Source of the DNA: Flavobacterium yafengii
GTDB lineage: Bacteria > Bacteroidota > Bacteroidia > Flavobacteriales > Flavobacteriaceae
Length of the DNA stretch: 64,000 bases
Reading direction: 5' to 3'
Assembly: GCF_030010375.1 (NCBI RefSeq)
Contig: NZ_JASCRY010000001.1
Span: 496,001 to 560,000, forward strand
In this document: piece after piece, positions 1 through 64,000 of the stretch
How the letters are laid out: each line of letters begins with the position of its first letter
Numbering within the stretch: position 1 is the first letter of the stretch
Made by a program: the position numbers and the translations under genes
The notes under the pieces: model-generated
What the model was told of the DNA's origin: nothing
Database searches by the model: none
Seen by the model: only the letters and a program-made list of their open reading frames with translations

Positions 1-508
1 TGAAAGTATCCAACAAAACCGATTCGTCGTCTGGAACGCCGCCTTCGGGAAAAATACAAATACTCAATCCTTGATTAATTCTTTTTTGAGCGCGATTAAA
101 GACTTCCATTCTGCTTTTTGAAGAACTTCTGTCCACTAAAATACAGGTTCTTTTATAGAAAAATCCAAACAAAGGAATTTTTGAAAGTTCTTTTTTACCC
201 ACAAAAACAAACGGATTTCTAGTAAGGGCAAGCATCAGCATAATATCGGCCATGGAAGTATGATTGGCAACTATCATATAACTTTTTTGGTATTTCATTT
301 CCTGACTTTTGTCTATTTTATAATAAAAACCCATCCCGAAAAGAATAAATTTTGCCCAAATACGAGCCATCTTAAAAAAATAAGGATAGCCGCTTTCTGT
401 TAAAATAGACAATACCAAAAAAGGAAACATCACCAATATGGGAATGGCCATCAAAATATAAAACCATACGCGCCATAGCGCCCAAAAAATAATTTTTAAT
501 CCTCTCAT
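1..508 (-). CDS. plsC: 1-acyl-sn-glycerol-3-phosphate acyltransferase, partial (C-terminus off the left edge)
   Basis: The first 169 codons of a minus-strand gene starting at ATG 508 run off the window edge. The product has an N-terminal hydrophobic segment (about residues 9-36), then the acyltransferase signature NHTSMAD (residues 82-88, the NHX4D catalytic motif) and FPEGG (residues 153-157, glycerophosphate binding). These are the defining motifs of the PlsC/LPLAT family, which transfers an acyl chain to lysophosphatidic acid at the inner membrane to make phosphatidic acid. The exact acceptor cannot be told from the sequence; lyso-ornithine lipid acyltransferases share the same motifs. A -7 box sits only 5 nt before the ATG, so the mRNA may be leaderless. 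Confidence 0.85.
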   Translation of the reverse strand, partial: MRGLKIIFWALWRVWFYILMAIPILVMFPFLVLSILTESGYPYFFKMARIWAKFILFGMGFYYKIDKSQEMKYQKSYMIVANHTSMADIMLMLALTRNPFVFVGKKELSKIPLFGFFYKRTCILVDRSSSKSRMEVFNRAQKRINQGLSICIFPEGGVPDDESVLLDTF

Positions 509-513
509 GAGTT

Positions 514-546
514 CAAAAGTAAGAAATCAGACGTTATGATGCTCAA
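514..546 (-). promoter_or_regulatory. Bacteroidota-type promoter of plsC
   Basis: Read on the minus strand, TACTTTTG (521 to 514) matches the Bacteroidota -7 consensus TAnnTTTG. A TTG (546 to 544) lies 22 nt upstream as a -33 element, slightly longer than the usual 19-21. The -7 box ends 5 nt before the ATG, so transcription would begin at or next to the start codon. Confidence 0.55.
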
Positions 547-568
547 AAAATATTCTTGCGTTTTTTAA

Positions 569-659
569 CATATAAGTCATCTACGTTTTTAAGTTAATGC
601 CTCAATTATAACTCGTTCTTTTAATCATCAACGTTTTATTGACTTAAATGACTTATATG
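569..659. repeat. inverted repeat of a 12-bp ATGACTTATATG motif upstream of trpS
   Basis: CATATAAGTCAT at 569-580 is the exact reverse complement of ATGACTTATATG at 648-659. The same 12-mer occurs again after trpS at 1816-1827, so copies flank the gene on both sides. The 509-771 gap holds this repeat, a GCGAATTTGCGGT motif at 712-724 that recurs at 59743-59755, and no credible gene. Confidence 0.5.
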
Positions 660-771
660 GTTAAAAGAAAATTTGCTGATGCAATTTCAAACAAGTTGAT
701 TTTTATAATTTGCGAATTTGCGGTAAAAAATAAAAAACTTTGCGAACTTTGCGGTTAAGAAAAAAGAAATA

Positions 772-1746
772 ATGGCAAAAATACTTACAGGCGTTCAAAG
801 TACAGGAACACCGCATTTAGGAAACTTACTTGGCGCAATCATTCCCGCAATAGCATTATCAAATAAACCTGAAAACGAATCCTTTCTTTTCATTGCTGAT
901 TTACACTCGATTACACAAATAAAAAACGGTGAAACATTACGAACCAATACCTACAGTACCGCTGCAGCTTGGCTTGCTTGTGGTTTGAATGTGGACAAAG
1001 TAGTTTTCTACAGACAATCGGATGTACCACAAACAGCGGAACTATCGTGGTATTTGAGTTGTTTTTTTCCTTTTCAACGCTTGACATTAGCACATTCTTT
1101 CAAAGACAAAGCCGACAGACTGGAAGATGTAAACGCTGGTTTGTTTTCGTATCCAATGTTAATGGCTGCCGATATTTTATTATACGATGCAGAATTCGTT
1201 CCCGTAGGGAAAGACCAATTGCAACACGTTGAAATCACTCGTGATGTAGCGTCCCGTTTCAACCACCAAATGGGAGAAACATTCGTACTTCCCGAAGCCA
1301 AAATTCAAGAAGACAGCATGTTGATTCCAGGAACTAACGGCGGAAAAATGAGTAAATCAGCCAATAATATTATCAATATATTTTTGGACGATAAAACACT
1401 TCGCAAACAAGTGATGAGTATTGAAACGGATAGCACGCCGCTGGAAGACCCAAAAAATCCTGAAACTTGTAATGCATTTGCTATTTATTCTTTATTAGCA
1501 ACCGAAGAACAAATCGCTGCGATGAAAGCCAATTACATTGGTGGAAATTACGGTTACGGTCACGCCAAACAAGCGTTATTTGAATTGATTACAGAAACTT
1601 TCAAAACCGAAAGAGAAAAATACAATTACTACATCAATAACCTTCCTGAAGTAGATGCTTTACTCAAGAAAGGAGCCAAAAAAGCAGCAGTTGTTGCTAA
1701 TGGAGTTCTAGCAAGAGTTAGAGAAAAATTAGGATTTGAGATATAA
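772..1746 (+). CDS. trpS: tryptophanyl-tRNA synthetase
   Basis: Class I aminoacyl-tRNA synthetase charging tRNA-Trp with tryptophan in the cytoplasm. The Rossmann-fold signature appears as TGTPHLGN (residues 11-18, the HIGH equivalent) and the second signature as KMSKS (192-196). At 324 aa it is full length for the bacterial TrpRS family. It is monocistronic: the neighbours plsC and dprA are on the opposite strand, and short repeat motifs lie on both sides. No T-box or trp attenuator was seen upstream; such leaders are not expected in Bacteroidota. Confidence 0.97.
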   Translation: MAKILTGVQSTGTPHLGNLLGAIIPAIALSNKPENESFLFIADLHSITQIKNGETLRTNTYSTAAAWLACGLNVDKVVFYRQSDVPQTAELSWYLSCFFPFQRLTLAHSFKDKADRLEDVNAGLFSYPMLMAADILLYDAEFVPVGKDQLQHVEITRDVASRFNHQMGETFVLPEAKIQEDSMLIPGTNGGKMSKSANNIINIFLDDKTLRKQVMSIETDSTPLEDPKNPETCNAFAIYSLLATEEQIAAMKANYIGGNYGYGHAKQALFELITETFKTEREKYNYYINNLPEVDALLKKGAKKAAVVANGVLARVREKLGFEI

Positions 1747-1762
1747 CAATCAATTTTTTAAA

Positions 1763-1827
1763 ATAAGTCATGTAAGTTTTTTTTAGTTACTATATCATTA
1801 TTTTCAAAAGCTTATATGACTTATATG
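1763..1827. repeat. imperfect hairpin carrying the ATGACTTATATG motif
   Basis: Between trpS and the convergent dprA, 1763-1776 pairs with 1811-1824 over 14 bp with one wobble. The right arm overlaps the 12-mer ATGACTTATATG (1816-1827) that also occurs at 648-659 and inverted at 569-580. It could act as a weak bidirectional terminator, but no strong T-tract follows the right arm. Confidence 0.4.
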
Positions 1828-1833
1828 TTACAA

Positions 1834-2934
1834 TCATATCGCCTCAAACAATTTCCCTGGCAAAGGCCGAATCACGCCTTTCAATTCCATATTCAATAGC
1901 ATTCCTGAGATTTTATAAATAGGAAAATCACAGCGCAAGGCAATAATATCCATCAGTTCTTTTCCGGTTTTAAGGAGGTAATCATATACTTTTTGTTCGT
2001 CTTCCTCTAAGCTTACAAACAATTGTTTCTGTACGGGTTTAGATTCCTTATGAATATCCCAATTCAAAATATAAATCAAATCCGCAGCACTCGTCAAGAC
2101 ATTTGCTTTTTGAGTTTTTATTAGGTTGTTGCAACCCTGGCTGAACTTATCCGTAACACGTCCTGGAACCGCAAAAACATCACGATTGTAATCATTGGCC
2201 ATATTTGCCGTGATTAACGATCCGCCTCTATCTGCTGATTCAATAACGATTGTAGCTTCTGACATTCCCGCAACAATTCTATTTCTTCTAACGAAATTTT
2301 CCTTATCTGGATTGGATGAACTCCAAAACTCGGTCATAAAACCACCGTTTTGTTCTACTTTGCCGACGTATTTTTTATGGGTTTTCGGGTAAATTTGGTT
2401 CAAACCATGCGCCACAACACCTATCGTCTGCAAATTGTTTTCCATTGCCAGTTGGTGTGCCACAATATCGACGCCATAGGCAAAACCACTAACTATTATT
2501 GGATCGAGCGGAGCCAAATCTTCTATAAGTTTTCTGCAAAATTCAGTTCCGTATGAAGTAATTTGGCGTGTTCCTACAATGCTGATTATTTTTCGATTTT
2601 TTAAATTGATATTTCCCGAAGTAAATAATAAAAGGGGTCCGTCAATACAATGTTTCAACCGTTCTGGATAGTCTTCGTCCTGAAAATAAACCGCGTTGAT
2701 TTCATTTGCTTCTATAAACTCCAATTCCTGAGTTGCTTTTTCGAAAACCGATTTATCCTTTAAATTTTTTAACAAAACAGATCCTACTCCATCAATAGCA
2801 GCAAGTTGCGATGCCTTAGTATTAAAAACGGCTTCCGCAGTTCCAAAATGAGTCAGCAGTTTTTTGGCCATTATGTCGCCCACGCCTTCTATTCTTTGCA
2901 ATGCCAATAAATAAAATAAATCCTGCTCTTTCAT
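1834..2934 (-). CDS. dprA: DNA-processing protein DprA (Smf)
   Basis: DprA binds incoming single-stranded DNA and loads RecA during natural transformation. The 366-aa protein shows an N-terminal helix-hairpin-helix region (about residues 8-60), then the Rossmann-like DprA core with GTRQITSYG (near 120) and SGFAYGVDIVAHQLA (near 150). A GGSLITANMA stretch and a C-terminal winged-helix-like domain (about 300-366) follow, as is common in this family. It is present whether or not the host is known to be transformable, so competence cannot be concluded from it. It is divergent from the HU-SPOR gene. Confidence 0.95.
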   Translation of the reverse strand: MKEQDLFYLLALQRIEGVGDIMAKKLLTHFGTAEAVFNTKASQLAAIDGVGSVLLKNLKDKSVFEKATQELEFIEANEINAVYFQDEDYPERLKHCIDGPLLLFTSGNINLKNRKIISIVGTRQITSYGTEFCRKLIEDLAPLDPIIVSGFAYGVDIVAHQLAMENNLQTIGVVAHGLNQIYPKTHKKYVGKVEQNGGFMTEFWSSSNPDKENFVRRNRIVAGMSEATIVIESADRGGSLITANMANDYNRDVFAVPGRVTDKFSQGCNNLIKTQKANVLTSAADLIYILNWDIHKESKPVQKQLFVSLEEDEQKVYDYLLKTGKELMDIIALRCDFPIYKISGMLLNMELKGVIRPLPGKLFEAI

Positions 2935-3002
2935 GCTAATTATTTGAGAGTGAAATGTATAAATTTTTATGCGGATTGTTAATAAAAATTGTGAATAAAA
3001 TT

Positions 3003-3031
3003 TTGATAACTATTTTGGTTGTATAACTTTG
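3003..3031 (+). promoter_or_regulatory. promoter of the HU-SPOR gene
   Basis: TTG at 3003-3005 and TAACTTTG at 3024-3031 (a perfect TAnnTTTG -7 box) are separated by 18 nt. The -7 box ends 5 nt before the ATG at 3037, the same spacing as at plsC, suggesting a leaderless transcript. Confidence 0.6.
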
Positions 3032-3036
3032 TAAGT

Positions 3037-3984
3037 ATGAAAATCGAACTATACATCGCGCAGCTTTTATACCGTTATCAATGTGTTACCGTTCCTGGTT
3101 TCGGAGCTTTTTTGACCGAAATTCAATCGGCTAAACTAAACGAAAGTACAAATTCATTTTCTCCACCCAAAAAAATGATTGCTTTCAATGCTAATCTAAA
3201 AAACAATGATGGTTTATTAGCCAATCATATTGCTTTAGCAGAAAAAACTTCTTATGAATATGCCGTAAGCGCGATTCAATATGAAGTTTTTACTTGGAAA
3301 AAAGCATTAGAAGAAAACCAACTTTTTTCTATAAAAAATGTGGGTGATCTTCGTTTGAACGCAGATAAAAATATAGTTTTCACGCCTTACGATCAAACGA
3401 ATTATTTAACCAGTTCTTTTGGGTTGGCTCCTTTTGTTTCACCACTTGTAAAAAGAGAAATCTTCGAGAAAGAAGTAGAAGCTATTGAAGAAAAAGCTAC
3501 TATCACAATGGTTCCTGAAGAAACAAGAACAGCAAATCCATATTTAAAATACGCTGCTGTTTTTGTATTAGGATTAGGACTTGCAGGAAGTGTGGGTTAT
3601 CCAATGTACCAAAACCAAATTGCCTCAGAAACAATTCTTGTTGAAACTGCCGTTCAAAAACAAGTTCAAAATAAAATTCAGCAAGCCACTTTCTTCATCG
3701 AAAGTCCGGTTCCGGCTGTTACACTTTCCGTAAAATCGGCCAAGGAAATAAAAATGCCGTATCACATTATGGCCGGAGTGTACAGAGAAGAAAAAAATGC
3801 AGATAAAACGTTGCGAATTTTAAATCGCTTAGGATATGATGCCAAACGCATCGCTCCTAACAGAAACGGTTATTTTCCGGTTTTATATGGCAGTTACGCC
3901 ACATTTTCTGAAGCAGAAAAAGCAAAAAAAGAAATTAATGAAAAGCACAATCCAGAGGCTTGGATATTGATTCAATCACTATAA
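3037..3984 (+). CDS. HU-like domain plus SPOR domain membrane protein
   Basis: I start the gene at ATG 3037 because the only upstream in-frame start is a TTG that overlaps the promoter. The 315-aa product begins with an HU/IHF-like fold of the CCDC81-type bacterial HU family (about residues 1-130, including a VPGFGAF turn). It then has one transmembrane segment (about 171-190) and a C-terminal SPOR domain (about 244-315) of the type that binds denuded peptidoglycan at division sites. SPOR proteins of this type occur widely in Bacteroidota near dprA. The topology puts the HU-like part in the cytoplasm and SPOR in the periplasm, so a link between DNA and septum is possible but is inference. Confidence 0.8.
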   Translation: MKIELYIAQLLYRYQCVTVPGFGAFLTEIQSAKLNESTNSFSPPKKMIAFNANLKNNDGLLANHIALAEKTSYEYAVSAIQYEVFTWKKALEENQLFSIKNVGDLRLNADKNIVFTPYDQTNYLTSSFGLAPFVSPLVKREIFEKEVEAIEEKATITMVPEETRTANPYLKYAAVFVLGLGLAGSVGYPMYQNQIASETILVETAVQKQVQNKIQQATFFIESPVPAVTLSVKSAKEIKMPYHIMAGVYREEKNADKTLRILNRLGYDAKRIAPNRNGYFPVLYGSYATFSEAEKAKKEINEKHNPEAWILIQSL

Positions 3985-3988
3985 AAAC

Positions 3989-4019
3989 AAAAACCCTATT
4001 CTTACCGAATAGGGTTTTT
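3989..4019. terminator. bidirectional intrinsic terminator
   Basis: Arms AAACCCTATTC-type at 3989-4001 and 4007-4019 pair around a 5-nt loop. The stem is flanked by an A-run and a T-run, so it can serve both the plus-strand HU-SPOR gene and the converging minus-strand helicase gene. Confidence 0.85.
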
Positions 4020-4041
4020 TAGTTTTAGCATTTTGTTGTTT

Positions 4042-6309
4042 TTAATTCAAACTCGCTTTGTACATCCTCGCTTCTTCCCAGGAAAATTTATGACCGTGTT
4101 TTTCCATCAAAGTATTCAGCGATTCTTCTTTGTATCCCGCAAAAGCAGCTGCCAAATCCTGCATTTTATCCTCCGGTAAAACTTCCGAAATGGATACCGC
4201 TTTAGTTTGTATCAGTTTTACAAAATGCGAGTAAATGGTTTGTTTCGTCAACACTCTGATTGTCGCAATATCCGCAATTGATTTCTTTTCCACCCACAAT
4301 TCATAGGTTTCCTGAACCGTTGATTTTTTAGGCGTTGCTGTTTTTGATTTTTTCGAAGTATAACGTTCCACGTCTTTTTCGTCTTCAATCAGCGTGATAT
4401 TCACTTCCTTGAATTGATTTTGTATGGCTTCCGTTTTTCGGCTGATGTATTTTTTTATTTCTGAGGAGGTCAATTTCTCTTTAGAAATGGTTTCTCCTGC
4501 AACAACGGTTTCTATCAATAATTTGGCCTTCATTAAGCGCAAAACGGCTTTGGTTTGCAACTCTTCCAGCACGATTAATTCATCGTAAAACGCTTTTACT
4601 TTTTTGATGCGTTTTACTTCTTCAATTTTCCAAAGGATTTCAAAAACCAATTCGTCCATTGGTTTTAGGAAATAACTGAAAGCGGCTTGAATGCGTTCTG
4701 AAACATGATTCATATCGACTGTTTCCTGACCAAAAAGTTTATTCAATTGCGATATAAATTTTTTGGATGGATCCAAAAGCTTTTCAATAACTTCCGTTTG
4801 TTTTTTGGCCCAAACGGCATGCTTGGATTTTTCTGATATTTCTGATTTTTCGTTGTAACTGAATTTATGATTGCGCCATTCCTGAGCCAAATCACTCCAA
4901 TCGAACGTGTTTATCAGATAGTTATGGATGAAATTTTTGGTTTCAAAATGCAATGCATTCTCTAAAAACGAATCCGAAGCTTTGTTTAACGAATAATCCA
5001 TCACATCCTGATCGTTTGAAATACCGTTCATGCGCAGCGGAGAAAGCAAAATAAGCCCTTCTAACGAGCGTAAACGCGATAACGCGACATATGCTTGTCC
5101 GGGAAGAAAAACTTGCGAAACATCAAGCGCAGCTTTATCAAATGTCAATCCCTGGCTTTTATGAACCGTAATCGCCCACGCTAATTTGATGGGATAATGC
5201 ACAAAAGTCCCTAAAACCTCTTCTTCAATTTCTTTGGTGGTTTCGTCTACTTTGTAGCGAATATTTTGCCATTCATATTTTTCGACTTCTATGGTTTTGT
5301 TTTCTTCCGGAAAATGAACCAGGATTTCCTGGCTCGAAAGCGATTTGATAACGCCCATTTTTCCATTGAAGTAGTGTTTATCAAAGGACAAATCGTTTTT
5401 TACAAACATGATTTGCGCGCCCACTTTCAACTGCAGTTGTTGTTCCACGGGAAATATCTTGTCCGGAAAATCTCCCGTTATTTCGGGTTTATAAACGACC
5501 AACTTTCCTTCCAGATCTTCCAAAGCCTGCGCATTCATCGTATCGGCTTTGTTATTGTGCGTGGTTAATGTGATGTACCCTTTATTCGCTTTTAAATCAA
5601 AATCGGGTTTTACATATTGATTTAAAGTTTGAATGTCTTGCTGCGAAATCTGGTTGTTGCGCAGATTATTCAAAACCGAAATAAACGTATCATCAGTCTG
5701 GCGAAAAATCTTGGACAATTCAATGTATAAAGGCGGATTTTGCTGTACAACATGCGAATGGAAAAAGAATTTTCCTTTGTAATATGTTTTCAGCGTACGC
5801 CATTCTTCATCCCGAATTACCGGTGGTAACTGCAATAAATCGCCAATATACAAGACTTGGACGCCACCAAAAGCACTGTTTTTTTTTCGGACGGTTTGCA
5901 TCATATAATCCATAGCATCCAGCAAATCCGCACGAAGCATACTGACTTCATCGATAATCAACAATTCCATATTGCGAATCACCGATTTCTTCAAACCGCT
6001 CATTTTGAAATGCCTGCGCAACGTAGCTTTGGTTTCAAATTTGGTGCTTTCAGAAAATTGAGGCGATGAATTATCCGGAATAAATCCTCCAAACGGCAAC
6101 TGAAACATAGAGTGAATCGTTACACCGCCAGCATTTAGCGCGGCAATTCCCGTTGGTGCCACAACTACAGTATTCTTGTGCGTAGTTTGGATAATTTCCC
6201 GTAAAAGAGTAGTTTTTCCCGTTCCTGCTTTCCCGGTTAGGAAAACGGATCGATGCGTTTGATTGATGAATCGTAAGGTATAAGCGGCGGCTTCTGAAAT
6301 GGTTTGCAT
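4042..6309 (-). CDS. PIF1/RecD-like SF1 helicase with C-terminal helix-turn-helix
   Basis: A 755-aa superfamily 1 DNA helicase of the PIF1 type. Walker A is GKAGTGKT (residues 26-33), Walker B is LLIIDEVSM (about 116-124). A UvrD/RecD-like C-terminal core carries VHKSQG and VALSRLRSLEGL (about 380-410). The last 250 residues are lysine-rich and helical and contain a helix-turn-helix-like segment (about 655-700; TYELW...SIADIA...TKQTIYSHF) like the HTH found at the C-terminus of some RecQ helicases. Such enzymes unwind duplex or structured DNA during repair and replication. The HTH tail probably aids DNA binding; the specific substrate is unknown. Confidence 0.85.
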   Translation of the reverse strand: MQTISEAAAYTLRFINQTHRSVFLTGKAGTGKTTLLREIIQTTHKNTVVVAPTGIAALNAGGVTIHSMFQLPFGGFIPDNSSPQFSESTKFETKATLRRHFKMSGLKKSVIRNMELLIIDEVSMLRADLLDAMDYMMQTVRKKNSAFGGVQVLYIGDLLQLPPVIRDEEWRTLKTYYKGKFFFHSHVVQQNPPLYIELSKIFRQTDDTFISVLNNLRNNQISQQDIQTLNQYVKPDFDLKANKGYITLTTHNNKADTMNAQALEDLEGKLVVYKPEITGDFPDKIFPVEQQLQLKVGAQIMFVKNDLSFDKHYFNGKMGVIKSLSSQEILVHFPEENKTIEVEKYEWQNIRYKVDETTKEIEEEVLGTFVHYPIKLAWAITVHKSQGLTFDKAALDVSQVFLPGQAYVALSRLRSLEGLILLSPLRMNGISNDQDVMDYSLNKASDSFLENALHFETKNFIHNYLINTFDWSDLAQEWRNHKFSYNEKSEISEKSKHAVWAKKQTEVIEKLLDPSKKFISQLNKLFGQETVDMNHVSERIQAAFSYFLKPMDELVFEILWKIEEVKRIKKVKAFYDELIVLEELQTKAVLRLMKAKLLIETVVAGETISKEKLTSSEIKKYISRKTEAIQNQFKEVNITLIEDEKDVERYTSKKSKTATPKKSTVQETYELWVEKKSIADIATIRVLTKQTIYSHFVKLIQTKAVSISEVLPEDKMQDLAAAFAGYKEESLNTLMEKHGHKFSWEEARMYKASLN

Positions 6310-6401
6310 TAGGCGTGTATATATAAAGCTAAAGTATTGAAAATTAGGAATACTATTTTAATTTTGGAAAACATTTTATGTTAATAATTCCAATGTTTTT
6401 T

Positions 6402-6545
6402 AGCCCCGATAGTAGCGGAAATCCTCGAAATTTAGAAAGTGATTTTTTTCTGGCCGAAAAAGAGCGACCAACGGAAGCTCCTTTTATGGGTAAGAAAAAA
6501 CACTTTCTAAACGAGCGATTCTAGCGGATAGCGGGAAATAGCTTC
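6402..6545. repeat. structured intergenic repeat element (AGCCCCGAT...AGCGGG type)
   Basis: The 297-bp gap between the helicase and ompH genes holds an element of about 145 bp. It begins AGCCCCGATAGTAGCGG and ends AGCGGATAGCGGGAAATAGC. An inner stem pairs 6433-6441 (TAGAAAGTG) with 6501-6509 (CACTTTCTA) and continues into complementary T and A runs. The ends pair imperfectly (CCCG/CGGG, AATC/GATT, CTCG/CGAG). From memory of flavobacterial genomes, elements with these end motifs recur in intergenic DNA; I could not check copy number. No protein-coding potential was seen. Confidence 0.6.
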
Positions 6546-6553
6546 AAAAAAAA

Positions 6554-6582
6554 TGCCTTCAATCTAAGGGTAGACGAAGGCA
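6554..6582 (-). terminator. intrinsic terminator of the ompH-like gene
   Basis: TGCCTTC (6554-6560) pairs with GAAGGCA (6576-6582) around a 15-nt loop. Read on the minus strand the stem is followed by an eight-T run, placed just downstream of the OmpH-like gene stop codon. Confidence 0.75.
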
Positions 6583-6606
6583 ATTTTTTGAATTAATATA
6601 AAAAAA

Positions 6607-7170
6607 TTATTTTTTAGCTTCTACTTTTTCTTCTGTTTTAGCAGGTGCTTTGTATTTGTCGTTCAAGGCTTTGATGATTTCTTTTGTGATATCAAATTTG
6701 TCTTCAGCATATAGAATTGAAGCCGCGTCACCTGTACCGTAGATGTATGCGTATCCTTTTTCTTTACCGTATGCTTTGATGAATTTTTTCACTCCGCTTA
6801 CTAAAGAATCCATTTCTTTTCCGCTTTCTTGTTGCAATTCTTGAGACAACGCTTGTTGCGCGTAACCCAATTGTTGCTCTCTTTTTTGTAATTCAGCACC
6901 TTTTTGTTGTGCCCAAGCTTGACCGTTTGCTTGTGCTTGAGATTGAAAACTTGCTGCTTCTTGCTTGAATCTTGCAATTTGAGCTTCTAATTGTCTTCCT
7001 TTTTCTTCTGCTTTTGATTTATATTTTGCTTCAAGGTCTTTTGCCTCTGTATATTCTTTCATTAATTCAGAAGTGTCTACGTAAGCTGTTTTTACTTCCT
7101 TAACTTCTGCAGGTTTATTACAAGCAACAAGTGAAATTGAAAGTGCGATAATTACTAATGCTTTTTTCAT
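6607..7170 (-). CDS. OmpH/Skp-family lipoprotein (outer membrane protein chaperone-like)
   Basis: A 187-aa protein with a lipoprotein signal peptide whose lipobox ends SLVAC (Cys 17). A long Glu/Gln/Ala/Lys-rich coiled-coil (about residues 40-125) follows, then the small Skp head-like C-terminal part (GYAYIYGTGDAASILYA, about 140-160). Skp proteins are periplasmic holdases that chaperone unfolded outer-membrane proteins through two long helical tentacles. The lipid anchor differs from the soluble E. coli Skp and is seen in Bacteroidota members. It stands alone here, not beside bamA or lpxD as in many proteobacteria. Confidence 0.85.
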   Translation of the reverse strand: MKKALVIIALSISLVACNKPAEVKEVKTAYVDTSELMKEYTEAKDLEAKYKSKAEEKGRQLEAQIARFKQEAASFQSQAQANGQAWAQQKGAELQKREQQLGYAQQALSQELQQESGKEMDSLVSGVKKFIKAYGKEKGYAYIYGTGDAASILYAEDKFDITKEIIKALNDKYKAPAKTEEKVEAKK

Positions 7171-7415
7171 TTTGGTTAATTTCTAATTTTTAAATATTGG
7201 TGACAAAAATATAAAAAAATAGATAGCATTGACATAAAGTTTAAAAAATGCTACTTTTTTATGCTATAAGATTTTCTTATTGTGATTAATGAATATATAA
7301 TTTACGACTATTAAAAACGAGCTTCATATCTTTTAAGAAAAGGGATTAGTTTAAAAATTTGACAATCACCCTCGATTTCATCAAAAAATGCGCTTAAATG
7401 CGCTTAAAATGATTT

Positions 7416-8267
7416 TTAGTTGTTTTTTAAGATGTAAATGTGTGACGAATACTCGAAATTCTTCTTGGCTTCCCAATTCGATTGCAATCCGACAAAAAAG
7501 GCTTTTATATAATTCATTTTTCCGGTTTTGTATTTTTCCGAAAGTAAGCTCACGTAAAAAGAGTCGAATTTCATAGGAAGTACTTTTACCAATTTCATTT
7601 CTTCTTTTTCGAAAAGCATTTTTATAGCCGTTTTAGAGAAATGCCAAAAATGAATCGGCACGTCATAAGCAGCCCAAAACTTTCCGTAATGTTTTGCGTC
7701 GAAAGATTTGAAATTTGGAACGGCAATAATTAAAGTTCCGTTAGGTTTTAATAATCGTTTCAATTCTTTGATTTGGTTTTCCAAATTTGGAACGTGTTCC
7801 AAAACATGCCACATCGAAATCACATCAAAAGAATGATTGTCTAATTCGCTGGTTTCCCCAACAAATGAAACGCCTTTCTTTTTTGCAATCGCTTTTGCTT
7901 TTTCACTTGGCTCCACACCTATCGTGTGCCAACCGTTTTCTTTAGCCACAAATAAAAAATCTCCTGTTCCGGCACCAATATCTAAAATGCTTCCTTTATT
8001 CGATTGCAGTGAATTGATTAAATTCAATTTGTTTTTAAGCGCAATGGTTTTTACAAAATGATATGCTTTTTCAAATAAAGACCTTTTGCTATCCGTGTGC
8101 GAAATATAATCCACGCTTTCGTAATACTTTCCTAAATTTTCTAAACTGGGTTGCGGAGTCGTAATCAACATGTCCAATTTTTCATCATGATATAAATCGA
8201 AAATTTCCTGAGAAACAGAATAATCTTTAACGGTTAAAAAAGGCTCTTGGTTTGAAATGTCCATCAA
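7416..8267 (-). CDS. class I SAM-dependent methyltransferase
   Basis: A 283-aa Methyltransf_11/23-type enzyme. The SAM-binding glycine motif is ILDIGAGTGDFL (about residues 94-105), followed by the acidic ribose-binding position (VEPSEKA) and the motif FDVISMWHVLEHVPN near 150. The N-terminal 85 residues precede the Rossmann fold and the C-terminal third (PNFKSFDAKHYGKFWAAYDVPIHFWHF) is typical of methyltransferases found with sugar- or lipid-modifying enzymes. The substrate cannot be assigned from sequence. It is followed upstream by the parS-bearing gap before mnmG. Confidence 0.85.
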   Translation of the reverse strand: MMDISNQEPFLTVKDYSVSQEIFDLYHDEKLDMLITTPQPSLENLGKYYESVDYISHTDSKRSLFEKAYHFVKTIALKNKLNLINSLQSNKGSILDIGAGTGDFLFVAKENGWHTIGVEPSEKAKAIAKKKGVSFVGETSELDNHSFDVISMWHVLEHVPNLENQIKELKRLLKPNGTLIIAVPNFKSFDAKHYGKFWAAYDVPIHFWHFSKTAIKMLFEKEEMKLVKVLPMKFDSFYVSLLSEKYKTGKMNYIKAFFVGLQSNWEAKKNFEYSSHIYILKNN

Positions 8268-8383
8268 TTAATAGTGCTTTTATATTTTAATTTTAAACTA
8301 AACCCTGAAAACACCAACGGATACTTTCAGGGCTAAATTATTTATTTTTGTCATTCATCAATTATAGCAAGGCTTCACAACGT

Positions 8384-8399
8384 AGTTTCACGTGGAACA
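8384..8399 (-). promoter_or_regulatory. parS: parS centromere site 1 (15 of 16 match)
   Basis: AGTTTCACGTGGAACA; its reverse complement differs at one end base from TGTTCCACGTGAAACA, the 16-bp ParB-binding parS sequence established in Bacillus and conserved across phyla. It lies in the gap downstream of mnmG. The 8268-8475 gap contains no other clear feature. Confidence 0.85.
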
Positions 8400-8475
8400 A
8401 ATTGATTTAAGAATAAAGATTAACGATTTCTGATTTCAGAACTTTGGTAAATCTGCAATCAAAAATCTACAATCC

Positions 8476-10347
8476 CTACCGTCCCATGTAAATTAACAAC
8501 ACCGAAACATCACTTGGTGAAACACCACTGATTCTTGATGCTTGAGAAATAGTTACTGGACGAATCTTGCTTAATTTTTGCTTGGCTTCAATTGACATCG
8601 ATTTGATTTTTTCATAGTCGAAATTCTCAGGAATTTTCACGTCTTCCAATCGAAGCAGTTTATCTGCATTATTTCTTTCCTTTTCGATATAACCAGAATA
8701 CTTCACTTGGATTTCAGCTTGCTCCAAAATTTCTTGATCCAAATCGTTTTCTGCAACATAAGCAACTACCTTCTCAAATTTCATCATGTCATCCAAATCA
8801 ATCTGCGGACGAGAAAACACTTTGAACATTTTATCTCCTTGCGTAATCAGAGCCGTATCTTTTGATTCTAAAATAGGATTTGCTTCCGCAACCGAAACGC
8901 TCGTTTCTTTGAAGAAAGCGACCATTTTTTCAGATTCATTTAATTTGTGTTCCATTCTGCGCAAACGCGCTTCTGAAGCCAAACCTATTTCATGTGACAT
9001 TGGCGTCAATCTGAAATCGGCATTATCCTGACGCAACAACGTTCTGTATTCCGCACGAGACGTAAACATTCTGTAAGGCTCTTCAGTTCCTTTGGTAATT
9101 AAATCATCAATTAAAACTCCGATGTAGGCTTCGTCTCTTTTTAAAATTAATGGTGCTTTTAAATGCACTTTTAAATGCGCATTTATTCCAGCCATCAATC
9201 CTTGAGAAGCCGCTTCTTCATATCCTGTAGTTCCGTTTATTTGTCCGGCGAAATACAAACCTTCAACAAGTTTTGTTTCCAAAGTATGTTTCAATTGTGT
9301 CGGCGGGAAATAATCATATTCGATTGCATAACCCGGACGAAAGAATTTCACCTTCTCAAATCCCGCAACAGAACTCAACGCTTTGAATTGAATATCTTCA
9401 GGAAGCGACGTTGAAAAACCATTTACATAGACCTCGCACGTATTCCATCCTTCTGGCTCCACAAACAACTGGTGTCTTTCCTTATCTGCAAAACGATTAA
9501 TTTTATCTTCAATCGACGGACAATATCTTGGCCCAAGACTTTTTATTCTTCCGTTAAACATTGGCGAACGATCAAAACCTTCTCTCAAAATATCATGAAC
9601 CTCAAGAGACGTATACGTCATATGACACGATTTTTGATGAATCAGCGACGACGTCACATCCGAGTAGGAAAACTTATCCGGTTTAGCATCTCCTTTTTCT
9701 TCGTTCATTTTCGAATAATCCAAAGAACGTCCATCAACTCTTGGAGGCGTTCCGGTTTTCATTCGTCCTGATTGAAAACCAGCAGCAACTAAATCTTCGG
9801 TAATTCCATACGCAGCACTCTCGCCTGCTCTTCCACCACCGAATTGCTTTTCGCCAATATGAATCAAACCATTCAGGAAAGTTCCATTGGTCAACACAAC
9901 CGATTTAGAGCGAATCTCTACTCCAAGCGAAGTACGGATTCCTTTTATTTTTCCGTTTTCAATAATCAAACCTTTCACCATCTCTTGATAGAAATCAAGA
10001 TTTGGAGTTCCTTCCAACATCATTCTCCACTCCTCGGCAAAACGCATGCGGTCACTTTGAACACGCGGCGACCACATTGCAGGACCTTTTGATTTGTTCA
10101 GCATCTTGAACTGGATTGCAGTTCTGTCCGAAACAATTCCCGAGTATCCACCAAGCGCATCGATCTCACGCACAATTTGTCCTTTGGCAATTCCGCCCAT
10201 CGCTGGGTTGCATGACATCTGGGCAATATTCTGCAAACTCATTGTCACCAATAAGGTTTTCGAACCCAGATTTGCAGCAGCTGCAGCAGCTTCTGAACCA
10301 GCATGCCCTGCACCCACAACGATTACATCATATTCATTTAGAAACAT
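8476..10347 (-). CDS. mnmG: tRNA uridine-5-carboxymethylaminomethyl(34) synthesis enzyme MnmG (GidA)
   Basis: FAD-dependent enzyme that with MnmE installs the carboxymethylaminomethyl group on wobble U34 of several tRNAs. The 623-aa protein has the dinucleotide-binding motif VGAGHAGSEAA (residues 11-21) and MSCNPAMGGIAKGQ (about 44-57). The second GidA signature GQINGTTGYEEAASQGL is near 365-381, and the C-terminal helical domain ends SPSDVSVLL. This is normal family length. In many bacteria gidA lies next to the replication origin and parAB. Here parAB are absent but parS sites sit on both sides of the gene. Confidence 0.97.
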   Translation of the reverse strand: MFLNEYDVIVVGAGHAGSEAAAAAANLGSKTLLVTMSLQNIAQMSCNPAMGGIAKGQIVREIDALGGYSGIVSDRTAIQFKMLNKSKGPAMWSPRVQSDRMRFAEEWRMMLEGTPNLDFYQEMVKGLIIENGKIKGIRTSLGVEIRSKSVVLTNGTFLNGLIHIGEKQFGGGRAGESAAYGITEDLVAAGFQSGRMKTGTPPRVDGRSLDYSKMNEEKGDAKPDKFSYSDVTSSLIHQKSCHMTYTSLEVHDILREGFDRSPMFNGRIKSLGPRYCPSIEDKINRFADKERHQLFVEPEGWNTCEVYVNGFSTSLPEDIQFKALSSVAGFEKVKFFRPGYAIEYDYFPPTQLKHTLETKLVEGLYFAGQINGTTGYEEAASQGLMAGINAHLKVHLKAPLILKRDEAYIGVLIDDLITKGTEEPYRMFTSRAEYRTLLRQDNADFRLTPMSHEIGLASEARLRRMEHKLNESEKMVAFFKETSVSVAEANPILESKDTALITQGDKMFKVFSRPQIDLDDMMKFEKVVAYVAENDLDQEILEQAEIQVKYSGYIEKERNNADKLLRLEDVKIPENFDYEKIKSMSIEAKQKLSKIRPVTISQASRISGVSPSDVSVLLIYMGR

Positions 10348-10400
10348 CTTCTTTTATAATTTAATCCTTGTACGGGATTGTAATTTTGAAATCTATATTT

Positions 10401-10416
10401 TGTTCCACGTGAAACA
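10401..10416 (+). promoter_or_regulatory. parS: parS centromere site 2 (perfect)
   Basis: TGTTCCACGTGAAACA, an exact match to the 16-bp Bacillus-type parS, in the mnmG-ybeY gap just upstream of the mnmG start codon. ParB bound here could also affect mnmG transcription. Confidence 0.93.
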
Positions 10417-10446
10417 TTATAAACCTATTTTTAAACCAATACTAAA

Positions 10447-10462
10447 TGTTCCACGTGAAACA
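10447..10462 (+). promoter_or_regulatory. parS: parS centromere site 3 (perfect)
   Basis: A second exact TGTTCCACGTGAAACA in the same gap. Its start is 46 bp from site 2 and 47 bp from site 4, an even spacing of about four and a half helical turns. Confidence 0.93.
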
Positions 10463-10489
10463 CTTTAGATTTAAAAAACAAAAACAGTG

Positions 10490-10909
10490 CTATTGTTCCA
10501 CGTGAAACATAGCTATTTTTTCATCCTCTTTAGAACGCATTAAAAGCTCTTCAGCTTCACCTTTGTCTTTATAACCGCAGTAATGTAAAATGCCGTGAAC
10601 TAAAACGCGTTTTAATTCTTCCTCAAAAGAAACATTGAAATCAGCAGCATTGTCTTTTACTCTTTCGACAGAGACAAAAATATCTCCGTGCAATTCATTG
10701 CCCATAGAATAATCAAAGCTGATAATATCTGTTAATGTATCATGATCGAGATACTCAACATTGATTTTGTGCAGATATTCATCATCACAAAAGATGTAAT
10801 TTATCTCTCCTTCTTTTTTCTTTTCCGACGTAATAACATTTCCCAACCAAGCCTCAATGGCTTCTTCGTTCTCTAAATTAAAGTCGGTTTCGTAATTAAA
10901 ATTGATCAT
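10490..10909 (-). CDS. ybeY: endoribonuclease YbeY (16S rRNA maturation factor)
   Basis: A 139-aa metal-dependent RNase of the UPF0054 family, involved in 16S rRNA 3' end maturation and ribosome quality control. The family motif appears as HGILHYCGYKD near residues 111-121. The first two histidine ligands are present, but the third position of the canonical HxxxHxxxxxH is Asp. The ATG overlaps the stop codon of the upstream DUF4175-like gene as ATGA, implying translational coupling. The last six residues, MFHVEQ, are simply parS site 4 read in frame, so the tail sequence is dictated by the DNA site. Confidence 0.93.
   Translation of the reverse strand: MINFNYETDFNLENEEAIEAWLGNVITSEKKKEGEINYIFCDDEYLHKINVEYLDHDTLTDIISFDYSMGNELHGDIFVSVERVKDNAADFNVSFEEELKRVLVHGILHYCGYKDKGEAEELLMRSKEDEKIAMFHVEQ
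10494..10509 (+). promoter_or_regulatory. parS: parS centromere site 4 (perfect, inside the ybeY coding end)
   Basis: Exact TGTTCCACGTGAAACA overlapping the final codons of ybeY. On the coding strand it reads as Met/Phe-His-Val-Glu-Gln just before the stop. Confidence 0.93.
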
Positions 10910-13900
10910 TTTTTATTAAAATATTCTTGAACCTTTTGATTAAAATTCGAGCGCAAAGGTAAGGATTGTCTATTTAATATTTCTATGCTATTCAAATAAT
11001 CTAATAAAGCAGCTGGCAGCGCATTAGATTGATTATTAAACTCCTTTTTATTGGTTTCAGATTGGCGCTTATTTTCCTCTCCTTGTTGTTGTATGGCAGA
11101 ATTCAATTTCAATAATTCCTGTTTTACATTCAGTATCTTTTGAACTGTTTCGTTCTTAAAACCTTTGTTCAATAATTGCTTTTCAATTTGCTTCATCTGT
11201 TCCAAAGCGCTTTGTCCATTACCTCCCAATCCTTGCTTATTTAATTCGTTTTGCAATGCTTCGCGCAATTGCTTTTGCTCTTTATAAATTTCCATTATAG
11301 CTTGTGCATCGCCTTCTCCACCCTCGCCTTCTTCACCCGATTCTCCAGGTTTAGCTTGCTTGCCATTTTGTCCTTTTTGACCTTCTCCAGGTTTCTCCCC
11401 TTTTTTGATTCCGTCTTTCATTTTCTCGCCAAGACCTTCTTGCTTTTTAATAATATCCGGCAATTGTATTCCTTGTCCTTGTCCTGGCTTCGGTTTCCCA
11501 GAACCCATTCCTGACATCTGCATTTGCATATTATTAAGCATATCACTTAGAAAATCCGCAAGTTTATTAGCCGCAGAAACAGTATATTGCTGGTGTGATA
11601 ATCCTTTTGGAACTTGAGCATCGGTTAAACTGGATAAAGACTTATCTGCGTTGTAAACTACATTACCAATTTCTTTGGTTATGTCTTCTGCAATTTTTGG
11701 ATTGCGCAACGACATCGCAAATAAACTATCATCAACATGTTTGAACTGTTGCTTTAAATCTTGTTGGATTTTGATATTTTTATTAAAAGCCGGAGACCCT
11801 GATTTGTGCTTTTTAAACTGATTCATCAAGTCTTCTTGTGATAGAGAAAACGCTAACAAATTGTCCAGGATTTGTCGCAACATTGCCACATCTTCCTGCA
11901 ACTGTTCCATCTCACCTTGCTCCAAAGTTTGTGCCATTTTTTGCGCCATCTCTTTCATCTTTTTAGAAGCGCTTTTTTGATTTGGTTTGGCTTTATCCTT
12001 TTTGTCTTTCTTCAATTCCTCAGAAGCTTTCTTTAAATCTTCGTCAATGCTTTTTTCTTTAGCATCATCTTTAGGCAAGTCCAAAGGTGATTTCAATTCC
12101 TTATTTTCTTTTTCAAGATCGTTTAAATCTTCTTGAATTTTGTTAAACTCAGTATTGATATCTTCTTGCTTATCTAGTTTGTTTTCCTTTTCATCATTAG
12201 ATAATTCATCTTGTTTCTCAGAAAGCTTGTCCAGTTTGTCACCTAATTGTTCTGCTTTCTTTTCTACATAAAACCTCTTTGTCAATTCAACCAACTGTTC
12301 TAAATTCTTGGTTTGGTTTTTACTGTTTTGTTTGAATTTATCCAACTTAGACAACAACTCTTCATTCTGAATTTTATCGTTTAGTTCTTTCAATTCATCT
12401 AAAAGCTTCTGGTTTTTTTCCAATTCCTTTTCGGCTTTGTCCATTCGTTTTTGAAGCTCTTCTTTCAACTCATCCTTTTTATCGGTTTTGAATTGCTCCA
12501 AATTATCGTTCATTTTTTTAGTGAATTCTTTCATCATCACATCCTGTTTCATTTGACGTTTGATGAAATCATTTACTTTTTGCTGATCTTTGAAATCCAG
12601 ATTTTCTTTTTCTTTTCCAGTTTTTTGCAACTTCTCCATTTCAGAAATTTGCTTATCTTGGTTTTTTAAAGACTTCTCTAAACTGTTAATGTTGTCATTT
12701 TGCTGCTGCAAAATTTGATCTTCCTTTTCTTCATCTGTAGAAACACGATTAGAGAAAACCGAAGACTTTGTACTTTTGAAATTATGGATAGCATCGTTAT
12801 CAAAAATTTCAAAATAATAATCATAAGAAACGCCTTGCTCCACCGGAAGATTACTTGGAAATGAAAATACAAATTGATCAAAAGCACTTTTCTTAATAGC
12901 AATTGTTCCACGTTTAGCAGTTTGTGGTTTCTCTCTTTCGTAATACACAATCTGAAGTCTAGACAAACCATAATCATCCGAGATTTGACCTAAAACATAG
13001 TTTTTAGCCACCTTCAAACTGTCCGGTGCGTTGTTCACATTAATCGTTGGGAACTGATCTCTGACAATAGTAAGCTGATAATTGAGTTTTTCGTAGTTTT
13101 TTACCTTATCATTTGAAGTAAATATTTGATAATCTGTGTTTTGAACTATATTTTTAGATAAAACAAAGGTGTTTTCTGTTTTTGAAAAAGTAGCTTTTGA
13201 AATTCCATCCATCCACGCTACATTTTCTGTGGCTTGCGTATTCATTTTCCAAGTCACACGCGTTCCTTCCGGAATAACGGCATTTCCTGTTCCTTTTATA
13301 GTTTCTGATTTTTTATTCAAATACGAAGGAAAGTTCAACTGCATTTCAAAATTAGCTATCGATGGAACGGTTATCACTTTCAATTCATAATCTGGAGAAG
13401 AAATAGCATTTCCCTCCACGTGGAACAAAATGTTTTCTGAAGGCTTTGCCATCTTAAACTGAAATTCTCCAGCTTTGATTGATTCCATAAAATAACTTTC
13501 GTCGTCAATAAAAATCATCGCATTCTCAGGAACAATTTTTCCTTCGGTTTTTATTCGAAGTATAAAATCCTTTCCTTGCTCCGTTTGTAGATTCGAATTA
13601 AGAACTACAAATTTAAAAGGAGCCGGAGGCAGAAAAGCCGAATTGAAATGTACTACTCTATTCAAACTTTGAGAAATCATGTTGCTGTTACCCGAGAAAT
13701 AAAAGAAAGCAAATAATAATATTGGAATTAAAGCCAAAGGAAAATATTTCCTGTTTCGGTTGTAATTAATGGCATTCCCAAAAGGGATTGGTTGCAACGC
13801 ATTCGCTTTTTGTTCAATCGATGCGGCCAATAATTCCGATTTGATTTGATGTTCATTCGGATTTGATAATTGCAAAAAGTTAGTCAGCTTGTCGCTCACT

Positions 13901-14235
13901 TCTGTAAAATGATTTCCAATAATTGTAGAAGCTTGATTGTAATCGATTCCTTTTTGAAGTTTAAATAATTTAAAAATTGGAAACAAAATAAAACGGAACA
14001 ACAAATACACTTCTACTCCAACGAAAGTCCAAAATAAAATGGTTCTTCCGATTGGCTTGAGCCAAAGAAAATATTCGACAAAAAGCGTAAAAAGGAAATA
14101 CAACAATCCTAAACCGATAAAGAAAATAGTTCCCCGTATCAATTCGTTGGTATAAAACTTCCTGATGAAAGCTTCTAATTTTTGATAAATAAATTGCTGA
14201 GTATCCAAAATTTGTGCTTTGTTTTTTGTAACCAA
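10906..14235 (-). CDS. large DUF4175-like membrane protein with long coiled coils
   Basis: An 1109-aa protein. Three hydrophobic segments lie near the N-terminus (about residues 37-56, 63-90 and 164-182). A beta-rich extracytoplasmic region follows (about 200-490), then several hundred residues of Lys/Glu/Gln/Asp-rich coiled coil (about 500-780). A Gly/Lys/Pro/Gln-rich low-complexity segment is centred near 930-990, and the C-terminus is helical. The architecture fits the DUF4175-like proteins of Bacteroidota, sometimes loosely annotated as ATPases; I see no Walker motif. Function is unknown. It is the first gene of an operon with ybeY (4-nt ATGA overlap) and is divergent from gltX. Confidence 0.7.
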   Translation of the reverse strand: MVTKNKAQILDTQQFIYQKLEAFIRKFYTNELIRGTIFFIGLGLLYFLFTLFVEYFLWLKPIGRTILFWTFVGVEVYLLFRFILFPIFKLFKLQKGIDYNQASTIIGNHFTEVSDKLTNFLQLSNPNEHQIKSELLAASIEQKANALQPIPFGNAINYNRNRKYFPLALIPILLFAFFYFSGNSNMISQSLNRVVHFNSAFLPPAPFKFVVLNSNLQTEQGKDFILRIKTEGKIVPENAMIFIDDESYFMESIKAGEFQFKMAKPSENILFHVEGNAISSPDYELKVITVPSIANFEMQLNFPSYLNKKSETIKGTGNAVIPEGTRVTWKMNTQATENVAWMDGISKATFSKTENTFVLSKNIVQNTDYQIFTSNDKVKNYEKLNYQLTIVRDQFPTINVNNAPDSLKVAKNYVLGQISDDYGLSRLQIVYYEREKPQTAKRGTIAIKKSAFDQFVFSFPSNLPVEQGVSYDYYFEIFDNDAIHNFKSTKSSVFSNRVSTDEEKEDQILQQQNDNINSLEKSLKNQDKQISEMEKLQKTGKEKENLDFKDQQKVNDFIKRQMKQDVMMKEFTKKMNDNLEQFKTDKKDELKEELQKRMDKAEKELEKNQKLLDELKELNDKIQNEELLSKLDKFKQNSKNQTKNLEQLVELTKRFYVEKKAEQLGDKLDKLSEKQDELSNDEKENKLDKQEDINTEFNKIQEDLNDLEKENKELKSPLDLPKDDAKEKSIDEDLKKASEELKKDKKDKAKPNQKSASKKMKEMAQKMAQTLEQGEMEQLQEDVAMLRQILDNLLAFSLSQEDLMNQFKKHKSGSPAFNKNIKIQQDLKQQFKHVDDSLFAMSLRNPKIAEDITKEIGNVVYNADKSLSSLTDAQVPKGLSHQQYTVSAANKLADFLSDMLNNMQMQMSGMGSGKPKPGQGQGIQLPDIIKKQEGLGEKMKDGIKKGEKPGEGQKGQNGKQAKPGESGEEGEGGEGDAQAIMEIYKEQKQLREALQNELNKQGLGGNGQSALEQMKQIEKQLLNKGFKNETVQKILNVKQELLKLNSAIQQQGEENKRQSETNKKEFNNQSNALPAALLDYLNSIEILNRQSLPLRSNFNQKVQEYFNKK

Positions 14236-14363
14236 TAAAAGTAATAATTTATATGAATAAAGAAATGTTAAAAATCATCAAACTCATTAATCTTACATTA
14301 TCTCATTTTCAGATAATCCAATTGAGTGATCGAATTTGTATCTTCGCAAAAAAATTTACAGCA

Positions 14364-15869
14364 ATGTCTAAACAAGTTCGGGTGCGTTTTGCACCAAGTC
14401 CAACTGGACCTTTACATATTGGCGGAGTTCGTACCGCATTATTCAATTATTTGTTTGCCAAAAAAAACAATGGCGTATTCTTCCTTAGAATTGAAGATAC
14501 AGACCAAAACCGTTTTGTTCCCGGTGCCGAAGAATATATCATGGAAGCACTGGAATGGTTAGGAATTGCGCCAGATGAAACTATTGGTAAAAATGAAAGA
14601 TTTGGTCCATACCGTCAAAGCGAAAGAAAAGATTTGTACCAACAATATGCTGCTGAATTAATCAATTCCGGAAATGCGTATTATGCTTTTGATACAGCAG
14701 AAGCTTTGGATGCAGCAAGAAAATTAGAAGAAGAACAAGGAAAAACATTTATTTACAATCATACTAACAGAGAAAAACTGGACACTTCCTTAGTGATTTC
14801 TGCAGACGAAACTGCTAAAAGAATTGCTGATGGCGAACATTATGTCATTCGTTTTAAAACTCCGGTGAATGAAACCTTGCATTTGCATGACATCATTCGT
14901 GGTGATGTAAAGTTTGAAACGAATCTTTTAGACGATAAAGTATTGTTCAAAAGTGACGGAATGCCAACCTATCATTTGGCTAATATTGTGGATGATCATT
15001 TAATGGAAACGACTCACGTAATTCGTGGTGAAGAATGGTTGCCTTCTATGCCTTTGCACGTTTTATTGTACAGAGCATTTGGTTGGGAAGCACCAGAATT
15101 TGCACATTTACCTTTGATCATGAAACCTGTTGGAAACGGAAAATTATCCAAACGTGATGGTGACAAAATGGGATTTCCTGTATTTCCATTGGATTGGAAA
15201 ACCGCAGAAGGCGTTTCATCTGGTTACAGAGAAAAAGGATTTTTCCCGGAAGCCGTAATCAACTTTTTAGCATTATTAGGTTGGAATGACGGAACCGATA
15301 AAGAATTATTCACGCTGGAAGAATTAGTTGCAGCATTTGACTTGAACAGAGTTCATAAAGCTGGGGCTAAATTTGATCCGGAAAAAAACAAATGGTTCAA
15401 TCACCAATATTTAATCAAACAGGAAGATGCAACTTTGGCGAAAGCCTATGCTCCTATTTTGGCTGAAAAAGGGTTTTCTGTAGCTGATACTGTTCTAACA
15501 AAAGTGGTTTCTTTAATCAAGGAACGCGCGCATTTTGTTTCTGAATTTTGGGAAATGAGTGATTTCTTTTTTATGGCTCCAACAGTGTATGATGAAAAAG
15601 CCAGCAAAAACTGGAAGGAAGAAACACCGGCATTAATGCAGGAATTAATCTCTGTTGTGGAGGAAATTACAGATTTCACTTCGATGAATATCGAAACCAT
15701 TGTAAAGGATTGGATGACGAAAAACGAAATTGGAATGGGAAAAGTAATGCAACCTTTTCGTTTGAGTTTGGTTGGCGCGCTGAAAGGCCCTCACCTATTT
15801 GATATTGTTGAAGTAATTGGAAAAGACGAAACGGTTAACAGAATCCAAAAAGCAATAGCAACTTTATAG
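14364..15869 (+). CDS. gltX: glutamyl-tRNA synthetase
   Basis: Class I synthetase charging tRNA-Glu. I place the start at ATG 14364, giving 501 aa, because the protein then begins MSKQVRVRFAPSPTGPLHIG, the usual N-terminus of the family. An in-frame ATG at 14253 would add 37 residues with no family counterpart. The HIGH motif is PLHIGG, the KMSKS motif is KLSKRDGD (about residue 260), and the C-terminal half is the anticodon-binding helical domain. It is monocistronic with a strong hairpin downstream. A separate glnS gene is present at 18984-21086, so this enzyme need not misacylate tRNA-Gln. Confidence 0.96.
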   Translation: MSKQVRVRFAPSPTGPLHIGGVRTALFNYLFAKKNNGVFFLRIEDTDQNRFVPGAEEYIMEALEWLGIAPDETIGKNERFGPYRQSERKDLYQQYAAELINSGNAYYAFDTAEALDAARKLEEEQGKTFIYNHTNREKLDTSLVISADETAKRIADGEHYVIRFKTPVNETLHLHDIIRGDVKFETNLLDDKVLFKSDGMPTYHLANIVDDHLMETTHVIRGEEWLPSMPLHVLLYRAFGWEAPEFAHLPLIMKPVGNGKLSKRDGDKMGFPVFPLDWKTAEGVSSGYREKGFFPEAVINFLALLGWNDGTDKELFTLEELVAAFDLNRVHKAGAKFDPEKNKWFNHQYLIKQEDATLAKAYAPILAEKGFSVADTVLTKVVSLIKERAHFVSEFWEMSDFFFMAPTVYDEKASKNWKEETPALMQELISVVEEITDFTSMNIETIVKDWMTKNEIGMGKVMQPFRLSLVGALKGPHLFDIVEVIGKDETVNRIQKAIATL

Positions 15870-15891
15870 TTTTTAAACACAAAGTTCACCA

Positions 15892-15940
15892 AGAAGGCTC
15901 AAAGTTCACTACATTTAATTTAGTGAACTTTGAGCCTTCT
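15892..15940. terminator. 20-bp perfect hairpin after gltX
   Basis: 15892-15911 and 15921-15940 are perfect reverse complements (20 bp) around a 9-nt loop. No T-run follows directly on either strand, so it is an unusual terminator or a structured repeat placed between the convergent gltX and outer-membrane protein genes. Confidence 0.6.
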
Positions 15941-15963
15941 GCCTTATATTCTTATGTGATTAG

Positions 15964-16605
15964 TTACAAATAAATAATCAAATTTCCATTTAGTATTCCA
16001 GGATTTCCTTTGAAATTGACTCCTAAATTCTTGTTGTTTAAGTTTTCAAGCATGTTATTGACTCCATATTGATACGAAACATTAGCTCTGAAATGACGCA
16101 CTCCAAACGTGATTCCAACCGTTGGATAAAAATTAAAATTAGAAATCTCCCTAATATCTTTGGCTAACAACGTTGTACCAGAAATAACATTATTTTCATC
16201 TGTATTATCTATATTTAATTTTCCATTTACTTGAACAATTGGGCCAAACTCAATACTCAAATGATTTTCAACAAGTTTATAACTTACTTGTAAAGACACT
16301 TGAGCTGACGCCAATTTATAATTAACATCTTCCTGTGCCAAAGTCAAACTATTCGTTGCAACAGAAAAATTGTTTTCACTAAACTGAATTGCATAAACCA
16401 TATCCCAATTATTATAGAAATTTCCCCGCATAGAAAGTCCTGCATTCCAGCCCAATTCAGGTTTAGTTTGGAAATTGTCAGTGTTCAAGGTAAATTGATT
16501 GACTCCAAAACTGATTCCTATCCTATTTGAATCCCTGTATTTATATTGGGAAAAGGCTGTTATGGAAATGAAAATAAAAAATAAAGTAAGTGTTATCTTT
16601 CTCAT
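15964..16605 (-). CDS. outer-membrane beta-barrel protein (OmpA/PorT-like barrel)
   Basis: A 213-aa secreted protein with a signal peptide (residues 1-20, ending TAFSQ). Alternating hydrophobic/aromatic beta-strands follow, ending in a C-terminal strand (GNLIIYL), consistent with an 8-stranded barrel of the type called outer membrane beta-barrel or PorT-family in Bacteroidota. No catalytic motif is visible and no ligand can be inferred. It converges with gltX and is divergent from the SPFH gene. Confidence 0.65.
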   Translation of the reverse strand: MRKITLTLFFIFISITAFSQYKYRDSNRIGISFGVNQFTLNTDNFQTKPELGWNAGLSMRGNFYNNWDMVYAIQFSENNFSVATNSLTLAQEDVNYKLASAQVSLQVSYKLVENHLSIEFGPIVQVNGKLNIDNTDENNVISGTTLLAKDIREISNFNFYPTVGITFGVRHFRANVSYQYGVNNMLENLNNKNLGVNFKGNPGILNGNLIIYL

Positions 16606-16684
16606 ATAATTGAAATTTACAAAGACAAACCTAAAGTTTTTTTGTAAATTGTGAGATAATTTTTAACTAAAAACAAAAAATATT

Positions 16685-17674
16685 ATGAATATTGCGTTAA
16701 TTATCCTACTAGTCTTTGGGTTCTTCATTTTACTGTCTTCATTTTTTACGGTAAAACAACAAACAGCTGTTGTTGTAGAGCGATTTGGAAAATTTTTAAG
16801 TATCAGACAATCCGGTTTGCATTTGAAAATTCCTTTAATAGACAGAATTGCAGGTCGTGTGAATCTAAAAATCCAGCAATTAGATGTTATCATTGAAACA
16901 AAAACGAAAGACAATGTTTTTGTAAAGCTAAAAGTTTCGGTTCAATTTATGGTTATTAAAGAGACTGTTTATGATGCTTTTTATAAACTGGAATATCCAC
17001 ACGATCAAATTACTTCTTATGTATTTGATGTCGTTCGTGCCGAAGTTCCAAAATTAAAACTCGATGATGTTTTTGAAAGAAAAGATGATATTGCCATTGC
17101 TGTAAAAAGAGAATTGAATGAAGCCATGACCACTTATGGATACACAATCATCAATACTTTGGTAACAGATATTGATCCGGATATTCAAGTGAAAAATGCG
17201 ATGAATAGAATTAATGCGGCTGATAGAGAAAAAACAGTAGCTGAATTTGAAGCTGAAGCATCAAGAATTAGAATTGTAGCGAAAGCTGAAGCTGAAGCCG
17301 AAAGCAAGCGATTACAAGGACAAGGTATTGCGAACCAAAGAAGAGAAATTGCCAAAGGTTTAGTAGAAAGTGTAGATGTTTTGAACAGAGTTGGGATAAA
17401 CTCTCAGGAAGCTTCGGCATTGATTGTAGTGACACAACATTATGATACGTTACAAGCTATTGGCGCTGACGCAAATTCTAATCTAATTTTATTGCCTAAT
17501 TCTCCACAAGCCGGAAGTGACATGCTTAATAATATGATTGCTTCATTTAGTGCCTCCAATCAAGTGGGTGAATTGATGAAAAAGAGAAATGGAAAAGGAA
17601 CTTCAAGAAGAGAAAATAATATAGAACTACCTGAAAAACCAGAAGCTCCAGAAACCCCGGAAACAGAAGAATAA
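16685..17674 (+). CDS. SPFH/Band 7 family membrane protein (stomatin/prohibitin-like)
   Basis: A 329-aa protein with one N-terminal transmembrane segment (residues 3-22). The Band 7/SPFH domain follows (about 25-200; VKQQTAVVVERFGKF, LKIPLIDRI), then an Ala/Glu-rich coiled coil (EFEAEASRIRIVAKAEAEAES, about 185-210). The tail is Pro/Glu-rich. This matches the stomatin/QmcA branch, which forms membrane-bound oligomeric cages in lipid microdomains and often regulates proteases. No NfeD-type partner gene lies next to it here. The gene stands alone, with a bidirectional terminator after it. Confidence 0.9.
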   Translation: MNIALIILLVFGFFILLSSFFTVKQQTAVVVERFGKFLSIRQSGLHLKIPLIDRIAGRVNLKIQQLDVIIETKTKDNVFVKLKVSVQFMVIKETVYDAFYKLEYPHDQITSYVFDVVRAEVPKLKLDDVFERKDDIAIAVKRELNEAMTTYGYTIINTLVTDIDPDIQVKNAMNRINAADREKTVAEFEAEASRIRIVAKAEAEAESKRLQGQGIANQRREIAKGLVESVDVLNRVGINSQEASALIVVTQHYDTLQAIGADANSNLILLPNSPQAGSDMLNNMIASFSASNQVGELMKKRNGKGTSRRENNIELPEKPEAPETPETEE

Positions 17675-17691
17675 TTTACTTGAATTCATAA

Positions 17692-17717
17692 AAAAAGAGG
17701 CTTAATTGCCTCTTTTT
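17692..17717. terminator. bidirectional intrinsic terminator
   Basis: AAAAAGAGGC (17692-17701) pairs with GCCTCTTTTT (17708-17717) around a 6-nt loop, between the convergent SPFH and DUF6327-like genes. The right arm overlaps the last codons of the minus-strand gene. Confidence 0.85.
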
Positions 17718-17956
17718 ATTTTTTTAATCCATTTGATCACATACGGTATTGCGATGTTTAACAGCGTTCCATAAGACCCCGAAAAGGCCGATAAGGAAGA
17801 ACCTACAACTCCACTCACAAGGTTCATTGGAGTTATGCTTTCTTTTGTTTTTTGAAAACCATAAGCCAATTTTTGATAACTGATTTCCTTTTCAATCTTT
17901 AAAATTTCAAGTTCCCTATCAATTTGAGCATAGGATGTATATTTTTTTGTTTCCAT
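17702..17956 (-). CDS. DUF6327-like small protein
   Basis: An 84-aa protein with an N-terminal charged helical half (METKKYTSYAQIDRELEILK) and a Gly/Ser/Ala-rich mildly hydrophobic C-terminal half (about residues 45-75). It ends in a basic tail. It is the last gene of a three-gene operon (YtxH-like, holin-like, this one) with gaps of 3 and 16 nt. That arrangement is common in Flavobacteriaceae, where I recognise this protein as the DUF6327 family. The role is unknown; the operon partners suggest an envelope stress function. Confidence 0.7.
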   Translation of the reverse strand: METKKYTSYAQIDRELEILKIEKEISYQKLAYGFQKTKESITPMNLVSGVVGSSLSAFSGSYGTLLNIAIPYVIKWIKKIKRGN

Positions 17957-17959
17957 AAG

Positions 17960-18334
17960 TTAGTCGTTAAAAAAGATTTCAGAAAATTTCTCTAAAATTG
18001 GTCCTTCAACAATTTTATCTTTTATAGAAAATAAAATTCCTGTTATCACGAGATAAACTCCACCAACGATTAAAAATCCCAAAGCATAACTGTCTAAAGC
18101 TATGCCTATAGCTAACGCAGCAGCAACAGAACAAAACAATAAAACCATACTGAAACACAATAAAATCAATGAAAACTTTATTATCATGGTTGTTGATTTC
18201 ATTGCAACCTTGAAACCACGCAATTTATAATAAGCCGCAGTACTTTCTAAATAAGCTTTGGCTTGTTCTTGAATGTTTTCTGTATTTTCTTTTAGTTCTT
18301 CAAAAGCCATGGATTTATTTTTAGGATTTGACAC
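17960..18334 (-). CDS. phage-holin-family-like (DUF1469-type) membrane protein
   Basis: A 124-aa protein with a soluble N-terminal helix (about 1-45) and two adjacent transmembrane segments (about 48-76 and 80-102). This topology is typical of the family called Phage_holin_3_6/DUF1469. Despite the name these are usually chromosomal, paired with YtxH-like proteins and induced by stress; no phage genes are near. It lies 3 nt upstream of the DUF6327-like gene and 16 nt downstream of the YtxH-like gene. Confidence 0.75.
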   Translation of the reverse strand: MSNPKNKSMAFEELKENTENIQEQAKAYLESTAAYYKLRGFKVAMKSTTMIIKFSLILLCFSMVLLFCSVAAALAIGIALDSYALGFLIVGGVYLVITGILFSIKDKIVEGPILEKFSEIFFND

Positions 18335-18350
18335 AATAGGTAAATCAAAA

Positions 18351-18680
18351 TTATTTTTGAAGTTTAGCGTTCTGCCTCTTTAACTCCGCCAATTTTTCTT
18401 CTAAAAAAGAAATTACATCTTCGGTCTTGTGACTCATATTTGAAACTAATTCTTCGTATGTTCCCTCTAAGTCATATTTTGCACTTGCGAATTTATCTTT
18501 CAGTTCTAAAGATGCATGATCAAGTTTACTTTTTAATTCACATTTGGCATCATCAAAACCATCTTTAATTTTCCCTCTTGTTTTAGAACCTTTATCTGGA
18601 GCGAATAAAATTCCGATTCCAGCTCCAATAGCTGCTCCAGTCAAAAGAGCCAATAATGTATTTCCTGTATTATTAGACAT
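18351..18680 (-). CDS. YtxH domain protein
   Basis: A 109-aa protein with a Gly/Ala-rich N-terminal membrane segment (LLALLTGAAIGAGIGILFAP, residues 9-28) followed by KGSKTRGKI and a long amphipathic helix. This is the YtxH/general-stress layout known from Bacillus. It is the first gene of the operon; TATCTTTA on the minus strand about 30 nt upstream resembles the -7 box. Confidence 0.85.
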   Translation of the reverse strand: MSNNTGNTLLALLTGAAIGAGIGILFAPDKGSKTRGKIKDGFDDAKCELKSKLDHASLELKDKFASAKYDLEGTYEELVSNMSHKTEDVISFLEEKLAELKRQNAKLQK

Positions 18681-18927
18681 GATTCTTAATTTTAAAAGTT
18701 TGTTTTATAAAGATACGAATTTATTAACAACAACCCGTTAACAACTCGTTAAAGTGTATTTCTACAAGACAAAAAGCAAATAAAAACAAGCTACTGCACG
18801 TTTATTTACTTTTCACCCTTTGTATTGTTTATTCTAAAAAGCCGTCCTAAAATCGATTTATGGATGTCGTTTTCAATTGAAAAAAAGTATTGAAAACAGT
18901 ATTTTTATAACAAATTACAATAATAAT

Positions 18928-18953
18928 AAAAGCCCTCTAAAAAGAGAGCTTTT
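18928..18953 (-). terminator. intrinsic terminator of glnS
   Basis: AAAAGCCCTCT (18928-18938) pairs with AGAGAGCTTTT (18943-18953) with one mismatch, followed on the minus strand by a T-rich run. The rest of the 18681-18983 gap is AT-rich with no gene or other structure seen. Confidence 0.7.
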
Positions 18954-18983
18954 GATTGGTAAAATCTATTTAAAAAATAAATC

Positions 18984-21086
18984 TTATATTTTAAGATCAT
19001 TTAATAATTGTAACACTTTTTCGTTTTTCTCGTTCGTTTTTAATTCTGAAAGTTGAACTTTGAAAAGAGTAAAATTATTCAAATCATTTTGTAAATTATC
19101 GATAGCTAAAATTCTAACGGCTGCCATTTGACTTTTTAACGACATCGTGTATAATTTAGTCAAAGATTCTTCTTCAATATCTTTTACTTGAACTTTATCT
19201 GAATGATGCAAAATCAAATTAGAAAACAACAAGGAGTTATTGTCATTCTTGATATTTTTGACAATAGTCTGAATAATTAAACTGTAATTATCAATACTTT
19301 TTATGTTTTCAACAATGCTGTTTAAAATCAAACTCGCGTTGTTTTCATCCTTTTCTTTTACATATTTATTGATTTCTTTTTGAGTGTTCATCAATAAATT
19401 TTCCTCTTTTTTGCCTTTTTCTTCCCAAGCATCTTTCAATCCAACGGTTTTATTAAAGACAATTTTACCTTCAGCTGTATCTTTATCCACATTGAAATAA
19501 CCCAAACGTTGAAACTGGAATTTCTCTCCTGATTGTACTGTAGCCAAACTTGGTTCTACAAATCCTTTTACAATTTGTAATGAACTAGGATTCATAAATT
19601 CTAAGAAATTTTTCTCTTTATGACTGTCTGGTGCTTCATCGATAAATAAACGATCATAAAGACGAACTTCTGTCTCTAAAGCATGTTTTATGGAAACCCA
19701 ATGCAAGGTTCCAGCCACTTTCCTTTGACTGGCTTCACTCCCACTTCCGCTTCTACTGTCTTCATCATACGTTACATGAATTTCAGTGATATTTTCAGCA
19801 GCATCTTTTATAACACTTTCTCCTTTAATAATATAGGCATTTTTTAGACGTACTTCTCTGCCTAAACTCAATCGGAAAAACTTCGCCGGAGCATCTTCTA
19901 AAAAGTCTTCTCTTTCAATAAATAATTCTTTTGAAAAAGGAACTTTTCTAAATCCTGCGCTTTCATCTTCCTGATTATTTTCGGCTTCCAGCCATTCTTC
20001 TTTATCTTCCGGATAATTTGTAATTACTAATTTTATTGAATCTAAAACCGCCATAACTCTTGGAGCCGTTTTATTCAAATCTTCGCGCAAGCAAAACTCC
20101 AAAAGTGAAAAATCAATTATATTTTCTCTTTTGGCAACACCTATAATTTCACAAAATTTACGAATAGAAGCTGCTGTATATCCTCTTCTTCTCAATCCTG
20201 AAATAGTAGGCATTCTAGGATCATCCCAACCATTTACAATATTTTCCTGAACCAATTGCAACAGTTTTCGCTTGCTCATTACCGTGTAATTCAAGTTCAA
20301 ACGGGCAAATTCATATTGATGTGGTTTTACTTTTGAGTCTTCATAAATTTGGTCCAAAAACCAGTTGTACAATTCACGGTGCATAACAAATTCTAACGTA
20401 CAGATAGAATGCGAAATTTGTTCAATATAATCGCTTTCGCCATGTGCAAAATCATACATTGGATAGATTTTCCAATCGTTTCCGGTTCTGTGATGATGAC
20501 GGTGTAAAACACGATACATCAATGGATCACGCATCAACATATTAGTCGAAGTCATATCAATTTTGGCACGTAAAACATGGCTTCCTTCCTCAAAATCACC
20601 ATTTTTCATTCCTTCGAATAAAGTAAGATTTTCTTCAACAGAACGGTTTCTAAAAGGTCCATCAACTCCAGGTTGTGTAGGCGTACCTTTTTGCGCAGCC
20701 ATGTCTTCTGAAGATTGACTGTCAATGTAAGCGGTACCATTTTTAATCATTTTTACAGCCCAATCGTACAATTGTTGGAAGTAATCAGAAGCATAGCGTT
20801 CTTCGGCCCAATTGAAACCCAACCATTGCAAATCTTCTTTTATAGCATCTACATATTCCTGCTCTTCTTTAGCAGGATTTGTATCGTCAAAACGCAAATT
20901 AACTGGCGCATTGTACTTTAACCCTAATCCAAAATTCAAGCAAATCGATTTAGCATGACCTATGTGTAAATACCCATTAGGTTCTGGTGGAAAACGGAAA
21001 CGTAATTTATCTTGGGGAAAACCGTTTGATAAACTGTCTTCAATGATTTGTTCTATAAAATGGAGTGATTTTTCTTCAGTTGACAT
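18984..21086 (-). CDS. glnS: glutaminyl-tRNA synthetase with long C-terminal helical extension
   Basis: Class I synthetase that charges tRNA-Gln directly. The HIGH motif is YLHIGHAKS (residues 41-44 for HIGH), the KMSKS motif is VMSKRKL (about 265), and the anticodon-binding beta-barrel domains follow to about residue 557. The 700-aa length exceeds the roughly 554 aa of E. coli GlnRS. The extra 143 residues are Asn/Lys/Leu/Ile-rich and look like consecutive helices. Some bacterial GlnRS carry a YqeY-like C-terminal domain that helps tRNA binding; whether this tail is a diverged form of it is unclear. Confidence 0.95.
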   Translation of the reverse strand: MSTEEKSLHFIEQIIEDSLSNGFPQDKLRFRFPPEPNGYLHIGHAKSICLNFGLGLKYNAPVNLRFDDTNPAKEEQEYVDAIKEDLQWLGFNWAEERYASDYFQQLYDWAVKMIKNGTAYIDSQSSEDMAAQKGTPTQPGVDGPFRNRSVEENLTLFEGMKNGDFEEGSHVLRAKIDMTSTNMLMRDPLMYRVLHRHHHRTGNDWKIYPMYDFAHGESDYIEQISHSICTLEFVMHRELYNWFLDQIYEDSKVKPHQYEFARLNLNYTVMSKRKLLQLVQENIVNGWDDPRMPTISGLRRRGYTAASIRKFCEIIGVAKRENIIDFSLLEFCLREDLNKTAPRVMAVLDSIKLVITNYPEDKEEWLEAENNQEDESAGFRKVPFSKELFIEREDFLEDAPAKFFRLSLGREVRLKNAYIIKGESVIKDAAENITEIHVTYDEDSRSGSGSEASQRKVAGTLHWVSIKHALETEVRLYDRLFIDEAPDSHKEKNFLEFMNPSSLQIVKGFVEPSLATVQSGEKFQFQRLGYFNVDKDTAEGKIVFNKTVGLKDAWEEKGKKEENLLMNTQKEINKYVKEKDENNASLILNSIVENIKSIDNYSLIIQTIVKNIKNDNNSLLFSNLILHHSDKVQVKDIEEESLTKLYTMSLKSQMAAVRILAIDNLQNDLNNFTLFKVQLSELKTNEKNEKVLQLLNDLKI

Positions 21087-21210
21087 TTTTTTGTTTTATT
21101 TTAGCAAAGGTAAAAAAGTTTAAGGTTTAATGTTTAATGTTTCCATAGAAACCTATGAAAAGTTAGCAATTCCGCTTTAAACTATACACTTTAAACAATA
21201 AAATAAAATA

Positions 21211-21570
21211 ATGGGAATCATAAAACTTAAAAATATCAGAACCTACTCCTACCACGGTTGCTTGATCGAAGAAGGAAAAATTGGGTCTGACTATACCGTA
21301 AATTTAGAAGTTAAGACTGATTTGAGAAAATCCAGTATCTCAGATGATTTGAAGGATACCGTGGATTATGTGCTCTTGAATCGCATTGTTGTAGAAGAAA
21401 TGGCCATTCGTTCGGACTTATTAGAACATGTGGCACACCGAATCATAACTCGTATTTTTGAGGAAATTCCTGAGGTTTCCAGAATTATTGTTGCAGTTTC
21501 TAAACTCAACCCTCCTATTGGTGGTGATGTTGAAGCAGTTACTATAGAAATGGAAGAATATAGAAGTTAA
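21211..21570 (+). CDS. folB: dihydroneopterin aldolase
   Basis: A 119-aa FolB-family enzyme of folate synthesis, converting dihydroneopterin to 6-hydroxymethyl-dihydropterin and glycolaldehyde. Visible family features are the N-terminal IKLKNIRTYSYHGCLIEE (the GxxxEE-like region with the catalytic Glu), DYVLLNRIV, LLEHVAHRI with the conserved Glu/His, and the C-terminal KLNPPIGGDVEAVTIE with conserved Lys and Pro. Length is normal. It stands alone between glnS (divergent) and tRNA-Cys. Confidence 0.92.
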   Translation: MGIIKLKNIRTYSYHGCLIEEGKIGSDYTVNLEVKTDLRKSSISDDLKDTVDYVLLNRIVVEEMAIRSDLLEHVAHRIITRIFEEIPEVSRIIVAVSKLNPPIGGDVEAVTIEMEEYRS

Positions 21571-21610
21571 ATAAAAAATGTTTTAAAAGGATAAAAAAAT
21601 ATTTTTTGAA

Positions 21611-21648
21611 ACTTTTAAACTTTAAGCTTTTAAACTTTAAACTTTTTA
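21611..21648. repeat. ACTTTAAAC-type simple repeat
   Basis: Repeats of ACTTT(T)AAAC/AAGC units just upstream of tRNA-Cys. A related run (TTTAAACTATACACTTTAAAC) occurs upstream of folB at about 21175-21195. It looks like low-complexity sequence, not a binding array. Confidence 0.4.
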
Positions 21649-21650
21649 AG

Positions 21651-21658
21651 TACTTTTG
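21651..21658 (+). promoter_or_regulatory. -7 box of tRNA-Cys
   Basis: TACTTTTG, a perfect TAnnTTTG, ends 16 nt before the mature 5' end of the tRNA. No clear -33 TTG was seen in the repeat-rich DNA upstream. Confidence 0.5.
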
Positions 21659-21674
21659 CCATCCGTTTAACCAT

Positions 21675-21745
21675 GGCGTCGTGGCCGAGCGGCTAGGCTG
21701 GGCTCTGCAAAAGCTCCTACTCCGGTTCGAATCCGGACGATGCCT
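21675..21745 (+). tRNA. tRNA-Cys (anticodon GCA)
   Basis: A 71-nt cloverleaf. Acceptor GGCGTCG pairs with CGATGCC, the D arm is GCC...GGC, and the anticodon stem GGGCT/AGCTC encloses CTGCAAA with anticodon GCA. The T arm is TCCGG-TTCGAAT-CCGGA. The discriminator base is U, the identity element of tRNA-Cys. CCA is not encoded. Confidence 0.95.
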
Positions 21746-21746
21746 C

Positions 21747-21778
21747 AAAAACCTTCAAAGTAATTTGGAGGTTTTTTT
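21747..21778 (+). terminator. intrinsic terminator of tRNA-Cys
   Basis: AAAACCTTCAAA pairs with TTTGGAGGTTTT (one wobble) and is followed by a T-run. A decayed second copy of the same sequence (CCTTCAAAGCAATTTAGA) lies about 100 bp further on at 21854-21871. Confidence 0.75.
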
Positions 21779-21918
21779 ATGTCTAAATTTTTAAGAAAAA
21801 TTAAGTAATGATAGGCTTCGAATCCGTCGCGAAGCTTCGGGAAATACCCTTAAAACCTTCAAAGCAATTTAGATATTTTTTATGGTTAAAAAAAAATGAC
21901 TTAACTGTTTAAATATAG

Positions 21919-21957
21919 AAAAGCCTTGACTCTAAATCAATTAGAATCAAGGCTTTT
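21919..21957. terminator. intrinsic terminator of the LysE-type gene
   Basis: 21919-21935 and 21941-21957 form a 17-bp stem with one mismatch around a 5-nt loop. A and T runs on the two sides fit termination on either strand. It lies directly after the stop of the minus-strand LysE-type gene. Confidence 0.85.
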
Positions 21958-21980
21958 ATTATTATGAAAATTATATTCTT

Positions 21981-22658
21981 TTAATTATCAATCTTATCAA
22001 ATGCTTTTTTAACCATTGCTTTTTCTTCTGGGAACCAACCTTGAGTTATTAAAACCATTCCAAAAACCATCATTACAATACTGATTCCTTTTTTGATTTT
22101 AAGAATGTTTACTGGTGTTAGTTTTGTTTTTAATTGCTTGGCTAATAGTATTTTAATACAATCAATAAACAAATAAGAAGCTACTACTGATATAAAAAAA
22201 GTTATCATTCTAGAGGTTTGCATTTCTAGTTTTGGTCCTACTGAAATAATAATGGCCAGCCAAAAACCAAGAACACCAATATTGATAATGTTTAACAAAA
22301 AACCTTTTATAAAAAGGCTTAAATAGTTTTTTTTGACTATTTCCCTATCAATAATATCGGTGTTTATTTTTTCTTCTTTTTTTAATTGTATGAAGGAAAT
22401 TATACCATAAACGAGCATCAATACACCTCCAAAAATAAAAAGTGCCGGTTGATCTTTTAAACTTTGAATCAACCTGTAACTTCCTAAATAAGCAATTCCT
22501 ATAAAAACAATATCTCCTGAAACTACGCCTAAATCAAATACTAAAGCCGCTCTAAATCCTTTTATAATACTTGTTTCCAGTAAAATAAAAAAAACAGGAC
22601 CAATCATAAAACTCAAGAAAATTCCCCAAGGAATACCAGATAAAATATCGTTTATCAT
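21981..22658 (-). CDS. LysE/RhtB-family translocator
   Basis: A 225-aa integral membrane protein with about six hydrophobic segments. The N-terminal stretch GIPWGIFLSFMIGPVFFIL holds the proline-rich motif of the LysE/RhtB exporters, and GFRAALVFDLGVVSGDIVFI is the usual second helix. These proteins export amino acids or similar small molecules across the inner membrane. The substrate cannot be predicted. A strong terminator follows it. Confidence 0.85.
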   Translation of the reverse strand: MINDILSGIPWGIFLSFMIGPVFFILLETSIIKGFRAALVFDLGVVSGDIVFIGIAYLGSYRLIQSLKDQPALFIFGGVLMLVYGIISFIQLKKEEKINTDIIDREIVKKNYLSLFIKGFLLNIINIGVLGFWLAIIISVGPKLEMQTSRMITFFISVVASYLFIDCIKILLAKQLKTKLTPVNILKIKKGISIVMMVFGMVLITQGWFPEEKAMVKKAFDKIDN

Positions 22659-22699
22659 TAAAAATTTAAATTTATTACCCTAAAATCTAAACCAAAGTA

Positions 22700-23368
22700 C
22701 TAATTTTTTTCTAAAATAGTACCGCCAATGAAAACTTCCTTATTAATCTGTTTTGGTTTACCATAGATAAAAATAGAACCTCCTGCTTTTACTTTTGCAT
22801 CAACCAATGTAGTTGCATGAATTTCAGATTTTCCTCCAGCAGCAACGCTTATTGTTGTTTGTGTAGTATGTAAATCAATTGCTTTTAGAATTCCGCCTGA
22901 AGTAATAACAACATCTTGATTTGTTGCTTTACCAGAGACATCAATTATTCCGCCAGCACTGGCTTTTATATTCACTTTATCAACATCAATTTCAATGTTA
23001 ATCTCTGCTCCTGATTTTGCATTCAAATCTAACATAGTTTGTTTGAAATCAGTTTCACTTGATACATAACTTCCTTCACTGGCACTGATACTTTCAATAT
23101 TTTTGAAATATAGTTTTATTGTAATAGCATCTCCAGATAACAATTGTGGAAATGGCATTCTTATTTTTAGTTCGCCATTTTTATTTACTGTTTCTACTTC
23201 ATCTGCTCGGTCTCCAGTGATAACTATTTTATTTTCTGAAGCTGGAATTAATTTTACATTGATTTTATCAAATACTTTTACTTCATCAAAATCTCCTAAG
23301 TTTCTGCTTACCTGTGCATTTGTTATTTGGGTTAACAATACAAAGGCAATAATCACTAATTTTTTCAT
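22700..23368 (-). CDS. head-GIN domain (DUF2807) secreted protein
   Basis: A 222-aa protein with a signal peptide (residues 1-18, ending TNAQ). The rest is a right-handed beta-helix-like domain with repeated Gly/Ser turns (SEGSYVSSE, KASAGGIIDVSGKA, ITSGGILKA). This is the DUF2807 putative auto-transporter adhesin head-GIN domain, common in Bacteroidota. Function is unknown. It lies 5 nt downstream of rnr on the same strand, so it may be cotranscribed with it. Confidence 0.85.
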   Translation of the reverse strand: MKKLVIIAFVLLTQITNAQVSRNLGDFDEVKVFDKINVKLIPASENKIVITGDRADEVETVNKNGELKIRMPFPQLLSGDAITIKLYFKNIESISASEGSYVSSETDFKQTMLDLNAKSGAEINIEIDVDKVNIKASAGGIIDVSGKATNQDVVITSGGILKAIDLHTTQTTISVAAGGKSEIHATTLVDAKVKAGGSIFIYGKPKQINKEVFIGGTILEKN

Positions 23369-23373
23369 TTTTT

Positions 23374-25566
23374 TTATTTAATTGGTTCTTCAATTCTTCT
23401 TAAAAAATTAAAATCCAGTTGTTTTTTAACTAAATCGGCATTTTTTACTTTAACGTAAATTTCATCTCCTAATTGTAATAATTTACCAGAAGTTGCGCCG
23501 GTTAATGCATATTGTTTTTCATCGAAGGTGTAATAATCGTCTTTTATATCTCGAATTCTACACATTCCTTCACATTTATTTTCGATTATTTCAACATAAA
23601 TTCCCCATTCCGTCACACCAGAAATTACTCCTAAAAATTCTTGATCCTGATGATCCTGCATGTATTTTACCTGCATGTATTTAATAGAATCTCGTTCTGC
23701 ATTGGTTGCCAAGCCTTCCATTGTGGAAGAATGAACACATTTTGTTTCATACGTTTCTTCATCAGCTGATTTTCCTCCATCAAGATAATGTTGTAATAAT
23801 CGATGCACCATTACATCGGGATAACGACGAATTGGCGAAGTAAAATGAGAATAATAATCAAAAGCTAAACCGTAATGTCCTATGTTGTCCGTAGAATATT
23901 TGGCTTTACTCATACTTCTAATCGCAAGCGTATCAATTAAATTCTGTTCTTTTTTACCATTTACTTCTTCCATCAAAGCATTCAATGATTTAGAAATATC
24001 TCCTTTGTTTCTAAAATCAATTTTGTAACCAAACTTTGCAATTACCGTTTGCATGGCAATTAATTTATCTTCGTTTGGTTCATCGTGAATCCTGTAAATG
24101 AAAGTTTTCTTTTGTTTTCCAATGTATTCCGCTACTTTTTTATTCGCCAAAAGCATGAATTCTTCAATCAGATGATTCGCATCTTTGGAAACTTTAAAAT
24201 AAACTCCTTGAGGTTCTCCAGCTTCATCTAAATTAAATTTCACTTCTACTTTATCAAAAGAAATCGCTCCATCAGCCATTCTTCTTTTTCTGAAAATTTT
24301 AGCTAATTCATCCATTTTTAGCGTCGCAGCAACAATTTCTTTCGAAACTTGATATGAACTTCCAGTTATAGAAATTTCTTCCGGAATCACATCATCCTTG
24401 GTTTCTATAATGTATTGCGCTTCTTCGTAAGCAAAACGTTGATCGGAGTAAATTACTGTTCGACCAAACCATTGATTGACCACTTGCGATGTTTCAGTGA
24501 TTTCGAAAATAGCCGAAAACGTATATTTTTCTTCATTTGGACGCAAAGAACACGCAAAATTTGATAATACTTCCGGTAACATTGGTACTACTCTATCTAC
24601 TAAATAAACCGAAGTCGCTCTTTGATACGCTTCATCATCCAGGATTGTTCCTTCTTGAAGATAATACGAAACATCGGCAATGTGAATACCAATTTCGTAA
24701 TTACCGTTTTCTAATTTTTTAAATGAAAGTGCATCATCAAAATCTTTGGCATCTTTTGGATCAATCGTAAAAGTCAACGTATCTCGCATATCGCGACGTT
24801 TGGCAATTTCACTTTCTTCTATCGAAGTATCAATTTTTTGTGCAAATGTTTCTACTTCAATAGGAAACTCTGAGGGTAATCCATATTCAGCAAGAATAGC
24901 GTGAATTTCTGTATCGTGTTCTCCTGGTTTCCCTAAAACTTTTATTACAGAACCAAAAGGACTATCGGCTCTGGCTGGCCAATCTTCGATATGAACCAAA
25001 ACTACATCTCCTTGCTCCGCCTCGCCTATTTTATCCTTTGGAATAAAAATATCAGTATACATTTTTGGATTGGCTGTAGAAACAAAAGCAAAATTAGCTT
25101 GAATGTCAATTACACCAACAAAGTCGGTTTTATTTCTTTCAATCACTTCAATCACTTCACCTTCAGGTCTTTTCCCTTTTCTACGATTGTAGACATACAC
25201 TTTAACAATATCTTTGTCTAAAGCGTGGTTCAAATTGTTAGTAGGAATAAAAACATCCTCTTCCATTTCAGGACAAACAAAATAAGCGGTTTTACGTCCT
25301 GTCATGTCAATCTTACCTTCGTAATACTCTTTACTTTCAGCTTTCACTAAGTATTTACCCGGTTCTGATTCTATAATTTTATTTTGAGAAGCCAAAATCT
25401 TCAAATCTTTGATAATTTGATTCCTGCTTTCGGTATCATCAAGCTCCAGCTTTGCTCCTATTTGTTTATAATTGAATGCTTTATTAGCACTTTGCGATAA
25501 TATTTTTACAATTTTTTCAGAGAAATCTTTCTCTTTTTTTATCGGCTTTCTTAATCTTTTACTCAT
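23374..25566 (-). CDS. rnr: ribonuclease R
   Basis: A 730-aa 3'-5' exoribonuclease that degrades structured RNA. Order of domains: N-terminal winged helix (about 15-70), two cold-shock domains (about 80-235), the RNB catalytic domain, and a C-terminal S1 domain (about 640-725). In the RNB domain the metal-binding motif is DPKDAKDFDDALS (near 273-285), with HIADVSYYL and the YRIHDEPN and HFTSPIRRYPD motifs further on. Length is normal. It is the last minus-strand gene before the strand switch and borders the proposed origin region with a small DUF2007 gene between. Confidence 0.96.
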   Translation of the reverse strand: MSKRLRKPIKKEKDFSEKIVKILSQSANKAFNYKQIGAKLELDDTESRNQIIKDLKILASQNKIIESEPGKYLVKAESKEYYEGKIDMTGRKTAYFVCPEMEEDVFIPTNNLNHALDKDIVKVYVYNRRKGKRPEGEVIEVIERNKTDFVGVIDIQANFAFVSTANPKMYTDIFIPKDKIGEAEQGDVVLVHIEDWPARADSPFGSVIKVLGKPGEHDTEIHAILAEYGLPSEFPIEVETFAQKIDTSIEESEIAKRRDMRDTLTFTIDPKDAKDFDDALSFKKLENGNYEIGIHIADVSYYLQEGTILDDEAYQRATSVYLVDRVVPMLPEVLSNFACSLRPNEEKYTFSAIFEITETSQVVNQWFGRTVIYSDQRFAYEEAQYIIETKDDVIPEEISITGSSYQVSKEIVAATLKMDELAKIFRKRRMADGAISFDKVEVKFNLDEAGEPQGVYFKVSKDANHLIEEFMLLANKKVAEYIGKQKKTFIYRIHDEPNEDKLIAMQTVIAKFGYKIDFRNKGDISKSLNALMEEVNGKKEQNLIDTLAIRSMSKAKYSTDNIGHYGLAFDYYSHFTSPIRRYPDVMVHRLLQHYLDGGKSADEETYETKCVHSSTMEGLATNAERDSIKYMQVKYMQDHQDQEFLGVISGVTEWGIYVEIIENKCEGMCRIRDIKDDYYTFDEKQYALTGATSGKLLQLGDEIYVKVKNADLVKKQLDFNFLRRIEEPIK

Positions 25567-25684
25567 AAATCTGTTCTTAAAAGTCTAAAATTACAAAATA
25601 CTAAATTGTTTTTAGTAAAGAGTTCACAGTTTTAAAGAAAATATAACTTTACAGAATAGTTGTATCTTTATAAAAACAATCAAA

Positions 25685-25918
25685 ATGGAAGACTTTCAAA
25701 CAATTGCGATTTTTAATTATTCACATGAAATTGTAGTGCTGAAGCATTTATTGGAACAAGAAAAAATTAATTATTTTTTTGAAAACGAAACCTTAGTTTC
25801 TGTAGATCCATTTGGGAGTTTTGCTTACGGTGGAATAAAGCTTAAAATTCACATCAATGATTTTGAAAAAGTGCAAAAATTTTTAGATGACTTGAATAAC
25901 AATCTAAAGATCGTTTAA
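25685..25918 (+). CDS. DUF2007-like small protein
   Basis: A 77-aa protein with the beta-alpha-beta layout of the DUF2007/putative signal-transducing family: FQTIAIFNYSHEIVVLKHLLEQEKI at the start, then NETLVS and IKLKIHINDFEKVQKFLDD. It has a PII-like predicted fold and unknown role. Many members have a zinc ribbon, absent here. It is the first plus-strand gene right of rnr; TATCTTTA at 25663-25670 is a probable -7 box. Confidence 0.7.
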   Translation: MEDFQTIAIFNYSHEIVVLKHLLEQEKINYFFENETLVSVDPFGSFAYGGIKLKIHINDFEKVQKFLDDLNNNLKIV

Positions 25919-26630
25919 AACAAAATTAGAACCCTAAAATCTATTTTTTGAATTTTAATTTTTTCAAAGTTGTCAACATATATTTAAATAAACAAAAAGA
26001 AAAATTAAATTTAAATTCTTTCTTGGTTGTTATTATAGTGTGTTAATAGTGGCAATAAATTTATTTTAAAATGTATTGAAATCAACTTAAAAGATGTTAT
26101 ACGGACTTATCAACATAGTTATTTTATACTAAAGTCTTCGTTTTAAAGTCTTTTCTAATTTTAATTAACAATGGTTAATAATCTAAAAAGAATTGATTTT
26201 GTAAATAAGTACTTTTTTAAAATTTGTTAATAAACTACTTTTTAATAATGATAACTATTCTAAAAATTCAACAAACTAAATTTGGATTTCTAATGTGGGT
26301 TTTGGATTACTTATTTTTTGGTTACAACCATAAAAAACTTCTAATATTCTATCTAAAGTTATGAACATTGTATGTTAATTTAAAGTTAACTGAATATCAA
26401 GCAATTGCATTTTGCTATTAACAATGTAAATTTTTAACATTTTAAATATAAAATCTACATTGATTCACAGCTATTTATAAACTTATTAGAATTGTTGATA
26501 ACCGCTAATCAAATAGTAATCTGACAGTTATAAAATCTATTGTCAACTTTTATTTTTACTGACTTTTATCAATTGTAATAATCAATTAAAGAAGCTAAAT
26601 TTAATTTCTGCAAAACTAGATTTCTTTATT
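25919..26630. other. oriC: putative chromosomal replication origin (oriC)
   Basis: This is the largest gene-free stretch in the window (745 bp to the rpiB start) and is very AT-rich. It holds TTATCAACA at 26107-26115 and its inverse at 26493-26501. These are one base from the DnaA box TTATCCACA. Weaker forms are TTGTCAACA (25970-25978), TTGTCAACT (26540-26548), CTATTAACA (26415-26423, and inverted at 26041-26049) and TTATTAACA (inverted, 26225-26233). Gene orientation switches from mostly minus to mostly plus at this point, and four parS sites lie about 16 kb away. The combination is what is expected of oriC. dnaA itself is not nearby, and no skew plot was computed. Confidence 0.6.
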
Positions 26631-26638
26631 TAAATTTG
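26631..26638 (+). promoter_or_regulatory. -7 box of rpiB
   Basis: TAAATTTG, a perfect match to TAnnTTTG, 25 nt before the rpiB ATG. No convincing TTG was seen at the -33 distance. Confidence 0.55.
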
Positions 26639-26663
26639 CACCACACAACTTAATACATACAAG

Positions 26664-27092
26664 ATGAAAATCTCCATAGGAAACGATCACGCAGGACCAG
26701 ATTACAAAAAAGCAATTGTTGAGATGCTTAAAGCAAAAGGACATGAGGTAACTAATTACGGAACGGATTCAGCAGACAGTGTTGATTATCCTGATTTTGG
26801 TCATCCAGTTGCGACTGATGTTGCTGAGGGAAAAGCTGATTTTGGAATTGTTATCTGCGGTAGCGGAAACGGAATTTCTATGACAGTGAATAAACAGTCT
26901 AAAGTACGCGCTGCTTTATGCTGGATAAAAGAAATTGCGGTTTTGGCGCGTCAACATAATGATGCAAATATTATTAGTATTCCTGCTCGTTTTACTTCAA
27001 TTCCACAAGCAGTAGAAATGGTAGAAGCGTTTTTAAATACTGAATTTGAAGGTGGAAGACACCAAAATAGAGTAGATAAAATTTCTTGTTAG
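26664..27092 (+). CDS. rpiB: ribose 5-phosphate isomerase B
   Basis: A 142-aa RpiB/LacAB-family isomerase interconverting ribose 5-phosphate and ribulose 5-phosphate in the pentose phosphate pathway. It shows ISIGNDHAGPDYK at the start, the active-site Cys65 in GIVICGSGNG, and RQHNDANI with the conserved His98. Length is normal. It is followed by an unusual pair of overlapping inverted repeats. Confidence 0.95.
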   Translation: MKISIGNDHAGPDYKKAIVEMLKAKGHEVTNYGTDSADSVDYPDFGHPVATDVAEGKADFGIVICGSGNGISMTVNKQSKVRAALCWIKEIAVLARQHNDANIISIPARFTSIPQAVEMVEAFLNTEFEGGRHQNRVDKISC

Positions 27093-27103
27093 AATCTTTT
27101 ATT

Positions 27104-27171
27104 GACTGAATTTACATTAATTTGGTCAACGCACTGACTGAATTAGTGTAAATTCAGTCAGTGCGTTGACC
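27104..27171. repeat. two overlapping, mutually exclusive hairpins after rpiB
   Basis: 27124-27144 and 27151-27171 are perfect 21-bp reverse complements with a 6-nt loop. Independently, 27104-27122 pairs with 27141-27159 (19 bp, one wobble). The second pairing uses bases of both arms of the first, so only one can form at a time. A T6 run at 27179-27184 follows the first hairpin. It could be an attenuator, a terminator with an alternative fold, or a miniature mobile element. Confidence 0.6.
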
Positions 27172-27221
27172 GAATTACTATTTTTTGATTATATTTGGTT
27201 TAGATTTCTAAATCAAATAGA

Positions 27222-28364
27222 ATGGAAAATTATTTAAAAAGAGCGCTATTTCAAGATTTTACTAAAAAAGTACTTCCTAATAAAGTATTGATTTTACTGG
27301 GCGCTCGTCGTGTTGGAAAAACTGAAATACTAAAAAATTACCTTCAAACCATTCCTAACGGAAGTTATTTACAATTGAACGGAGAAGACATCAATGATGC
27401 TAATTTGCTTAAAGAACGTTCCGTAGCTAATTATAAGCGATTATTACATAATATAGATTTATTAGTAATTGACGAAGCACAAAATATTCTTGATATTGGT
27501 TTGATTTTAAAACTAATTGTGGATTCTATCGAAGGAATTAAAATAATTGCCACAGGTTCCTCTATATTTGATTTAAACAATACTCTTGGAGAACCACTAG
27601 TGGGACGAAAAAACACTTTATATCTTTTTCCATTAGCACAAATGGAATATTCCCAATACGAAAATTACAAACAAACTACTGAAAAATTAGAGGAAAGATT
27701 ACTTTTTGGAAGTTATCCGGAACTGATTCAATATTCGGATTGGGAGGATAAAAAAGAGTATTTGTATGAAATTATTAATTCCTATTTACTGAAAGATATT
27801 TTGGTATTTGAAGGAATTAAACATTCAGATAAAATTTATGATTTGCTACGTTTGATAGCGTATCAATTAGGAAAAGAAGTTTCGTTGCAGGAATTAGCAA
27901 ATCAGTTGCAAATGTCTAAAAATACGGTGGCTAACTATTTAGATTTACTTTCTAAAGTGTTTATTATCTTTAAAGTAGAAGGGTTCAGTCGTAATCTTCG
28001 AAAGGAAATTGTGAAATCCAGTCGGTGGTATTTTTATGACAATGGCATTAGAAACGGCATCATTAATAATTTCAACCGATTGGATTCCAGAACAGATGTA
28101 GGTGATTTATGGGAAAATTATTTGGCAGTAGAACGCGTTAAAAAGCAAAATTACCTAAAAATAAAAACCAATAATTATTTCTGGCGTACTTATGATCAGC
28201 AAGAACTAGATTGGCTTGAAGAAAAAGGAGAAGAACTGGCTGGATTTGAGTTTAAGTGGAGTGAATCTAAAAAAGTCAAAATCCCTGCTGCTTTCGCAAA
28301 AGCGTATCCGGAAGCTACTTTTGAAGTAATCAATAAGAGTAATTATTTAGATTTTATAACATAG
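27222..28364 (+). CDS. AAA_14/DUF4143 family ATP-binding protein
   Basis: A 380-aa protein with Walker A GARRVGKTE (residues 27-35), Walker B LLVIDEAQNI (about 79-88) and ATGSSIFDL (sensor-like, about 111). A C-terminal DUF4143 domain shows a winged-helix-like segment (LQELANQLQMSKNTVANYLDLLSK) and a nuclease-like end (WRTYDQQELDWLEEKGEELAGFEFKW). The last motif, D/E with ExK spacing, resembles the PD-(D/E)xK arrangement. Proteins of this family are accessory, often strain-variable, and of unknown function. The 3' end overlaps a convergent DUF1294 gene by 22 bp. Confidence 0.85.
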   Translation: MENYLKRALFQDFTKKVLPNKVLILLGARRVGKTEILKNYLQTIPNGSYLQLNGEDINDANLLKERSVANYKRLLHNIDLLVIDEAQNILDIGLILKLIVDSIEGIKIIATGSSIFDLNNTLGEPLVGRKNTLYLFPLAQMEYSQYENYKQTTEKLEERLLFGSYPELIQYSDWEDKKEYLYEIINSYLLKDILVFEGIKHSDKIYDLLRLIAYQLGKEVSLQELANQLQMSKNTVANYLDLLSKVFIIFKVEGFSRNLRKEIVKSSRWYFYDNGIRNGIINNFNRLDSRTDVGDLWENYLAVERVKKQNYLKIKTNNYFWRTYDQQELDWLEEKGEELAGFEFKWSESKKVKIPAAFAKAYPEATFEVINKSNYLDFIT

Positions 28365-28633
28365 AAATACACTATAAAAAACTGTAGAATACCAATTAAA
28401 AAAAACTTCAATAAAAAAGTTTTTTTTGAGGTTTTATGTTTAAAAAAAAGCATCGCTAACCCGGAACCAATTGTTCCGCCCAGAATACTTGTAAACAATA
28501 AATTGCGTTCTGAAATTCTCCATTTTTGCTTTACGGCGAGCCATTTGTCTAGTCCTGTTGTTGAAAATGCAACTAAATTAATAAGCGGAAAATACCAGAA
28601 TAAAAAAGACATAAATAAGGAGTTTTGACTCAA
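28343..28633 (-). CDS. DUF1294 membrane protein
   Basis: A 96-aa protein with three to four hydrophobic segments (about 6-22, 45-62 and 70-92). It has the DUF1294 signature: FSTTGLDKWLA followed by RISERNLLFTSILGGTIGSGLAM. Function is unknown; some members are fused to a cold-shock domain elsewhere. Its 3' end overlaps the end of the AAA/DUF4143 gene tail-to-tail. Confidence 0.85.
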   Translation of the reverse strand: MSQNSLFMSFLFWYFPLINLVAFSTTGLDKWLAVKQKWRISERNLLFTSILGGTIGSGLAMLFFKHKTSKKTFLLKFFLIGILQFFIVYFYVIKSK

Positions 28634-28676
28634 AGATACTATTTTAGCAATATGATTTTATAATCTTAAATTTAAA

Positions 28677-30800
28677 ATGACTAACATACAATTCATAGCT
28701 AAGTCTGTTCAAACAGCAGCAATTAACATTCAAAATACCGTTCAATTATTACAAGAGGATTGTACGATTCCTTTTATTTCGCGGTATCGAAAAGATAAAA
28801 CCGGTAATCTGGACGAAGTTTTTATTGAGCAAATTGCTAAATTTCAAAAGGAGTATGAAGCGGTGGTAAAACGCAAAGAAGCGATTTTAAAATCGATTCA
28901 GGAACAAAATGCACTTAGTCCAGAATTACAGAAAAAAATCCAATATAGCTTCGATTTACAGGAATTGGAAGATTTTTATCTGCCTTTTAAAAAGAAGAAA
29001 AAAACCAAAGCTGATGTTGCCCGTGAAAATGGATTAGAACCGTTGGCTAAAATCATTATGGCGCAAAATAATGAAGATGTAGATTTTATTTCAACACAAT
29101 ATTTGAATGAAAATGTCATCAATGAAGAAGCGGCGCTACAAGGAGCCAGAGACATTATCGCCGAATGGATTAATGAAAATATTTATGTTCGAAAGCAACT
29201 CCGAAGATTGTACGAACGTAAAGCAACCATTATAACCAAAGTAGTAAAAACAAAAAAAGACGACGAAGCGGCTCAGAAATTCAATCAATATTTCGATTGG
29301 TCAGAACCGTTGACTAAAGCACCTTCGCATCGATTATTAGCGATGCTTCGTGCCGAAAATGAAGGCTTTATTAAGTTTAAAGTAGCAGTTGATATTGATG
29401 AAGCGTATGATATTATTGATGCTTTGGTTTTAAAAGATCAGAATAAAACCACACCACACGTTCAATTAGCTATCGAGGACAGTTACAAACGATTGTTGAA
29501 TCCGGCCATTTCAAATGAAGCTTTGCAAGAAGCAAAAGCGAAGGCTGATGCCAATTCTATTCAGGTTTTTGCGAACAATCTTGGGCAGTTATTATTGGCT
29601 CCACCTTTGGGTGAAAAACGTATTTTGGCGATTGATCCTGGATTTAGAAGCGGTTGTAAAATTGTTTGTTTGGACGAAAAAGGAGATTTGTTATATAACG
29701 AAACCATTTATCCGCATGCGCCACAAAAAGAGGAAGCGATGGCGATGAAAAAAATTCGTTCGATGGTGAATTCGTATAAAATCGATGCGATTTCCATAGG
29801 AAATGGAACGGCTTCACGTGAAACGGAATTCTTTATTAAGAAAATAGCTTTCGATAAACCGGTTCAAGTTTTTATCGTTTCAGAAGCGGGAGCATCGGTG
29901 TATTCTGCTTCGAAAATTGCCAGAGATGAATTTCCTAATTATGATGTTACGGTTCGAGGTTCAGTTTCTATCGGGCGACGATTGAGTGATCCATTGGCCG
30001 AATTGGTAAAAATTGACCCGAAAGCCATTGGCGTAGGCCAATACCAACACGATGTGGATCAAAATAAATTAAAAGAAGAATTAGATAGTACGGTGATCCG
30101 TTGTGTGAATTCGGTGGGAGTAAACATCAACACGGCGAGTAAACATTTATTGAGTTATGTGAGTGGAATAGGAGAGAAGCTTGCCGAAAACATTGTGCAA
30201 TACCGTTCTGAAAACGGTCCTTTTCAAGATAGAAAACAACTGAAAAAAGTGCCGCGTTTGGGCGAGAAAGCCTATCAGCAAGGGGTCGCTTTCATCCGAA
30301 TTTCGAATGCAAAAAATCCGTTGGATAATTCGGCTGTGCATCCGGAAGCGTATGGAATTGTGGAGAAAATGGCAAAAGATTTGAAATTGACAGTAAATGA
30401 TTTGATTGCCAATAAAGAAAAAACCGCATTAATAAAACCAGAAAATTACATTACGCCAGAAATAGGTTTATTGGGATTGAAAGACATTATAAAAGAACTC
30501 GAAAAACCCGGATTAGATCCAAGAAAATCAGCCAAAGTATTTGAATTTGACCCGAATGTAAAAACGATAAAAGATGTAAAAACAGGAATGGTTTTGCCTG
30601 GAATTGTGAATAACATTACCAATTTTGGTTGTTTTGTGGATATTGGAGTAAAAGAAAGTGGTTTGGTTCACATTTCCCAACTGAAAGCAGGTTTTGTAAG
30701 TGATGTGAATGAAGTGGTAAAATTACACCAACACGTACAGGTAAAAGTGACGGAAGTGGATGAAGATAGAAAGAGAATTCAGTTGAGTATGATACTTTAA
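28677..30800 (+). CDS. tex: Tex family RNA-binding transcription accessory protein
   Basis: A 707-aa Tex protein. Order: N-terminal helical and HTH-like region (about 1-300), YqgF/RNase H-like domain (about 315-450, ILAIDPGFRSGCKIVCLD), helix-hairpin-helix pair (about 470-560, NTASKHLLSYVSGIGEKLAENIV), then a C-terminal S1 domain (about 635-706, GMVLPGIVNNITNFGCFVDIGV). Tex binds nucleic acid through S1 and is essential or fitness-related in some species. Length is slightly below the usual 720-780. A terminator follows. Confidence 0.95.
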   Translation: MTNIQFIAKSVQTAAINIQNTVQLLQEDCTIPFISRYRKDKTGNLDEVFIEQIAKFQKEYEAVVKRKEAILKSIQEQNALSPELQKKIQYSFDLQELEDFYLPFKKKKKTKADVARENGLEPLAKIIMAQNNEDVDFISTQYLNENVINEEAALQGARDIIAEWINENIYVRKQLRRLYERKATIITKVVKTKKDDEAAQKFNQYFDWSEPLTKAPSHRLLAMLRAENEGFIKFKVAVDIDEAYDIIDALVLKDQNKTTPHVQLAIEDSYKRLLNPAISNEALQEAKAKADANSIQVFANNLGQLLLAPPLGEKRILAIDPGFRSGCKIVCLDEKGDLLYNETIYPHAPQKEEAMAMKKIRSMVNSYKIDAISIGNGTASRETEFFIKKIAFDKPVQVFIVSEAGASVYSASKIARDEFPNYDVTVRGSVSIGRRLSDPLAELVKIDPKAIGVGQYQHDVDQNKLKEELDSTVIRCVNSVGVNINTASKHLLSYVSGIGEKLAENIVQYRSENGPFQDRKQLKKVPRLGEKAYQQGVAFIRISNAKNPLDNSAVHPEAYGIVEKMAKDLKLTVNDLIANKEKTALIKPENYITPEIGLLGLKDIIKELEKPGLDPRKSAKVFEFDPNVKTIKDVKTGMVLPGIVNNITNFGCFVDIGVKESGLVHISQLKAGFVSDVNEVVKLHQHVQVKVTEVDEDRKRIQLSMIL

Positions 30801-30805
30801 AAAAC

Positions 30806-30844
30806 AAAAAAAAGGCTTTTCAAATTATGAAAAGCCTTTTTTTT
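30806..30844. terminator. bidirectional intrinsic terminator between tex and tatA
   Basis: GGCTTTTCA and TGAAAAGCC around a 5-nt loop, with the stem extended by an A-run before (from 30806) and a T-run after (to 30844). It serves both convergent genes. Confidence 0.92.
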
Positions 30845-31016
30845 ATTTTGTTTCTTCTTCTTTTTTATCAGCTGGTTGACTGTCTTTGGCTGCGTTTTTA
30901 AATTCTTTAATTCCGCTTCCTAAACCTTTCATTAATTCTGGAATTTTTTTACCTCCAAAAAGTAATAAAACAATGGCCAATATAACAAGGATTTCTGTAA
31001 CACCTATACTACTCAT
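30843..31016 (-). CDS. tatA: twin-arginine translocase subunit TatA
   Basis: I choose ATG 31016, giving 57 aa, because TatA proteins begin a few residues before the membrane helix; an upstream ATG at 31064 adds 16 residues with no counterpart. The product has one N-terminal helix ([17 protein letters not shown]), then the hinge [17 protein letters not shown] with the conserved FG and an amphipathic helix, then a charged tail. It forms the pore of the Tat pathway, which exports folded proteins. TatC is not in this window. Confidence 0.93.
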
Positions 31017-31202
31017 AATACGATAATTTATGCCGAAGCAAATTTGTAATAACTTTAAAGGCAAAGGTATATAGAATTAGTTAACAGTAACTCATTTTGA
31101 CACATTTATTTGGTTTCAAAAGCGTTAAAAATTTATTAAAAATAAATTTAGCTTAGGAAAAGTGAACAAAAACAAGCGAATACAATCAACGACAATAATT
31201 GT

Positions 31203-31210
31203 TATATTTG
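31203..31210 (+). promoter_or_regulatory. -7 box of the M23-like/GH3/DUF6909 operon
   Basis: TATATTTG, a perfect TAnnTTTG, 17 nt before the ATG at 31228. No -33 TTG was seen at the usual distance. Confidence 0.5.
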
Positions 31211-31227
31211 TTCAATAATAAAAAAGT

Positions 31228-31710
31228 ATGTCAAAAAAACGACTAAAACGGCGCAAACTCAAAGAAAATTTATTCAATAAACGACGTTTAATAATACTTA
31301 ACGAAGATACTTTTGAAGAGACATTTTCTTTGAAACTTACTTTAATGAATGTTTTTGTGGTAGCGACTTTGGGAGCAATAATTATTACATTTGTTACTAC
31401 TTTTATTATTGCTTTTACTCCTTTACGAGAATTTATTCCAGGTTATTCATCCTCAAAATTAAAGAAGGACGCAATGGAACTGGCTTTGAAATCAGATTCC
31501 TTGTCCCGAGCCTTAAAGAAAAATGAAGCGTATATCCAGTCGATTCAAAAAGTGTTGACAGGAGAGTTAGAATATGCAAAATTCAATAAAGATTCCATAC
31601 TTTCGGCTGCGGATGAAGTACCTTCTCAAGCTGATTTATCTGCATCAAAGCAAGAATTGGAATTGAGAGAGCAAGTGGCTAAAGAAGAAAAAAAACCAAA
31701 AAAAGAGTAA
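31228..31710 (+). CDS. truncated M23-type envelope protein lacking the peptidase domain
   Basis: A 160-aa protein with a highly basic start (SKKRLKRRKLKENLFNKRR), an inner-membrane helix (about residues 42-66) and a periplasmic coiled coil (about 78-120). It ends in a charged Lys/Glu tail. The N-terminal part matches my recollection of the Bacteroidota M23 metallopeptidases encoded just before GH3; there the family continues for about 130 residues into a LytM domain with HxH zinc ligands. Here the stop comes right after the segment that precedes that domain, and GH3 begins 38 bp later. I see no frameshifted remnant. It could be a scaffold or regulator without hydrolase activity. Confidence 0.6.
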   Translation: MSKKRLKRRKLKENLFNKRRLIILNEDTFEETFSLKLTLMNVFVVATLGAIIITFVTTFIIAFTPLREFIPGYSSSKLKKDAMELALKSDSLSRALKKNEAYIQSIQKVLTGELEYAKFNKDSILSAADEVPSQADLSASKQELELREQVAKEEKKPKKE

Positions 31711-31748
31711 AAAAACCAACTTTTATCTTTTAAAGAACAAAAATAAAA

Positions 31749-33236
31749 ATGTCAATAAAATCGAGTGCTGCAAAATTATTTGCACAAAAAATATACAAGA
31801 AAACACAACTTTGGGCCAATAATCCTATTGAAACTCAAAAGAAGGTTTTACAAAAACTAATCAAAGAAGCGAAGAAAACACAATTTGGTATTGACCATCA
31901 TTTTGACCAAATAAAAAATGAGAATGATTTTGCAAAACAAGTTCCAGTAAGAGATTATGAAGCATTGAAACCTTACGTAGATAAGGTGGTAAAAGGCCAG
32001 GAAAATATTCTTTGGAAAGGAAAACCGCTTTATTTTGCAAAGACTTCAGGAACTACTTCCGGGGCCAAATATATTCCGTTGACTAAGGAATCCATGCCTT
32101 TTCATATTGAAGCGGCTAGAAATGCAATTCTACATTACATTCACGAAACCGGAAATGCTGATTTTGTGGATGGGAAAATGATTTTCTTGCAAGGAAGCCC
32201 AATATTAGAAGAAAAAAACGGAGTCAAATTAGGAAGATTGTCTGGAATTGTGGCACATTTTGTTCCAAAATACCTTCAAAAAAACAGAATGCCTTCTTGG
32301 GAAACCAATTGTATTGAAGATTGGGAAACCAAAGTAAATGCGATTGTCGAGGAAACATTTAATAAAGACATGAGGGTTATTTCGGGTATTCCGTCTTGGG
32401 TTCAAATGTATTTTGAAAAATTAAATCAAAAAGGTGGGAAGCCAGTAGGAGACATTTTCAAAAACTTCAACTTGTTCATTTACGGCGGTGTAAATTATGA
32501 ACCGTATCGCGCCAAATTTGAGAATCTTATTGGACGAAAAGTAGACAGTATTGAGTTATTTCCTGCTTCGGAAGGTTTTTTTGCGTATCAGGATTCGCAA
32601 AAAGAAAAAGGAATGTTGCTGCTTTTGAATTCCGGAATTTTCTATGAATTTATAAAATCGGACGAATTCTATACTGAAAGTCCAAGACGTTATACGATTG
32701 GCGAAGTAGAATTAAATATAAATTATGTTTTAATTATTTCTACCAATGCAGGACTTTGGGGGTATAATATTGGCGATACCGTTCAGTTTACCAGTTTAAA
32801 ACCATACCGAATCATAGTATCCGGAAGAATCAAGCATTATATTTCGGCTTTTGGGGAACATGTGATTGGTAAAGAAGTGGAAAGTGCCTTGCAGGAAGCA
32901 ATTCTTGGAACAGATATACGCATTAATGAATTTACCGTTGCGCCACAAATCACACCAGCAGAAGGATTGCCGTATCACGAATGGTTCATAGAATTTGAGA
33001 ACGAACCGGAAGACAGCGTATCTTTTGCGGAAGCGATAGATAAAGCGATGCGAAAACAAAACATGTATTATGATGATTTAATTGTTGGGAAAGTGTTGCG
33101 GAAAGTGGTTGTCACCAAAGTGGCTAAAAATGGATTCCAAGATTATATGAAATCGATAGGCAAACTGGGCGGACAAAATAAAATTCCGAGACTCTCCAAT
33201 GACAGAAATATCGTAGATTTATTAAAAAATAAATAA
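31749..33236 (+). CDS. GH3-family acyl-adenylating enzyme
   Basis: A 495-aa member of the GH3 auxin-responsive promoter family. In plants these adenylate carboxylic acids and conjugate them to amino acids; bacterial roles are largely unknown. Visible adenylation-type features are FAKTSGTTSGAKYIP (P-loop-like motif 1, about 98-112), the central NFNLFIYGGVNYEPY, LFPASEGFFAYQ, YNIGDTVQF (D in motif 3) and VSGRIKHYISAFGEHV. Length is typical. It lies 38 bp after the M23-like gene and 36 bp before the DUF6909 gene, so it is probably cotranscribed. Confidence 0.9.
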   Translation: MSIKSSAAKLFAQKIYKKTQLWANNPIETQKKVLQKLIKEAKKTQFGIDHHFDQIKNENDFAKQVPVRDYEALKPYVDKVVKGQENILWKGKPLYFAKTSGTTSGAKYIPLTKESMPFHIEAARNAILHYIHETGNADFVDGKMIFLQGSPILEEKNGVKLGRLSGIVAHFVPKYLQKNRMPSWETNCIEDWETKVNAIVEETFNKDMRVISGIPSWVQMYFEKLNQKGGKPVGDIFKNFNLFIYGGVNYEPYRAKFENLIGRKVDSIELFPASEGFFAYQDSQKEKGMLLLLNSGIFYEFIKSDEFYTESPRRYTIGEVELNINYVLIISTNAGLWGYNIGDTVQFTSLKPYRIIVSGRIKHYISAFGEHVIGKEVESALQEAILGTDIRINEFTVAPQITPAEGLPYHEWFIEFENEPEDSVSFAEAIDKAMRKQNMYYDDLIVGKVLRKVVVTKVAKNGFQDYMKSIGKLGGQNKIPRLSNDRNIVDLLKNK

Positions 33237-33272
33237 AAGAGTTACCTTTGAAGGTTAGAAAATAAGTAAAAA

Positions 33273-34952
33273 ATGAAAGAGACTAAAAATATATCACGCT
33301 CCAGAGCGCAAGAATCATCTGCGGCAATTGAAAAAATGTACATCACTATGCGTCATCTTTTCAATAGAGGATTTTATAAGCCAATGGGAGTTTCCGGAGA
33401 TACATTGAGAGAAGCATTATTGGCATTAAGCCCAGAAATATATGGAAATATTGCAGATGAAAAAGTAGAATTGAATGGGCTTTTGTATGTTATAGAGCGT
33501 CTTCCGGTAGGAATTGAAGAATGTAGATTCATCAATTTAACTTCGGAAGAAGGGTATTCAAAATCTCATTTTCAAGCGATTGTTCCGCCAAAAAGACGCC
33601 GCAATTGTTACCGTATCGATGAAGAACAAATGAACGTGGAAATCACTCGCGGACGTTCTGATATTTATGATATTTTGACGCATTTGACGTTTATTTTCAT
33701 TGAATCACACAAAATTAGAAATAGGGTTTTACTGGATGATGCCGGTGAAGTTTCCCGTGATTGGTTCAAACTGGAACAAGCAGTATCTCAAAAGAAAAAA
33801 TTGACCCTTGTAGAAAAAGAAAAAGCCATTTCACATGCTGCGAATATTCTGGGAAGAACATTTGAGGAAGTATTAGATATTTATGATGCATTTGGTTCAA
33901 CCGCGGCGCCAGATCGATTTTTACACGTTATTTTTTGGTTGGGAAAACTGGCTATTGAAGAAATAGTAGATGACAATAAGAGAACAATAACTTTCAGTCC
34001 CATTCTAAGAGAACGATTGGGACATCATATTCACGGCGAAATTTGGGCTACTAACATTAAGGAGGTTTTGAAAGACAACGAACTTTTGGATCGTCCAATT
34101 CACGTGATTAGCGCGAACATGCACAGTGTGATGAACTCTATTTTTGCCACTGAGGTTTTAAAAACGAAGTTTAAAGACAAATCTGATTTCTTTATTTATG
34201 AAGAATTGAGTAAATCTGGGGCTGATGAAGTTCGAAATCAGGTTTCGGCAGTAGCTTTGAAACAAGGAATGATATCGTTGCCGGATACTTCCGGAACAAA
34301 TATAGATGTACAGATTTTTGATACAGCCAAAATTGATTGGTCCAAAACATCATTTCCAAACGCAAATACCGGAGATAAAAAACCAGTTTTAATTGTTATG
34401 GATTACGCTTTTGGGGAGCAAGCTTACGAGACCATTGATGAGTTATTGAAACCCTATAAAAAAGCCACTTTGCTTAATGTAGAATCAGTTTCTATCATGG
34501 GAAAAGCGGGAATTCTGGAAGGTGGAAAAGGAGATATTATGATTCCGAATGCACACATCAATGAAGGAACGGCGGATAATTATTTTTTCGAAAATGAATT
34601 GACTGCCGATATGTTTGAAGGAAATGATATTGCTGTTTTTGCCGGACCGATGGTTACCGTTTTGGGAACTTCTTTGCAAAACAGAGATTTATTAAAATTT
34701 TTCCATGAATCAACTTGGGGAATTATTGGATTGGAAATGGAAGGTTCTTACTATCAAAAAGCGATTCAATCTGCTTCAAAAATCAGAAAGAGTGTTCCTT
34801 GTGATGTCAAAGTGAGATATGCGTATTATGCATCAGATAATCCTCTAGAAACGGGAAGTACATTAGCTTCAGGCGGACTGGGAACTACGGGTGTAAAACC
34901 TACTTATTTGATTACAATAAAGATATTGGAACAAATTTTCAACGTAAAATAA
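33273..34952 (+). CDS. DUF6909-like protein with nucleoside-phosphorylase-like C-terminal half
   Basis: A 559-aa protein I recognise as the Bacteroidota family DUF6909; function unknown. The N-terminal half is helical and basic. In the C-terminal half I see GDIMIPNA (near residue 420), IIGLEMEGSYY (near 488) and YYASDNPLETG (Asp near 522). The spacing and sequence recall the PNP/UDP phosphorylase family, where a Glu-Met-Glu motif binds ribose and a later Ser-Asp supplies the catalytic acid. A nucleoside or nucleotide substrate is therefore possible, as inference only. The Wzz-like gene begins 10 bp after its stop. Confidence 0.7.
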   Translation: MKETKNISRSRAQESSAAIEKMYITMRHLFNRGFYKPMGVSGDTLREALLALSPEIYGNIADEKVELNGLLYVIERLPVGIEECRFINLTSEEGYSKSHFQAIVPPKRRRNCYRIDEEQMNVEITRGRSDIYDILTHLTFIFIESHKIRNRVLLDDAGEVSRDWFKLEQAVSQKKKLTLVEKEKAISHAANILGRTFEEVLDIYDAFGSTAAPDRFLHVIFWLGKLAIEEIVDDNKRTITFSPILRERLGHHIHGEIWATNIKEVLKDNELLDRPIHVISANMHSVMNSIFATEVLKTKFKDKSDFFIYEELSKSGADEVRNQVSAVALKQGMISLPDTSGTNIDVQIFDTAKIDWSKTSFPNANTGDKKPVLIVMDYAFGEQAYETIDELLKPYKKATLLNVESVSIMGKAGILEGGKGDIMIPNAHINEGTADNYFFENELTADMFEGNDIAVFAGPMVTVLGTSLQNRDLLKFFHESTWGIIGLEMEGSYYQKAIQSASKIRKSVPCDVKVRYAYYASDNPLETGSTLASGGLGTTGVKPTYLITIKILEQIFNVK

Positions 34953-34962
34953 AAAACATAGG

Positions 34963-35952
34963 ATGAACAAAAACCAACCCAATAACCAAGAGGATCAAGA
35001 GATTGATTTGATGCAAATTTCTAGAAAAATAGGAAGATTATTTGAATGGATTAATACCTTTTTATTCAAATGTATTCAGTTTTTTGTAAAAAATGCGATT
35101 GTAATTTTGATTTTGCTGGTAATTGGAGTTGGATTAGGGTTTTATTTAGATGTGACAAAAAAAACCTATGATCATCAAATTATAGTTACTCCAAATTTTG
35201 AAAGCACGGATTATTTATATTCAAAAATTGAATTGATTGAATCTAAAATCAAAGAACAGGATACCGTTTTTCTTAAAGAAATTGTAAGGATAAAAAGCCC
35301 TAAAGAAATAATTAAAATTGAAATCAAACCTATTACTGACGTTTATAAATTCATTGAAAACAAGACAGAAAACTTCGAATTAATTAAGTTGATGGCTGAG
35401 GGCGGAGATATAAAAAAAATCCTCGAAGATAATTTGACAAGTAAGAATTACACGTTACATACTATTACTTTCAAAACCAAAAAACAAACAAAGAATACCG
35501 AAACTGTCGAACCTATTTTAAATTATTTAAACGAAACGGATTACTATAAAAAAATCCAAAAAGAAACGGTAAATAATGTTCAAATAAAGATGATTCAAAA
35601 TGACACTATTATTTTACAAATAAATGGTGTTTTGAATGGATTTTCTAATATGGTAAATGGCGCTCAAAAAAGTGACAAACTGGTTTATTATAATGAAAAC
35701 ACGCAGCTTAACGATGTTATTAAAACGAAAGAAACTTTAATTAATGAACAAGGAGATCATAGAGTAGAATTAGTTGGATTAGATAAAATTATAAAAGACA
35801 ATAGTGCAACATTAAATATTGAAAATACGGACTCAGTCAATGGAAGATTAAAATTGGTTTTGCCTATTTTATTTTTGTTTTCATTTATTTTGATTCGTTT
35901 ATTTATCGGTTTTTATAGAAAGCAGTCTGTAAAAGCAAACTTGAGCAATTAA
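34963..35952 (+). CDS. Wzz-like polysaccharide co-polymerase (two-helix membrane protein)
   Basis: A 329-aa protein with a transmembrane helix at about 44-63, a periplasmic domain of about 235 residues with alpha/beta character, and a second helix at about 300-320. This is the topology of polysaccharide co-polymerases (PCP/Wzz) that set chain length. Direct sequence resemblance to Wzz is weak and no cytoplasmic kinase domain follows. Its place before the flippase gene, 10 bp after DUF6909, supports an envelope polysaccharide role. Confidence 0.5.
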   Translation: MNKNQPNNQEDQEIDLMQISRKIGRLFEWINTFLFKCIQFFVKNAIVILILLVIGVGLGFYLDVTKKTYDHQIIVTPNFESTDYLYSKIELIESKIKEQDTVFLKEIVRIKSPKEIIKIEIKPITDVYKFIENKTENFELIKLMAEGGDIKKILEDNLTSKNYTLHTITFKTKKQTKNTETVEPILNYLNETDYYKKIQKETVNNVQIKMIQNDTIILQINGVLNGFSNMVNGAQKSDKLVYYNENTQLNDVIKTKETLINEQGDHRVELVGLDKIIKDNSATLNIENTDSVNGRLKLVLPILFLFSFILIRLFIGFYRKQSVKANLSN

Positions 35953-36022
35953 GAAATTAGGATTTAGAGTAGTGTTTAATACATTTAAAAAGCGCAAAAT
36001 ATGATCAATACATAGTATTTCA

Positions 36023-37255
36023 ATGAATATAAGTAGAACAAGATTAAACATGATATCTAACTTTTTTTACATTGGCGTAATGAAGTTTTTGAATATTGGT
36101 TCTAAGTATATTCTGGTGGGTTACTTGATTAGAGTTTTGGGGGAGAATGGATATGGAACATTAACTTGGGTAGATTCAATTGTTCAATATTTTATAATGC
36201 TAATCAATTTCGGTTTTGATTTGTATGCGGCTAAATATGTAGTCGAAAACAAGAACAATCCTAAAAAGCTGAACGAAGCAATTTCTGCCATATATTATAT
36301 CAAAGGCATACTATTTCTCATTTCTTTTATTTTATTGATTCCACTGACTTTTAATACAGAAATTAACACTGTTATTAATCTAATTTTTCTGATGCTTGTA
36401 ATGGGAATCGGTGAAGTGTTGACTCCCATTTGGTTTTTCCAAGGTATTGAGAAAATGAAAACCATTACCATTATCACTTTTTTCTCTAAACTAATTCTAG
36501 TTTTACTGACTTTTTTCTTTATCAAAAATAATACAGACATTCATTTGTATATTTTATTTTTAGTATTTACAAATATCATTTGGGGCTTTTTTGGTTTTTT
36601 AATGATGAAAAAAGAAGCAAACTTTAAATTTGTTGTGGTTACTTTTGATTTAATAAAAAACTATTTAAAAGAAGGATATCTCTTTTTTATAGGTAAGCTT
36701 TCTACTTTTTTGTTTAATCTGGGGACGGTATTTTTAATAGGTTATTTGTTTACCAAAGGTCAAGTTGCAGGTTTTGATATCGCTATTAAAATCGTCTTTG
36801 TTTTTATTATTCCTTTTGAAGTTTTGCAGCAAGCACTTTTCCCTGTTATAGTCAGGGGAGTAAAGAAAAGTGTACTTAGAAATATTACAGTTGCAACATT
36901 TATTATCAGCACAGCTACCTCAGTTTTGTTATATATTTTTTCTGAAAATGTAATTGTAATTTTTGGAGGAATTGAAATGTATAAATACAGCTATGTTCTT
37001 GATTTACTTTTGATTTTAATTCCTATTGTTAGTTTAACAATAGTCGTGGGAAATTGTATTCTTGTGGCAAAGGGATATTACAAGCAATACAATTGGTCTT
37101 TGATAGTATCAGCAATAGTATTTGTTTTCTTACTGGTTGTATTAAAAACTACCAATCAATTGAATTTTTTAAATGTTATTTTAATTCGGGTTTTGGCAGA
37201 TTTCATCCAATTATTAATTAGATTCTACTACAATTTTAAATTTAAAATAATTTAA
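36023..37255 (+). CDS. wzx: Wzx-type polysaccharide flippase
   Basis: A 410-aa membrane protein with about 12 hydrophobic segments and the N-terminal pattern of MOP-superfamily O-antigen flippases (NMISNFFYIGVMKFLNIGSKYILVGYL, LGENGYGTLTWVDS, IWFFQGIEKM). It would move an undecaprenyl-linked oligosaccharide across the inner membrane. It opens the polysaccharide locus proper. The locus here has much lower GC than the housekeeping genes around it by inspection, common for surface glycan clusters. Confidence 0.88.
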   Translation: MNISRTRLNMISNFFYIGVMKFLNIGSKYILVGYLIRVLGENGYGTLTWVDSIVQYFIMLINFGFDLYAAKYVVENKNNPKKLNEAISAIYYIKGILFLISFILLIPLTFNTEINTVINLIFLMLVMGIGEVLTPIWFFQGIEKMKTITIITFFSKLILVLLTFFFIKNNTDIHLYILFLVFTNIIWGFFGFLMMKKEANFKFVVVTFDLIKNYLKEGYLFFIGKLSTFLFNLGTVFLIGYLFTKGQVAGFDIAIKIVFVFIIPFEVLQQALFPVIVRGVKKSVLRNITVATFIISTATSVLLYIFSENVIVIFGGIEMYKYSYVLDLLLILIPIVSLTIVVGNCILVAKGYYKQYNWSLIVSAIVFVFLLVVLKTTNQLNFLNVILIRVLADFIQLLIRFYYNFKFKII

Positions 37256-37306
37256 ATAGTACTATGAAAGTGATTAAAAAAGTTAATTTTGAAAAAAAGT
37301 ATTAAA

Positions 37307-37930
37307 ATGAGAATAAATAACTTATTTGCTTTAGGGCTTTTTTCTTTGTTTTTGGTTTCTTGTTCCAAGAGCCCAAAGGAATTAGTATTAGAGGCAAAAA
37401 ATGGCAACATAGAAGATGCTTTAATATGTAAATTTTTACCCTATCAAAATTTTTCTGAAGAAGAAAACATCCATTTATATTCCTCAAAACAAGGAGATTC
37501 AATAAATGTTAATAGGGTAGTTTTAAGTTTCAAGGAAATTCCTGCTAATATAAAAATTGATAGTGCTTTTTTACAATTAAAATTTAATGCAAAATCTGTA
37601 ATAGGAAAAGAGAGTTTTGGCGAAAATGGTTTTATTATTCAACGTATAATTTCTCCATGGGATGAGACCGAAGTGAACTGGGCGAATGCACCTGTTACAA
37701 CAGATCATAACCAGATTTTCACGGATAAAACTAAACTTAACAAAGACCCAAACAGAATTAATGTTACAAGATTAGTTCAAGATATTTCTGATGACAAAGA
37801 CAATAGTTATGGGTTTTTATTAAAGTTGATAAATGAAAATAGTAGTTCTTTAGTTCTTTTAGCGTCAAGTAATAATAGTGAGGCAAGTTTAAGACCTAAA
37901 TTAAAAATATATTATTCAGATAAACAATAA
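37307..37930 (+). CDS. DNRLRE-domain lipoprotein
   Basis: I start at ATG 37307 (207 aa), giving a clean lipoprotein signal peptide with lipobox FLVSC (Cys 19). An upstream TTG at 37289 is the only alternative. The body is a single beta-sandwich with the DNRLRE signature: paired strands, IISPWDETEVNWANAP, NRINVTRLVQDI, YGFLLKLIN and LRPKLKIYY. DNRLRE domains occur in extracellular proteins such as cell-wall and fibre proteins, probably binding glycans or stabilising them. A secreted lipoprotein between the flippase and the polymerase genes is unusual. Confidence 0.85.
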   Translation: MRINNLFALGLFSLFLVSCSKSPKELVLEAKNGNIEDALICKFLPYQNFSEEENIHLYSSKQGDSINVNRVVLSFKEIPANIKIDSAFLQLKFNAKSVIGKESFGENGFIIQRIISPWDETEVNWANAPVTTDHNQIFTDKTKLNKDPNRINVTRLVQDISDDKDNSYGFLLKLINENSSSLVLLASSNNSEASLRPKLKIYYSDKQ

Positions 37931-37950
37931 AACCATTTTTTTTTTATTTG

Positions 37951-39228
37951 ATGAAACTATATTTTAGAAAAACATCTTTGCCAGTCCTATTTGAATTTAT
38001 ATTATTTATAAGTTTAGTGGAGACTGGTTTTTTTTATTTTTTTAAATTACTTGGCCTTCAACAATTCCAAATGATACCTTACTTGAGGTTAATGTCGTTA
38101 TTCTTCACCTTTTTATTCTTCTTCAAAAACAAATTTTATCTCAATAATTTTTTTAAAATCAGTTTAAAAGCAAACTCAGAAAACCTTTTGGTTCTAGTAT
38201 GGGTCAGCTTTACTATTCTAGGTTTTTTCGTGGGTATAGTACACCGAAATTCTATTTTATATCTTTTTACAGATATGATCTATATTCTTTTTGGGTATTT
38301 TTTATATCGGATTTTTTATAGCAATCAAAAATTACTGGATGAAATTACAGTTGAATTAACGCTACCGCAAGAACACTATTTTGTTATCTCTATTTTATTT
38401 CTTTCAGGAGTAGCATTTGTTTTAAACATCGACTTGCCTTCTTTCACAGTAGTTTTCACCTTAGTATATGCATTATATCATTACAATAAAAAAAACTATG
38501 GCCTGATGTTTTTGTATTCACTGCCTTTCTTTTTTCAAATACTTAAATCAAACAGAGCTTTATTGCTAGTTTTTATTTTAGTATTGTTTTTTGCCTTTGT
38601 ACAAAAAAGATTTTCAAAAAAAAACAGCAACGATTTTCTGCTAATAATTGTAGTTTTTCTGTTGTTGTCTTTTTTCTTTTTAGATGATGTATTAAAAGTC
38701 ATAATTAGTTATTTCCCGGAGAATTCTGCTTTAAAGGACCGATTGGTTCAAGTGTATTTATTATTAAAAGGCAATATAGATTGGAACTCTCCTGCATTAC
38801 TATCTCTTAGCCAGCGAATTGATGAAGCAAAAGTGGTGATAGCATATTGGTGCTTAAATCCTTTTAATTTTTTATTTGGAGGAGGAATGGGAGCTACAAT
38901 TGAAGGTTTTTCTTTTAAAGATATTGGCGTTGCGGACTCTGCGTTATTAGGAAAAACAGCTATTCATAATATTCATTTATTACCATTTTCCTTAATTTTT
39001 AGATATGGAGTTATAGGAATTGGTCTGTTTTTGATTCTAATATATAATTTATTTAAATATTTATTTCGGATCATTTTATCGGAACAATCCTTGTTTAAAA
39101 CATTGATTGTGTTTCAGTTTTGTTGGATATTATATTCCTTTCCTGCAGCTTCTTATTTATGGACCTGCCCATTATTTTGGATAACATTAGCTTACGTCTC
39201 AAATGAAAAAAGAATCAACTTTTCTTAA
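37951..39228 (+). CDS. O-antigen polymerase-like membrane protein (Wzy candidate 1)
   Basis: I start at ATG 37951 (425 aa); a TTG directly before it gives no added domain. The product has about ten to eleven hydrophobic segments and a large loop (about 270-330) containing FLFGGGMGATIEG and AIHNIHLLPFSLIFRYGVIG. A His-Asn pair in this last periplasmic region is typical of O-antigen polymerases and ligases. It overlaps the next polymerase-like gene by 26 bp, suggesting coupled translation. Confidence 0.7.
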   Translation: MKLYFRKTSLPVLFEFILFISLVETGFFYFFKLLGLQQFQMIPYLRLMSLFFTFLFFFKNKFYLNNFFKISLKANSENLLVLVWVSFTILGFFVGIVHRNSILYLFTDMIYILFGYFLYRIFYSNQKLLDEITVELTLPQEHYFVISILFLSGVAFVLNIDLPSFTVVFTLVYALYHYNKKNYGLMFLYSLPFFFQILKSNRALLLVFILVLFFAFVQKRFSKKNSNDFLLIIVVFLLLSFFFLDDVLKVIISYFPENSALKDRLVQVYLLLKGNIDWNSPALLSLSQRIDEAKVVIAYWCLNPFNFLFGGGMGATIEGFSFKDIGVADSALLGKTAIHNIHLLPFSLIFRYGVIGIGLFLILIYNLFKYLFRIILSEQSLFKTLIVFQFCWILYSFPAASYLWTCPLFWITLAYVSNEKRINFS

Positions 39229-40402
39229 TTATATTTTATATTCTATAGCTTTTTTTACACTGTTACCTAATAGTGTAAAAGAATTGCCATTTATGTTATT
39301 GGGACTATTTTCTATTGTTGTTTTTATAAGAGAAAGAAAGATCGACACCAAAACGTTTACAATACTAGTGCTTTTTTTTGTTGTAAATCTTTTCAGTTTG
39401 TTATATACCAAAGATTTATTTTATGGATTAAAACGAATAGAAGGATTCCTTCCTTTGCTCTATCTTGCTTTTTCGTATTGTGTATTCTCAAAAATGGAAT
39501 TAAGATTTGAAAGAAAATTTGTAGAGAATTGGATATTAATTTTTAACGGCTCTAATTTTGTTTTTTTAATTGTCGTTAGCTTGTATTTTTATTATCAAAA
39601 TATTCCAATAACGTACAATACAATCCGGACGGTTTTCAATGAAATCCCGTTGATTAATATGCATCCTATTTACCTGTCGATTACTTCAGTTCTGGGTTTG
39701 ATGTCTTGTATTTATATTTTCAGGGATAACTTAAAAAAATGCTCTTTTTTGATAGTGGTAAATATTGTTTTGCTTTTTCTAACTGGGGCAAGGGCTACTT
39801 TTATTGGTTTTTTTATGATTTTATTTTTGGTGTTATTTTTTGGAAGATTATCTTTAAAAATAAAATTTTCGGTGGGAGTAATTTCTTGTTTTTTGATTTA
39901 TTTCCTTTTTGCTTTTAATAGTGATTTTAAGAAAAGGTTTATAGAAATGATTATTCCGGTTTCCTATTCAAAGGTAAATCCAAACAATTCCACAAGTGTT
40001 CGAATTGCGGTTTGGGATTGCGGAATTCAAAAAATTAAAAGCTCAAATACTTTAATTGGAAATGGGATTGGAGATGTTCCTTCTGTTTTGCAACAATGTT
40101 ATGATGTACAATACCCTGAATTAGAGAAATATTATAATACACACAATCAGTATTTCAGTATTCTTTTAGGAACGGGTTTGATTGGCTTACTAAGTTTCTT
40201 GCTTTTTTTTATGTATCTTTTCGTTAATGCTTTAAAAAATAAAAATAATTTTCTGTTAGTGCTTGTTTTATTTTATCTCTATATATTTAATTTTGAAAAT
40301 ATTATAGAAAGAAAATACGGAATTTTATTATTGCTGTTCTTCTTGTTTTTCGTTTTTAATATTTTCACTAAACCGGCAAATAAACCTGTTGAAACTGTTT
40401 AA
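39203..40402 (+). CDS. O-antigen ligase/polymerase family protein (Wzy/WaaL candidate 2)
   Basis: A 399-aa membrane protein with about eleven hydrophobic segments and a clear Wzy_C-type region: LTGARATFIGFFMILF, IGNGIGDVP and YYNTHNQYFSILLGTGLIGLLSFL. The His in THNQY is the conserved catalytic candidate of O-antigen ligases. Which of the two adjacent proteins polymerises and which ligates cannot be told from the sequence. Confidence 0.8.
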   Translation: MKKESTFLNYILYSIAFFTLLPNSVKELPFMLLGLFSIVVFIRERKIDTKTFTILVLFFVVNLFSLLYTKDLFYGLKRIEGFLPLLYLAFSYCVFSKMELRFERKFVENWILIFNGSNFVFLIVVSLYFYYQNIPITYNTIRTVFNEIPLINMHPIYLSITSVLGLMSCIYIFRDNLKKCSFLIVVNIVLLFLTGARATFIGFFMILFLVLFFGRLSLKIKFSVGVISCFLIYFLFAFNSDFKKRFIEMIIPVSYSKVNPNNSTSVRIAVWDCGIQKIKSSNTLIGNGIGDVPSVLQQCYDVQYPELEKYYNTHNQYFSILLGTGLIGLLSFLLFFMYLFVNALKNKNNFLLVLVLFYLYIFNFENIIERKYGILLLLFFLFFVFNIFTKPANKPVETV

Positions 40403-40408
40403 TTTTTG

Positions 40409-41497
40409 ATGCAAAATAAAATTTTAATTATAGGCCCTTTTCCGCCACCAATATCTGGAGTGAGTATTGCAAATCTGGTTGTTTCTAAAGGACTGCGTAA
40501 AAAAAACTGGAAAGTTGACAAGATAAATTCAGAATATTCAGAATCCATTACCCATAAACACGGTAGAATTAGTTTTAAAAAATTATATTTTATTAGAACG
40601 TATTTACTTGTTGGGAAAGTCTTATTTTCAAAAATCACTTACATTACCATAGGTCAATCTTATTTTGGAGTTTTAAAATATCTCCCATTCATAGTATTAG
40701 CTAAGATTGCCAAAAAAAAATTGGTCGTTCACTTACACGGAAACCATCTACTCAAGGAGTATAATGTATTGAAAGGATTAAAAAGAATCATTTTCCGTAA
40801 GTTAATTTCAATGTTTGATTATGGAATTGTTTTGTCAGAATCATTGCGCAATAATTTTGAACCTTTTTTAAAAAAAGAATCTATTTTTGAGTTGCATAAT
40901 TTTTTTGAGGAATCATTAATTCTGCCTCCAGAAAAGTTAATTCAACAAAAAGAGTACTCAGAGTTAAGAGTCGTATTTTTGAGTAATTTAATAGAAGAAA
41001 AAGGAATTAATATTTTATTGGAAGCGGTAAAAAAATTAAAAGCAAAAGGAATAAATATTCAGTTAAAAGTTGCTGGTAACAAGATTAAAGAAAATAATCT
41101 ATCTAATTATTTTAATACTTTAGACGGTGTAGATTATGTGGGAGTAGTTCACGGGGAGGAAAAACAGAAATTATTGCTTTGGAGCAATGTTTTTTGTTTG
41201 CCAACCTTTTATAAAATGGAAGGTCAACCCATAAGCATATTAGAGGCAATGGCGATGGGGAATTTAATACTCACAACCAACCATGCCGGAATAACAGATG
41301 TTTGCAAAGAACAAAATGCTATCTTTTGTGAAAAAGAAAATGTAGAAGATTTAGCAAATAAATTAGAAGAATTAGTCGATGACCAAAATCAGATTCGACA
41401 AAAAGGACTGCTAAATATGCACTATGCTAATGCATATTTCACTGAAGAAATGTTTATTGAAAACGCAAATAAAATTTTATTGCAATGTATCAACTAA
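40409..41497 (+). CDS. GT4-family glycosyltransferase
   Basis: A 362-aa GT-B glycosyltransferase. It starts MQNKILIIGPFPPPISGVSIAN with the N-terminal Rossmann motif, and the C-terminal donor domain carries LPTFYKMEGQPISILEAMAMG, the GT4 EX7E motif that binds the nucleotide sugar. The sugar and linkage are unknown. The TTG three bases before the ATG is disregarded. It overlaps the acetyltransferase gene by 13 bp. Confidence 0.88.
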   Translation: MQNKILIIGPFPPPISGVSIANLVVSKGLRKKNWKVDKINSEYSESITHKHGRISFKKLYFIRTYLLVGKVLFSKITYITIGQSYFGVLKYLPFIVLAKIAKKKLVVHLHGNHLLKEYNVLKGLKRIIFRKLISMFDYGIVLSESLRNNFEPFLKKESIFELHNFFEESLILPPEKLIQQKEYSELRVVFLSNLIEEKGINILLEAVKKLKAKGINIQLKVAGNKIKENNLSNYFNTLDGVDYVGVVHGEEKQKLLLWSNVFCLPTFYKMEGQPISILEAMAMGNLILTTNHAGITDVCKEQNAIFCEKENVEDLANKLEELVDDQNQIRQKGLLNMHYANAYFTEEMFIENANKILLQCIN

Positions 41498-42012
41498 AAA
41501 AGTTTAAACTTCCCGAGGGATTCAGAGGAAGAAATGCATTTACAGTACAACTCTGGTGGTTGGTTTACTTTTTTTTATTTAAACCATCTCCTCAGGTTAT
41601 GTATGGCTGGAGACGATTTTTATTAAGGCTTTTTGGTTCGAAAATTGGAAAAAAGGTAATTTTGAGACCATCATGTCAAATAACGTATCCATGGAAGTTG
41701 GAAATTGGAGACTATTCCTGGATAGGAGATGAAGTTGTTTTGTATACTCTGGGTAAAATAAAAATAGGAAGCAATACCGTAATCTCACAAAGAAGTTATT
41801 TATGTACAGGTTCTCATGATTATACGAAAACTGATTTTCCGATTTTTGCAAAACCAATACTTATTCATGACTCCTGCTGGTTAGCGACAGATGTTTTTGT
41901 GTCTCCGGGAGTGGAAATAGTTGATGAGGTTGTTGTAGGAGCCAGATCTTCTGTCTTTAAGAGCATTTTGGAAAAAGGAGTTTATAAAGGGAATCCTTTA
42001 AAAAAGGAATAA
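41485..42012 (+). CDS. WcaF-like sugar O-acetyltransferase
   Basis: A 175-aa left-handed beta-helix acetyltransferase. The N-terminus (QLWWLVYFFLFKPSPQVMYGWRRFLLRLFG) matches the colanic acid WcaF/maa-like group, followed by hexapeptide repeats (WKLEIGDYSWIGDEV, IKIGSNTVISQ) and the active-site His in CTGSHDY. It would acetylate a sugar of the repeat unit. It starts inside the previous gene and is followed 19 bp later by a WcaI-like glycosyltransferase. Confidence 0.88.
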   Translation: MYQLKKFKLPEGFRGRNAFTVQLWWLVYFFLFKPSPQVMYGWRRFLLRLFGSKIGKKVILRPSCQITYPWKLEIGDYSWIGDEVVLYTLGKIKIGSNTVISQRSYLCTGSHDYTKTDFPIFAKPILIHDSCWLATDVFVSPGVEIVDEVVVGARSSVFKSILEKGVYKGNPLKKE

Positions 42013-42031
42013 ATAGAACTAAATTGAGCAA

Positions 42032-43234
42032 ATGAATATAACAATAATCAGTAACCATTATTACCCTGAAGATAGTGGAATTGGACTATATTCTGCAGGA
42101 ATGGCTGAGTTTTTAGCTCAAAAACACACGGTTAAAGTGATTGCTGCAACGCCCTACTATCCACAATGGAAAATATACCAAGAATACGATAAAAAAGGGC
42201 TTTTTAGTGCCGAAGTTATCAATGGTGTAGAAATCTTTCGTTTCAAACAATTTACTCCTGAAATCCCCACATTCAAAGGGAGAATATTTCAAATGATTCA
42301 TTTTTTTATAGGTTCATTTTTTAATGTTTTTAAAATAAAAAAAAATGATATTGTCATAGTTGTGATGCCCTTTACAATATCGGCAATTTTAGGCTTGGCG
42401 GTAAAAACATTTCGAGGCGGTAAACTTTGGATACACGTTCAGGACTTTGAATTTGATGCTGCTTTTGAAACTGGAATTTCGAATAAAAAAGGGTTCTTAC
42501 CCAGAGTTGTTTTTAGAATGGAGCGATTTATATTTAATCGAGCAGATTTCACGAGTACAATCAGCAATGGAATGTTAAACAAATTAGAAACCAAATCAAA
42601 CACAAAAAAATACTTTTTCCCTAATTGGATTGACCATTCGAAGATAAATCCTGATCTGGCAAAGCCAAGTTCGTTATTCGATATTTCAAAATTTAATATT
42701 TTGTATTCTGGAAATATTGGCGCCAAGCAGGATTGGGATTTTTTTATTGATTTTGTAAGTGCTTGTCAAGCAATAAAGCACGTTCAGATTTATTTGATTG
42801 GCGAAGGAGCAAAACGGAAAGAAGTAGTCGAGAGTTTGAAACAATTTCAAAATTGCAAATACTATCCGCCCGTTCGTTACGAAGAATTAAATGATGTGTT
42901 GTGTAATGCAGATTTGCATCTGCTTTTTCAAAAAAACACAGTTATTGATACTGTAATGCCATCAAAAATATTAGGAATGATGGCAAGTGCAAAGCCCTCT
43001 ATTGTTACTGGAAATGAATATTCGGAGGTACGGTATAATCTAGAAATTTCAGAAGGGGGATTTTACTTTCATCGAGATAAAAAACTTCAAGAAATTATGG
43101 AAGTTCTAAATTTTTTAATTAAAAATCCGGTACAGTCTAAAATCATAGGCAATAAGGCAAGAAAATTTGTAATTGAAAAATATTCTATTGAAAGTGTTTT
43201 GAGTCAATTTCAAAATGATATTGAAATGGTTTAA
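42032..43234 (+). CDS. WcaI/WbuB-like GT4 glycosyltransferase
   Basis: A 400-aa GT-B enzyme with the N-terminal signature of the WcaI/WbuB group: ITIISNHYYPEDSGIGLYSAGMAEFL, TPYYPQWKIYQEY and HVQDFEFDAAFETG. The C-terminal donor domain holds NILYSGNIGAKQDWDFF and VMPSKILGMMASAKP. In colanic acid synthesis this enzyme adds fucose; here the sugar is unknown. It pairs with the WcaF-like enzyme immediately upstream as in the colanic acid locus. Confidence 0.87.
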   Translation: MNITIISNHYYPEDSGIGLYSAGMAEFLAQKHTVKVIAATPYYPQWKIYQEYDKKGLFSAEVINGVEIFRFKQFTPEIPTFKGRIFQMIHFFIGSFFNVFKIKKNDIVIVVMPFTISAILGLAVKTFRGGKLWIHVQDFEFDAAFETGISNKKGFLPRVVFRMERFIFNRADFTSTISNGMLNKLETKSNTKKYFFPNWIDHSKINPDLAKPSSLFDISKFNILYSGNIGAKQDWDFFIDFVSACQAIKHVQIYLIGEGAKRKEVVESLKQFQNCKYYPPVRYEELNDVLCNADLHLLFQKNTVIDTVMPSKILGMMASAKPSIVTGNEYSEVRYNLEISEGGFYFHRDKKLQEIMEVLNFLIKNPVQSKIIGNKARKFVIEKYSIESVLSQFQNDIEMV

Positions 43235-43350
43235 TAACGAGTTTTCAGAATTAATACGGGTTGTTTTAAATTCAAATGTGATTGAAAAATGTGGTTTTTT
43301 TAATGAAAATATTAACGGTTTATTATACCTTGCATTCGTAAAATTGACTC

Positions 43351-44334
43351 ATGAAAAGAATACTCATCACCGGAGCCGCTGGATTTTTAGGATCACATCT
43401 TTGTGACCGTTTTATTAAAGAAGGTTATTTTGTTATTGGAATGGATAATCTCATTACTGGAGATTTAAAAAATATAGAACATTTGTTCAAACTGGAGCAT
43501 TTTGAATTTTATCATCATGATATCACCAAATTTGTTCACGTTCCGGGTCAACTAGATTATATTCTGCATTTTGCCTCGCCTGCAAGCCCAATAGATTATT
43601 TAAAAATTCCGATACAAACCTTAAAAGTAGGTTCTCTTGGAACGCATAATCTTTTAGGATTGGCACGTGTTAAAAAGGCTAGAATTCTTATTGCATCTAC
43701 TTCTGAAGTGTACGGAGATCCATTGGTTCATCCACAAACGGAAGAATATTATGGCAATGTAAATACCATAGGGCCAAGAGGTGTTTATGATGAAGCAAAA
43801 CGTTTTCAGGAATCAATAACCATGGCGTATCATACGTTTCATGGTGTAGAAACCAGAATCGTTAGAATTTTCAATACTTATGGTCCAAGAATGCGTCTTA
43901 ATGATGGCCGAGTAATTCCTGCTTTTATAGGTCAGGCAATTCGTGGGGAAGACTTAACTATTTTTGGAGACGGAATGCAAACCCGTTCGTTTTGTTATGT
44001 AGATGATCAAGTAGAAGGTATTTTTAGATTATTGCATTCTGATTATGTATATCCGGTAAACATTGGAAATCCGGATGAAATTACCATCAAGGATTTTGCA
44101 GACGAAATTATAAAACTCACGGGTACCAATCAAAAAGTAGTATATCATCCTTTGCCTATAAATGATCCTTTACAGCGTCAGCCTGATATTACTAAAGCAA
44201 AAGAACTCCTTGGATGGGAAGCTAAAATAGGTCGTGCCGAGGGAATGAAAATCACCTATGACTATTTCAAATCGTTATCTAAAGAGGAACTTTCTAAAGA
44301 AGAGCATAAAGATTTTTCCAGTTATATAAAGTAA
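43351..44334 (+). CDS. uxs: UDP-glucuronate decarboxylase (UDP-xylose synthase)
   Basis: A 327-aa extended SDR enzyme. NAD-binding [10 protein letters not shown] (about 8-17), the UXS-type [20 protein letters not shown] and SEVYGDP, the catalytic YDEAK (about 148-152), and [14 protein letters not shown] identify the UDP-glucuronate decarboxylase branch. It makes UDP-xylose from UDP-glucuronate. No UDP-glucose dehydrogenase is in the window, so the substrate must come from elsewhere. The 116-bp gap upstream may hold a promoter. Confidence 0.9.
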
Positions 44335-44386
44335 CAAGAATTTTTTTTAAACCGATAAAAAACCAAACAGGTTATATTCGTTAATT

Positions 44387-45754
44387 ATGAGTGCATCTCA
44401 AACAGGAAGATATTCAAAGTACATTAGACCCATTAGTATTTTAATAGATCTGACAGTCATCTTGATTCTTGGTTTTTTCTTTTTCAAAGACCTTAATTTC
44501 AAGATTGAGTACTTTATTGTTTATCAGGTAGTTGGATGGGTTACGGTTGCTTTTTTTATAAGATTCTACGGGATATATCGTTTTACGACTCCGCTTGAAA
44601 TTATATCAAAACTAGTCAAGCAGGGCGTTTTATTTCTTTTAATAACCATTGCTTTTTTTCCGTTTTCAAAACAAGTTGTTTTTAGCGGAATAGTGACAGC
44701 CATGTTTATATCCTCCGTGATGTTACTAATTACTATTTCAAAATTTCTATTATTTTATTATTTAAAAGAATATAGAATTATAACAGGGAGTAATTATAGA
44801 AGCGCTGTCATTATTGGATATACTCCGGAGGCGATAGAATTAAAGAATCTTTTTGAAACAAGAAATGATTATGGGTATCGCTTTTTAGGCTATTTTTCAG
44901 ATAAGAAGTCAAATCAAAATATTAAAGGGAAATTAGCAGATTTGAAACCTTTTGTACTTGAAAATTGTATAGATGAAATTTATTGCTCGTTAAACGAAAT
45001 TTCCAACGAGGAATTAAAAGATTTAATTGATTTTGCGGATGAAAATAATAAAACGATAAAATTTATACCCGATACAAAAGAGATTTTTTCGAAAAATTTA
45101 AAAATTGATTACTACGAATTTTTCCCGGTACTCTCTTTAAAAAAAACCATGCTTCATGAACCTGCTACAATGGTATTTAAAAGGGTTTTTGACATTGTTT
45201 TCTCCAGTATAATTATTGTAGTTCTCTTATCTTGGCTCATTCCATTATTGGCAATTTTAATAAAATTAGAATCTAGAGGTCCTGTGTTTTTCAAACAAGG
45301 AAGGCCTGGAATTGATGAAAATGAATTTTTCTGTTATAAATTTCGATCTATGAAAATCAATAAAACAACAGAAATAGAAGCCTCAAAAAACGATCCGCGT
45401 GTTACCAAAATAGGGAAGTTTATGCGAAAAACAAGTTTAGACGAAATGCCTCAATTCTTAAATGTTTTACTTGGTGAAATGTCAGTTGTAGGTCCGCGAC
45501 CGCATCTTTGGGCTCAAAATAAAGTCTACGGAAATAAAGTTAAAAAATATATGGTGCGCCATTATGTTAAACCAGGGATTACGGGATTAGCTCAGGTGAG
45601 TGGTTTTCGTGGCAAAATTGAAACAGAAGCCGATATGATTAATAGAATAAAATTTGATGTTTTCTATATTGAAAATTGGTCTTTAATTTTAGATTTAAAA
45701 ATAATTTCCCAAACGATTATCAATATTTTTAAAGGAGAAGAAAAAGCCTATTAG
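44387..45754 (+). CDS. WcaJ-type undecaprenyl-phosphate sugar phosphotransferase
   Basis: A 455-aa initiating transferase. It has four to five N-terminal transmembrane segments (about 14-125), a cytoplasmic Rossmann-like domain (about 140-250), one hydrophobic hairpin (about 280-305), and a C-terminal Bac_transf catalytic domain with GRPGIDENEFFCYKFRSMK, TSLDEMPQFLNVLLGEMS and VVGPRPH. It loads the first sugar phosphate onto undecaprenyl phosphate and so starts the repeat unit. Its end overlaps the opposing glycosyltransferase gene by 4 bp tail-to-tail. Confidence 0.92.
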   Translation: MSASQTGRYSKYIRPISILIDLTVILILGFFFFKDLNFKIEYFIVYQVVGWVTVAFFIRFYGIYRFTTPLEIISKLVKQGVLFLLITIAFFPFSKQVVFSGIVTAMFISSVMLLITISKFLLFYYLKEYRIITGSNYRSAVIIGYTPEAIELKNLFETRNDYGYRFLGYFSDKKSNQNIKGKLADLKPFVLENCIDEIYCSLNEISNEELKDLIDFADENNKTIKFIPDTKEIFSKNLKIDYYEFFPVLSLKKTMLHEPATMVFKRVFDIVFSSIIIVVLLSWLIPLLAILIKLESRGPVFFKQGRPGIDENEFFCYKFRSMKINKTTEIEASKNDPRVTKIGKFMRKTSLDEMPQFLNVLLGEMSVVGPRPHLWAQNKVYGNKVKKYMVRHYVKPGITGLAQVSGFRGKIETEADMINRIKFDVFYIENWSLILDLKIISQTIINIFKGEEKAY

Positions 45755-46935
45755 AAAATATTTTGTCGAATTAAATCTTCTATTTGTATATCGAGATTAA
45801 ACGAAGTTTGAACGTCATTAAAAATCCGTTTTTTCATTAAATCCAATTCTGATTTTTGAATATTTGAAATGGTTTGCAGTTTCTCGTTCAAATCATCATA
45901 GTTTCCTACTTTGGCTACCCAGCCTAAATTATGCTTTTCTGTTATGGTTTCTCCTTCACCACCACCAAAATATAAAACTGGAAATCCCAATGCGCCATAC
46001 TCGAAAATTTTAGAAGGAACAGAGCCATAAATTCTTGTTTTTAAAGGAACTATTGTAATATCAAACGTTTTTAACATTTTATGTAAAGTGTTGCGGTCCA
46101 TCATTCCGTAAAAAATAATTTTCTTGTCTGTTTTGGACTGAATTAGCGCTTCTATTTGTTTTTTTTCAGCGCCATCACCAAACAGGTGCAGCTCGATATT
46201 TAAGCCTTCTAAATTGATTTTTTGGCACATTTCTAAAACACCTTGCGCCACACCAAAAAGACCGGCATAGAATATTTTAATAGGTTCGTTTTCTCGGGTT
46301 TCCAAATCCATTTCAATCGTTTTGTGGTCTGGAAAATTGCGATATAAAAAACATTTTTTTTCAGGGGAAATAGATTGGATATGAGTAATAATTTCGTTGG
46401 ATTGTCCTAAAATCAAACTTGCTTTTTTGTAGATAAAACGTTCTAAAAATAAAGAAATACGATGCGAAAATGAATTCGCTTTTAAAGCATTCAATTCAAC
46501 GGCAGCCAATGGCCATAAATCAGAAACATTCAGAATGATTTTTTTTCGCTTCAGCGAAAGAACAAAAACTGAAATAAAAGAAAGCAGTAACGGCGGGGAT
46601 TGCACCACTACTTTTTGAGGTGTTTTTTGAAGCAATAAGTAAAAAAGCAAACCCAAAGAAAAGGATAAGACAGATAACAGTCTCTTGATTATATTTTTAC
46701 TATTGCTCGGATAAATCCAAAGGCGTTTCACGAAAATATTTTGTAGATTTTCAGTAACAAAAAATTTGCCCTTGTATTCCGGAAATAATTCGCCTTTGGG
46801 ATAATTACCTAAAGGACAAATTACAGAAACTTTATAATGGTTTTGATGTAGTTTTAAAGCCAACTGCTCGATTCGATTCGCTGCAGCACCTTTCTCAGGC
46901 GGATAATAATTTGATATGATGAGGATTTCTTCCAT
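45751..46935 (-). CDS. GT4-family glycosyltransferase
   Basis: A 394-aa GT-B enzyme: IISNYYPPEKGAAANRIEQLA at the start, VVQSPPLLLSF, then donor-domain motifs IFYAGLFGVAQGVLE and GSVPSKIFEYGALGFPVLYF. It is the last gene of the minus-strand operon higB-higA-capK-wecB and its ATG overlaps the wecB stop by one base (TAATG). The first residues resemble WcaI-like enzymes; the sugar is unknown. Confidence 0.87.
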   Translation of the reverse strand: MEEILIISNYYPPEKGAAANRIEQLALKLHQNHYKVSVICPLGNYPKGELFPEYKGKFFVTENLQNIFVKRLWIYPSNSKNIIKRLLSVLSFSLGLLFYLLLQKTPQKVVVQSPPLLLSFISVFVLSLKRKKIILNVSDLWPLAAVELNALKANSFSHRISLFLERFIYKKASLILGQSNEIITHIQSISPEKKCFLYRNFPDHKTIEMDLETRENEPIKIFYAGLFGVAQGVLEMCQKINLEGLNIELHLFGDGAEKKQIEALIQSKTDKKIIFYGMMDRNTLHKMLKTFDITIVPLKTRIYGSVPSKIFEYGALGFPVLYFGGGEGETITEKHNLGWVAKVGNYDDLNEKLQTISNIQKSELDLMKKRIFNDVQTSFNLDIQIEDLIRQNIF

Positions 46936-48023
46936 TATTTTTTTGAAAGTAAAATATCAATTATTCGTTCAGATGCGTTACCGTCCCAAAGTTCCGGAAT
47001 TCCAGCTTTTCGAGGACCATTTTGAAGAAAATCTCTAAACATTTTATTTAGATTATCAATCGATGTACCAACTAAAGTATTCGTGCCTATGGTTTCCGTT
47101 TCAGGTCTTTCAGTATTGTTTCGCATGGTAAAACAAGGAATTCCTAAAACTGTGGTTTCTTCTGAAATTCCACCAGAATCTGTAATGACAGCAAAACTGT
47201 TTTTAATTAAAAACATAAAATTCAAATACCCTTGTGGTTCAACAAATAAGATGTTTTTCAAGTTTAAATCTGTTTCTCCTAAAATCGATTTTGTTCTTGG
47301 ATGAATAGGGAAAATCACTTTTTTATCACCAACCATTTTATCAATTCCTTGCAAAAGTTGAATCAATGATTGCTCTTCATCAACATTCGAAGGACGGTGT
47401 AAAGTCAAAATGATGTAATTCTTGGTTTCTAAATTGAATTCATTCCAAAAAAACGGAGCTGAAATTCGATCTAGGTTTTGATACAAAGTGTCTATCATCA
47501 CATTTCCAACAAAATGAATATTAGAGGAATCGGCCCCATATTTCAATAAATTTTCTCCTGCCCAAGTTGAGGTTGTGAAAAAATAATCGGTTATGCTATC
47601 CGTAACAATTCGATTGATTTCCTCGGGCATTGTCATATCACTTGAACGAATACCAGCCTCTACATGAGTTACTTTAATATTTAATTTTTTAGCAACAATC
47701 GCGCAGGCCATAGTCGAGTTGACATCGCCAACCACTAAAACTAAATCACATGGATTTTGCAGTAATTCTTGTTCAAATGCGACCATTATTGCGGCAGTTT
47801 GTATCGATTGTGAGCCGCTTTTTACTTCCAAGTTTGCATTGGGCTTGGGAATATTTAATTCTTCAAAAAATGTATCGCTGAGGTTTTTGTCATAATGTTG
47901 TCCAGTATGAACCAATCGATAGGAGATTCTGGCACCTTCAGCTTGTTTTTTCTCTATCGCTTTGATGATGGGAGCGATTTTTATAAAATTGGGTCTTGCG
48001 CCTGCAACTATTGTGATTTTCAT
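46935..48023 (-). CDS. wecB: UDP-N-acetylglucosamine 2-epimerase (non-hydrolysing)
   Basis: A 362-aa enzyme converting UDP-GlcNAc to UDP-ManNAc. Signature stretches are VAGARPNFIKIAPII, VVGDVNSTMAC, HVEAGIRS, HRPSNVDEE and TDSGGISEETTVLGIPCFTMR. The last one is the conserved C-terminal nucleotide-binding region. No ManNAc dehydrogenase (wecC) is present here. Its ATG lies 4 nt after the capK stop, and its own stop overlaps the next gene's start. Confidence 0.94.
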   Translation of the reverse strand: MKITIVAGARPNFIKIAPIIKAIEKKQAEGARISYRLVHTGQHYDKNLSDTFFEELNIPKPNANLEVKSGSQSIQTAAIMVAFEQELLQNPCDLVLVVGDVNSTMACAIVAKKLNIKVTHVEAGIRSSDMTMPEEINRIVTDSITDYFFTTSTWAGENLLKYGADSSNIHFVGNVMIDTLYQNLDRISAPFFWNEFNLETKNYIILTLHRPSNVDEEQSLIQLLQGIDKMVGDKKVIFPIHPRTKSILGETDLNLKNILFVEPQGYLNFMFLIKNSFAVITDSGGISEETTVLGIPCFTMRNNTERPETETIGTNTLVGTSIDNLNKMFRDFLQNGPRKAGIPELWDGNASERIIDILLSKK

Positions 48024-48027
48024 AGCA

Positions 48028-49341
48028 TTATTTTACAAATGAAACAAATTGTTTTAATTTTCCGCTTTTGCTGCGTTCTAATTTTTCTTTTTTATGAAAG
48101 ATGAACACCAGATCGTTTTCTAAATAGAGTGCAATCGCTTTTTCAATTTTTTTTATTTGTGCCAAATTTAATTTGGTTTCGCTCACATATTCAATTTCAA
48201 AAGTATCTATTTTAGTTTGTTTTATCACAAATTCTTTTACGTTTCCATCGTCTTCAATAATACTTTTTGTCACATAATAGAAAGTAAGTCCGGGCGATTT
48301 TTTTCCGCTGGGTAAAATGGCAACATCATTGGTCCGACCTATTAATTTTTTGAGAATTGGCTTTTGTAACGTGCTTTTTTCATCTAGAATTCCAATATCA
48401 CCAATGTCATATCGTATGAACGGATGCGCTTTATTGAACAACGAAGTGATTACAATTCGACCTGCTATACCGTTAGGAACCGTTTTATTATTATCATCCA
48501 AAATTTCCACAAATAATGTTTCTGAATTAATCTGCCATTCGTTTTGAGGATTTTGAAAAGCAATCAAATCGAGTTCGGAAGCACCATATTCATTGACAAT
48601 GGGAATGTCAAATTGTTTTTCTAAAAGGATTTTGTCTTCTTCAAAAAGCATTTCAGAAGTTACCATGCATACTTTCAAAGTGGGACAAATTGTGGTTAAT
48701 ACAATGTTTCTCTTTTGTAAAAACTTAGCAAATAAAATTATCGAACTAGTATATCCATTTATATAATCGAATTTTTTAGTTCTAAAATGATTCAAAAATC
48801 CTTCTAAAATCTCATCTGATAAATCGAAAATGGAGAACCGAAACCGATGACTTAATAGGTCTTTAAAACGTTCTTTTTGATTGCCTATGAAATCCATCGG
48901 AATTCCATAAAAACGCGCTTGGTAGGAAGTATTAAAATCGATTCCATACCAACCAAAACGGTATATGTTTGAAGCCCAAGTCACGGCATGACAATATTTG
49001 TCTTTGGCAAAAATAAAAGGAGTTCCGCTGGAACCGGATGTTTTATTGATATAACTGTTTTTAAGAGAGTAATTTTTGGAAAGCTTTTCCAGCAATGGTT
49101 TTTGTAAGTTTTTCTTATTCAAAACGGGTAAATCTTCCCAGTTTGTAAAAGTTGTCATTCCTACTAAATCTTTGTAAAAAGTATTATTTTGCAAATGAAA
49201 ATTGACAATTTCCACTTTTTTATTTTCAAGGAAAACTTTATGTTCCTTTTCGGTAAAGGCTACAATTTTCCGCAATTCGGCTTTAGCCTCCTTCATTGGG
49301 AAGCCATTTAGTTGTAGCGATAAGTCGAATAATGGAAGCAT
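48028..49341 (-). CDS. CapK-like phenylacetate-CoA-ligase-family protein
   Basis: A 437-aa adenylate-forming protein of the CapK/PaaK-like group found in capsule clusters. Motif 1 is NKTSGSSGTPFIFAK (about 116-130); NEYGASELDLIAFQ, HPFIRYDIGDIG and KLIGRTNDVAI are the later adenylation motifs. Its substrate is unknown. I use ATG 49341; this base is shared with the TGA stop of higA (TGATG), so translation is likely coupled. A GTG at 49344 is the only other candidate. Confidence 0.85.
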   Translation of the reverse strand: MLPLFDLSLQLNGFPMKEAKAELRKIVAFTEKEHKVFLENKKVEIVNFHLQNNTFYKDLVGMTTFTNWEDLPVLNKKNLQKPLLEKLSKNYSLKNSYINKTSGSSGTPFIFAKDKYCHAVTWASNIYRFGWYGIDFNTSYQARFYGIPMDFIGNQKERFKDLLSHRFRFSIFDLSDEILEGFLNHFRTKKFDYINGYTSSIILFAKFLQKRNIVLTTICPTLKVCMVTSEMLFEEDKILLEKQFDIPIVNEYGASELDLIAFQNPQNEWQINSETLFVEILDDNNKTVPNGIAGRIVITSLFNKAHPFIRYDIGDIGILDEKSTLQKPILKKLIGRTNDVAILPSGKKSPGLTFYYVTKSIIEDDGNVKEFVIKQTKIDTFEIEYVSETKLNLAQIKKIEKAIALYLENDLVFIFHKKEKLERSKSGKLKQFVSFVK

Positions 49342-49643
49342 CACGCTACTTTTGGAATATCAAAACGTTTGATAGATTGCAATTCTTCGGCTTTATTTCC
49401 CTTTTCTTCTTCAATATCAAAATCATCTTGAAGACCCAACCAAAATTTTGCTGAGTTACCAAAATACAGACTCAACCGCAAAGCGGTATCTGCCGTAATT
49501 CTTCGGTTTCCTTTAGTGATTTCAGAAATTCTGGTTTGCGGAATTTTCAAATCTTTAGATAAGCGGTAAGCTGTTATTTCTAAAGGAATGAGAAATTCTT
49601 CTAATAAAATTTCACCAGGATGTATGTTTTTTAATTTTTCCAT
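49341..49643 (-). CDS. higA: HigA-family antitoxin
   Basis: A 100-aa XRE-type helix-turn-helix protein with the HigA signature: IHPGEILLEEFLIPLEITAYRLSKDLKIPQ, ISEITKGNRRITADTALRLS and FWLGLQDDFDIE. It neutralises HigB and represses its own promoter. It lies 10 nt downstream of higB, the toxin-first order typical of higBA, and its stop overlaps the capK start. Confidence 0.95.
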   Translation of the reverse strand: MEKLKNIHPGEILLEEFLIPLEITAYRLSKDLKIPQTRISEITKGNRRITADTALRLSLYFGNSAKFWLGLQDDFDIEEEKGNKAEELQSIKRFDIPKVA

Positions 49644-49653
49644 TTTGACTATT

Positions 49654-49935
49654 TTAATGATAATCTATAATTTCTACGGCAGTTGCATTTCCGTCTTTCC
49701 AAATGAAAATAATCCTCCATTGATTATTAATTCGAATGCTATAAAAGTCTTTTAAATTTCCATTTAATTTTTCTAATCGGTTAGACGGAGGAATTCTTAA
49801 ATCGATCAAATCTTGAGAATTGTTCAGCATTCTTAATTTTCTTCTACTAATTTGCTGTATTTCTATTGAAGGTTTTTTTACAACAATTCCATTCCATATT
49901 TTTTCGGTTTCTTTAGATCCAAATGAAATTATCAT
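49654..49935 (-). CDS. higB: HigB-family RelE/ParE-type toxin
   Basis: A 93-aa ribosome-dependent mRNA interferase-like toxin. Family motifs are ISFGSKETEKIWNG, DLIDLRIPPSNRLEKLNGNLKDFYSIRINNQWRI and the C-terminal EIIDYH. Length is normal. It is the first gene of the operon and is preceded by a good promoter and a palindrome. Confidence 0.94.
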   Translation of the reverse strand: MIISFGSKETEKIWNGIVVKKPSIEIQQISRRKLRMLNNSQDLIDLRIPPSNRLEKLNGNLKDFYSIRINNQWRIIFIWKDGNATAVEIIDYH

Positions 49936-49943
49936 ATCTTTAG

Positions 49944-49986
49944 CGTTACTAACGTCAAAAGTAAGTAAAAAAAATTATTATTTCAA
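49944..49986 (-). promoter_or_regulatory. higBA promoter with overlapping operator palindrome
   Basis: Read on the minus strand: TTG (49986 to 49984), a 20-nt spacer, then TACTTTTG (49963 to 49956), a perfect Bacteroidota promoter. One base after the -7 box lies the palindrome CGTTACTAACG (49944-49954, 5-1-5 arms). A repressor bound there would cover the transcription start, which fits HigA autoregulation. Confidence 0.7.
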
Positions 49987-49998
49987 CATAAAACGAAC

Positions 49999-50006
49999 TA
50001 TTTTTG
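49999..50006 (+). promoter_or_regulatory. -7 box of purD
   Basis: TATTTTTG, matching TAnnTTTG, 24 nt before the purD ATG, on the strand opposite to and just beyond the higBA promoter. The 95-bp gap thus holds two divergent promoters. Confidence 0.5.
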
Positions 50007-50030
50007 CACCACAACTAAACACAACTACAC

Positions 50031-51305
50031 ATGACAATTTTACTACTGGGTTCGGGCGGAAGAGAACATGCTTTTGCATGGAAAATGATTCAAAGTCCAC
50101 TTTGTGACACACTTTTTGTAGCACCAGGAAATGCGGGAACAGCTTCTATAGCTACTAATGTTGCTATCAGTCCAACTGATTTTGAAGCTATAAAAACGTT
50201 TGTTATTCAGGAAAAAGTAGCAATGGTTGTGGTAGGACCAGAAGATCCTTTGGTAAAAGGGATTTATGATTTCTTTTTAAACGATGCTGCATTAAGTCAT
50301 ATTCCGGTTATCGGTCCATCAAAAATTGGTGCGCAACTGGAAGGAAGTAAAGAATTTGCCAAAGAATTTCTAATCAAACATAACATTCCAACGGCTGCTT
50401 ACGATAGTTTTACTGCAGAAACGGTGGAAAAAGGATGTGAATTCCTGGAAACATTGCAACCTCCGTATGTATTGAAAGCAGATGGCTTAGCAGCAGGAAA
50501 AGGGGTGTTGATTATTCAGGATTTGGCAGAAGCCAAAGAAGAATTAAGAAACATGTTAGTGCATCAAAAATTTGGTGCCGCCAGTTCTAAAGTTGTTATC
50601 GAAGAATTTCTTGACGGTATAGAATTAAGTTGTTTCGTTCTTACGGATGGAAAAAACTACAAAATATTGCCAACGGCTAAAGATTACAAACGCATTGGCG
50701 AAGGCGACACCGGATTAAATACAGGCGGAATGGGAGCTGTTTCTCCGGTTCCTTACGTTGATGCTGTTTTGATGGAAAAAATCGAAACACGCATTGTAAA
50801 ACCTACTATTGATGGTTTTCAAAAAGACGGAATTCCATACAAAGGTTTTGTTTTCATCGGTTTGATTAATGTAAAAAACGAGCCAATCGTAATTGAATAC
50901 AATGTGAGAATGGGTGATCCGGAAACCGAAGTGGTGATCCCAAGATTGAAAACGGATTTAGTCGAATTGTTTTTGGCTGTAGCCAATGAAAAACTGGATG
51001 AAGTTACTCTGGAAATTGACGAAAGAAGCGCCACTACAATTATGGTAGTGTCTGGTGGATATCCTGAAGATTTCGAAAAAGGAAAAGTAATTTCTGGATT
51101 AGAGAATATTCAAAATTCAATTGTTTTTCACGCAGGAACTAAACTGGATAACGGAAACGTAGTGTCAAATGGAGGAAGGGTTTTAACCGTAACTTCGTAT
51201 GGAAATGATTTCGAAGAGGCCATAAAAAAATCTTACCAAAACATAGCTAAACTAAATTTTGATAAGATGTATTTTAGAAAAGACATTGGAAACGACTTAA
51301 AATAG
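50031..51305 (+). CDS. purD: phosphoribosylamine-glycine ligase
   Basis: A 424-aa ATP-grasp enzyme of purine synthesis joining glycine to phosphoribosylamine. It shows LLLGSGGREHAFAWKM (N-domain), VGPEDPLVKGI, PSKIGAQLEGSKEFAKEF, KADGLAAGKGV, and the ATP-grasp ends GGMGAVSPVPY and EYNVRMGDPETEVV. Length is normal. It is a solitary purine gene here, next to the DUF6341/DUF6427/upp group as often seen in Flavobacteriaceae. Confidence 0.97.
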   Translation: MTILLLGSGGREHAFAWKMIQSPLCDTLFVAPGNAGTASIATNVAISPTDFEAIKTFVIQEKVAMVVVGPEDPLVKGIYDFFLNDAALSHIPVIGPSKIGAQLEGSKEFAKEFLIKHNIPTAAYDSFTAETVEKGCEFLETLQPPYVLKADGLAAGKGVLIIQDLAEAKEELRNMLVHQKFGAASSKVVIEEFLDGIELSCFVLTDGKNYKILPTAKDYKRIGEGDTGLNTGGMGAVSPVPYVDAVLMEKIETRIVKPTIDGFQKDGIPYKGFVFIGLINVKNEPIVIEYNVRMGDPETEVVIPRLKTDLVELFLAVANEKLDEVTLEIDERSATTIMVVSGGYPEDFEKGKVISGLENIQNSIVFHAGTKLDNGNVVSNGGRVLTVTSYGNDFEEAIKKSYQNIAKLNFDKMYFRKDIGNDLK

Positions 51306-51336
51306 TTTCTAATTATCGTTCACTTTTTTTTAATTA

Positions 51337-51567
51337 TTATTTTAAGAAAGAGTGAGCGGTAGTATCTTGCTTCTCTGTTCCGGCATCTTCAAAAATTTTC
51401 AATTGTTTGATCCAATATACCATTGCCGAAGCACAAATAATCATGAAAATCCAATTGATTGTATTTGCAGCAAACCAAGATGATAGCTCTAATGAGCGTA
51501 AAAAGTCTAGAGGAGCAAATAAAATATTTACAAATAAGTATTCTATTCCTTCGAAAAATGATTTCAT
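51337..51567 (-). CDS. DUF6341-like small membrane protein
   Basis: A 76-aa protein with two hydrophobic segments (about 9-25 and 35-52) and a conserved-looking start MKSFFEGIEYLFVNILFAPLD. I recognise it as the Flavobacteriia DUF6341 family from its place next to purD and DUF6427. The function is unknown; it has sometimes been misnamed after the nearby upp gene. Confidence 0.75.
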   Translation of the reverse strand: MKSFFEGIEYLFVNILFAPLDFLRSLELSSWFAANTINWIFMIICASAMVYWIKQLKIFEDAGTEKQDTTAHSFLK

Positions 51568-51710
51568 AATGTATAAAATTAATTTTATTAATTGTTTTTG
51601 AGGAACTCTGGGTAATAAAAGTTCTTATTTAGAAGAATCTTTTTGAACTTGCAGGGTTTACTTTTTAAACAAGTATTATATTTACGAACACAAAAGTATA
51701 AAATATCCTT

Positions 51711-52640
51711 ATGATAACAAGTGTTTTTAGAAAATCTACACCATTAAATTTTTCATTGGTCGTAATTTTAATGCTGGTTTTCTTTTCTATATACCAATTT
51801 CAAGAGGTAAGCTGGGCAAATTCCTTCTTTTTAATTCTAAAAAAGGTGGGGTTGTTCTGTGTTTTATTAGCATCTGTTTTTATTACCGATTTTGTTGCCA
51901 AGAAAAATGGATTGAGTAAAGACAGTACCTACACGATTTTTTTTTACTTTTTGTTTCTACTTTTTTTCCCTTCCGGATTAGATAACTTAAATCTGATTTT
52001 GTCTAATTTCTTTATTCTATTGGCGCTTCGCCGATTGATTTCATTACAATCCCTGAAAGCTTCCAAAGAAAAAATATTTGATGCTTCGTTATGGATTTTT
52101 CTGGCTGCACTATTTCATTTTTGGAGTATAATTTTCTTAGTGTTGGTTTTTATATCAATAATTTTCCATGTTTCCAGAGATTATAGAAACTGGATATTAC
52201 CTTTTATCGCTTTTTTTATTGTTGTAGTTCTGTTTATGATTTACGCAACGGTTTTCGATTTGAATGTCATTGAATACATCCTTAAAAGTGTTCAAATTAA
52301 TTTTGAAATCGACTATTTCACAAATAATTATCAAAATGGAGCTTTGTCAATCTATGCTACAGTTGCTTTGTTTTTCCTGGTTTCTATGTTTGCCACATTG
52401 TCAAACAGACCACAATTGTTGCATACTTCTTTCAAAAAAATTATCGCTTCTTTTTTTATTGGTGTAGTGATTTTTCTGATTTCTGATAATAAAAGTAATG
52501 ATTTATTACTTTTTACATTTGCGCCTTTGGCGATGATGGCGACCAGCCATATTGAAATCCCTCAAGAAAAATTAAATCAGGAATTAGTTATGTACGTGCT
52601 GACAGCCTGTAGTCTTTTTGCTTTTTTCTCCCAATTATAA
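51711..52640 (+). CDS. DUF6427-like polytopic membrane protein
   Basis: A 309-aa protein with about nine hydrophobic segments and few polar loops. Its start (TSVFRKSTPLNFSLVVILML) and length match the Bacteroidota DUF6427 family. No catalytic motif is visible. Its end overlaps the end of upp by 6 bp tail-to-tail. Confidence 0.75.
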   Translation: MITSVFRKSTPLNFSLVVILMLVFFSIYQFQEVSWANSFFLILKKVGLFCVLLASVFITDFVAKKNGLSKDSTYTIFFYFLFLLFFPSGLDNLNLILSNFFILLALRRLISLQSLKASKEKIFDASLWIFLAALFHFWSIIFLVLVFISIIFHVSRDYRNWILPFIAFFIVVVLFMIYATVFDLNVIEYILKSVQINFEIDYFTNNYQNGALSIYATVALFFLVSMFATLSNRPQLLHTSFKKIIASFFIGVVIFLISDNKSNDLLLFTFAPLAMMATSHIEIPQEKLNQELVMYVLTACSLFAFFSQL

Positions 52641-53288
52641 TTTTTCACCGTACGCTAAATCTCCTGCATCTCCTAATCCCGGAACGATGTAACTATGCTC
52701 ATTGAGTTTTTCGTCTAATGTAGCCACCCAAAGATGACAGTTTTCCGGCAAATGTTTTTCAAGATAGTCGATTCCTTCGGGTGCGGCAATTACAACGGCA
52801 ATGTGAATCTCTTTTGGCGTCCCGCTTTCCATCAATTTATTGTAAACGGTAACAATAGATTGTCCGGTTGCAAGCATCGGATCAACTAATATCAGATTTT
52901 TTTCATTTATAGCAGCAATAGCTTGGTATTGCACTAATATATCAAAATAATCGTCATTATTGGGATGGTGTCGAAAGGCGGATACGAAACCATTTTCGGC
53001 ATTGTCAAAATAATTCAAAAATCCCAAATGCAAGGGTAATCCAGCTCTTAAAATGGAACATAAAACCAATTGATCGTTAATCTCAGTAGTTTTTTTTATA
53101 CCTAATGGCGTCTGGATTTCGACACTTTTGTACTGTAATTTTTTACTTAATTCATACGCCATTATTTCGCCAATACGTTCAATATTTCTTCGGAAACGCA
53201 TGCTGTCATTGTGAACATTTATATTTCGTATTTGTCCTAAAAAATGATTTAGGATGCTATTGTCTTCTGATAAATAATGAATCTGCAT
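52635..53288 (-). CDS. upp: uracil phosphoribosyltransferase
   Basis: A 217-aa enzyme making UMP from uracil and PRPP (pyrimidine salvage). It carries ILRAGLPLHLGFL, FDILVQYQ, and the PRPP-binding loop LVDPMLATGQSIVTVYNKL; the C-terminal PGLGDAGDLAYG is the uracil-binding segment. Length is normal. It overlaps DUF6427 at the 3' end. Confidence 0.95.
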   Translation of the reverse strand: MQIHYLSEDNSILNHFLGQIRNINVHNDSMRFRRNIERIGEIMAYELSKKLQYKSVEIQTPLGIKKTTEINDQLVLCSILRAGLPLHLGFLNYFDNAENGFVSAFRHHPNNDDYFDILVQYQAIAAINEKNLILVDPMLATGQSIVTVYNKLMESGTPKEIHIAVVIAAPEGIDYLEKHLPENCHLWVATLDEKLNEHSYIVPGLGDAGDLAYGEKL

Positions 53289-53348
53289 GTTTTTATTTTT
53301 GCTATTAAACTTATAAATATTTTTATAATCTATAAAAGTATAAAAAAG

Positions 53349-53356
53349 TATCTTTG
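53349..53356 (+). promoter_or_regulatory. -7 box of the DUF4254-GT9 operon
   Basis: TATCTTTG, a perfect TAnnTTTG, 19 nt before the ATG at 53376. No -33 TTG at the expected distance. Confidence 0.5.
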
Positions 53357-53375
53357 TCCTTTAAAATATAAAGAT

Positions 53376-53981
53376 ATGTTTTCAAAATTAGCTTACTCCG
53401 TATTCGAACAAAGTATTAAAGATTATCATCAGTTTGATAATGTAGACCAACCGATTAATAATCCTTTTCCAAAAGATAAATTCGAACATTTGTTGTATCA
53501 TAAAAACTGGATTGATACCGTTCAATGGCATTTTGAGGATATTATTCGTGATCCAAATATTGACCCTGTTGACGCTTTGACTTTGAAAAGAAGAATCGAT
53601 GCTTCAAATCAAGAACGTACGGATATGGTGGAATATATTGATAGTTATTTTCTTCAAAAATACAGTCATGTAAAAGTAAAAGAAGATGCAAAAATCAACT
53701 CAGAAAGTCCGGCTTGGGCTTTTGACAGATTGTCTATTTTGGCATTAAAAATTTATCACATGAGAGAAGAAGCTACTCGTGCCGAAGCTTCACAAGATCA
53801 CAGAGATAAATGTCAAGCGAAGTTGAATATTTTATTGGAACAAAGAACAGATTTGTCTTTGGCAATTGATGATTTATTGACAGATATCGAAAATGGAGAT
53901 AAATTCATGAAAGTGTACAAACAAATGAAAATGTATAACGATGATGATTTGAATCCTGTTTTGTATCAAAACAAGAAGTAA
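53376..53981 (+). CDS. DUF4254 protein
   Basis: A 201-aa all-helical soluble protein. I use ATG 53376; upstream in-frame codons (back to 53277) would overlap upp and are not family-like. Conserved-looking stretches are NNPFPKDKFEHLLYHKNWIDTVQWHFEDIIRDP and TLKRRIDASNQERTDMVEYID. Its function is unknown. It sits 3 bp before a GT9 glycosyltransferase, a constant pairing in Bacteroidota in my recollection, which hints at lipopolysaccharide core work. Confidence 0.8.
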   Translation: MFSKLAYSVFEQSIKDYHQFDNVDQPINNPFPKDKFEHLLYHKNWIDTVQWHFEDIIRDPNIDPVDALTLKRRIDASNQERTDMVEYIDSYFLQKYSHVKVKEDAKINSESPAWAFDRLSILALKIYHMREEATRAEASQDHRDKCQAKLNILLEQRTDLSLAIDDLLTDIENGDKFMKVYKQMKMYNDDDLNPVLYQNKK

Positions 53982-53984
53982 TTT

Positions 53985-55043
53985 TTGACAACTTTAAAAT
54001 TGTCAAATAAAATAAAGCATATAGCCGTCATGAGACTTTCCGCAATGGGAGATGTCGCCATGACGGTTCCTGTTTTACGCGCTTTTGTAAATCAGCATCC
54101 CGAAGTTAAAATCACGGTCATTTCCAGACCTTTTTTTAAACCTTTTTTCGAAGGAATCCCTAATATTACTTTTTTTGCTTTTGATGAAAAAGAACGGCAC
54201 AAAGGGGTTGCAGGATTATTGCGTTTGTTCCAAGATTTAAAACGTTTAAACATCGATGCTTTTGCGGATTTACACAACGTTTTGCGTTCTAAAATCATCC
54301 GAAACCTTTTTGCTTTAAGCGGAAAAAAAACAGCTTCGGTGGATAAAGGAAGAGTGGAGAAAAAAGCATTGACCCAACCCGAAAACAAAGTGTTCCAGCA
54401 ACTGCCAACGATGTTTGAAAGACACGTCAAAGTATTTGAACAACTTGGTTTTACTTTTGATTTATCGCATGCAGTTTTTCCTGAAAAAGCAATTTTGAGC
54501 CCAGAAATTCTAGCGATAATTGGAGATAAAAATCAGAAACTAATAGGAATAGCTCCTTTTGCACAATATGATTCCAAAGTGTATCCGTTGGATTTAATGA
54601 AGGAAGTAATTGACAAATTAGCTTTGGATACAAGTCATACCATTTTGCTTTTTGGCGGTGGAAAAAAGGAAATCGAACTTCTGGATTCACTTGCTTCCAA
54701 CAAAGAAAATGTCATCAATGTAGCGGGACAACTCAAATTTCAACAGGAATTACAGCTCATTAGTAATCTGGATGTGATGCTTTCCATGGATTCCGGAAAT
54801 GCGCATATTGCTGCAATGCTAGGCGTAAAAGTCATTACGCTTTGGGGCGCGACGCATCCGTATGCAGGATTTTCACCTTTTAATCAGCCTATAGAAAATG
54901 CTTTGGTTTCCGATAGGAATCTGTTTCCAAAATTACCCACTTCGGTTTATGGAAATAAAAAAGTAGATGGTTATGAAGAGGCGATGCGAACGATTGCTGT
55001 TGAAGCGATAGTTGAAAAAATTAAAATTGTTTTGAACTGTTAA
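53985..55043 (+). CDS. GT9-family (ADP-heptose:LPS heptosyltransferase-like) glycosyltransferase
   Basis: A GT-B enzyme of up to 352 aa. Family motifs are KHIAVMRLSAMGDVAMTVPVL at the start, DLHNVLRSKII, IAPFAQYDSKVYPLD and the nucleotide-binding VMLSMDSGNAHIAAMLG near the C-terminus, followed by TLWGATHPYAGF. These define heptosyltransferase-like GT9. It probably adds a sugar to the LPS core. The start is uncertain: TTG 53985 is kept because the core strand begins soon after, and ATG 54030 would cut into it. Confidence 0.85.
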   Translation: MTTLKLSNKIKHIAVMRLSAMGDVAMTVPVLRAFVNQHPEVKITVISRPFFKPFFEGIPNITFFAFDEKERHKGVAGLLRLFQDLKRLNIDAFADLHNVLRSKIIRNLFALSGKKTASVDKGRVEKKALTQPENKVFQQLPTMFERHVKVFEQLGFTFDLSHAVFPEKAILSPEILAIIGDKNQKLIGIAPFAQYDSKVYPLDLMKEVIDKLALDTSHTILLFGGGKKEIELLDSLASNKENVINVAGQLKFQQELQLISNLDVMLSMDSGNAHIAAMLGVKVITLWGATHPYAGFSPFNQPIENALVSDRNLFPKLPTSVYGNKKVDGYEEAMRTIAVEAIVEKIKIVLNC

Positions 55044-55092
55044 GGGATTTAGAAAAATTAAGTCCTAAATGATACATCACAAGATGTTTTAC

Positions 55093-55131
55093 AAAAAAAA
55101 AGAGTTTGCACATTGCAAACTCTTTTTTTTA
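55093..55131. terminator. bidirectional intrinsic terminator
   Basis: AGAGTTTGCA (55101-55110) and TGCAAACTCT (55114-55123) with a 3-nt loop, extended by A-run and T-run flanks, between the convergent GT9 and oxidoreductase genes. Confidence 0.92.
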
Positions 55132-55165
55132 ATTGAATACCGCTATCGTAAAGGGAACAGTTTCC

Positions 55166-56218
55166 TTATACATCATCATAATCCACATAAATAGTTTCTG
55201 ATGTTGGATGCGCTTGACACGTAAGAATCAAACCATCGGCGATTTCTTTATCGGTTAGGATGGAGTTTTTCGTCATTTCGGCAGTTCCGGATGTTACGCG
55301 AGCCAGACAGCTGCTGCAAATTCCACCTTGGCAAGAATACGGAGCATCAATGCCTTGTTTTAAAGCGGCATCAAGAACGGTTTGTTTTTGTGACATTTCG
55401 AAAGTCGTTTCCTCGTCATCCACCATAATGGTAATTTTAGAATGGCCTCCTAATGATTGTTCTATTTTATTTTCTTTGGTAGAAGAAGAAAACAATTCAA
55501 ATTTTATTGCTGCTTCTTTAATGTTATGTTCTTTTAAAACTCCAGAAACAGTATTAATCATTTCTTCGGGACCACATAAATAGAACTTATCAAATTCCAA
55601 TTCCTTGTGTTTGTTATTTAAAACAAAATTTACCGTCGATTTTTCAATTCGACCAAACAAAGCATGTTCTACTTTGGCTTGACTGTAAACATAATGTACA
55701 AAAAGACGCCCTACATATTGCAATTGTAAATCGTGTAATTCTTGGTGAAAGATAGTTTCTTCTGGCGTTTTGTTACCATAAACCAATACAAAAGAACTTT
55801 TAGGCTCATTTTTCAATACTGATTTTAAGATGGAAAGTACCGGTGTGATTCCGCTTCCAGCTATAAAAGCGGCGTAGTTTTTTTGTCGGCTAACTTGCGG
55901 TTCAAAAGTAAATTTTCCTTCCGGTTTTCCTACTTCAAGAACATCTCCAGCTTTGAGTTTTGTGTTAGCAAATTGAGAGAAAGCACCGTTTTTCACTGCT
56001 TTTACTGCAATTCGCAATTCTCCGCTGTCAGGAGCTGAGCAAATAGAATAGGCACGACGAATTTCAGCACCGTCCAGAGTTAATCTTAAATTGATATATT
56101 GACCGGCAACATAAGTATAATTCGCTTTTAATTCCTCAGGTACGTTAAAAAGTATGGAAACAGCGTCTTTGGTTTCGCGTTTTACTTCTTTTATTATTAA
56201 TTTCAGAAAGGATGACAT
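55166..56218 (-). CDS. PaaE/ferredoxin-NADP reductase-like flavoprotein with 2Fe-2S domain
   Basis: A 350-aa three-domain electron-transfer protein. The FAD-binding barrel (about 1-105) carries RRAYSICSAP, and the NAD(P) domain (about 110-240) carries FIAGSGITPVLSI and YLCGPEEMI. The C-terminal plant-type ferredoxin domain (about 262-350) has the cluster motif YSCQGGICSSCLARV with a later Cys in LTCQAHP. The layout matches PaaE, the reductase of the phenylacetyl-CoA epoxidase, but no paaABCD genes are here. Homologues in Flavobacteria serve other reductive roles. Confidence 0.88.
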   Translation of the reverse strand: MSSFLKLIIKEVKRETKDAVSILFNVPEELKANYTYVAGQYINLRLTLDGAEIRRAYSICSAPDSGELRIAVKAVKNGAFSQFANTKLKAGDVLEVGKPEGKFTFEPQVSRQKNYAAFIAGSGITPVLSILKSVLKNEPKSSFVLVYGNKTPEETIFHQELHDLQLQYVGRLFVHYVYSQAKVEHALFGRIEKSTVNFVLNNKHKELEFDKFYLCGPEEMINTVSGVLKEHNIKEAAIKFELFSSSTKENKIEQSLGGHSKITIMVDDEETTFEMSQKQTVLDAALKQGIDAPYSCQGGICSSCLARVTSGTAEMTKNSILTDKEIADGLILTCQAHPTSETIYVDYDDV

Positions 56219-56303
56219 GATATTTTTTTTGCAAATATAGTAAACAGAATAGGTTTTTTGAATTCAAAATATTTGAAAATTTATATACCTAAAACTATTA
56301 TGT

Positions 56304-56325
56304 ATAAGAATCTTATGTATATTTG
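56304..56325 (+). promoter_or_regulatory. promoter and putative PadR operator
   Basis: The perfect palindrome ATAAGAATCTTAT (56304-56316) is directly followed by TATATTTG (56318-56325, perfect -7 box). TTATGTATA occurs as a 15-bp-spaced direct repeat across the site (56298-56306 and 56313-56321). Binding of the PadR protein here would block its own promoter, as is usual for this family. Confidence 0.6.
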
Positions 56326-56368
56326 TTTTTCAAAATGAGATTGCTTCGTGCCTCGCAATGACAAAAAA

Positions 56369-56710
56369 ATGAAAAATTCTCAATTATACAAAGGAAGTCT
56401 GAATACAATTATCATGAAATTGCTGGAGGAAAACGGCAAGATGTACGGTTATGAAATCACCCAGAAAGTAAAAGGGATTACCCAAGGCGAATTGAACATC
56501 ACCGAAGGCGCTTTATATCCTGCCTTGCACAAACTGGAAGCCGAAGGTTTACTGGATGTGGAAATTGAAAAAGTGGATAACCGCATGCGAAAATATTACA
56601 AACTCACGGAAAGCGGCCAGAAAGAAACCGTAAACCGACTCTCAGAACTCGAAGATTTCATTCGAAACATGCAGAGTTTAGTGAACCCAAGTCCAAAATT
56701 AGAATTTTAA
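56369..56710 (+). CDS. PadR-family transcriptional regulator
   Basis: A 113-aa winged-helix repressor. I start at ATG 56369, since an upstream in-frame GTG at 56348 adds residues with no family match. PadR features are LYKGSLNTIIMKLLEENGKMYGYEI, ITEGALYPALHKLEAEGLL and RKYYKLTESGQKE. It heads an operon with a membrane protein (10 bp gap), DUF5687 and an ABC ATPase, so it most likely senses a compound exported by, or stress on, that transporter. Confidence 0.93.
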   Translation: MKNSQLYKGSLNTIIMKLLEENGKMYGYEITQKVKGITQGELNITEGALYPALHKLEAEGLLDVEIEKVDNRMRKYYKLTESGQKETVNRLSELEDFIRNMQSLVNPSPKLEF

Positions 56711-56720
56711 TTTTTTGAAA

Positions 56721-57422
56721 ATGAAACTAACCACTCAGCAAATAAACCAACTTTACCTTTTTACCCGTCAGCATTATGTGGAATATTACGATCTACAAAC
56801 GGAATTAGTCGATCATTTGGCAAACGCCATTGAAACTGAATGGGAACAAAATCCCAAACTTACTTTTGACGAAGTTTTAAATAAAGAATTTAGGAAGTTT
56901 GGCGTTTTTGGATTTATGGATGTGGTAGAAAGTCGGCAAGTAGCTTTAGGAAAAAAATACAACCGTATTGTATGGACTGATTTCAAAGGGTTTTTTACGA
57001 TACCTAAAATTATATTGACAGGGTTTTTGATTTTGGCAGTATTTTATTTTCTTAAAGAATACTATACGATAGAGATTTTTAGGATAGCGATGTTTTTTTT
57101 AATAATTAGTATGCTGCCTTTTTTGTTTTTTGAAAACAGAAAAATGAAAAAACGTAAACAGGAAACGGGAAAAATTTGGCTTTTTGAAAAGATAATTTTC
57201 AACTATGGAACTTTTCCGTGGTTAATAATTTTGCCCATTCATTTTTTTAATATCATTAGAATTGATAGAACTTCAAATCCAAGTGACTTGGCACTATTTT
57301 GCATGAGCCTGTTTATAGTCTCAATGTCTTTGGCGATTTTCATTGTACTAAAAATAATCCCTTCCAAGGCTGAAGCCTATTTAAAACAAACCTACCCGGA
57401 ATATAAATTAGAAAATTTGTAA
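56721..57422 (+). CDS. membrane protein of the PadR-ABC operon (HAAS/DUF1700-like)
   Basis: A 233-aa protein. The N-terminal 75 residues are a soluble helical domain (QQINQLYLFTRQHYVEYYDLQTELVDHLANAIE) like the HAAS/DUF1700-type domains found with PadR regulators. Four hydrophobic segments follow (about 90-110, 118-136, 160-180 and 192-214). Function is unknown. A TTG before the ATG is ignored. It lies 47 bp before the DUF5687 gene. Confidence 0.7.
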   Translation: MKLTTQQINQLYLFTRQHYVEYYDLQTELVDHLANAIETEWEQNPKLTFDEVLNKEFRKFGVFGFMDVVESRQVALGKKYNRIVWTDFKGFFTIPKIILTGFLILAVFYFLKEYYTIEIFRIAMFFLIISMLPFLFFENRKMKKRKQETGKIWLFEKIIFNYGTFPWLIILPIHFFNIIRIDRTSNPSDLALFCMSLFIVSMSLAIFIVLKIIPSKAEAYLKQTYPEYKLENL

Positions 57423-57469
57423 CGTTTTCTTATTTTGACTACATACTATAAAACCAAAATAACCAAACT

Positions 57470-58939
57470 ATGATTCAAAAATTTCTTTATCTCGAATGGA
57501 AAGCATTTTTTAGATCGGCTTCCTTCGCTACAAATTTGGCTTTGAAAATCCTGATGGGTTTTGTGGCCGTTTATTTCATTTTAATTTTCCTGGCATTAGG
57601 AGTCGGGGCATTTTATATTTTAAAGAAAATGAATCTGGATCCAATTGTTAGCGTGAATCAATTCATGATTTACTATATACTGATGGATTTAATCATTCGA
57701 TTGCTGTTGCAAAAAATCCCCGTGATGAACATTCGTCCGATGTTGATTTTTCCAATAAAAAAATCCACGATTGTTCATTTCTCTTTAGGAAAAACCGTTT
57801 TGTCCTTCTTTAATTTGGTACATGGTTTTTTCTTGATTCCGTTTTGCGTTGTTTTAATTATCGAAGGTTATGATGTGGTGTCAGTGGTACTTTGGTATAC
57901 CGCATTGTCTTCTTTAATATTTATCAATAATTTTCTAAATATTCTACTGAGTAATAAAGACAATTTATTTGCCATTTTCATAGCAATAGCAGCTGTTTTA
58001 GGAGGATTACACTATTATGGACTCTTTAATATTACGGATTATACAGCGCCATTTTTTGATGCCATTTTCAATACGTATTGGGCTTTTGCCATTCCAGTTC
58101 TGGCTTTAATCGCTATATATTATATCACATTCCAGTATTTCAAAAAGAATTTATATCTGGATGCGGGATTGTCTAACAAACACGATGTTGCCAAAACGGA
58201 GGAGTTGACTTGGTTAAACCAATTTGGAACCATCGGAACCTTTTTGAAAAATGACATTAAATTAATCAAAAGAAACAAACGATCTAAAACCACAGTAGGA
58301 CTGAGCGTAATGTTTCTTTTTTATGGTTTTCTTTTCTTTACCAATGCAATTGAAGTATACAATAATCCTGTAATGCACATTTTTGCAGGGATTTTCGTTT
58401 CCGGTGGATTTCTAATTACTTTCGGACAATTTGTACCCAGCTGGGATAGTGCCTATTACCCGTTAATGATGACGCAAAACATTCCTTACAAAGGCTATTT
58501 GAGTTCTAAATGGTGGCTGATGGTGATTGCTACAATAGTCACCACAACCATTGCCTCTTTCTATCTTTATTTTGGATGGCAGGTATATTTAACTATTGTT
58601 GTGGGTGCGATTTATAACATTGGAGTCAATTCCCATTTGGTTTTGCTGGGTGGCGCGTATACCAAAACGCCAATCGATTTGAGTTCCGGTAAAGGCGCTT
58701 TTGGAGATAAAAAAGCATTCAATGTAAAAACCATGCTAATTTCACTACCACAATTAGGATTGCCCGTTTTATTGTATTGGTTAGGCGCTAAATTAGGCAA
58801 TGCCAATGTAGGATTAGTATTAGTGGCTTCGGCAGGAGTAATAGGATTTGCATTAAAAGACAAGGTTTTCTCCTTGATTGAGAAAATCTATAAATCCGAA
58901 AAATACGCGACCCTAGCGGCATACAAACAAAAAGGATAA
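57470..58939 (+). CDS. DUF5687 ABC transporter permease-like protein
   Basis: A 489-aa integral membrane protein with about twelve hydrophobic segments and a start (IQKFLYLEWKAFFRSASFATNLALKILM) matching the Bacteroidota DUF5687 family. Its position directly before an ABC ATPase gene with 48 bp between makes it the probable membrane subunit of that exporter. No substrate can be inferred. Confidence 0.8.
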   Translation: MIQKFLYLEWKAFFRSASFATNLALKILMGFVAVYFILIFLALGVGAFYILKKMNLDPIVSVNQFMIYYILMDLIIRLLLQKIPVMNIRPMLIFPIKKSTIVHFSLGKTVLSFFNLVHGFFLIPFCVVLIIEGYDVVSVVLWYTALSSLIFINNFLNILLSNKDNLFAIFIAIAAVLGGLHYYGLFNITDYTAPFFDAIFNTYWAFAIPVLALIAIYYITFQYFKKNLYLDAGLSNKHDVAKTEELTWLNQFGTIGTFLKNDIKLIKRNKRSKTTVGLSVMFLFYGFLFFTNAIEVYNNPVMHIFAGIFVSGGFLITFGQFVPSWDSAYYPLMMTQNIPYKGYLSSKWWLMVIATIVTTTIASFYLYFGWQVYLTIVVGAIYNIGVNSHLVLLGGAYTKTPIDLSSGKGAFGDKKAFNVKTMLISLPQLGLPVLLYWLGAKLGNANVGLVLVASAGVIGFALKDKVFSLIEKIYKSEKYATLAAYKQKG

Positions 58940-58987
58940 TCCAGCGATTAACGAAATCAAAAAATAACCGAATAAACTTTTTCAAAA

Positions 58988-59683
58988 ATGATACAAGTAA
59001 ACAACCTTTCGAAAACATACAACGGAACAACCGTATTAAAAATAGATACTTTAGAAATAAAAAAAGGCGAAAGCTTTGGATTAGTGGGAAATAACGGAGC
59101 AGGGAAAACTACTTTTTTCAGCCTTTTATTGGATTTAATCCAGCCTTCAACAGGGAATATTGTCAATAACGAGGTACAAGTAAACACCAGCGAAAACTGG
59201 AAACCGTTCACCGCTTCTTTCTTGGACGAAAGCTTCCTGATAGGCTACTTAACTCCCGAAGAATATTTTTATTTCATAGGCGATTTACGCGGACAAAACA
59301 AAGCCGATGTCGATGCTTTATTGGCTACACACGAAGAATTTTTCAACGGAGAGATCCTTAAAAACAAGAAATATTTACGCGATTTATCCAAAGGAAACCA
59401 GAAAAAAGTGGGCATCATCGCCACATTAATCGGGAATCCGGAAGTGATTATTCTTGATGAACCGTTTGCCAATTTAGATCCAACGACACAATTTCGATTA
59501 AAAAAAATCATCAAGGATTTAGCCGATAATCCGGATGTTACGGTGCTAGTTTCTAGCCACGATTTGTTGCACACCGTTGAGGTAAGTGATAGGATTGTCG
59601 CATTGCACAAAGGCGAAGTGGTCAAAGACATTCAAACCTCTGAGGAAACCTTAAAGGAATTAGAAGCATTTTTTGCAGTTTAA
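58988..59683 (+). CDS. ABC transporter ATP-binding protein
   Basis: A 231-aa nucleotide-binding subunit. Walker A is GLVGNNGAGKTTF (about 33-45), the signature is LSKGNQKKVGI, Walker B is VIILDEPFANLDP, and the switch His is in LVSSHDLLH. It belongs to the CcmA/DrrA-like export group. With the DUF5687 permease and the PadR regulator it forms a self-contained exporter operon. Confidence 0.95.
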   Translation: MIQVNNLSKTYNGTTVLKIDTLEIKKGESFGLVGNNGAGKTTFFSLLLDLIQPSTGNIVNNEVQVNTSENWKPFTASFLDESFLIGYLTPEEYFYFIGDLRGQNKADVDALLATHEEFFNGEILKNKKYLRDLSKGNQKKVGIIATLIGNPEVIILDEPFANLDPTTQFRLKKIIKDLADNPDVTVLVSSHDLLHTVEVSDRIVALHKGEVVKDIQTSEETLKELEAFFAV

Positions 59684-59697
59684 ACATAAAAGAACTC

Positions 59698-59756
59698 AAC
59701 CGCAAATTCGCTAATTATATACGCTATCAGTCTATGTAATTAGCGAATTTGCGGTT
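59698..59756. terminator. 20-bp perfect hairpin after the ABC operon
   Basis: 59698-59717 and 59737-59756 are perfect reverse complements around a 19-nt loop, followed by a T-rich stretch. The right arm contains GCGAATTTGCGGT, also found at 712-724. It may be the operon terminator; its form resembles the gltX hairpin. Confidence 0.6.
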
Positions 59757-59790
59757 TATTTTTAATCTTCAAATCCATAAAGTTTAATTT

Positions 59791-59890
59791 GGGCGTGACC
59801 CGGAAAAAAATCCGGGTCGGGCTTTCACTCTCAATCTTTTTTATTCTTGAAAAAAAGAATAAAAAAGGATTTCCGCTACATCCCTCACGC
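59791..59890. repeat. structured intergenic repeat element (GGGCGTGA...TCACGC type)
   Basis: A 100-bp element with three nested stems. The outer pairs GCGTGA (59793-59798) with TCACGC (59885-59890). Hairpin 1 pairs GACCCGGA (59797-59804) with TCCGGGTC (59811-59818), and hairpin 2 pairs 59836-59848 with 59855-59867. I recall similar GGGCGTG...CTCACGC elements in many Flavobacterium intergenic regions, but copy number was not checked. The remaining bases of the 59684-60006 gap show nothing else, apart from a second CCCCGAT motif at 59911-59917. Confidence 0.65.
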
Positions 59891-60006
59891 GCGCATGAGA
59901 CTCAAATAAACCCCGATAATTTTCACGATATCAAAAAGAAACGTATTTTTACAAGTCAATATACTAAAATACATTTTTAAAAGTTAATTGATAAAAACGT
60001 TTTCCA

Positions 60007-62634
60007 TTGAAAGTCAATAGATTCAAACAGTTATTTTTCCTCTTATTTTTTAGTTTTTTAGTAGCCTGTTCTACTAAGAGAGATACTTTTATGGCCAGAA
60101 ACTCCCATGCCTTGAGTACAAAGTATAATATCTTGTACAACGGTCAAGTAGGTTTGGACAAAGGAGTTAAGGAAATAAAATCCAACAGTGATGACGATTT
60201 CTGGAAACGTCTGCCAATAGAAAAAATGCAAATTGTAGAAGACTTGACTTCTACAACAAAACCTAAAAATACAAATTTTGAATTGGCTGAAGCCAAAGCG
60301 ACGAAAGCCATTCAAAAACATTCCATGAATATTGGCGGAAGAGAAAAAAACGCTCAAATTGACGAAGCCTATCTTATGCTTGGTAAATCCCGGTATTACG
60401 ACCAACGATTTGTTCCAGCACTTGACGCTTTCAATTATGTTTTATACAAATACCCCAACAGCAGCAAGATTTATGAAGCTAAAATTTGGCGCGAAAAAAC
60501 CAATATGCGTTTAGGAAACGATGCTTTGGTAATAAAAAACATAAGTAAATTATTAGAAGACCACGAAGTAAAAAAACAAGTTTTTGCGGATGCAAATGCT
60601 CTTTTATCAGAGTCTTTTTTGAATTTAGAAGAAAAAGACAGCGCAGTTGCTAAACTAAAATTAGCCATAGCGTTTACCAAAGTAAATCAGGAAAGAGCAC
60701 GATATCGTTTTGTTTTGGGACAATTGTATCAACAATTAGGATACAAAGACAGCGCCGTGAGTGCGTATCAATCAGTGATTGACATGAACCGAAAAGCAGA
60801 CAGGAAATTTGTCATTCAGGCGTATGCTAAAAAAGCAGAGTTGTTTGATTATCAAAACGGGGATTTCAATTCTTTTACAAAAACATTTGATAAACTGGCA
60901 AAAGACAGAGAAAATCGACCGTATAAAGATTTAATTTTTCATCATATGGCGGTGTTTTATGATCAGAAAAACGATCAGAAAAAAGCGTTAGATTTTTACA
61001 ACTTATCCTTAAGAACAGACTCAAAAGATTCCTATTTAGTAGCTTCAAATTACCGAAATTTAGGAAATATGTATTTTAGAAATACGGAATATACTGCTGC
61101 TGCAAAATATTATGACAGTACATTGGTAAAACTCAATGACAAAACCAGAGAGCATAATAAAATTCAAAAAATTAGAACTAATCTGGATGAAGTGATTTTG
61201 TATGAGGCTCTTGCTAAAAGAAATGATAGTATTTTGAATGTTATTTCATTGAATGAGAGTGATAAAATTGCTTATTTTGAAAAATACATTGTCAAACTAA
61301 AAGAAGAGGATGAAATTAAGAGAGTTTTAGAAGAAAAACGAAAAGAAAAACAGGAAAATATAGAAAAAAATAGTGTAACGAGTTCTATTGATCCGGCTTC
61401 TAATCAGGAACCAGGAAAATCGGCAAAAAAATCAGCGTTGATGCCACCAATGATTACTAATGTTTCCTCGCAACAAGCAGGGAGTATTTTCTATTTTTAT
61501 AATCCTACAACCGTGGCTTTCGGAAAAATCGAATTCAAAAAAACATGGGGGGACAGAACTCCGAATGGCAATTGGAGATTATCCTCCAGTGCTGGAAATC
61601 CAATTTCGGCCGATCCGTTGAGTGATGACAAAGAAACTCTTGTGAAAGAAGCCACAGCGGAGAAAATTGTGGAGCAATACACCACGGATTTTTATTTGAA
61701 ACAACTTCCAATAGCACAAACGGAGATAGACAGCATAGGTAAGGAACGTAATTTTGCGTATTATCAATTAGGGATTATTTATAAAGAAAAATTCAAAGAA
61801 AATAATTTGGCCATCGCTAAACTGGAACAATTATTAAATAATAATCCAGAGGAAAAACTAGTGCTGCCATCGATGTATAATTTGTATAAATTATATCAAA
61901 TCACCGATGCAAGCAAAGCAGAAGCGATGAAAAAAAGAATATCGGCTCAATATCCGGATTCTCGTTATGCACAAATTGTTAACAACACAAGCTCAAATGC
62001 GGCTTCAGTAAATGAAACACCGGAAAGTGCCTATACTAAATGGTATAAATTATACCAACAAGAACAATTTGTTATGGTTTTAGAGAATTCAGATGCTTTG
62101 ATTAACCAGTTTTCAGGAGATGAAATTGTATCAAAATTTGAGTTGCTTAAAGCAAATACCATTGGAAAACTGAAAGGAGTAACGGCTTACAAAAATGCTT
62201 TGCAAGGAGTGGCTGATAATTATCCGAATAGCGAAGAAGGCAAAAATGCGGTAGAAATCCTGACGAGTCAAGTTCCATTTTTAGAGAAAATGGAGTTGAA
62301 TACAACTGATTCAAATAATTGGAAAATTCTATATCGTGTAGGTTCACGAGAGGATAAAAATACAAAAGCAATAGAGGAAAAAATCAAAATGTTTGTTGCT
62401 GCAGAAAGCCTTCAGAAACTATATTATTCCTATGATATTTATACTGAAAAAGAAAATTTTATCACGATTCATGGAATAAAATCAGAAGTTTACGCTAAAG
62501 ACATTGTATTTGTATTGAAAGAAAATGTGAAATATAAATTGGTCGATCCTGCAATTGTGGTTTCGGGTGAGAACTACAAAGTGATTCAAATCAAGAAAAA
62601 TATGGACACTTATTTAGCGCCAAAAAATCCATAA
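60007..62634 (+). CDS. sprE: type IX secretion/gliding TPR lipoprotein SprE (PorW)
   Basis: An 875-aa lipoprotein whose start is TTG 60007. No in-frame ATG lies before the signal peptide, and the first internal ATG is after the lipobox LVACS (Cys 21), so a non-ATG start is required. The body holds many tetratricopeptide-type repeats (from about 105 to 400, e.g. YLMLGKSRYYDQRF, ALDAFNYVLYKYPNSS), a Lys/Glu linker (about 430-490), then a second helical region with more TPRs (580-780). The length and the first 300 residues match SprE/PorW, needed for gliding motility and type IX secretion in Flavobacterium. It is followed 2 bp later by a bactofilin gene. Confidence 0.88.
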   Translation: MKVNRFKQLFFLLFFSFLVACSTKRDTFMARNSHALSTKYNILYNGQVGLDKGVKEIKSNSDDDFWKRLPIEKMQIVEDLTSTTKPKNTNFELAEAKATKAIQKHSMNIGGREKNAQIDEAYLMLGKSRYYDQRFVPALDAFNYVLYKYPNSSKIYEAKIWREKTNMRLGNDALVIKNISKLLEDHEVKKQVFADANALLSESFLNLEEKDSAVAKLKLAIAFTKVNQERARYRFVLGQLYQQLGYKDSAVSAYQSVIDMNRKADRKFVIQAYAKKAELFDYQNGDFNSFTKTFDKLAKDRENRPYKDLIFHHMAVFYDQKNDQKKALDFYNLSLRTDSKDSYLVASNYRNLGNMYFRNTEYTAAAKYYDSTLVKLNDKTREHNKIQKIRTNLDEVILYEALAKRNDSILNVISLNESDKIAYFEKYIVKLKEEDEIKRVLEEKRKEKQENIEKNSVTSSIDPASNQEPGKSAKKSALMPPMITNVSSQQAGSIFYFYNPTTVAFGKIEFKKTWGDRTPNGNWRLSSSAGNPISADPLSDDKETLVKEATAEKIVEQYTTDFYLKQLPIAQTEIDSIGKERNFAYYQLGIIYKEKFKENNLAIAKLEQLLNNNPEEKLVLPSMYNLYKLYQITDASKAEAMKKRISAQYPDSRYAQIVNNTSSNAASVNETPESAYTKWYKLYQQEQFVMVLENSDALINQFSGDEIVSKFELLKANTIGKLKGVTAYKNALQGVADNYPNSEEGKNAVEILTSQVPFLEKMELNTTDSNNWKILYRVGSREDKNTKAIEEKIKMFVAAESLQKLYYSYDIYTEKENFITIHGIKSEVYAKDIVFVLKENVKYKLVDPAIVVSGENYKVIQIKKNMDTYLAPKNP

Positions 62635-62636
62635 AT

Positions 62637-63047
62637 ATGTTTGATAAAAAGCAAAAATCATACACAGATCTTTTAGGCAAAACCAATAGAATTGTTGAAG
62701 GAACTACTATAAAAGGCGATATTATTTCGCAAGCTGATTTTAGATTAGACGGAAATTTGATTGGTAATTTCCAGTCTGGCGGGAAAATTGTCATTGGCCC
62801 AGCCGGAAGCGTTACTGGCGATATTGTGTGTAAAAATGCGGATATTGAAGGGAAATTTGACGGAAAAATTCAAGTAACCGAAGTGCTTAATGTAAAATCA
62901 AAAGCCAGTATTCATGGAGAAGTTACCGTGGGAAAACTATCAGTGGAGCCCGGTGCTGATTTTAGTGCTTCTTGTACAATGAAGACAAATGTAAAAAATC
63001 TAATCCAGAACGATGGACAACAATCCCAACAAAAAAAGAGCGAATAA
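62637..63047 (+). CDS. bactofilin (polymer-forming cytoskeletal protein)
   Basis: A 136-aa protein with the bactofilin right-handed beta-helix (about 15-110; NRIVEGTTIKGDIISQADFRLDGNLIG, IVIGPAGSVTGDIVC, ADIEGKFDGKI). It has short disordered ends. Bactofilins polymerise without nucleotide and act as scaffolds for envelope machines. It starts 2 bp after sprE and its last 35 bases are also the start of atpZ, so it is probably cotranscribed with both. Confidence 0.93.
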   Translation: MFDKKQKSYTDLLGKTNRIVEGTTIKGDIISQADFRLDGNLIGNFQSGGKIVIGPAGSVTGDIVCKNADIEGKFDGKIQVTEVLNVKSKASIHGEVTVGKLSVEPGADFSASCTMKTNVKNLIQNDGQQSQQKKSE

Positions 63048-63240
63048 ATGGCTTGCGCTGATTAATATTCCGATTCAAATGGGAGCCATCATCTTTCTGT
63101 TTTCCTATCTGGGAGAGTGGTTAGACGAGAATCATCCTCACCCGAAAGTGTATTACAGTAAGATTTTAGTAATGATTGGCGTTGCATTGGCTTTGTATAA
63201 TGTGATACGACAGGTAAACGAAATCAATAAAACACAATAA
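63013..63240 (+). CDS. atpZ: AtpZ/AtpI-family ATP synthase accessory protein
   Basis: A 75-aa protein with two transmembrane helices (about 15-35 and 47-64) separated by a short loop (EWLDENHPHPKVYYSK). This is the layout of AtpZ/AtpI, which helps magnesium handling and assembly of the c-ring. It overlaps the bactofilin gene by 35 bp in another frame and precedes DUF6168 and atpB. Confidence 0.85.
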   Translation: MDNNPNKKRANKWLALINIPIQMGAIIFLFSYLGEWLDENHPHPKVYYSKILVMIGVALALYNVIRQVNEINKTQ

Positions 63241-63303
63241 TTTTTCAAAAGAAAAATTAATAAAAACGTGCTGTTAAAGTCTGAAGGGTCGCATAAATTA
63301 AAA

Positions 63304-63311
63304 TAACTTTG
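63304..63311 (+). promoter_or_regulatory. -7 box of the DUF6168 gene
   Basis: TAACTTTG, a perfect TAnnTTTG, 34 nt before the ATG at 63346. Confidence 0.5.
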
Positions 63312-63345
63312 CACCTTAGTGCCGTTACGGCAAAAAATAAACACA

Positions 63346-63738
63346 ATGAATTTAAAAAATTACAAACCGCTTTTGCCTTTGTTGGCACTTGCTGGATTGG
63401 CTTATGTGGTTCATAAGGCTGCTTTTTATGTATTAAATATAGATGATGCGCCTTTTTATTATTCGATAGAAACCCTTTATTTATTATTTCTCGGTTTGTC
63501 TATTATGGTATTTGTGGTTTTGTTAAAAGTTAAAGAACGCAGTTTTGATAATGTGGGTATGTCATTTCTTTTGAGTACCAGTATTAAAATGATAGTTTGT
63601 TATCTGATTTTAAAGCCTATATTGCAGGTTACAATTCAAAACAATGCAATAGAGAAAAAGAATTTTTTTATGATGTTTATTCTCTTTTTAGCAATTGAAA
63701 CCATATTAACAATACGTATATTAAACGAAAAGCAATAA
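63346..63738 (+). CDS. DUF6168-like small membrane protein of the ATP synthase cluster
   Basis: A 130-aa protein (ATG 63346; an earlier in-frame ATT/TTG-type start is unlikely). It has four hydrophobic segments (about 8-25, 37-57, 70-88 and 104-124). It lies between atpZ and atpB as the DUF6168 family does in Flavobacteriaceae, and may replace AtpI as a c-ring assembly helper; this is inference. Confidence 0.75.
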   Translation: MNLKNYKPLLPLLALAGLAYVVHKAAFYVLNIDDAPFYYSIETLYLLFLGLSIMVFVVLLKVKERSFDNVGMSFLLSTSIKMIVCYLILKPILQVTIQNNAIEKKNFFMMFILFLAIETILTIRILNEKQ

Positions 63739-63786
63739 ATATGTTATTCTAGGAACAAATCCATCAAAAATAATTTTTTATATTCT

Positions 63787-63815
63787 TTTGAATATTAATA
63801 AAAGATGTACATTTG
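63787..63815 (+). promoter_or_regulatory. promoter of atpB and the atp operon
   Basis: TTTG (63787-63790) and TACATTTG (63808-63815, perfect -7 box) with a 17-nt spacer, 43 nt upstream of the atpB ATG. Confidence 0.6.
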
Positions 63816-63858
63816 CACCAAATTTCAGAAACGTAATAAATTAAGATAATTAACTGTT

Positions 63859-64000
63859 ATGGTGATTTCAAACAAACCACTTAGATTTATATTAGCGACT
63901 TTAGTAGCGTGTCTTCCTTTAATTAGTTTTGCAAATCCTGAACAGGATACTGTGAAAGTAAAAACAGAAGTTGCCCATGAGGCAGCTGAAGGAACTCATG
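63859..64000 (+). CDS. atpB: ATP synthase F0 subunit A, partial (C-terminus off the right edge)
   Basis: The first 47 codons are visible: MVISNKPLRFILATLVACLP, then LISFANPEQDTV and an Asp/Glu/His-rich stretch. Bacteroidota AtpB proteins carry such an N-terminal signal-peptide-like region before the proton-channel helices. The identity rests on this start, the promoter, and the AtpZ/DUF6168 neighbours; the channel motifs are beyond the window. Confidence 0.75.
   Translation, partial: MVISNKPLRFILATLVACLPLISFANPEQDTVKVKTEVAHEAAEGTH

Follow-up and report, generated by a model that had tools for sequence, protein, structure and literature searches.

The 745-bp intergenic gap at positions 25919–26663 of the DNA analysed here very probably serves as oriC in this Flavobacterium. 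The window, that is, the whole stretch of 64,000 nucleotides, corresponds to positions 496001–560000 of contig 1 (1,728,193 bp) in a draft genome of 3.92 Mb and 21 contigs. With a probability of about 0.94, the gap is the chromosome's DnaA-dependent, bidirectional origin. This reading builds on three features located by computation, namely the position of the skew switch, a conserved array of 9-mers and a conserved gene setting. From them we infer that DnaA, encoded 0.8 Mb away, would bind seven conserved 9-mers of approximate consensus TT[A/G]TNAACA in both orientations, that the DnaA oligomer would melt the A+T-rich left side of the array (about 25975–26275), and that helicases would load at the melted stretch, so that replication would start in the gap. 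Forks leaving it both ways would account for a left arm with negative skew and mostly minus-strand genes and a right arm with positive skew and mostly plus-strand genes.

The gap, its neighbours and the skew switch

Between open reading frames (ORFs) of at least 77 aa, the gap is the largest interval of the window (runner-up 427 bp), and its A+T content is 79.6%; the initial annotation had singled it out as the longest non-coding stretch and as highly AT-rich, and both descriptions hold. On its left it is bounded by a plus-strand 77-aa ORF (25685–25918), conserved in relatives and without an NCBIfam or Pfam match, beyond which lies rnr (ribonuclease R, 23374–25566, minus strand; NCBIfam TIGR02063, 735.7 bits against a cut-off of 597.85). 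On its right follows rpiB (ribose-5-phosphate isomerase B by NCBIfam, 26664–27092, plus strand), whose closest relatives among the named matches, at 96% identity, are those of Flavobacterium glaciei and F. sinopsychrotolerans. The mnmG (gidA) gene, which serves as an oriC marker in Flavobacteriaceae (PMC11278836, PMC12843772), is found 16 kb from the gap (8476–10347, minus strand; Pfam PF01134, 526.5 bits). Elsewhere in the window, the G+C content falls to about 27–28% over several plus-strand ORFs at 35000–41000, upstream of a bacterial sugar transferase gene (44387–45754), a region that looks like an acquired surface-polysaccharide cluster.

In a mechanical count of ORFs of at least 77 aa, from which smaller overlapping ones were removed, 15 of 21 ORFs left of the gap lie on the minus strand and 28 of 35 to its right on the plus strand. 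The flip in gene direction claimed earlier (about 16 of 21 and 30 of 40) thus stands as a trend, with one exception directly at the boundary, where the 77-aa ORF is on the plus strand. Since the ORFs diverge from the gap, a terminus is argued against.

GC skew on the own contig (one 1.73-Mb contig, sampled) is negative in all eight stretches left of the gap and positive in 13 of 14 to its right; at 4-fold degenerate sites the signs are as expected in 8/8 and 14/14 stretches, some of them near zero. Over a contiguous 104 kb, the minimum of the cumulative GC skew is common to positions 25601 and 26714, which flank the gap, and the five largest skew steps (20 kb to the right versus 20 kb to the left) fall at 25701–26701. 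A distant skew minimum had been named beforehand as one of three findings that would speak against a replication origin, yet the minimum brackets the gap, and the origin reading is supported.

The same switch was found in ten other single-contig genomes, five of Flavobacterium and five of other genera of the family. In all ten, the GC skew of the 20-kb stretch downstream of rpiB exceeds that of the upstream stretch; the upstream sign is negative in nine (G036 is positive) and the downstream sign positive in nine (G291 is slightly negative). At 4-fold sites, the downstream value is higher in 8/10 genomes (exceptions G164 and G235), with the expected sign upstream in eight and downstream in nine. 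About 200 kb out from rpiB, the expected GC signs are still present in 9/10 and 8/10 genomes.

Two complete congeners, G010 and G042, were sampled around the whole chromosome in 24 stretches of 20 kb each, and in both the skew switches arm at the orthologous site and again close to the antipode of that site, save for single stretches. In G010 (3.45 Mb), GC skew is negative in seven of eight stretches from base 1 to rpiB (1.04 Mb) and positive in all eight after it (to 2.08 Mb); three stretches at 2.24–2.60 Mb comprise one negative and two mixed, and the last five (2.75–3.45 Mb) are all negative, the antipode of rpiB lying at 2.77 Mb. In G042 (5.88 Mb), the stretches before rpiB are negative in 5/7 cases by GC skew and in 7/7 at 4-fold sites; those after it are positive in 11/12 up to 3.84 Mb, the one at 4.12 Mb is mixed, and 4/4 beyond are negative, with the antipode at 4.06 Mb. 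The pairing of a skew switch with an antipodal terminus, as looked for in an oriC, is therefore seen, the draft genome itself providing the switch only and the two congeners, by sampling, the antipode.

In most bacteria, the origin lies at dnaA. Here dnaA is on the same contig about 0.80 Mb from the gap, so that the adjacency typical of a dnaA-linked origin is missing, as the initial annotation had noted. An origin at dnaA, with the gap being something else, would agree with seven congener records (G010, G022, G036, G042, G045, G057 and G073) that begin at dnaA (the AAA domain of DnaA is at base 415 or 517) and have rpiB 0.87–1.12 Mb further on, and with two of 29 loci having TTATCCACA upstream of their dnaA gene (0.1 expected). 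The skew contradicts it: the own-genome stretches before, at and after dnaA are all positive at 4-fold sites, and in G010 and G042, where dnaA stands at about base 1 within one arm, 4-fold skew is negative on both sides, that is, at both record ends (the first stretch of G042 has a GC skew of +0.009 although its 4-fold sites are negative). Of 31 dnaA loci, 29 offer 100 bp or more of upstream sequence, and none of these has an AACA-type box there. With neither a skew switch nor AACA-type boxes at dnaA, this alternative was rejected as extremely improbable.

The gene setting of the gap is itself conserved. A total of 138 rpiB loci were compared: 30 from a search of the genus, the own genome (L021) included, a further 28 from other genera of the family and 80 named ones. 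In 125 of them, rpiB has rnr as its neighbour on the opposite strand, and 99 of these also have the 77-aa ORF; of the remainder, one has the ORF without rnr and 12 have neither, several being at contig ends. Outside Flavobacteriaceae, rnr was found at 10 of 55 rpiB loci and was arranged differently, for instance on the downstream side of rpiB. The earlier expectation that gene context alone would miss this origin is thus correct for dnaA, as the seven congener records illustrate, and not for the stable rnr/rpiB context, nor for mnmG 16 kb away; published work on Flavobacteriaceae already places oriC by skew or mnmG (PMC11278836, PMC12843772). In eight named relatives (L157, L158, L164, L182, L191, L197, L199 and L212), the small ORF and rpiB are about 2.4–2.7 kb apart instead of the usual 0.6–0.9 kb, as if genes had been inserted beside the origin.

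A conserved array of DnaA-box-like sites

Seven conserved DnaA-box-like sites span about 530 bp of the gap (25970–26501) in both orientations. From left to right, with matrix scores and mean identities over 73 loci, they are TTGTCAACA at 25970–25978 (+; 12.4 bits, 0.96), CTATTAACA at 26041–26049 (−; 9.2 bits, 0.94), TTATCAACA at 26107–26115 (+; 9.0 bits, 0.95), TTATTAACA at 26225–26233 (−; 8.6 bits, 0.84), TTATGAACA at 26359–26367 (+; 9.7 bits, 0.91), a second CTATTAACA at 26415–26423 (+; 11.7 bits, 0.96) and a second TTATCAACA at 26493–26501 (−; 0.85), which at 16.9 bits has the top score of the window. A weaker site, TTGTCAACT at 26540–26548 (+; 9.2 bits), is unconserved in the genus. The inverted TTATCAACA pair and its surrounding variants TTGTCAACA, CTATTAACA and TTATTAACA had all been pointed out in the initial annotation and were recovered at these positions. 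The count of TTATCAACA alone means little in such an A+T-rich window (3 copies versus 1.45 expected, with 19 of 100 shuffles reaching 3; genome-wide, 127 copies versus 96 for a reversed-pattern control), and the weight therefore rests on clustering and conservation.

The clustering was assessed by applying to the window a matrix whose training set came from other genera of the family alone. It yields 12 matches at 8 places in the gap, the top count for any 745-bp stretch in a 424-kb sample of the own genome, in which stretches away from the gap reach at most 8; 300 shuffles gave a mean of 1.5 matches and a maximum of 6. A DnaA-box cluster has been defined as at least three boxes with a mean spacing below 100 bp (PMC7561715), and the variant consensus forms one, with 8 places within 25970–26548 at a mean spacing of 81 bp. 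No cluster arises from the canonical TTATNCACA, of which the gap holds no copy, and the boxes are for that reason putative DnaA sites.

These counts also bear on whether the true origin might lie in another nearby gap, for example at mnmG or at 18.7 kb, leaving the 745-bp gap as a secondary DnaA-binding site. The proximity of mnmG (16 kb) and a small second group of matrix matches at 18721–18746 speak for this; against it, the skew minimum is at the rpiB gap, and near 18.7 kb no 745-bp stretch has more than 8 matches, versus 12 in the rpiB gap, and five of the 8 overlap within 26 bp. We consider it very unlikely. The 18721–18746 group, TTATTAACAACAACCCGTTAACAACT, sits between a minus-strand ORF (18351–18680) and glnS (18984–21086, minus strand), and is possibly a second DnaA-binding site or a product of chance.

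Motifs were counted in 112 of the 138 gaps, excluding those with no left neighbour, below 300 bp, above 1200 bp or containing N. They comprise 86 genus-level gaps, which include a few metagenome-derived records filed under other names as well as one duplicate pair (L022 and L149), and 26 from other genera. In the genus-level set, TTATCAACA has 118 copies (2.6 expected), TTATTAACA 122 (10.1), TTGTCAACA 63 (1.7) and CTATTAACA 98 (1.7); in the other genera, the respective counts are 16 (0.5 expected), 19 (2.3), 9 (0.4) and 7 (0.5). Removal of the duplicate pair leaves 117 copies of TTATCAACA, 120 of TTATTAACA and 62 of TTGTCAACA. The canonical forms TTATCCACA, TTATTCACA, TTATGCACA and TTATACACA have no copy in the 86 genus-level gaps; in the 26 others they occur 0, 4, 2 and 1 times, so that the three TTATNCACA forms besides TTATCCACA amount to 7 copies versus about 1.5 expected. 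At the 60 of 80 named loci with a usable gap, the density of [T/C]T[A/G]T[C/T]AACA is 6.97 per kb in the gap versus 0.37 in the flanks, and that of CACA-type boxes 0.09 versus 0.20.

Of the 74 genus-level gaps that have the 77-aa ORF at their border, 73 were aligned, leaving out a near-duplicate, and conservation was read from this alignment position by position. Mean identity to the window is 0.84–0.96 for seven of the eight boxes and 0.19 for the eighth (26540). As a set, the box positions have a conservation of 0.824 versus 0.639 elsewhere in the gap, a value equalled by none of 744 circular shifts. In boxes 26107, 26225, 26359 and 26493, position 5 is the most variable (identity 0.64, 0.29, 0.18 and 0.34), position 3 of box 26225 being about equally free (0.30), and position 6 is nearly invariant (1.00, 1.00, 1.00 and 0.93). 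The three remaining conserved boxes vary at position 3 or 1. Among all seven, identity to A at position 6 is 1.00 (rounded) in every box but one, where it is 0.93; this A takes the place of the C of TTATNCACA, with which the boxes otherwise share a free position 5 and fixed T2, T4, A7, C8 and A9 (positions 7–9 at least 0.84). Position 5 is also free in the Escherichia coli box 5′-TTATnCACA-3′ (PMC5742627), and this shared freedom is the best argument from sequence for regarding the boxes as DnaA boxes in which A replaces C6. Two further blocks are conserved over the 73 loci, GTTTTGGATTA at 26299–26309 (at least 80% identity at every position) and TGAATATCAA at 26391–26400.

Such conservation might instead reflect a long regulatory region of rpiB and its left neighbours, in which a regulator would read GTTNNNAAC-like palindromes and the skew switch would be coincidental. 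Several boxes do lie within a near-palindrome (GTTATCAAC and GTTGTCAAC, with 89 and 81 copies in the 86 gaps), and TAAATTTGCA at 26631–26640 (+), conserved in the alignment, is a probable promoter element of rpiB; the Bacteroidetes −7 motif is TAnnTTTG. The array of about 530 bp, however, far exceeds the needs of a promoter, four of its seven conserved boxes vary most where DnaA boxes, too, are free, and the skew minimum lies no more than a few hundred bases from the array, which makes a purely regulatory role very improbable. Sigma-70 promoter patterns show no excess over shuffles (11 versus 10.5). A conserved RNA as the source of the conservation was rejected, as the seven matches of an Rfam scan were all below their gathering scores and none was inside the gap. 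In the interval between rpiB and the next gene (27094–27194), below-threshold matches to several microRNA families most likely reflect a terminator-like hairpin.

An origin in the gap would also call for an A+T-rich, easily melted element, and predicted stability provides one at the scales of 300 and 745 bp. By nearest-neighbour energies, the least stable 300 bp of the window are 25978–26277, a candidate DNA unwinding region with low points near 25975–26024 and 26175–26249, and the least stable 745 bp are 25892–26636; at 60 and 100 bp the window's minima lie elsewhere, the gap ranking sixth and fourth. A scan for DnaA-trios gave no clear element, only one run of four trio-like triplets at 26547, in a non-conserved part.

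DnaA residue 435 and the type of box

The altered base in the boxes has a possible counterpart in the initiator. Domain IV of the own DnaA, aligned to E. coli DnaA (1j1v), reads DHATV for DHTTV, placing Ala at the position of Thr435, and the same Ala is found in 30 of the 31 dnaA loci of the genus. In E. coli, the helix 434–451 reads TnCACA and the T435M variant is defective in box binding (PMC5742627); T435 is also counted among the residues making specific contacts (PMC7561715). The one exception in the genus comes from G106, where a small contig carries a divergent second dnaA that may be a contamination. In another single-contig Flavobacterium (G096, contig 1, about 1660812–1661296), the DnaA domain is matched in two overlapping pieces, one with in-frame stops, which indicates a broken dnaA or a sequencing error.

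We tentatively propose, at somewhat below even odds, a shifted origin code in Flavobacteriaceae: the box would have moved from TTATNCACA to about TT[A/G]TNAACA while the base-reading residue 435 went from Thr to Ala, the origin staying beside rpiB in several families of the order. If true, Flavobacterium DnaA would prefer TTATNAACA over TTATNCACA, and the family would offer a natural example in which an initiator and the sites it binds have changed in concert.

For 35 genomes, 30 from the order and five chosen for their long gap from a set of 25 genomes outside the family, boxes of the types TT[A/G/T]TN-AACA and TT[A/G/T]TN-CACA were counted over the 700 bp that precede rpiB, or 122 bp in the case of G437. 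The two Thr genomes have one AACA and six CACA boxes (G337) and none of either (G434). The eight Ser genomes of family f2 sum to 16 AACA and 7 CACA boxes, with none in G545, and the other Ser genome, G432, has no boxes of either type. In the twelve Ala genomes of family f33, the sums are 24 AACA and 10 CACA versus shuffle expectations of about 4.0 and 1.6; since both exceed the shuffles, Ala does not exclude the CACA type in this family. TATTAACA is enriched in the same 700 bp, with 14 copies at 8/12 loci in f33 (1.1 expected) and 10 copies at 4/4 loci in families f34 and f36 (1.1 expected). Some relatives thus look intermediate, with both box types in Ser lineages and canonical boxes in one distant Thr genome. 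The idea that residue 435 and box position 6 covary cleanly was rejected: the correspondence is partial, and its Thr end depends on one genome. The order-wide match between residue and box type is suggestive only, and outside Flavobacteriaceae the tie between box shift and DnaA change is only partly supported. The other 20 genomes of the 25-genome set have few or no boxes upstream of rpiB, so that the link to rpiB does not hold phylum-wide. Locus L249, from the distant Thr genome G337 of the same phylum, carries the six canonical-type boxes upstream of rpiB, hinting that the link between origin and rpiB may be old.

Comparison with known origins

Separation of oriC from dnaA is common in Bacteroidetes (PMC4755523). 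In Mariniflexile litorale, dnaA-first numbering does not fit the skew, and Ori-Finder places oriC beside mnmG, the labels of a figure legend differing from the placement in the text (PMC11278836); the legend of an Algorimicrobium map likewise gives oriC (mnmG) (PMC12843772). The skew of Flavobacterium enshiense is reported to switch at gltX, 0.71 Mb from a dnaA start (PMC9867689). In F. columnare, a hot spot for the acquisition of CRISPR spacers falls on the oriC predicted by DoriC (PMC8092290), an indirect experimental hint.

Like the gap, the predicted origins of Bacteroidota (by DoriC, Ori-Finder or skew; Prevotella intermedia, PMC4755523, and others) were placed by skew and boxes with dnaA distant. 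That of Elizabethkingia meningoseptica is a 649-bp region, with dnaA about 1.9 Mb away by its coordinates (PMC8994065). The Elizabethkingia and Prevotella origins were scanned with the E. coli box, allowing one mismatch, unlike the variant consensus of the gap. In the available parts of these reports, the rnr/rpiB setting and the TT[A/G]TNAACA consensus do not appear, and the likeness drawn here is one of description. Among the matches listed from the open literature, available in part and with the DoriC tables left aside, there is no description of an rpiB setting or an AACA-type box in Flavobacteriaceae, which is weak evidence of absence.

The practical consequences concern the position itself. 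The origin of a large genus would be located within a few hundred bases, and an origin in the rpiB gap would explain why dnaA-based genome numbering misplaces base 1 by about one megabase. In Flavobacteriaceae, the right site is needed for estimating replication rates, for analysing skew and for building oriC plasmids.

Compared with the oriC of E. coli, the gap is similarly intergenic and A+T-rich, with an array of 9-mer boxes in both orientations, and domain IV of Flavobacterium DnaA aligns over most of its length to 1j1v. It differs in its rnr/rpiB setting with mnmG 16 kb away, in boxes that carry A for C at position 6 without any canonical box, and in the Ala that replaces Thr435. A lineage-specific box is also known from cyanobacterial origins with their TTTTCCACA boxes, in one species distant from dnaA (PMC6323995, PMC10225481); there the change is at position 3, whereas in the gap it is at position 6. 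The gap is thus an ordinary kind of object placed where the dnaA rule fails, its interest lying in the well-conserved array and the altered box. With dnaA-distant origins already known in Bacteroidetes (PMC4755523, PMC11278836), the less ordinary feature is the shifted box together with the change in DnaA.
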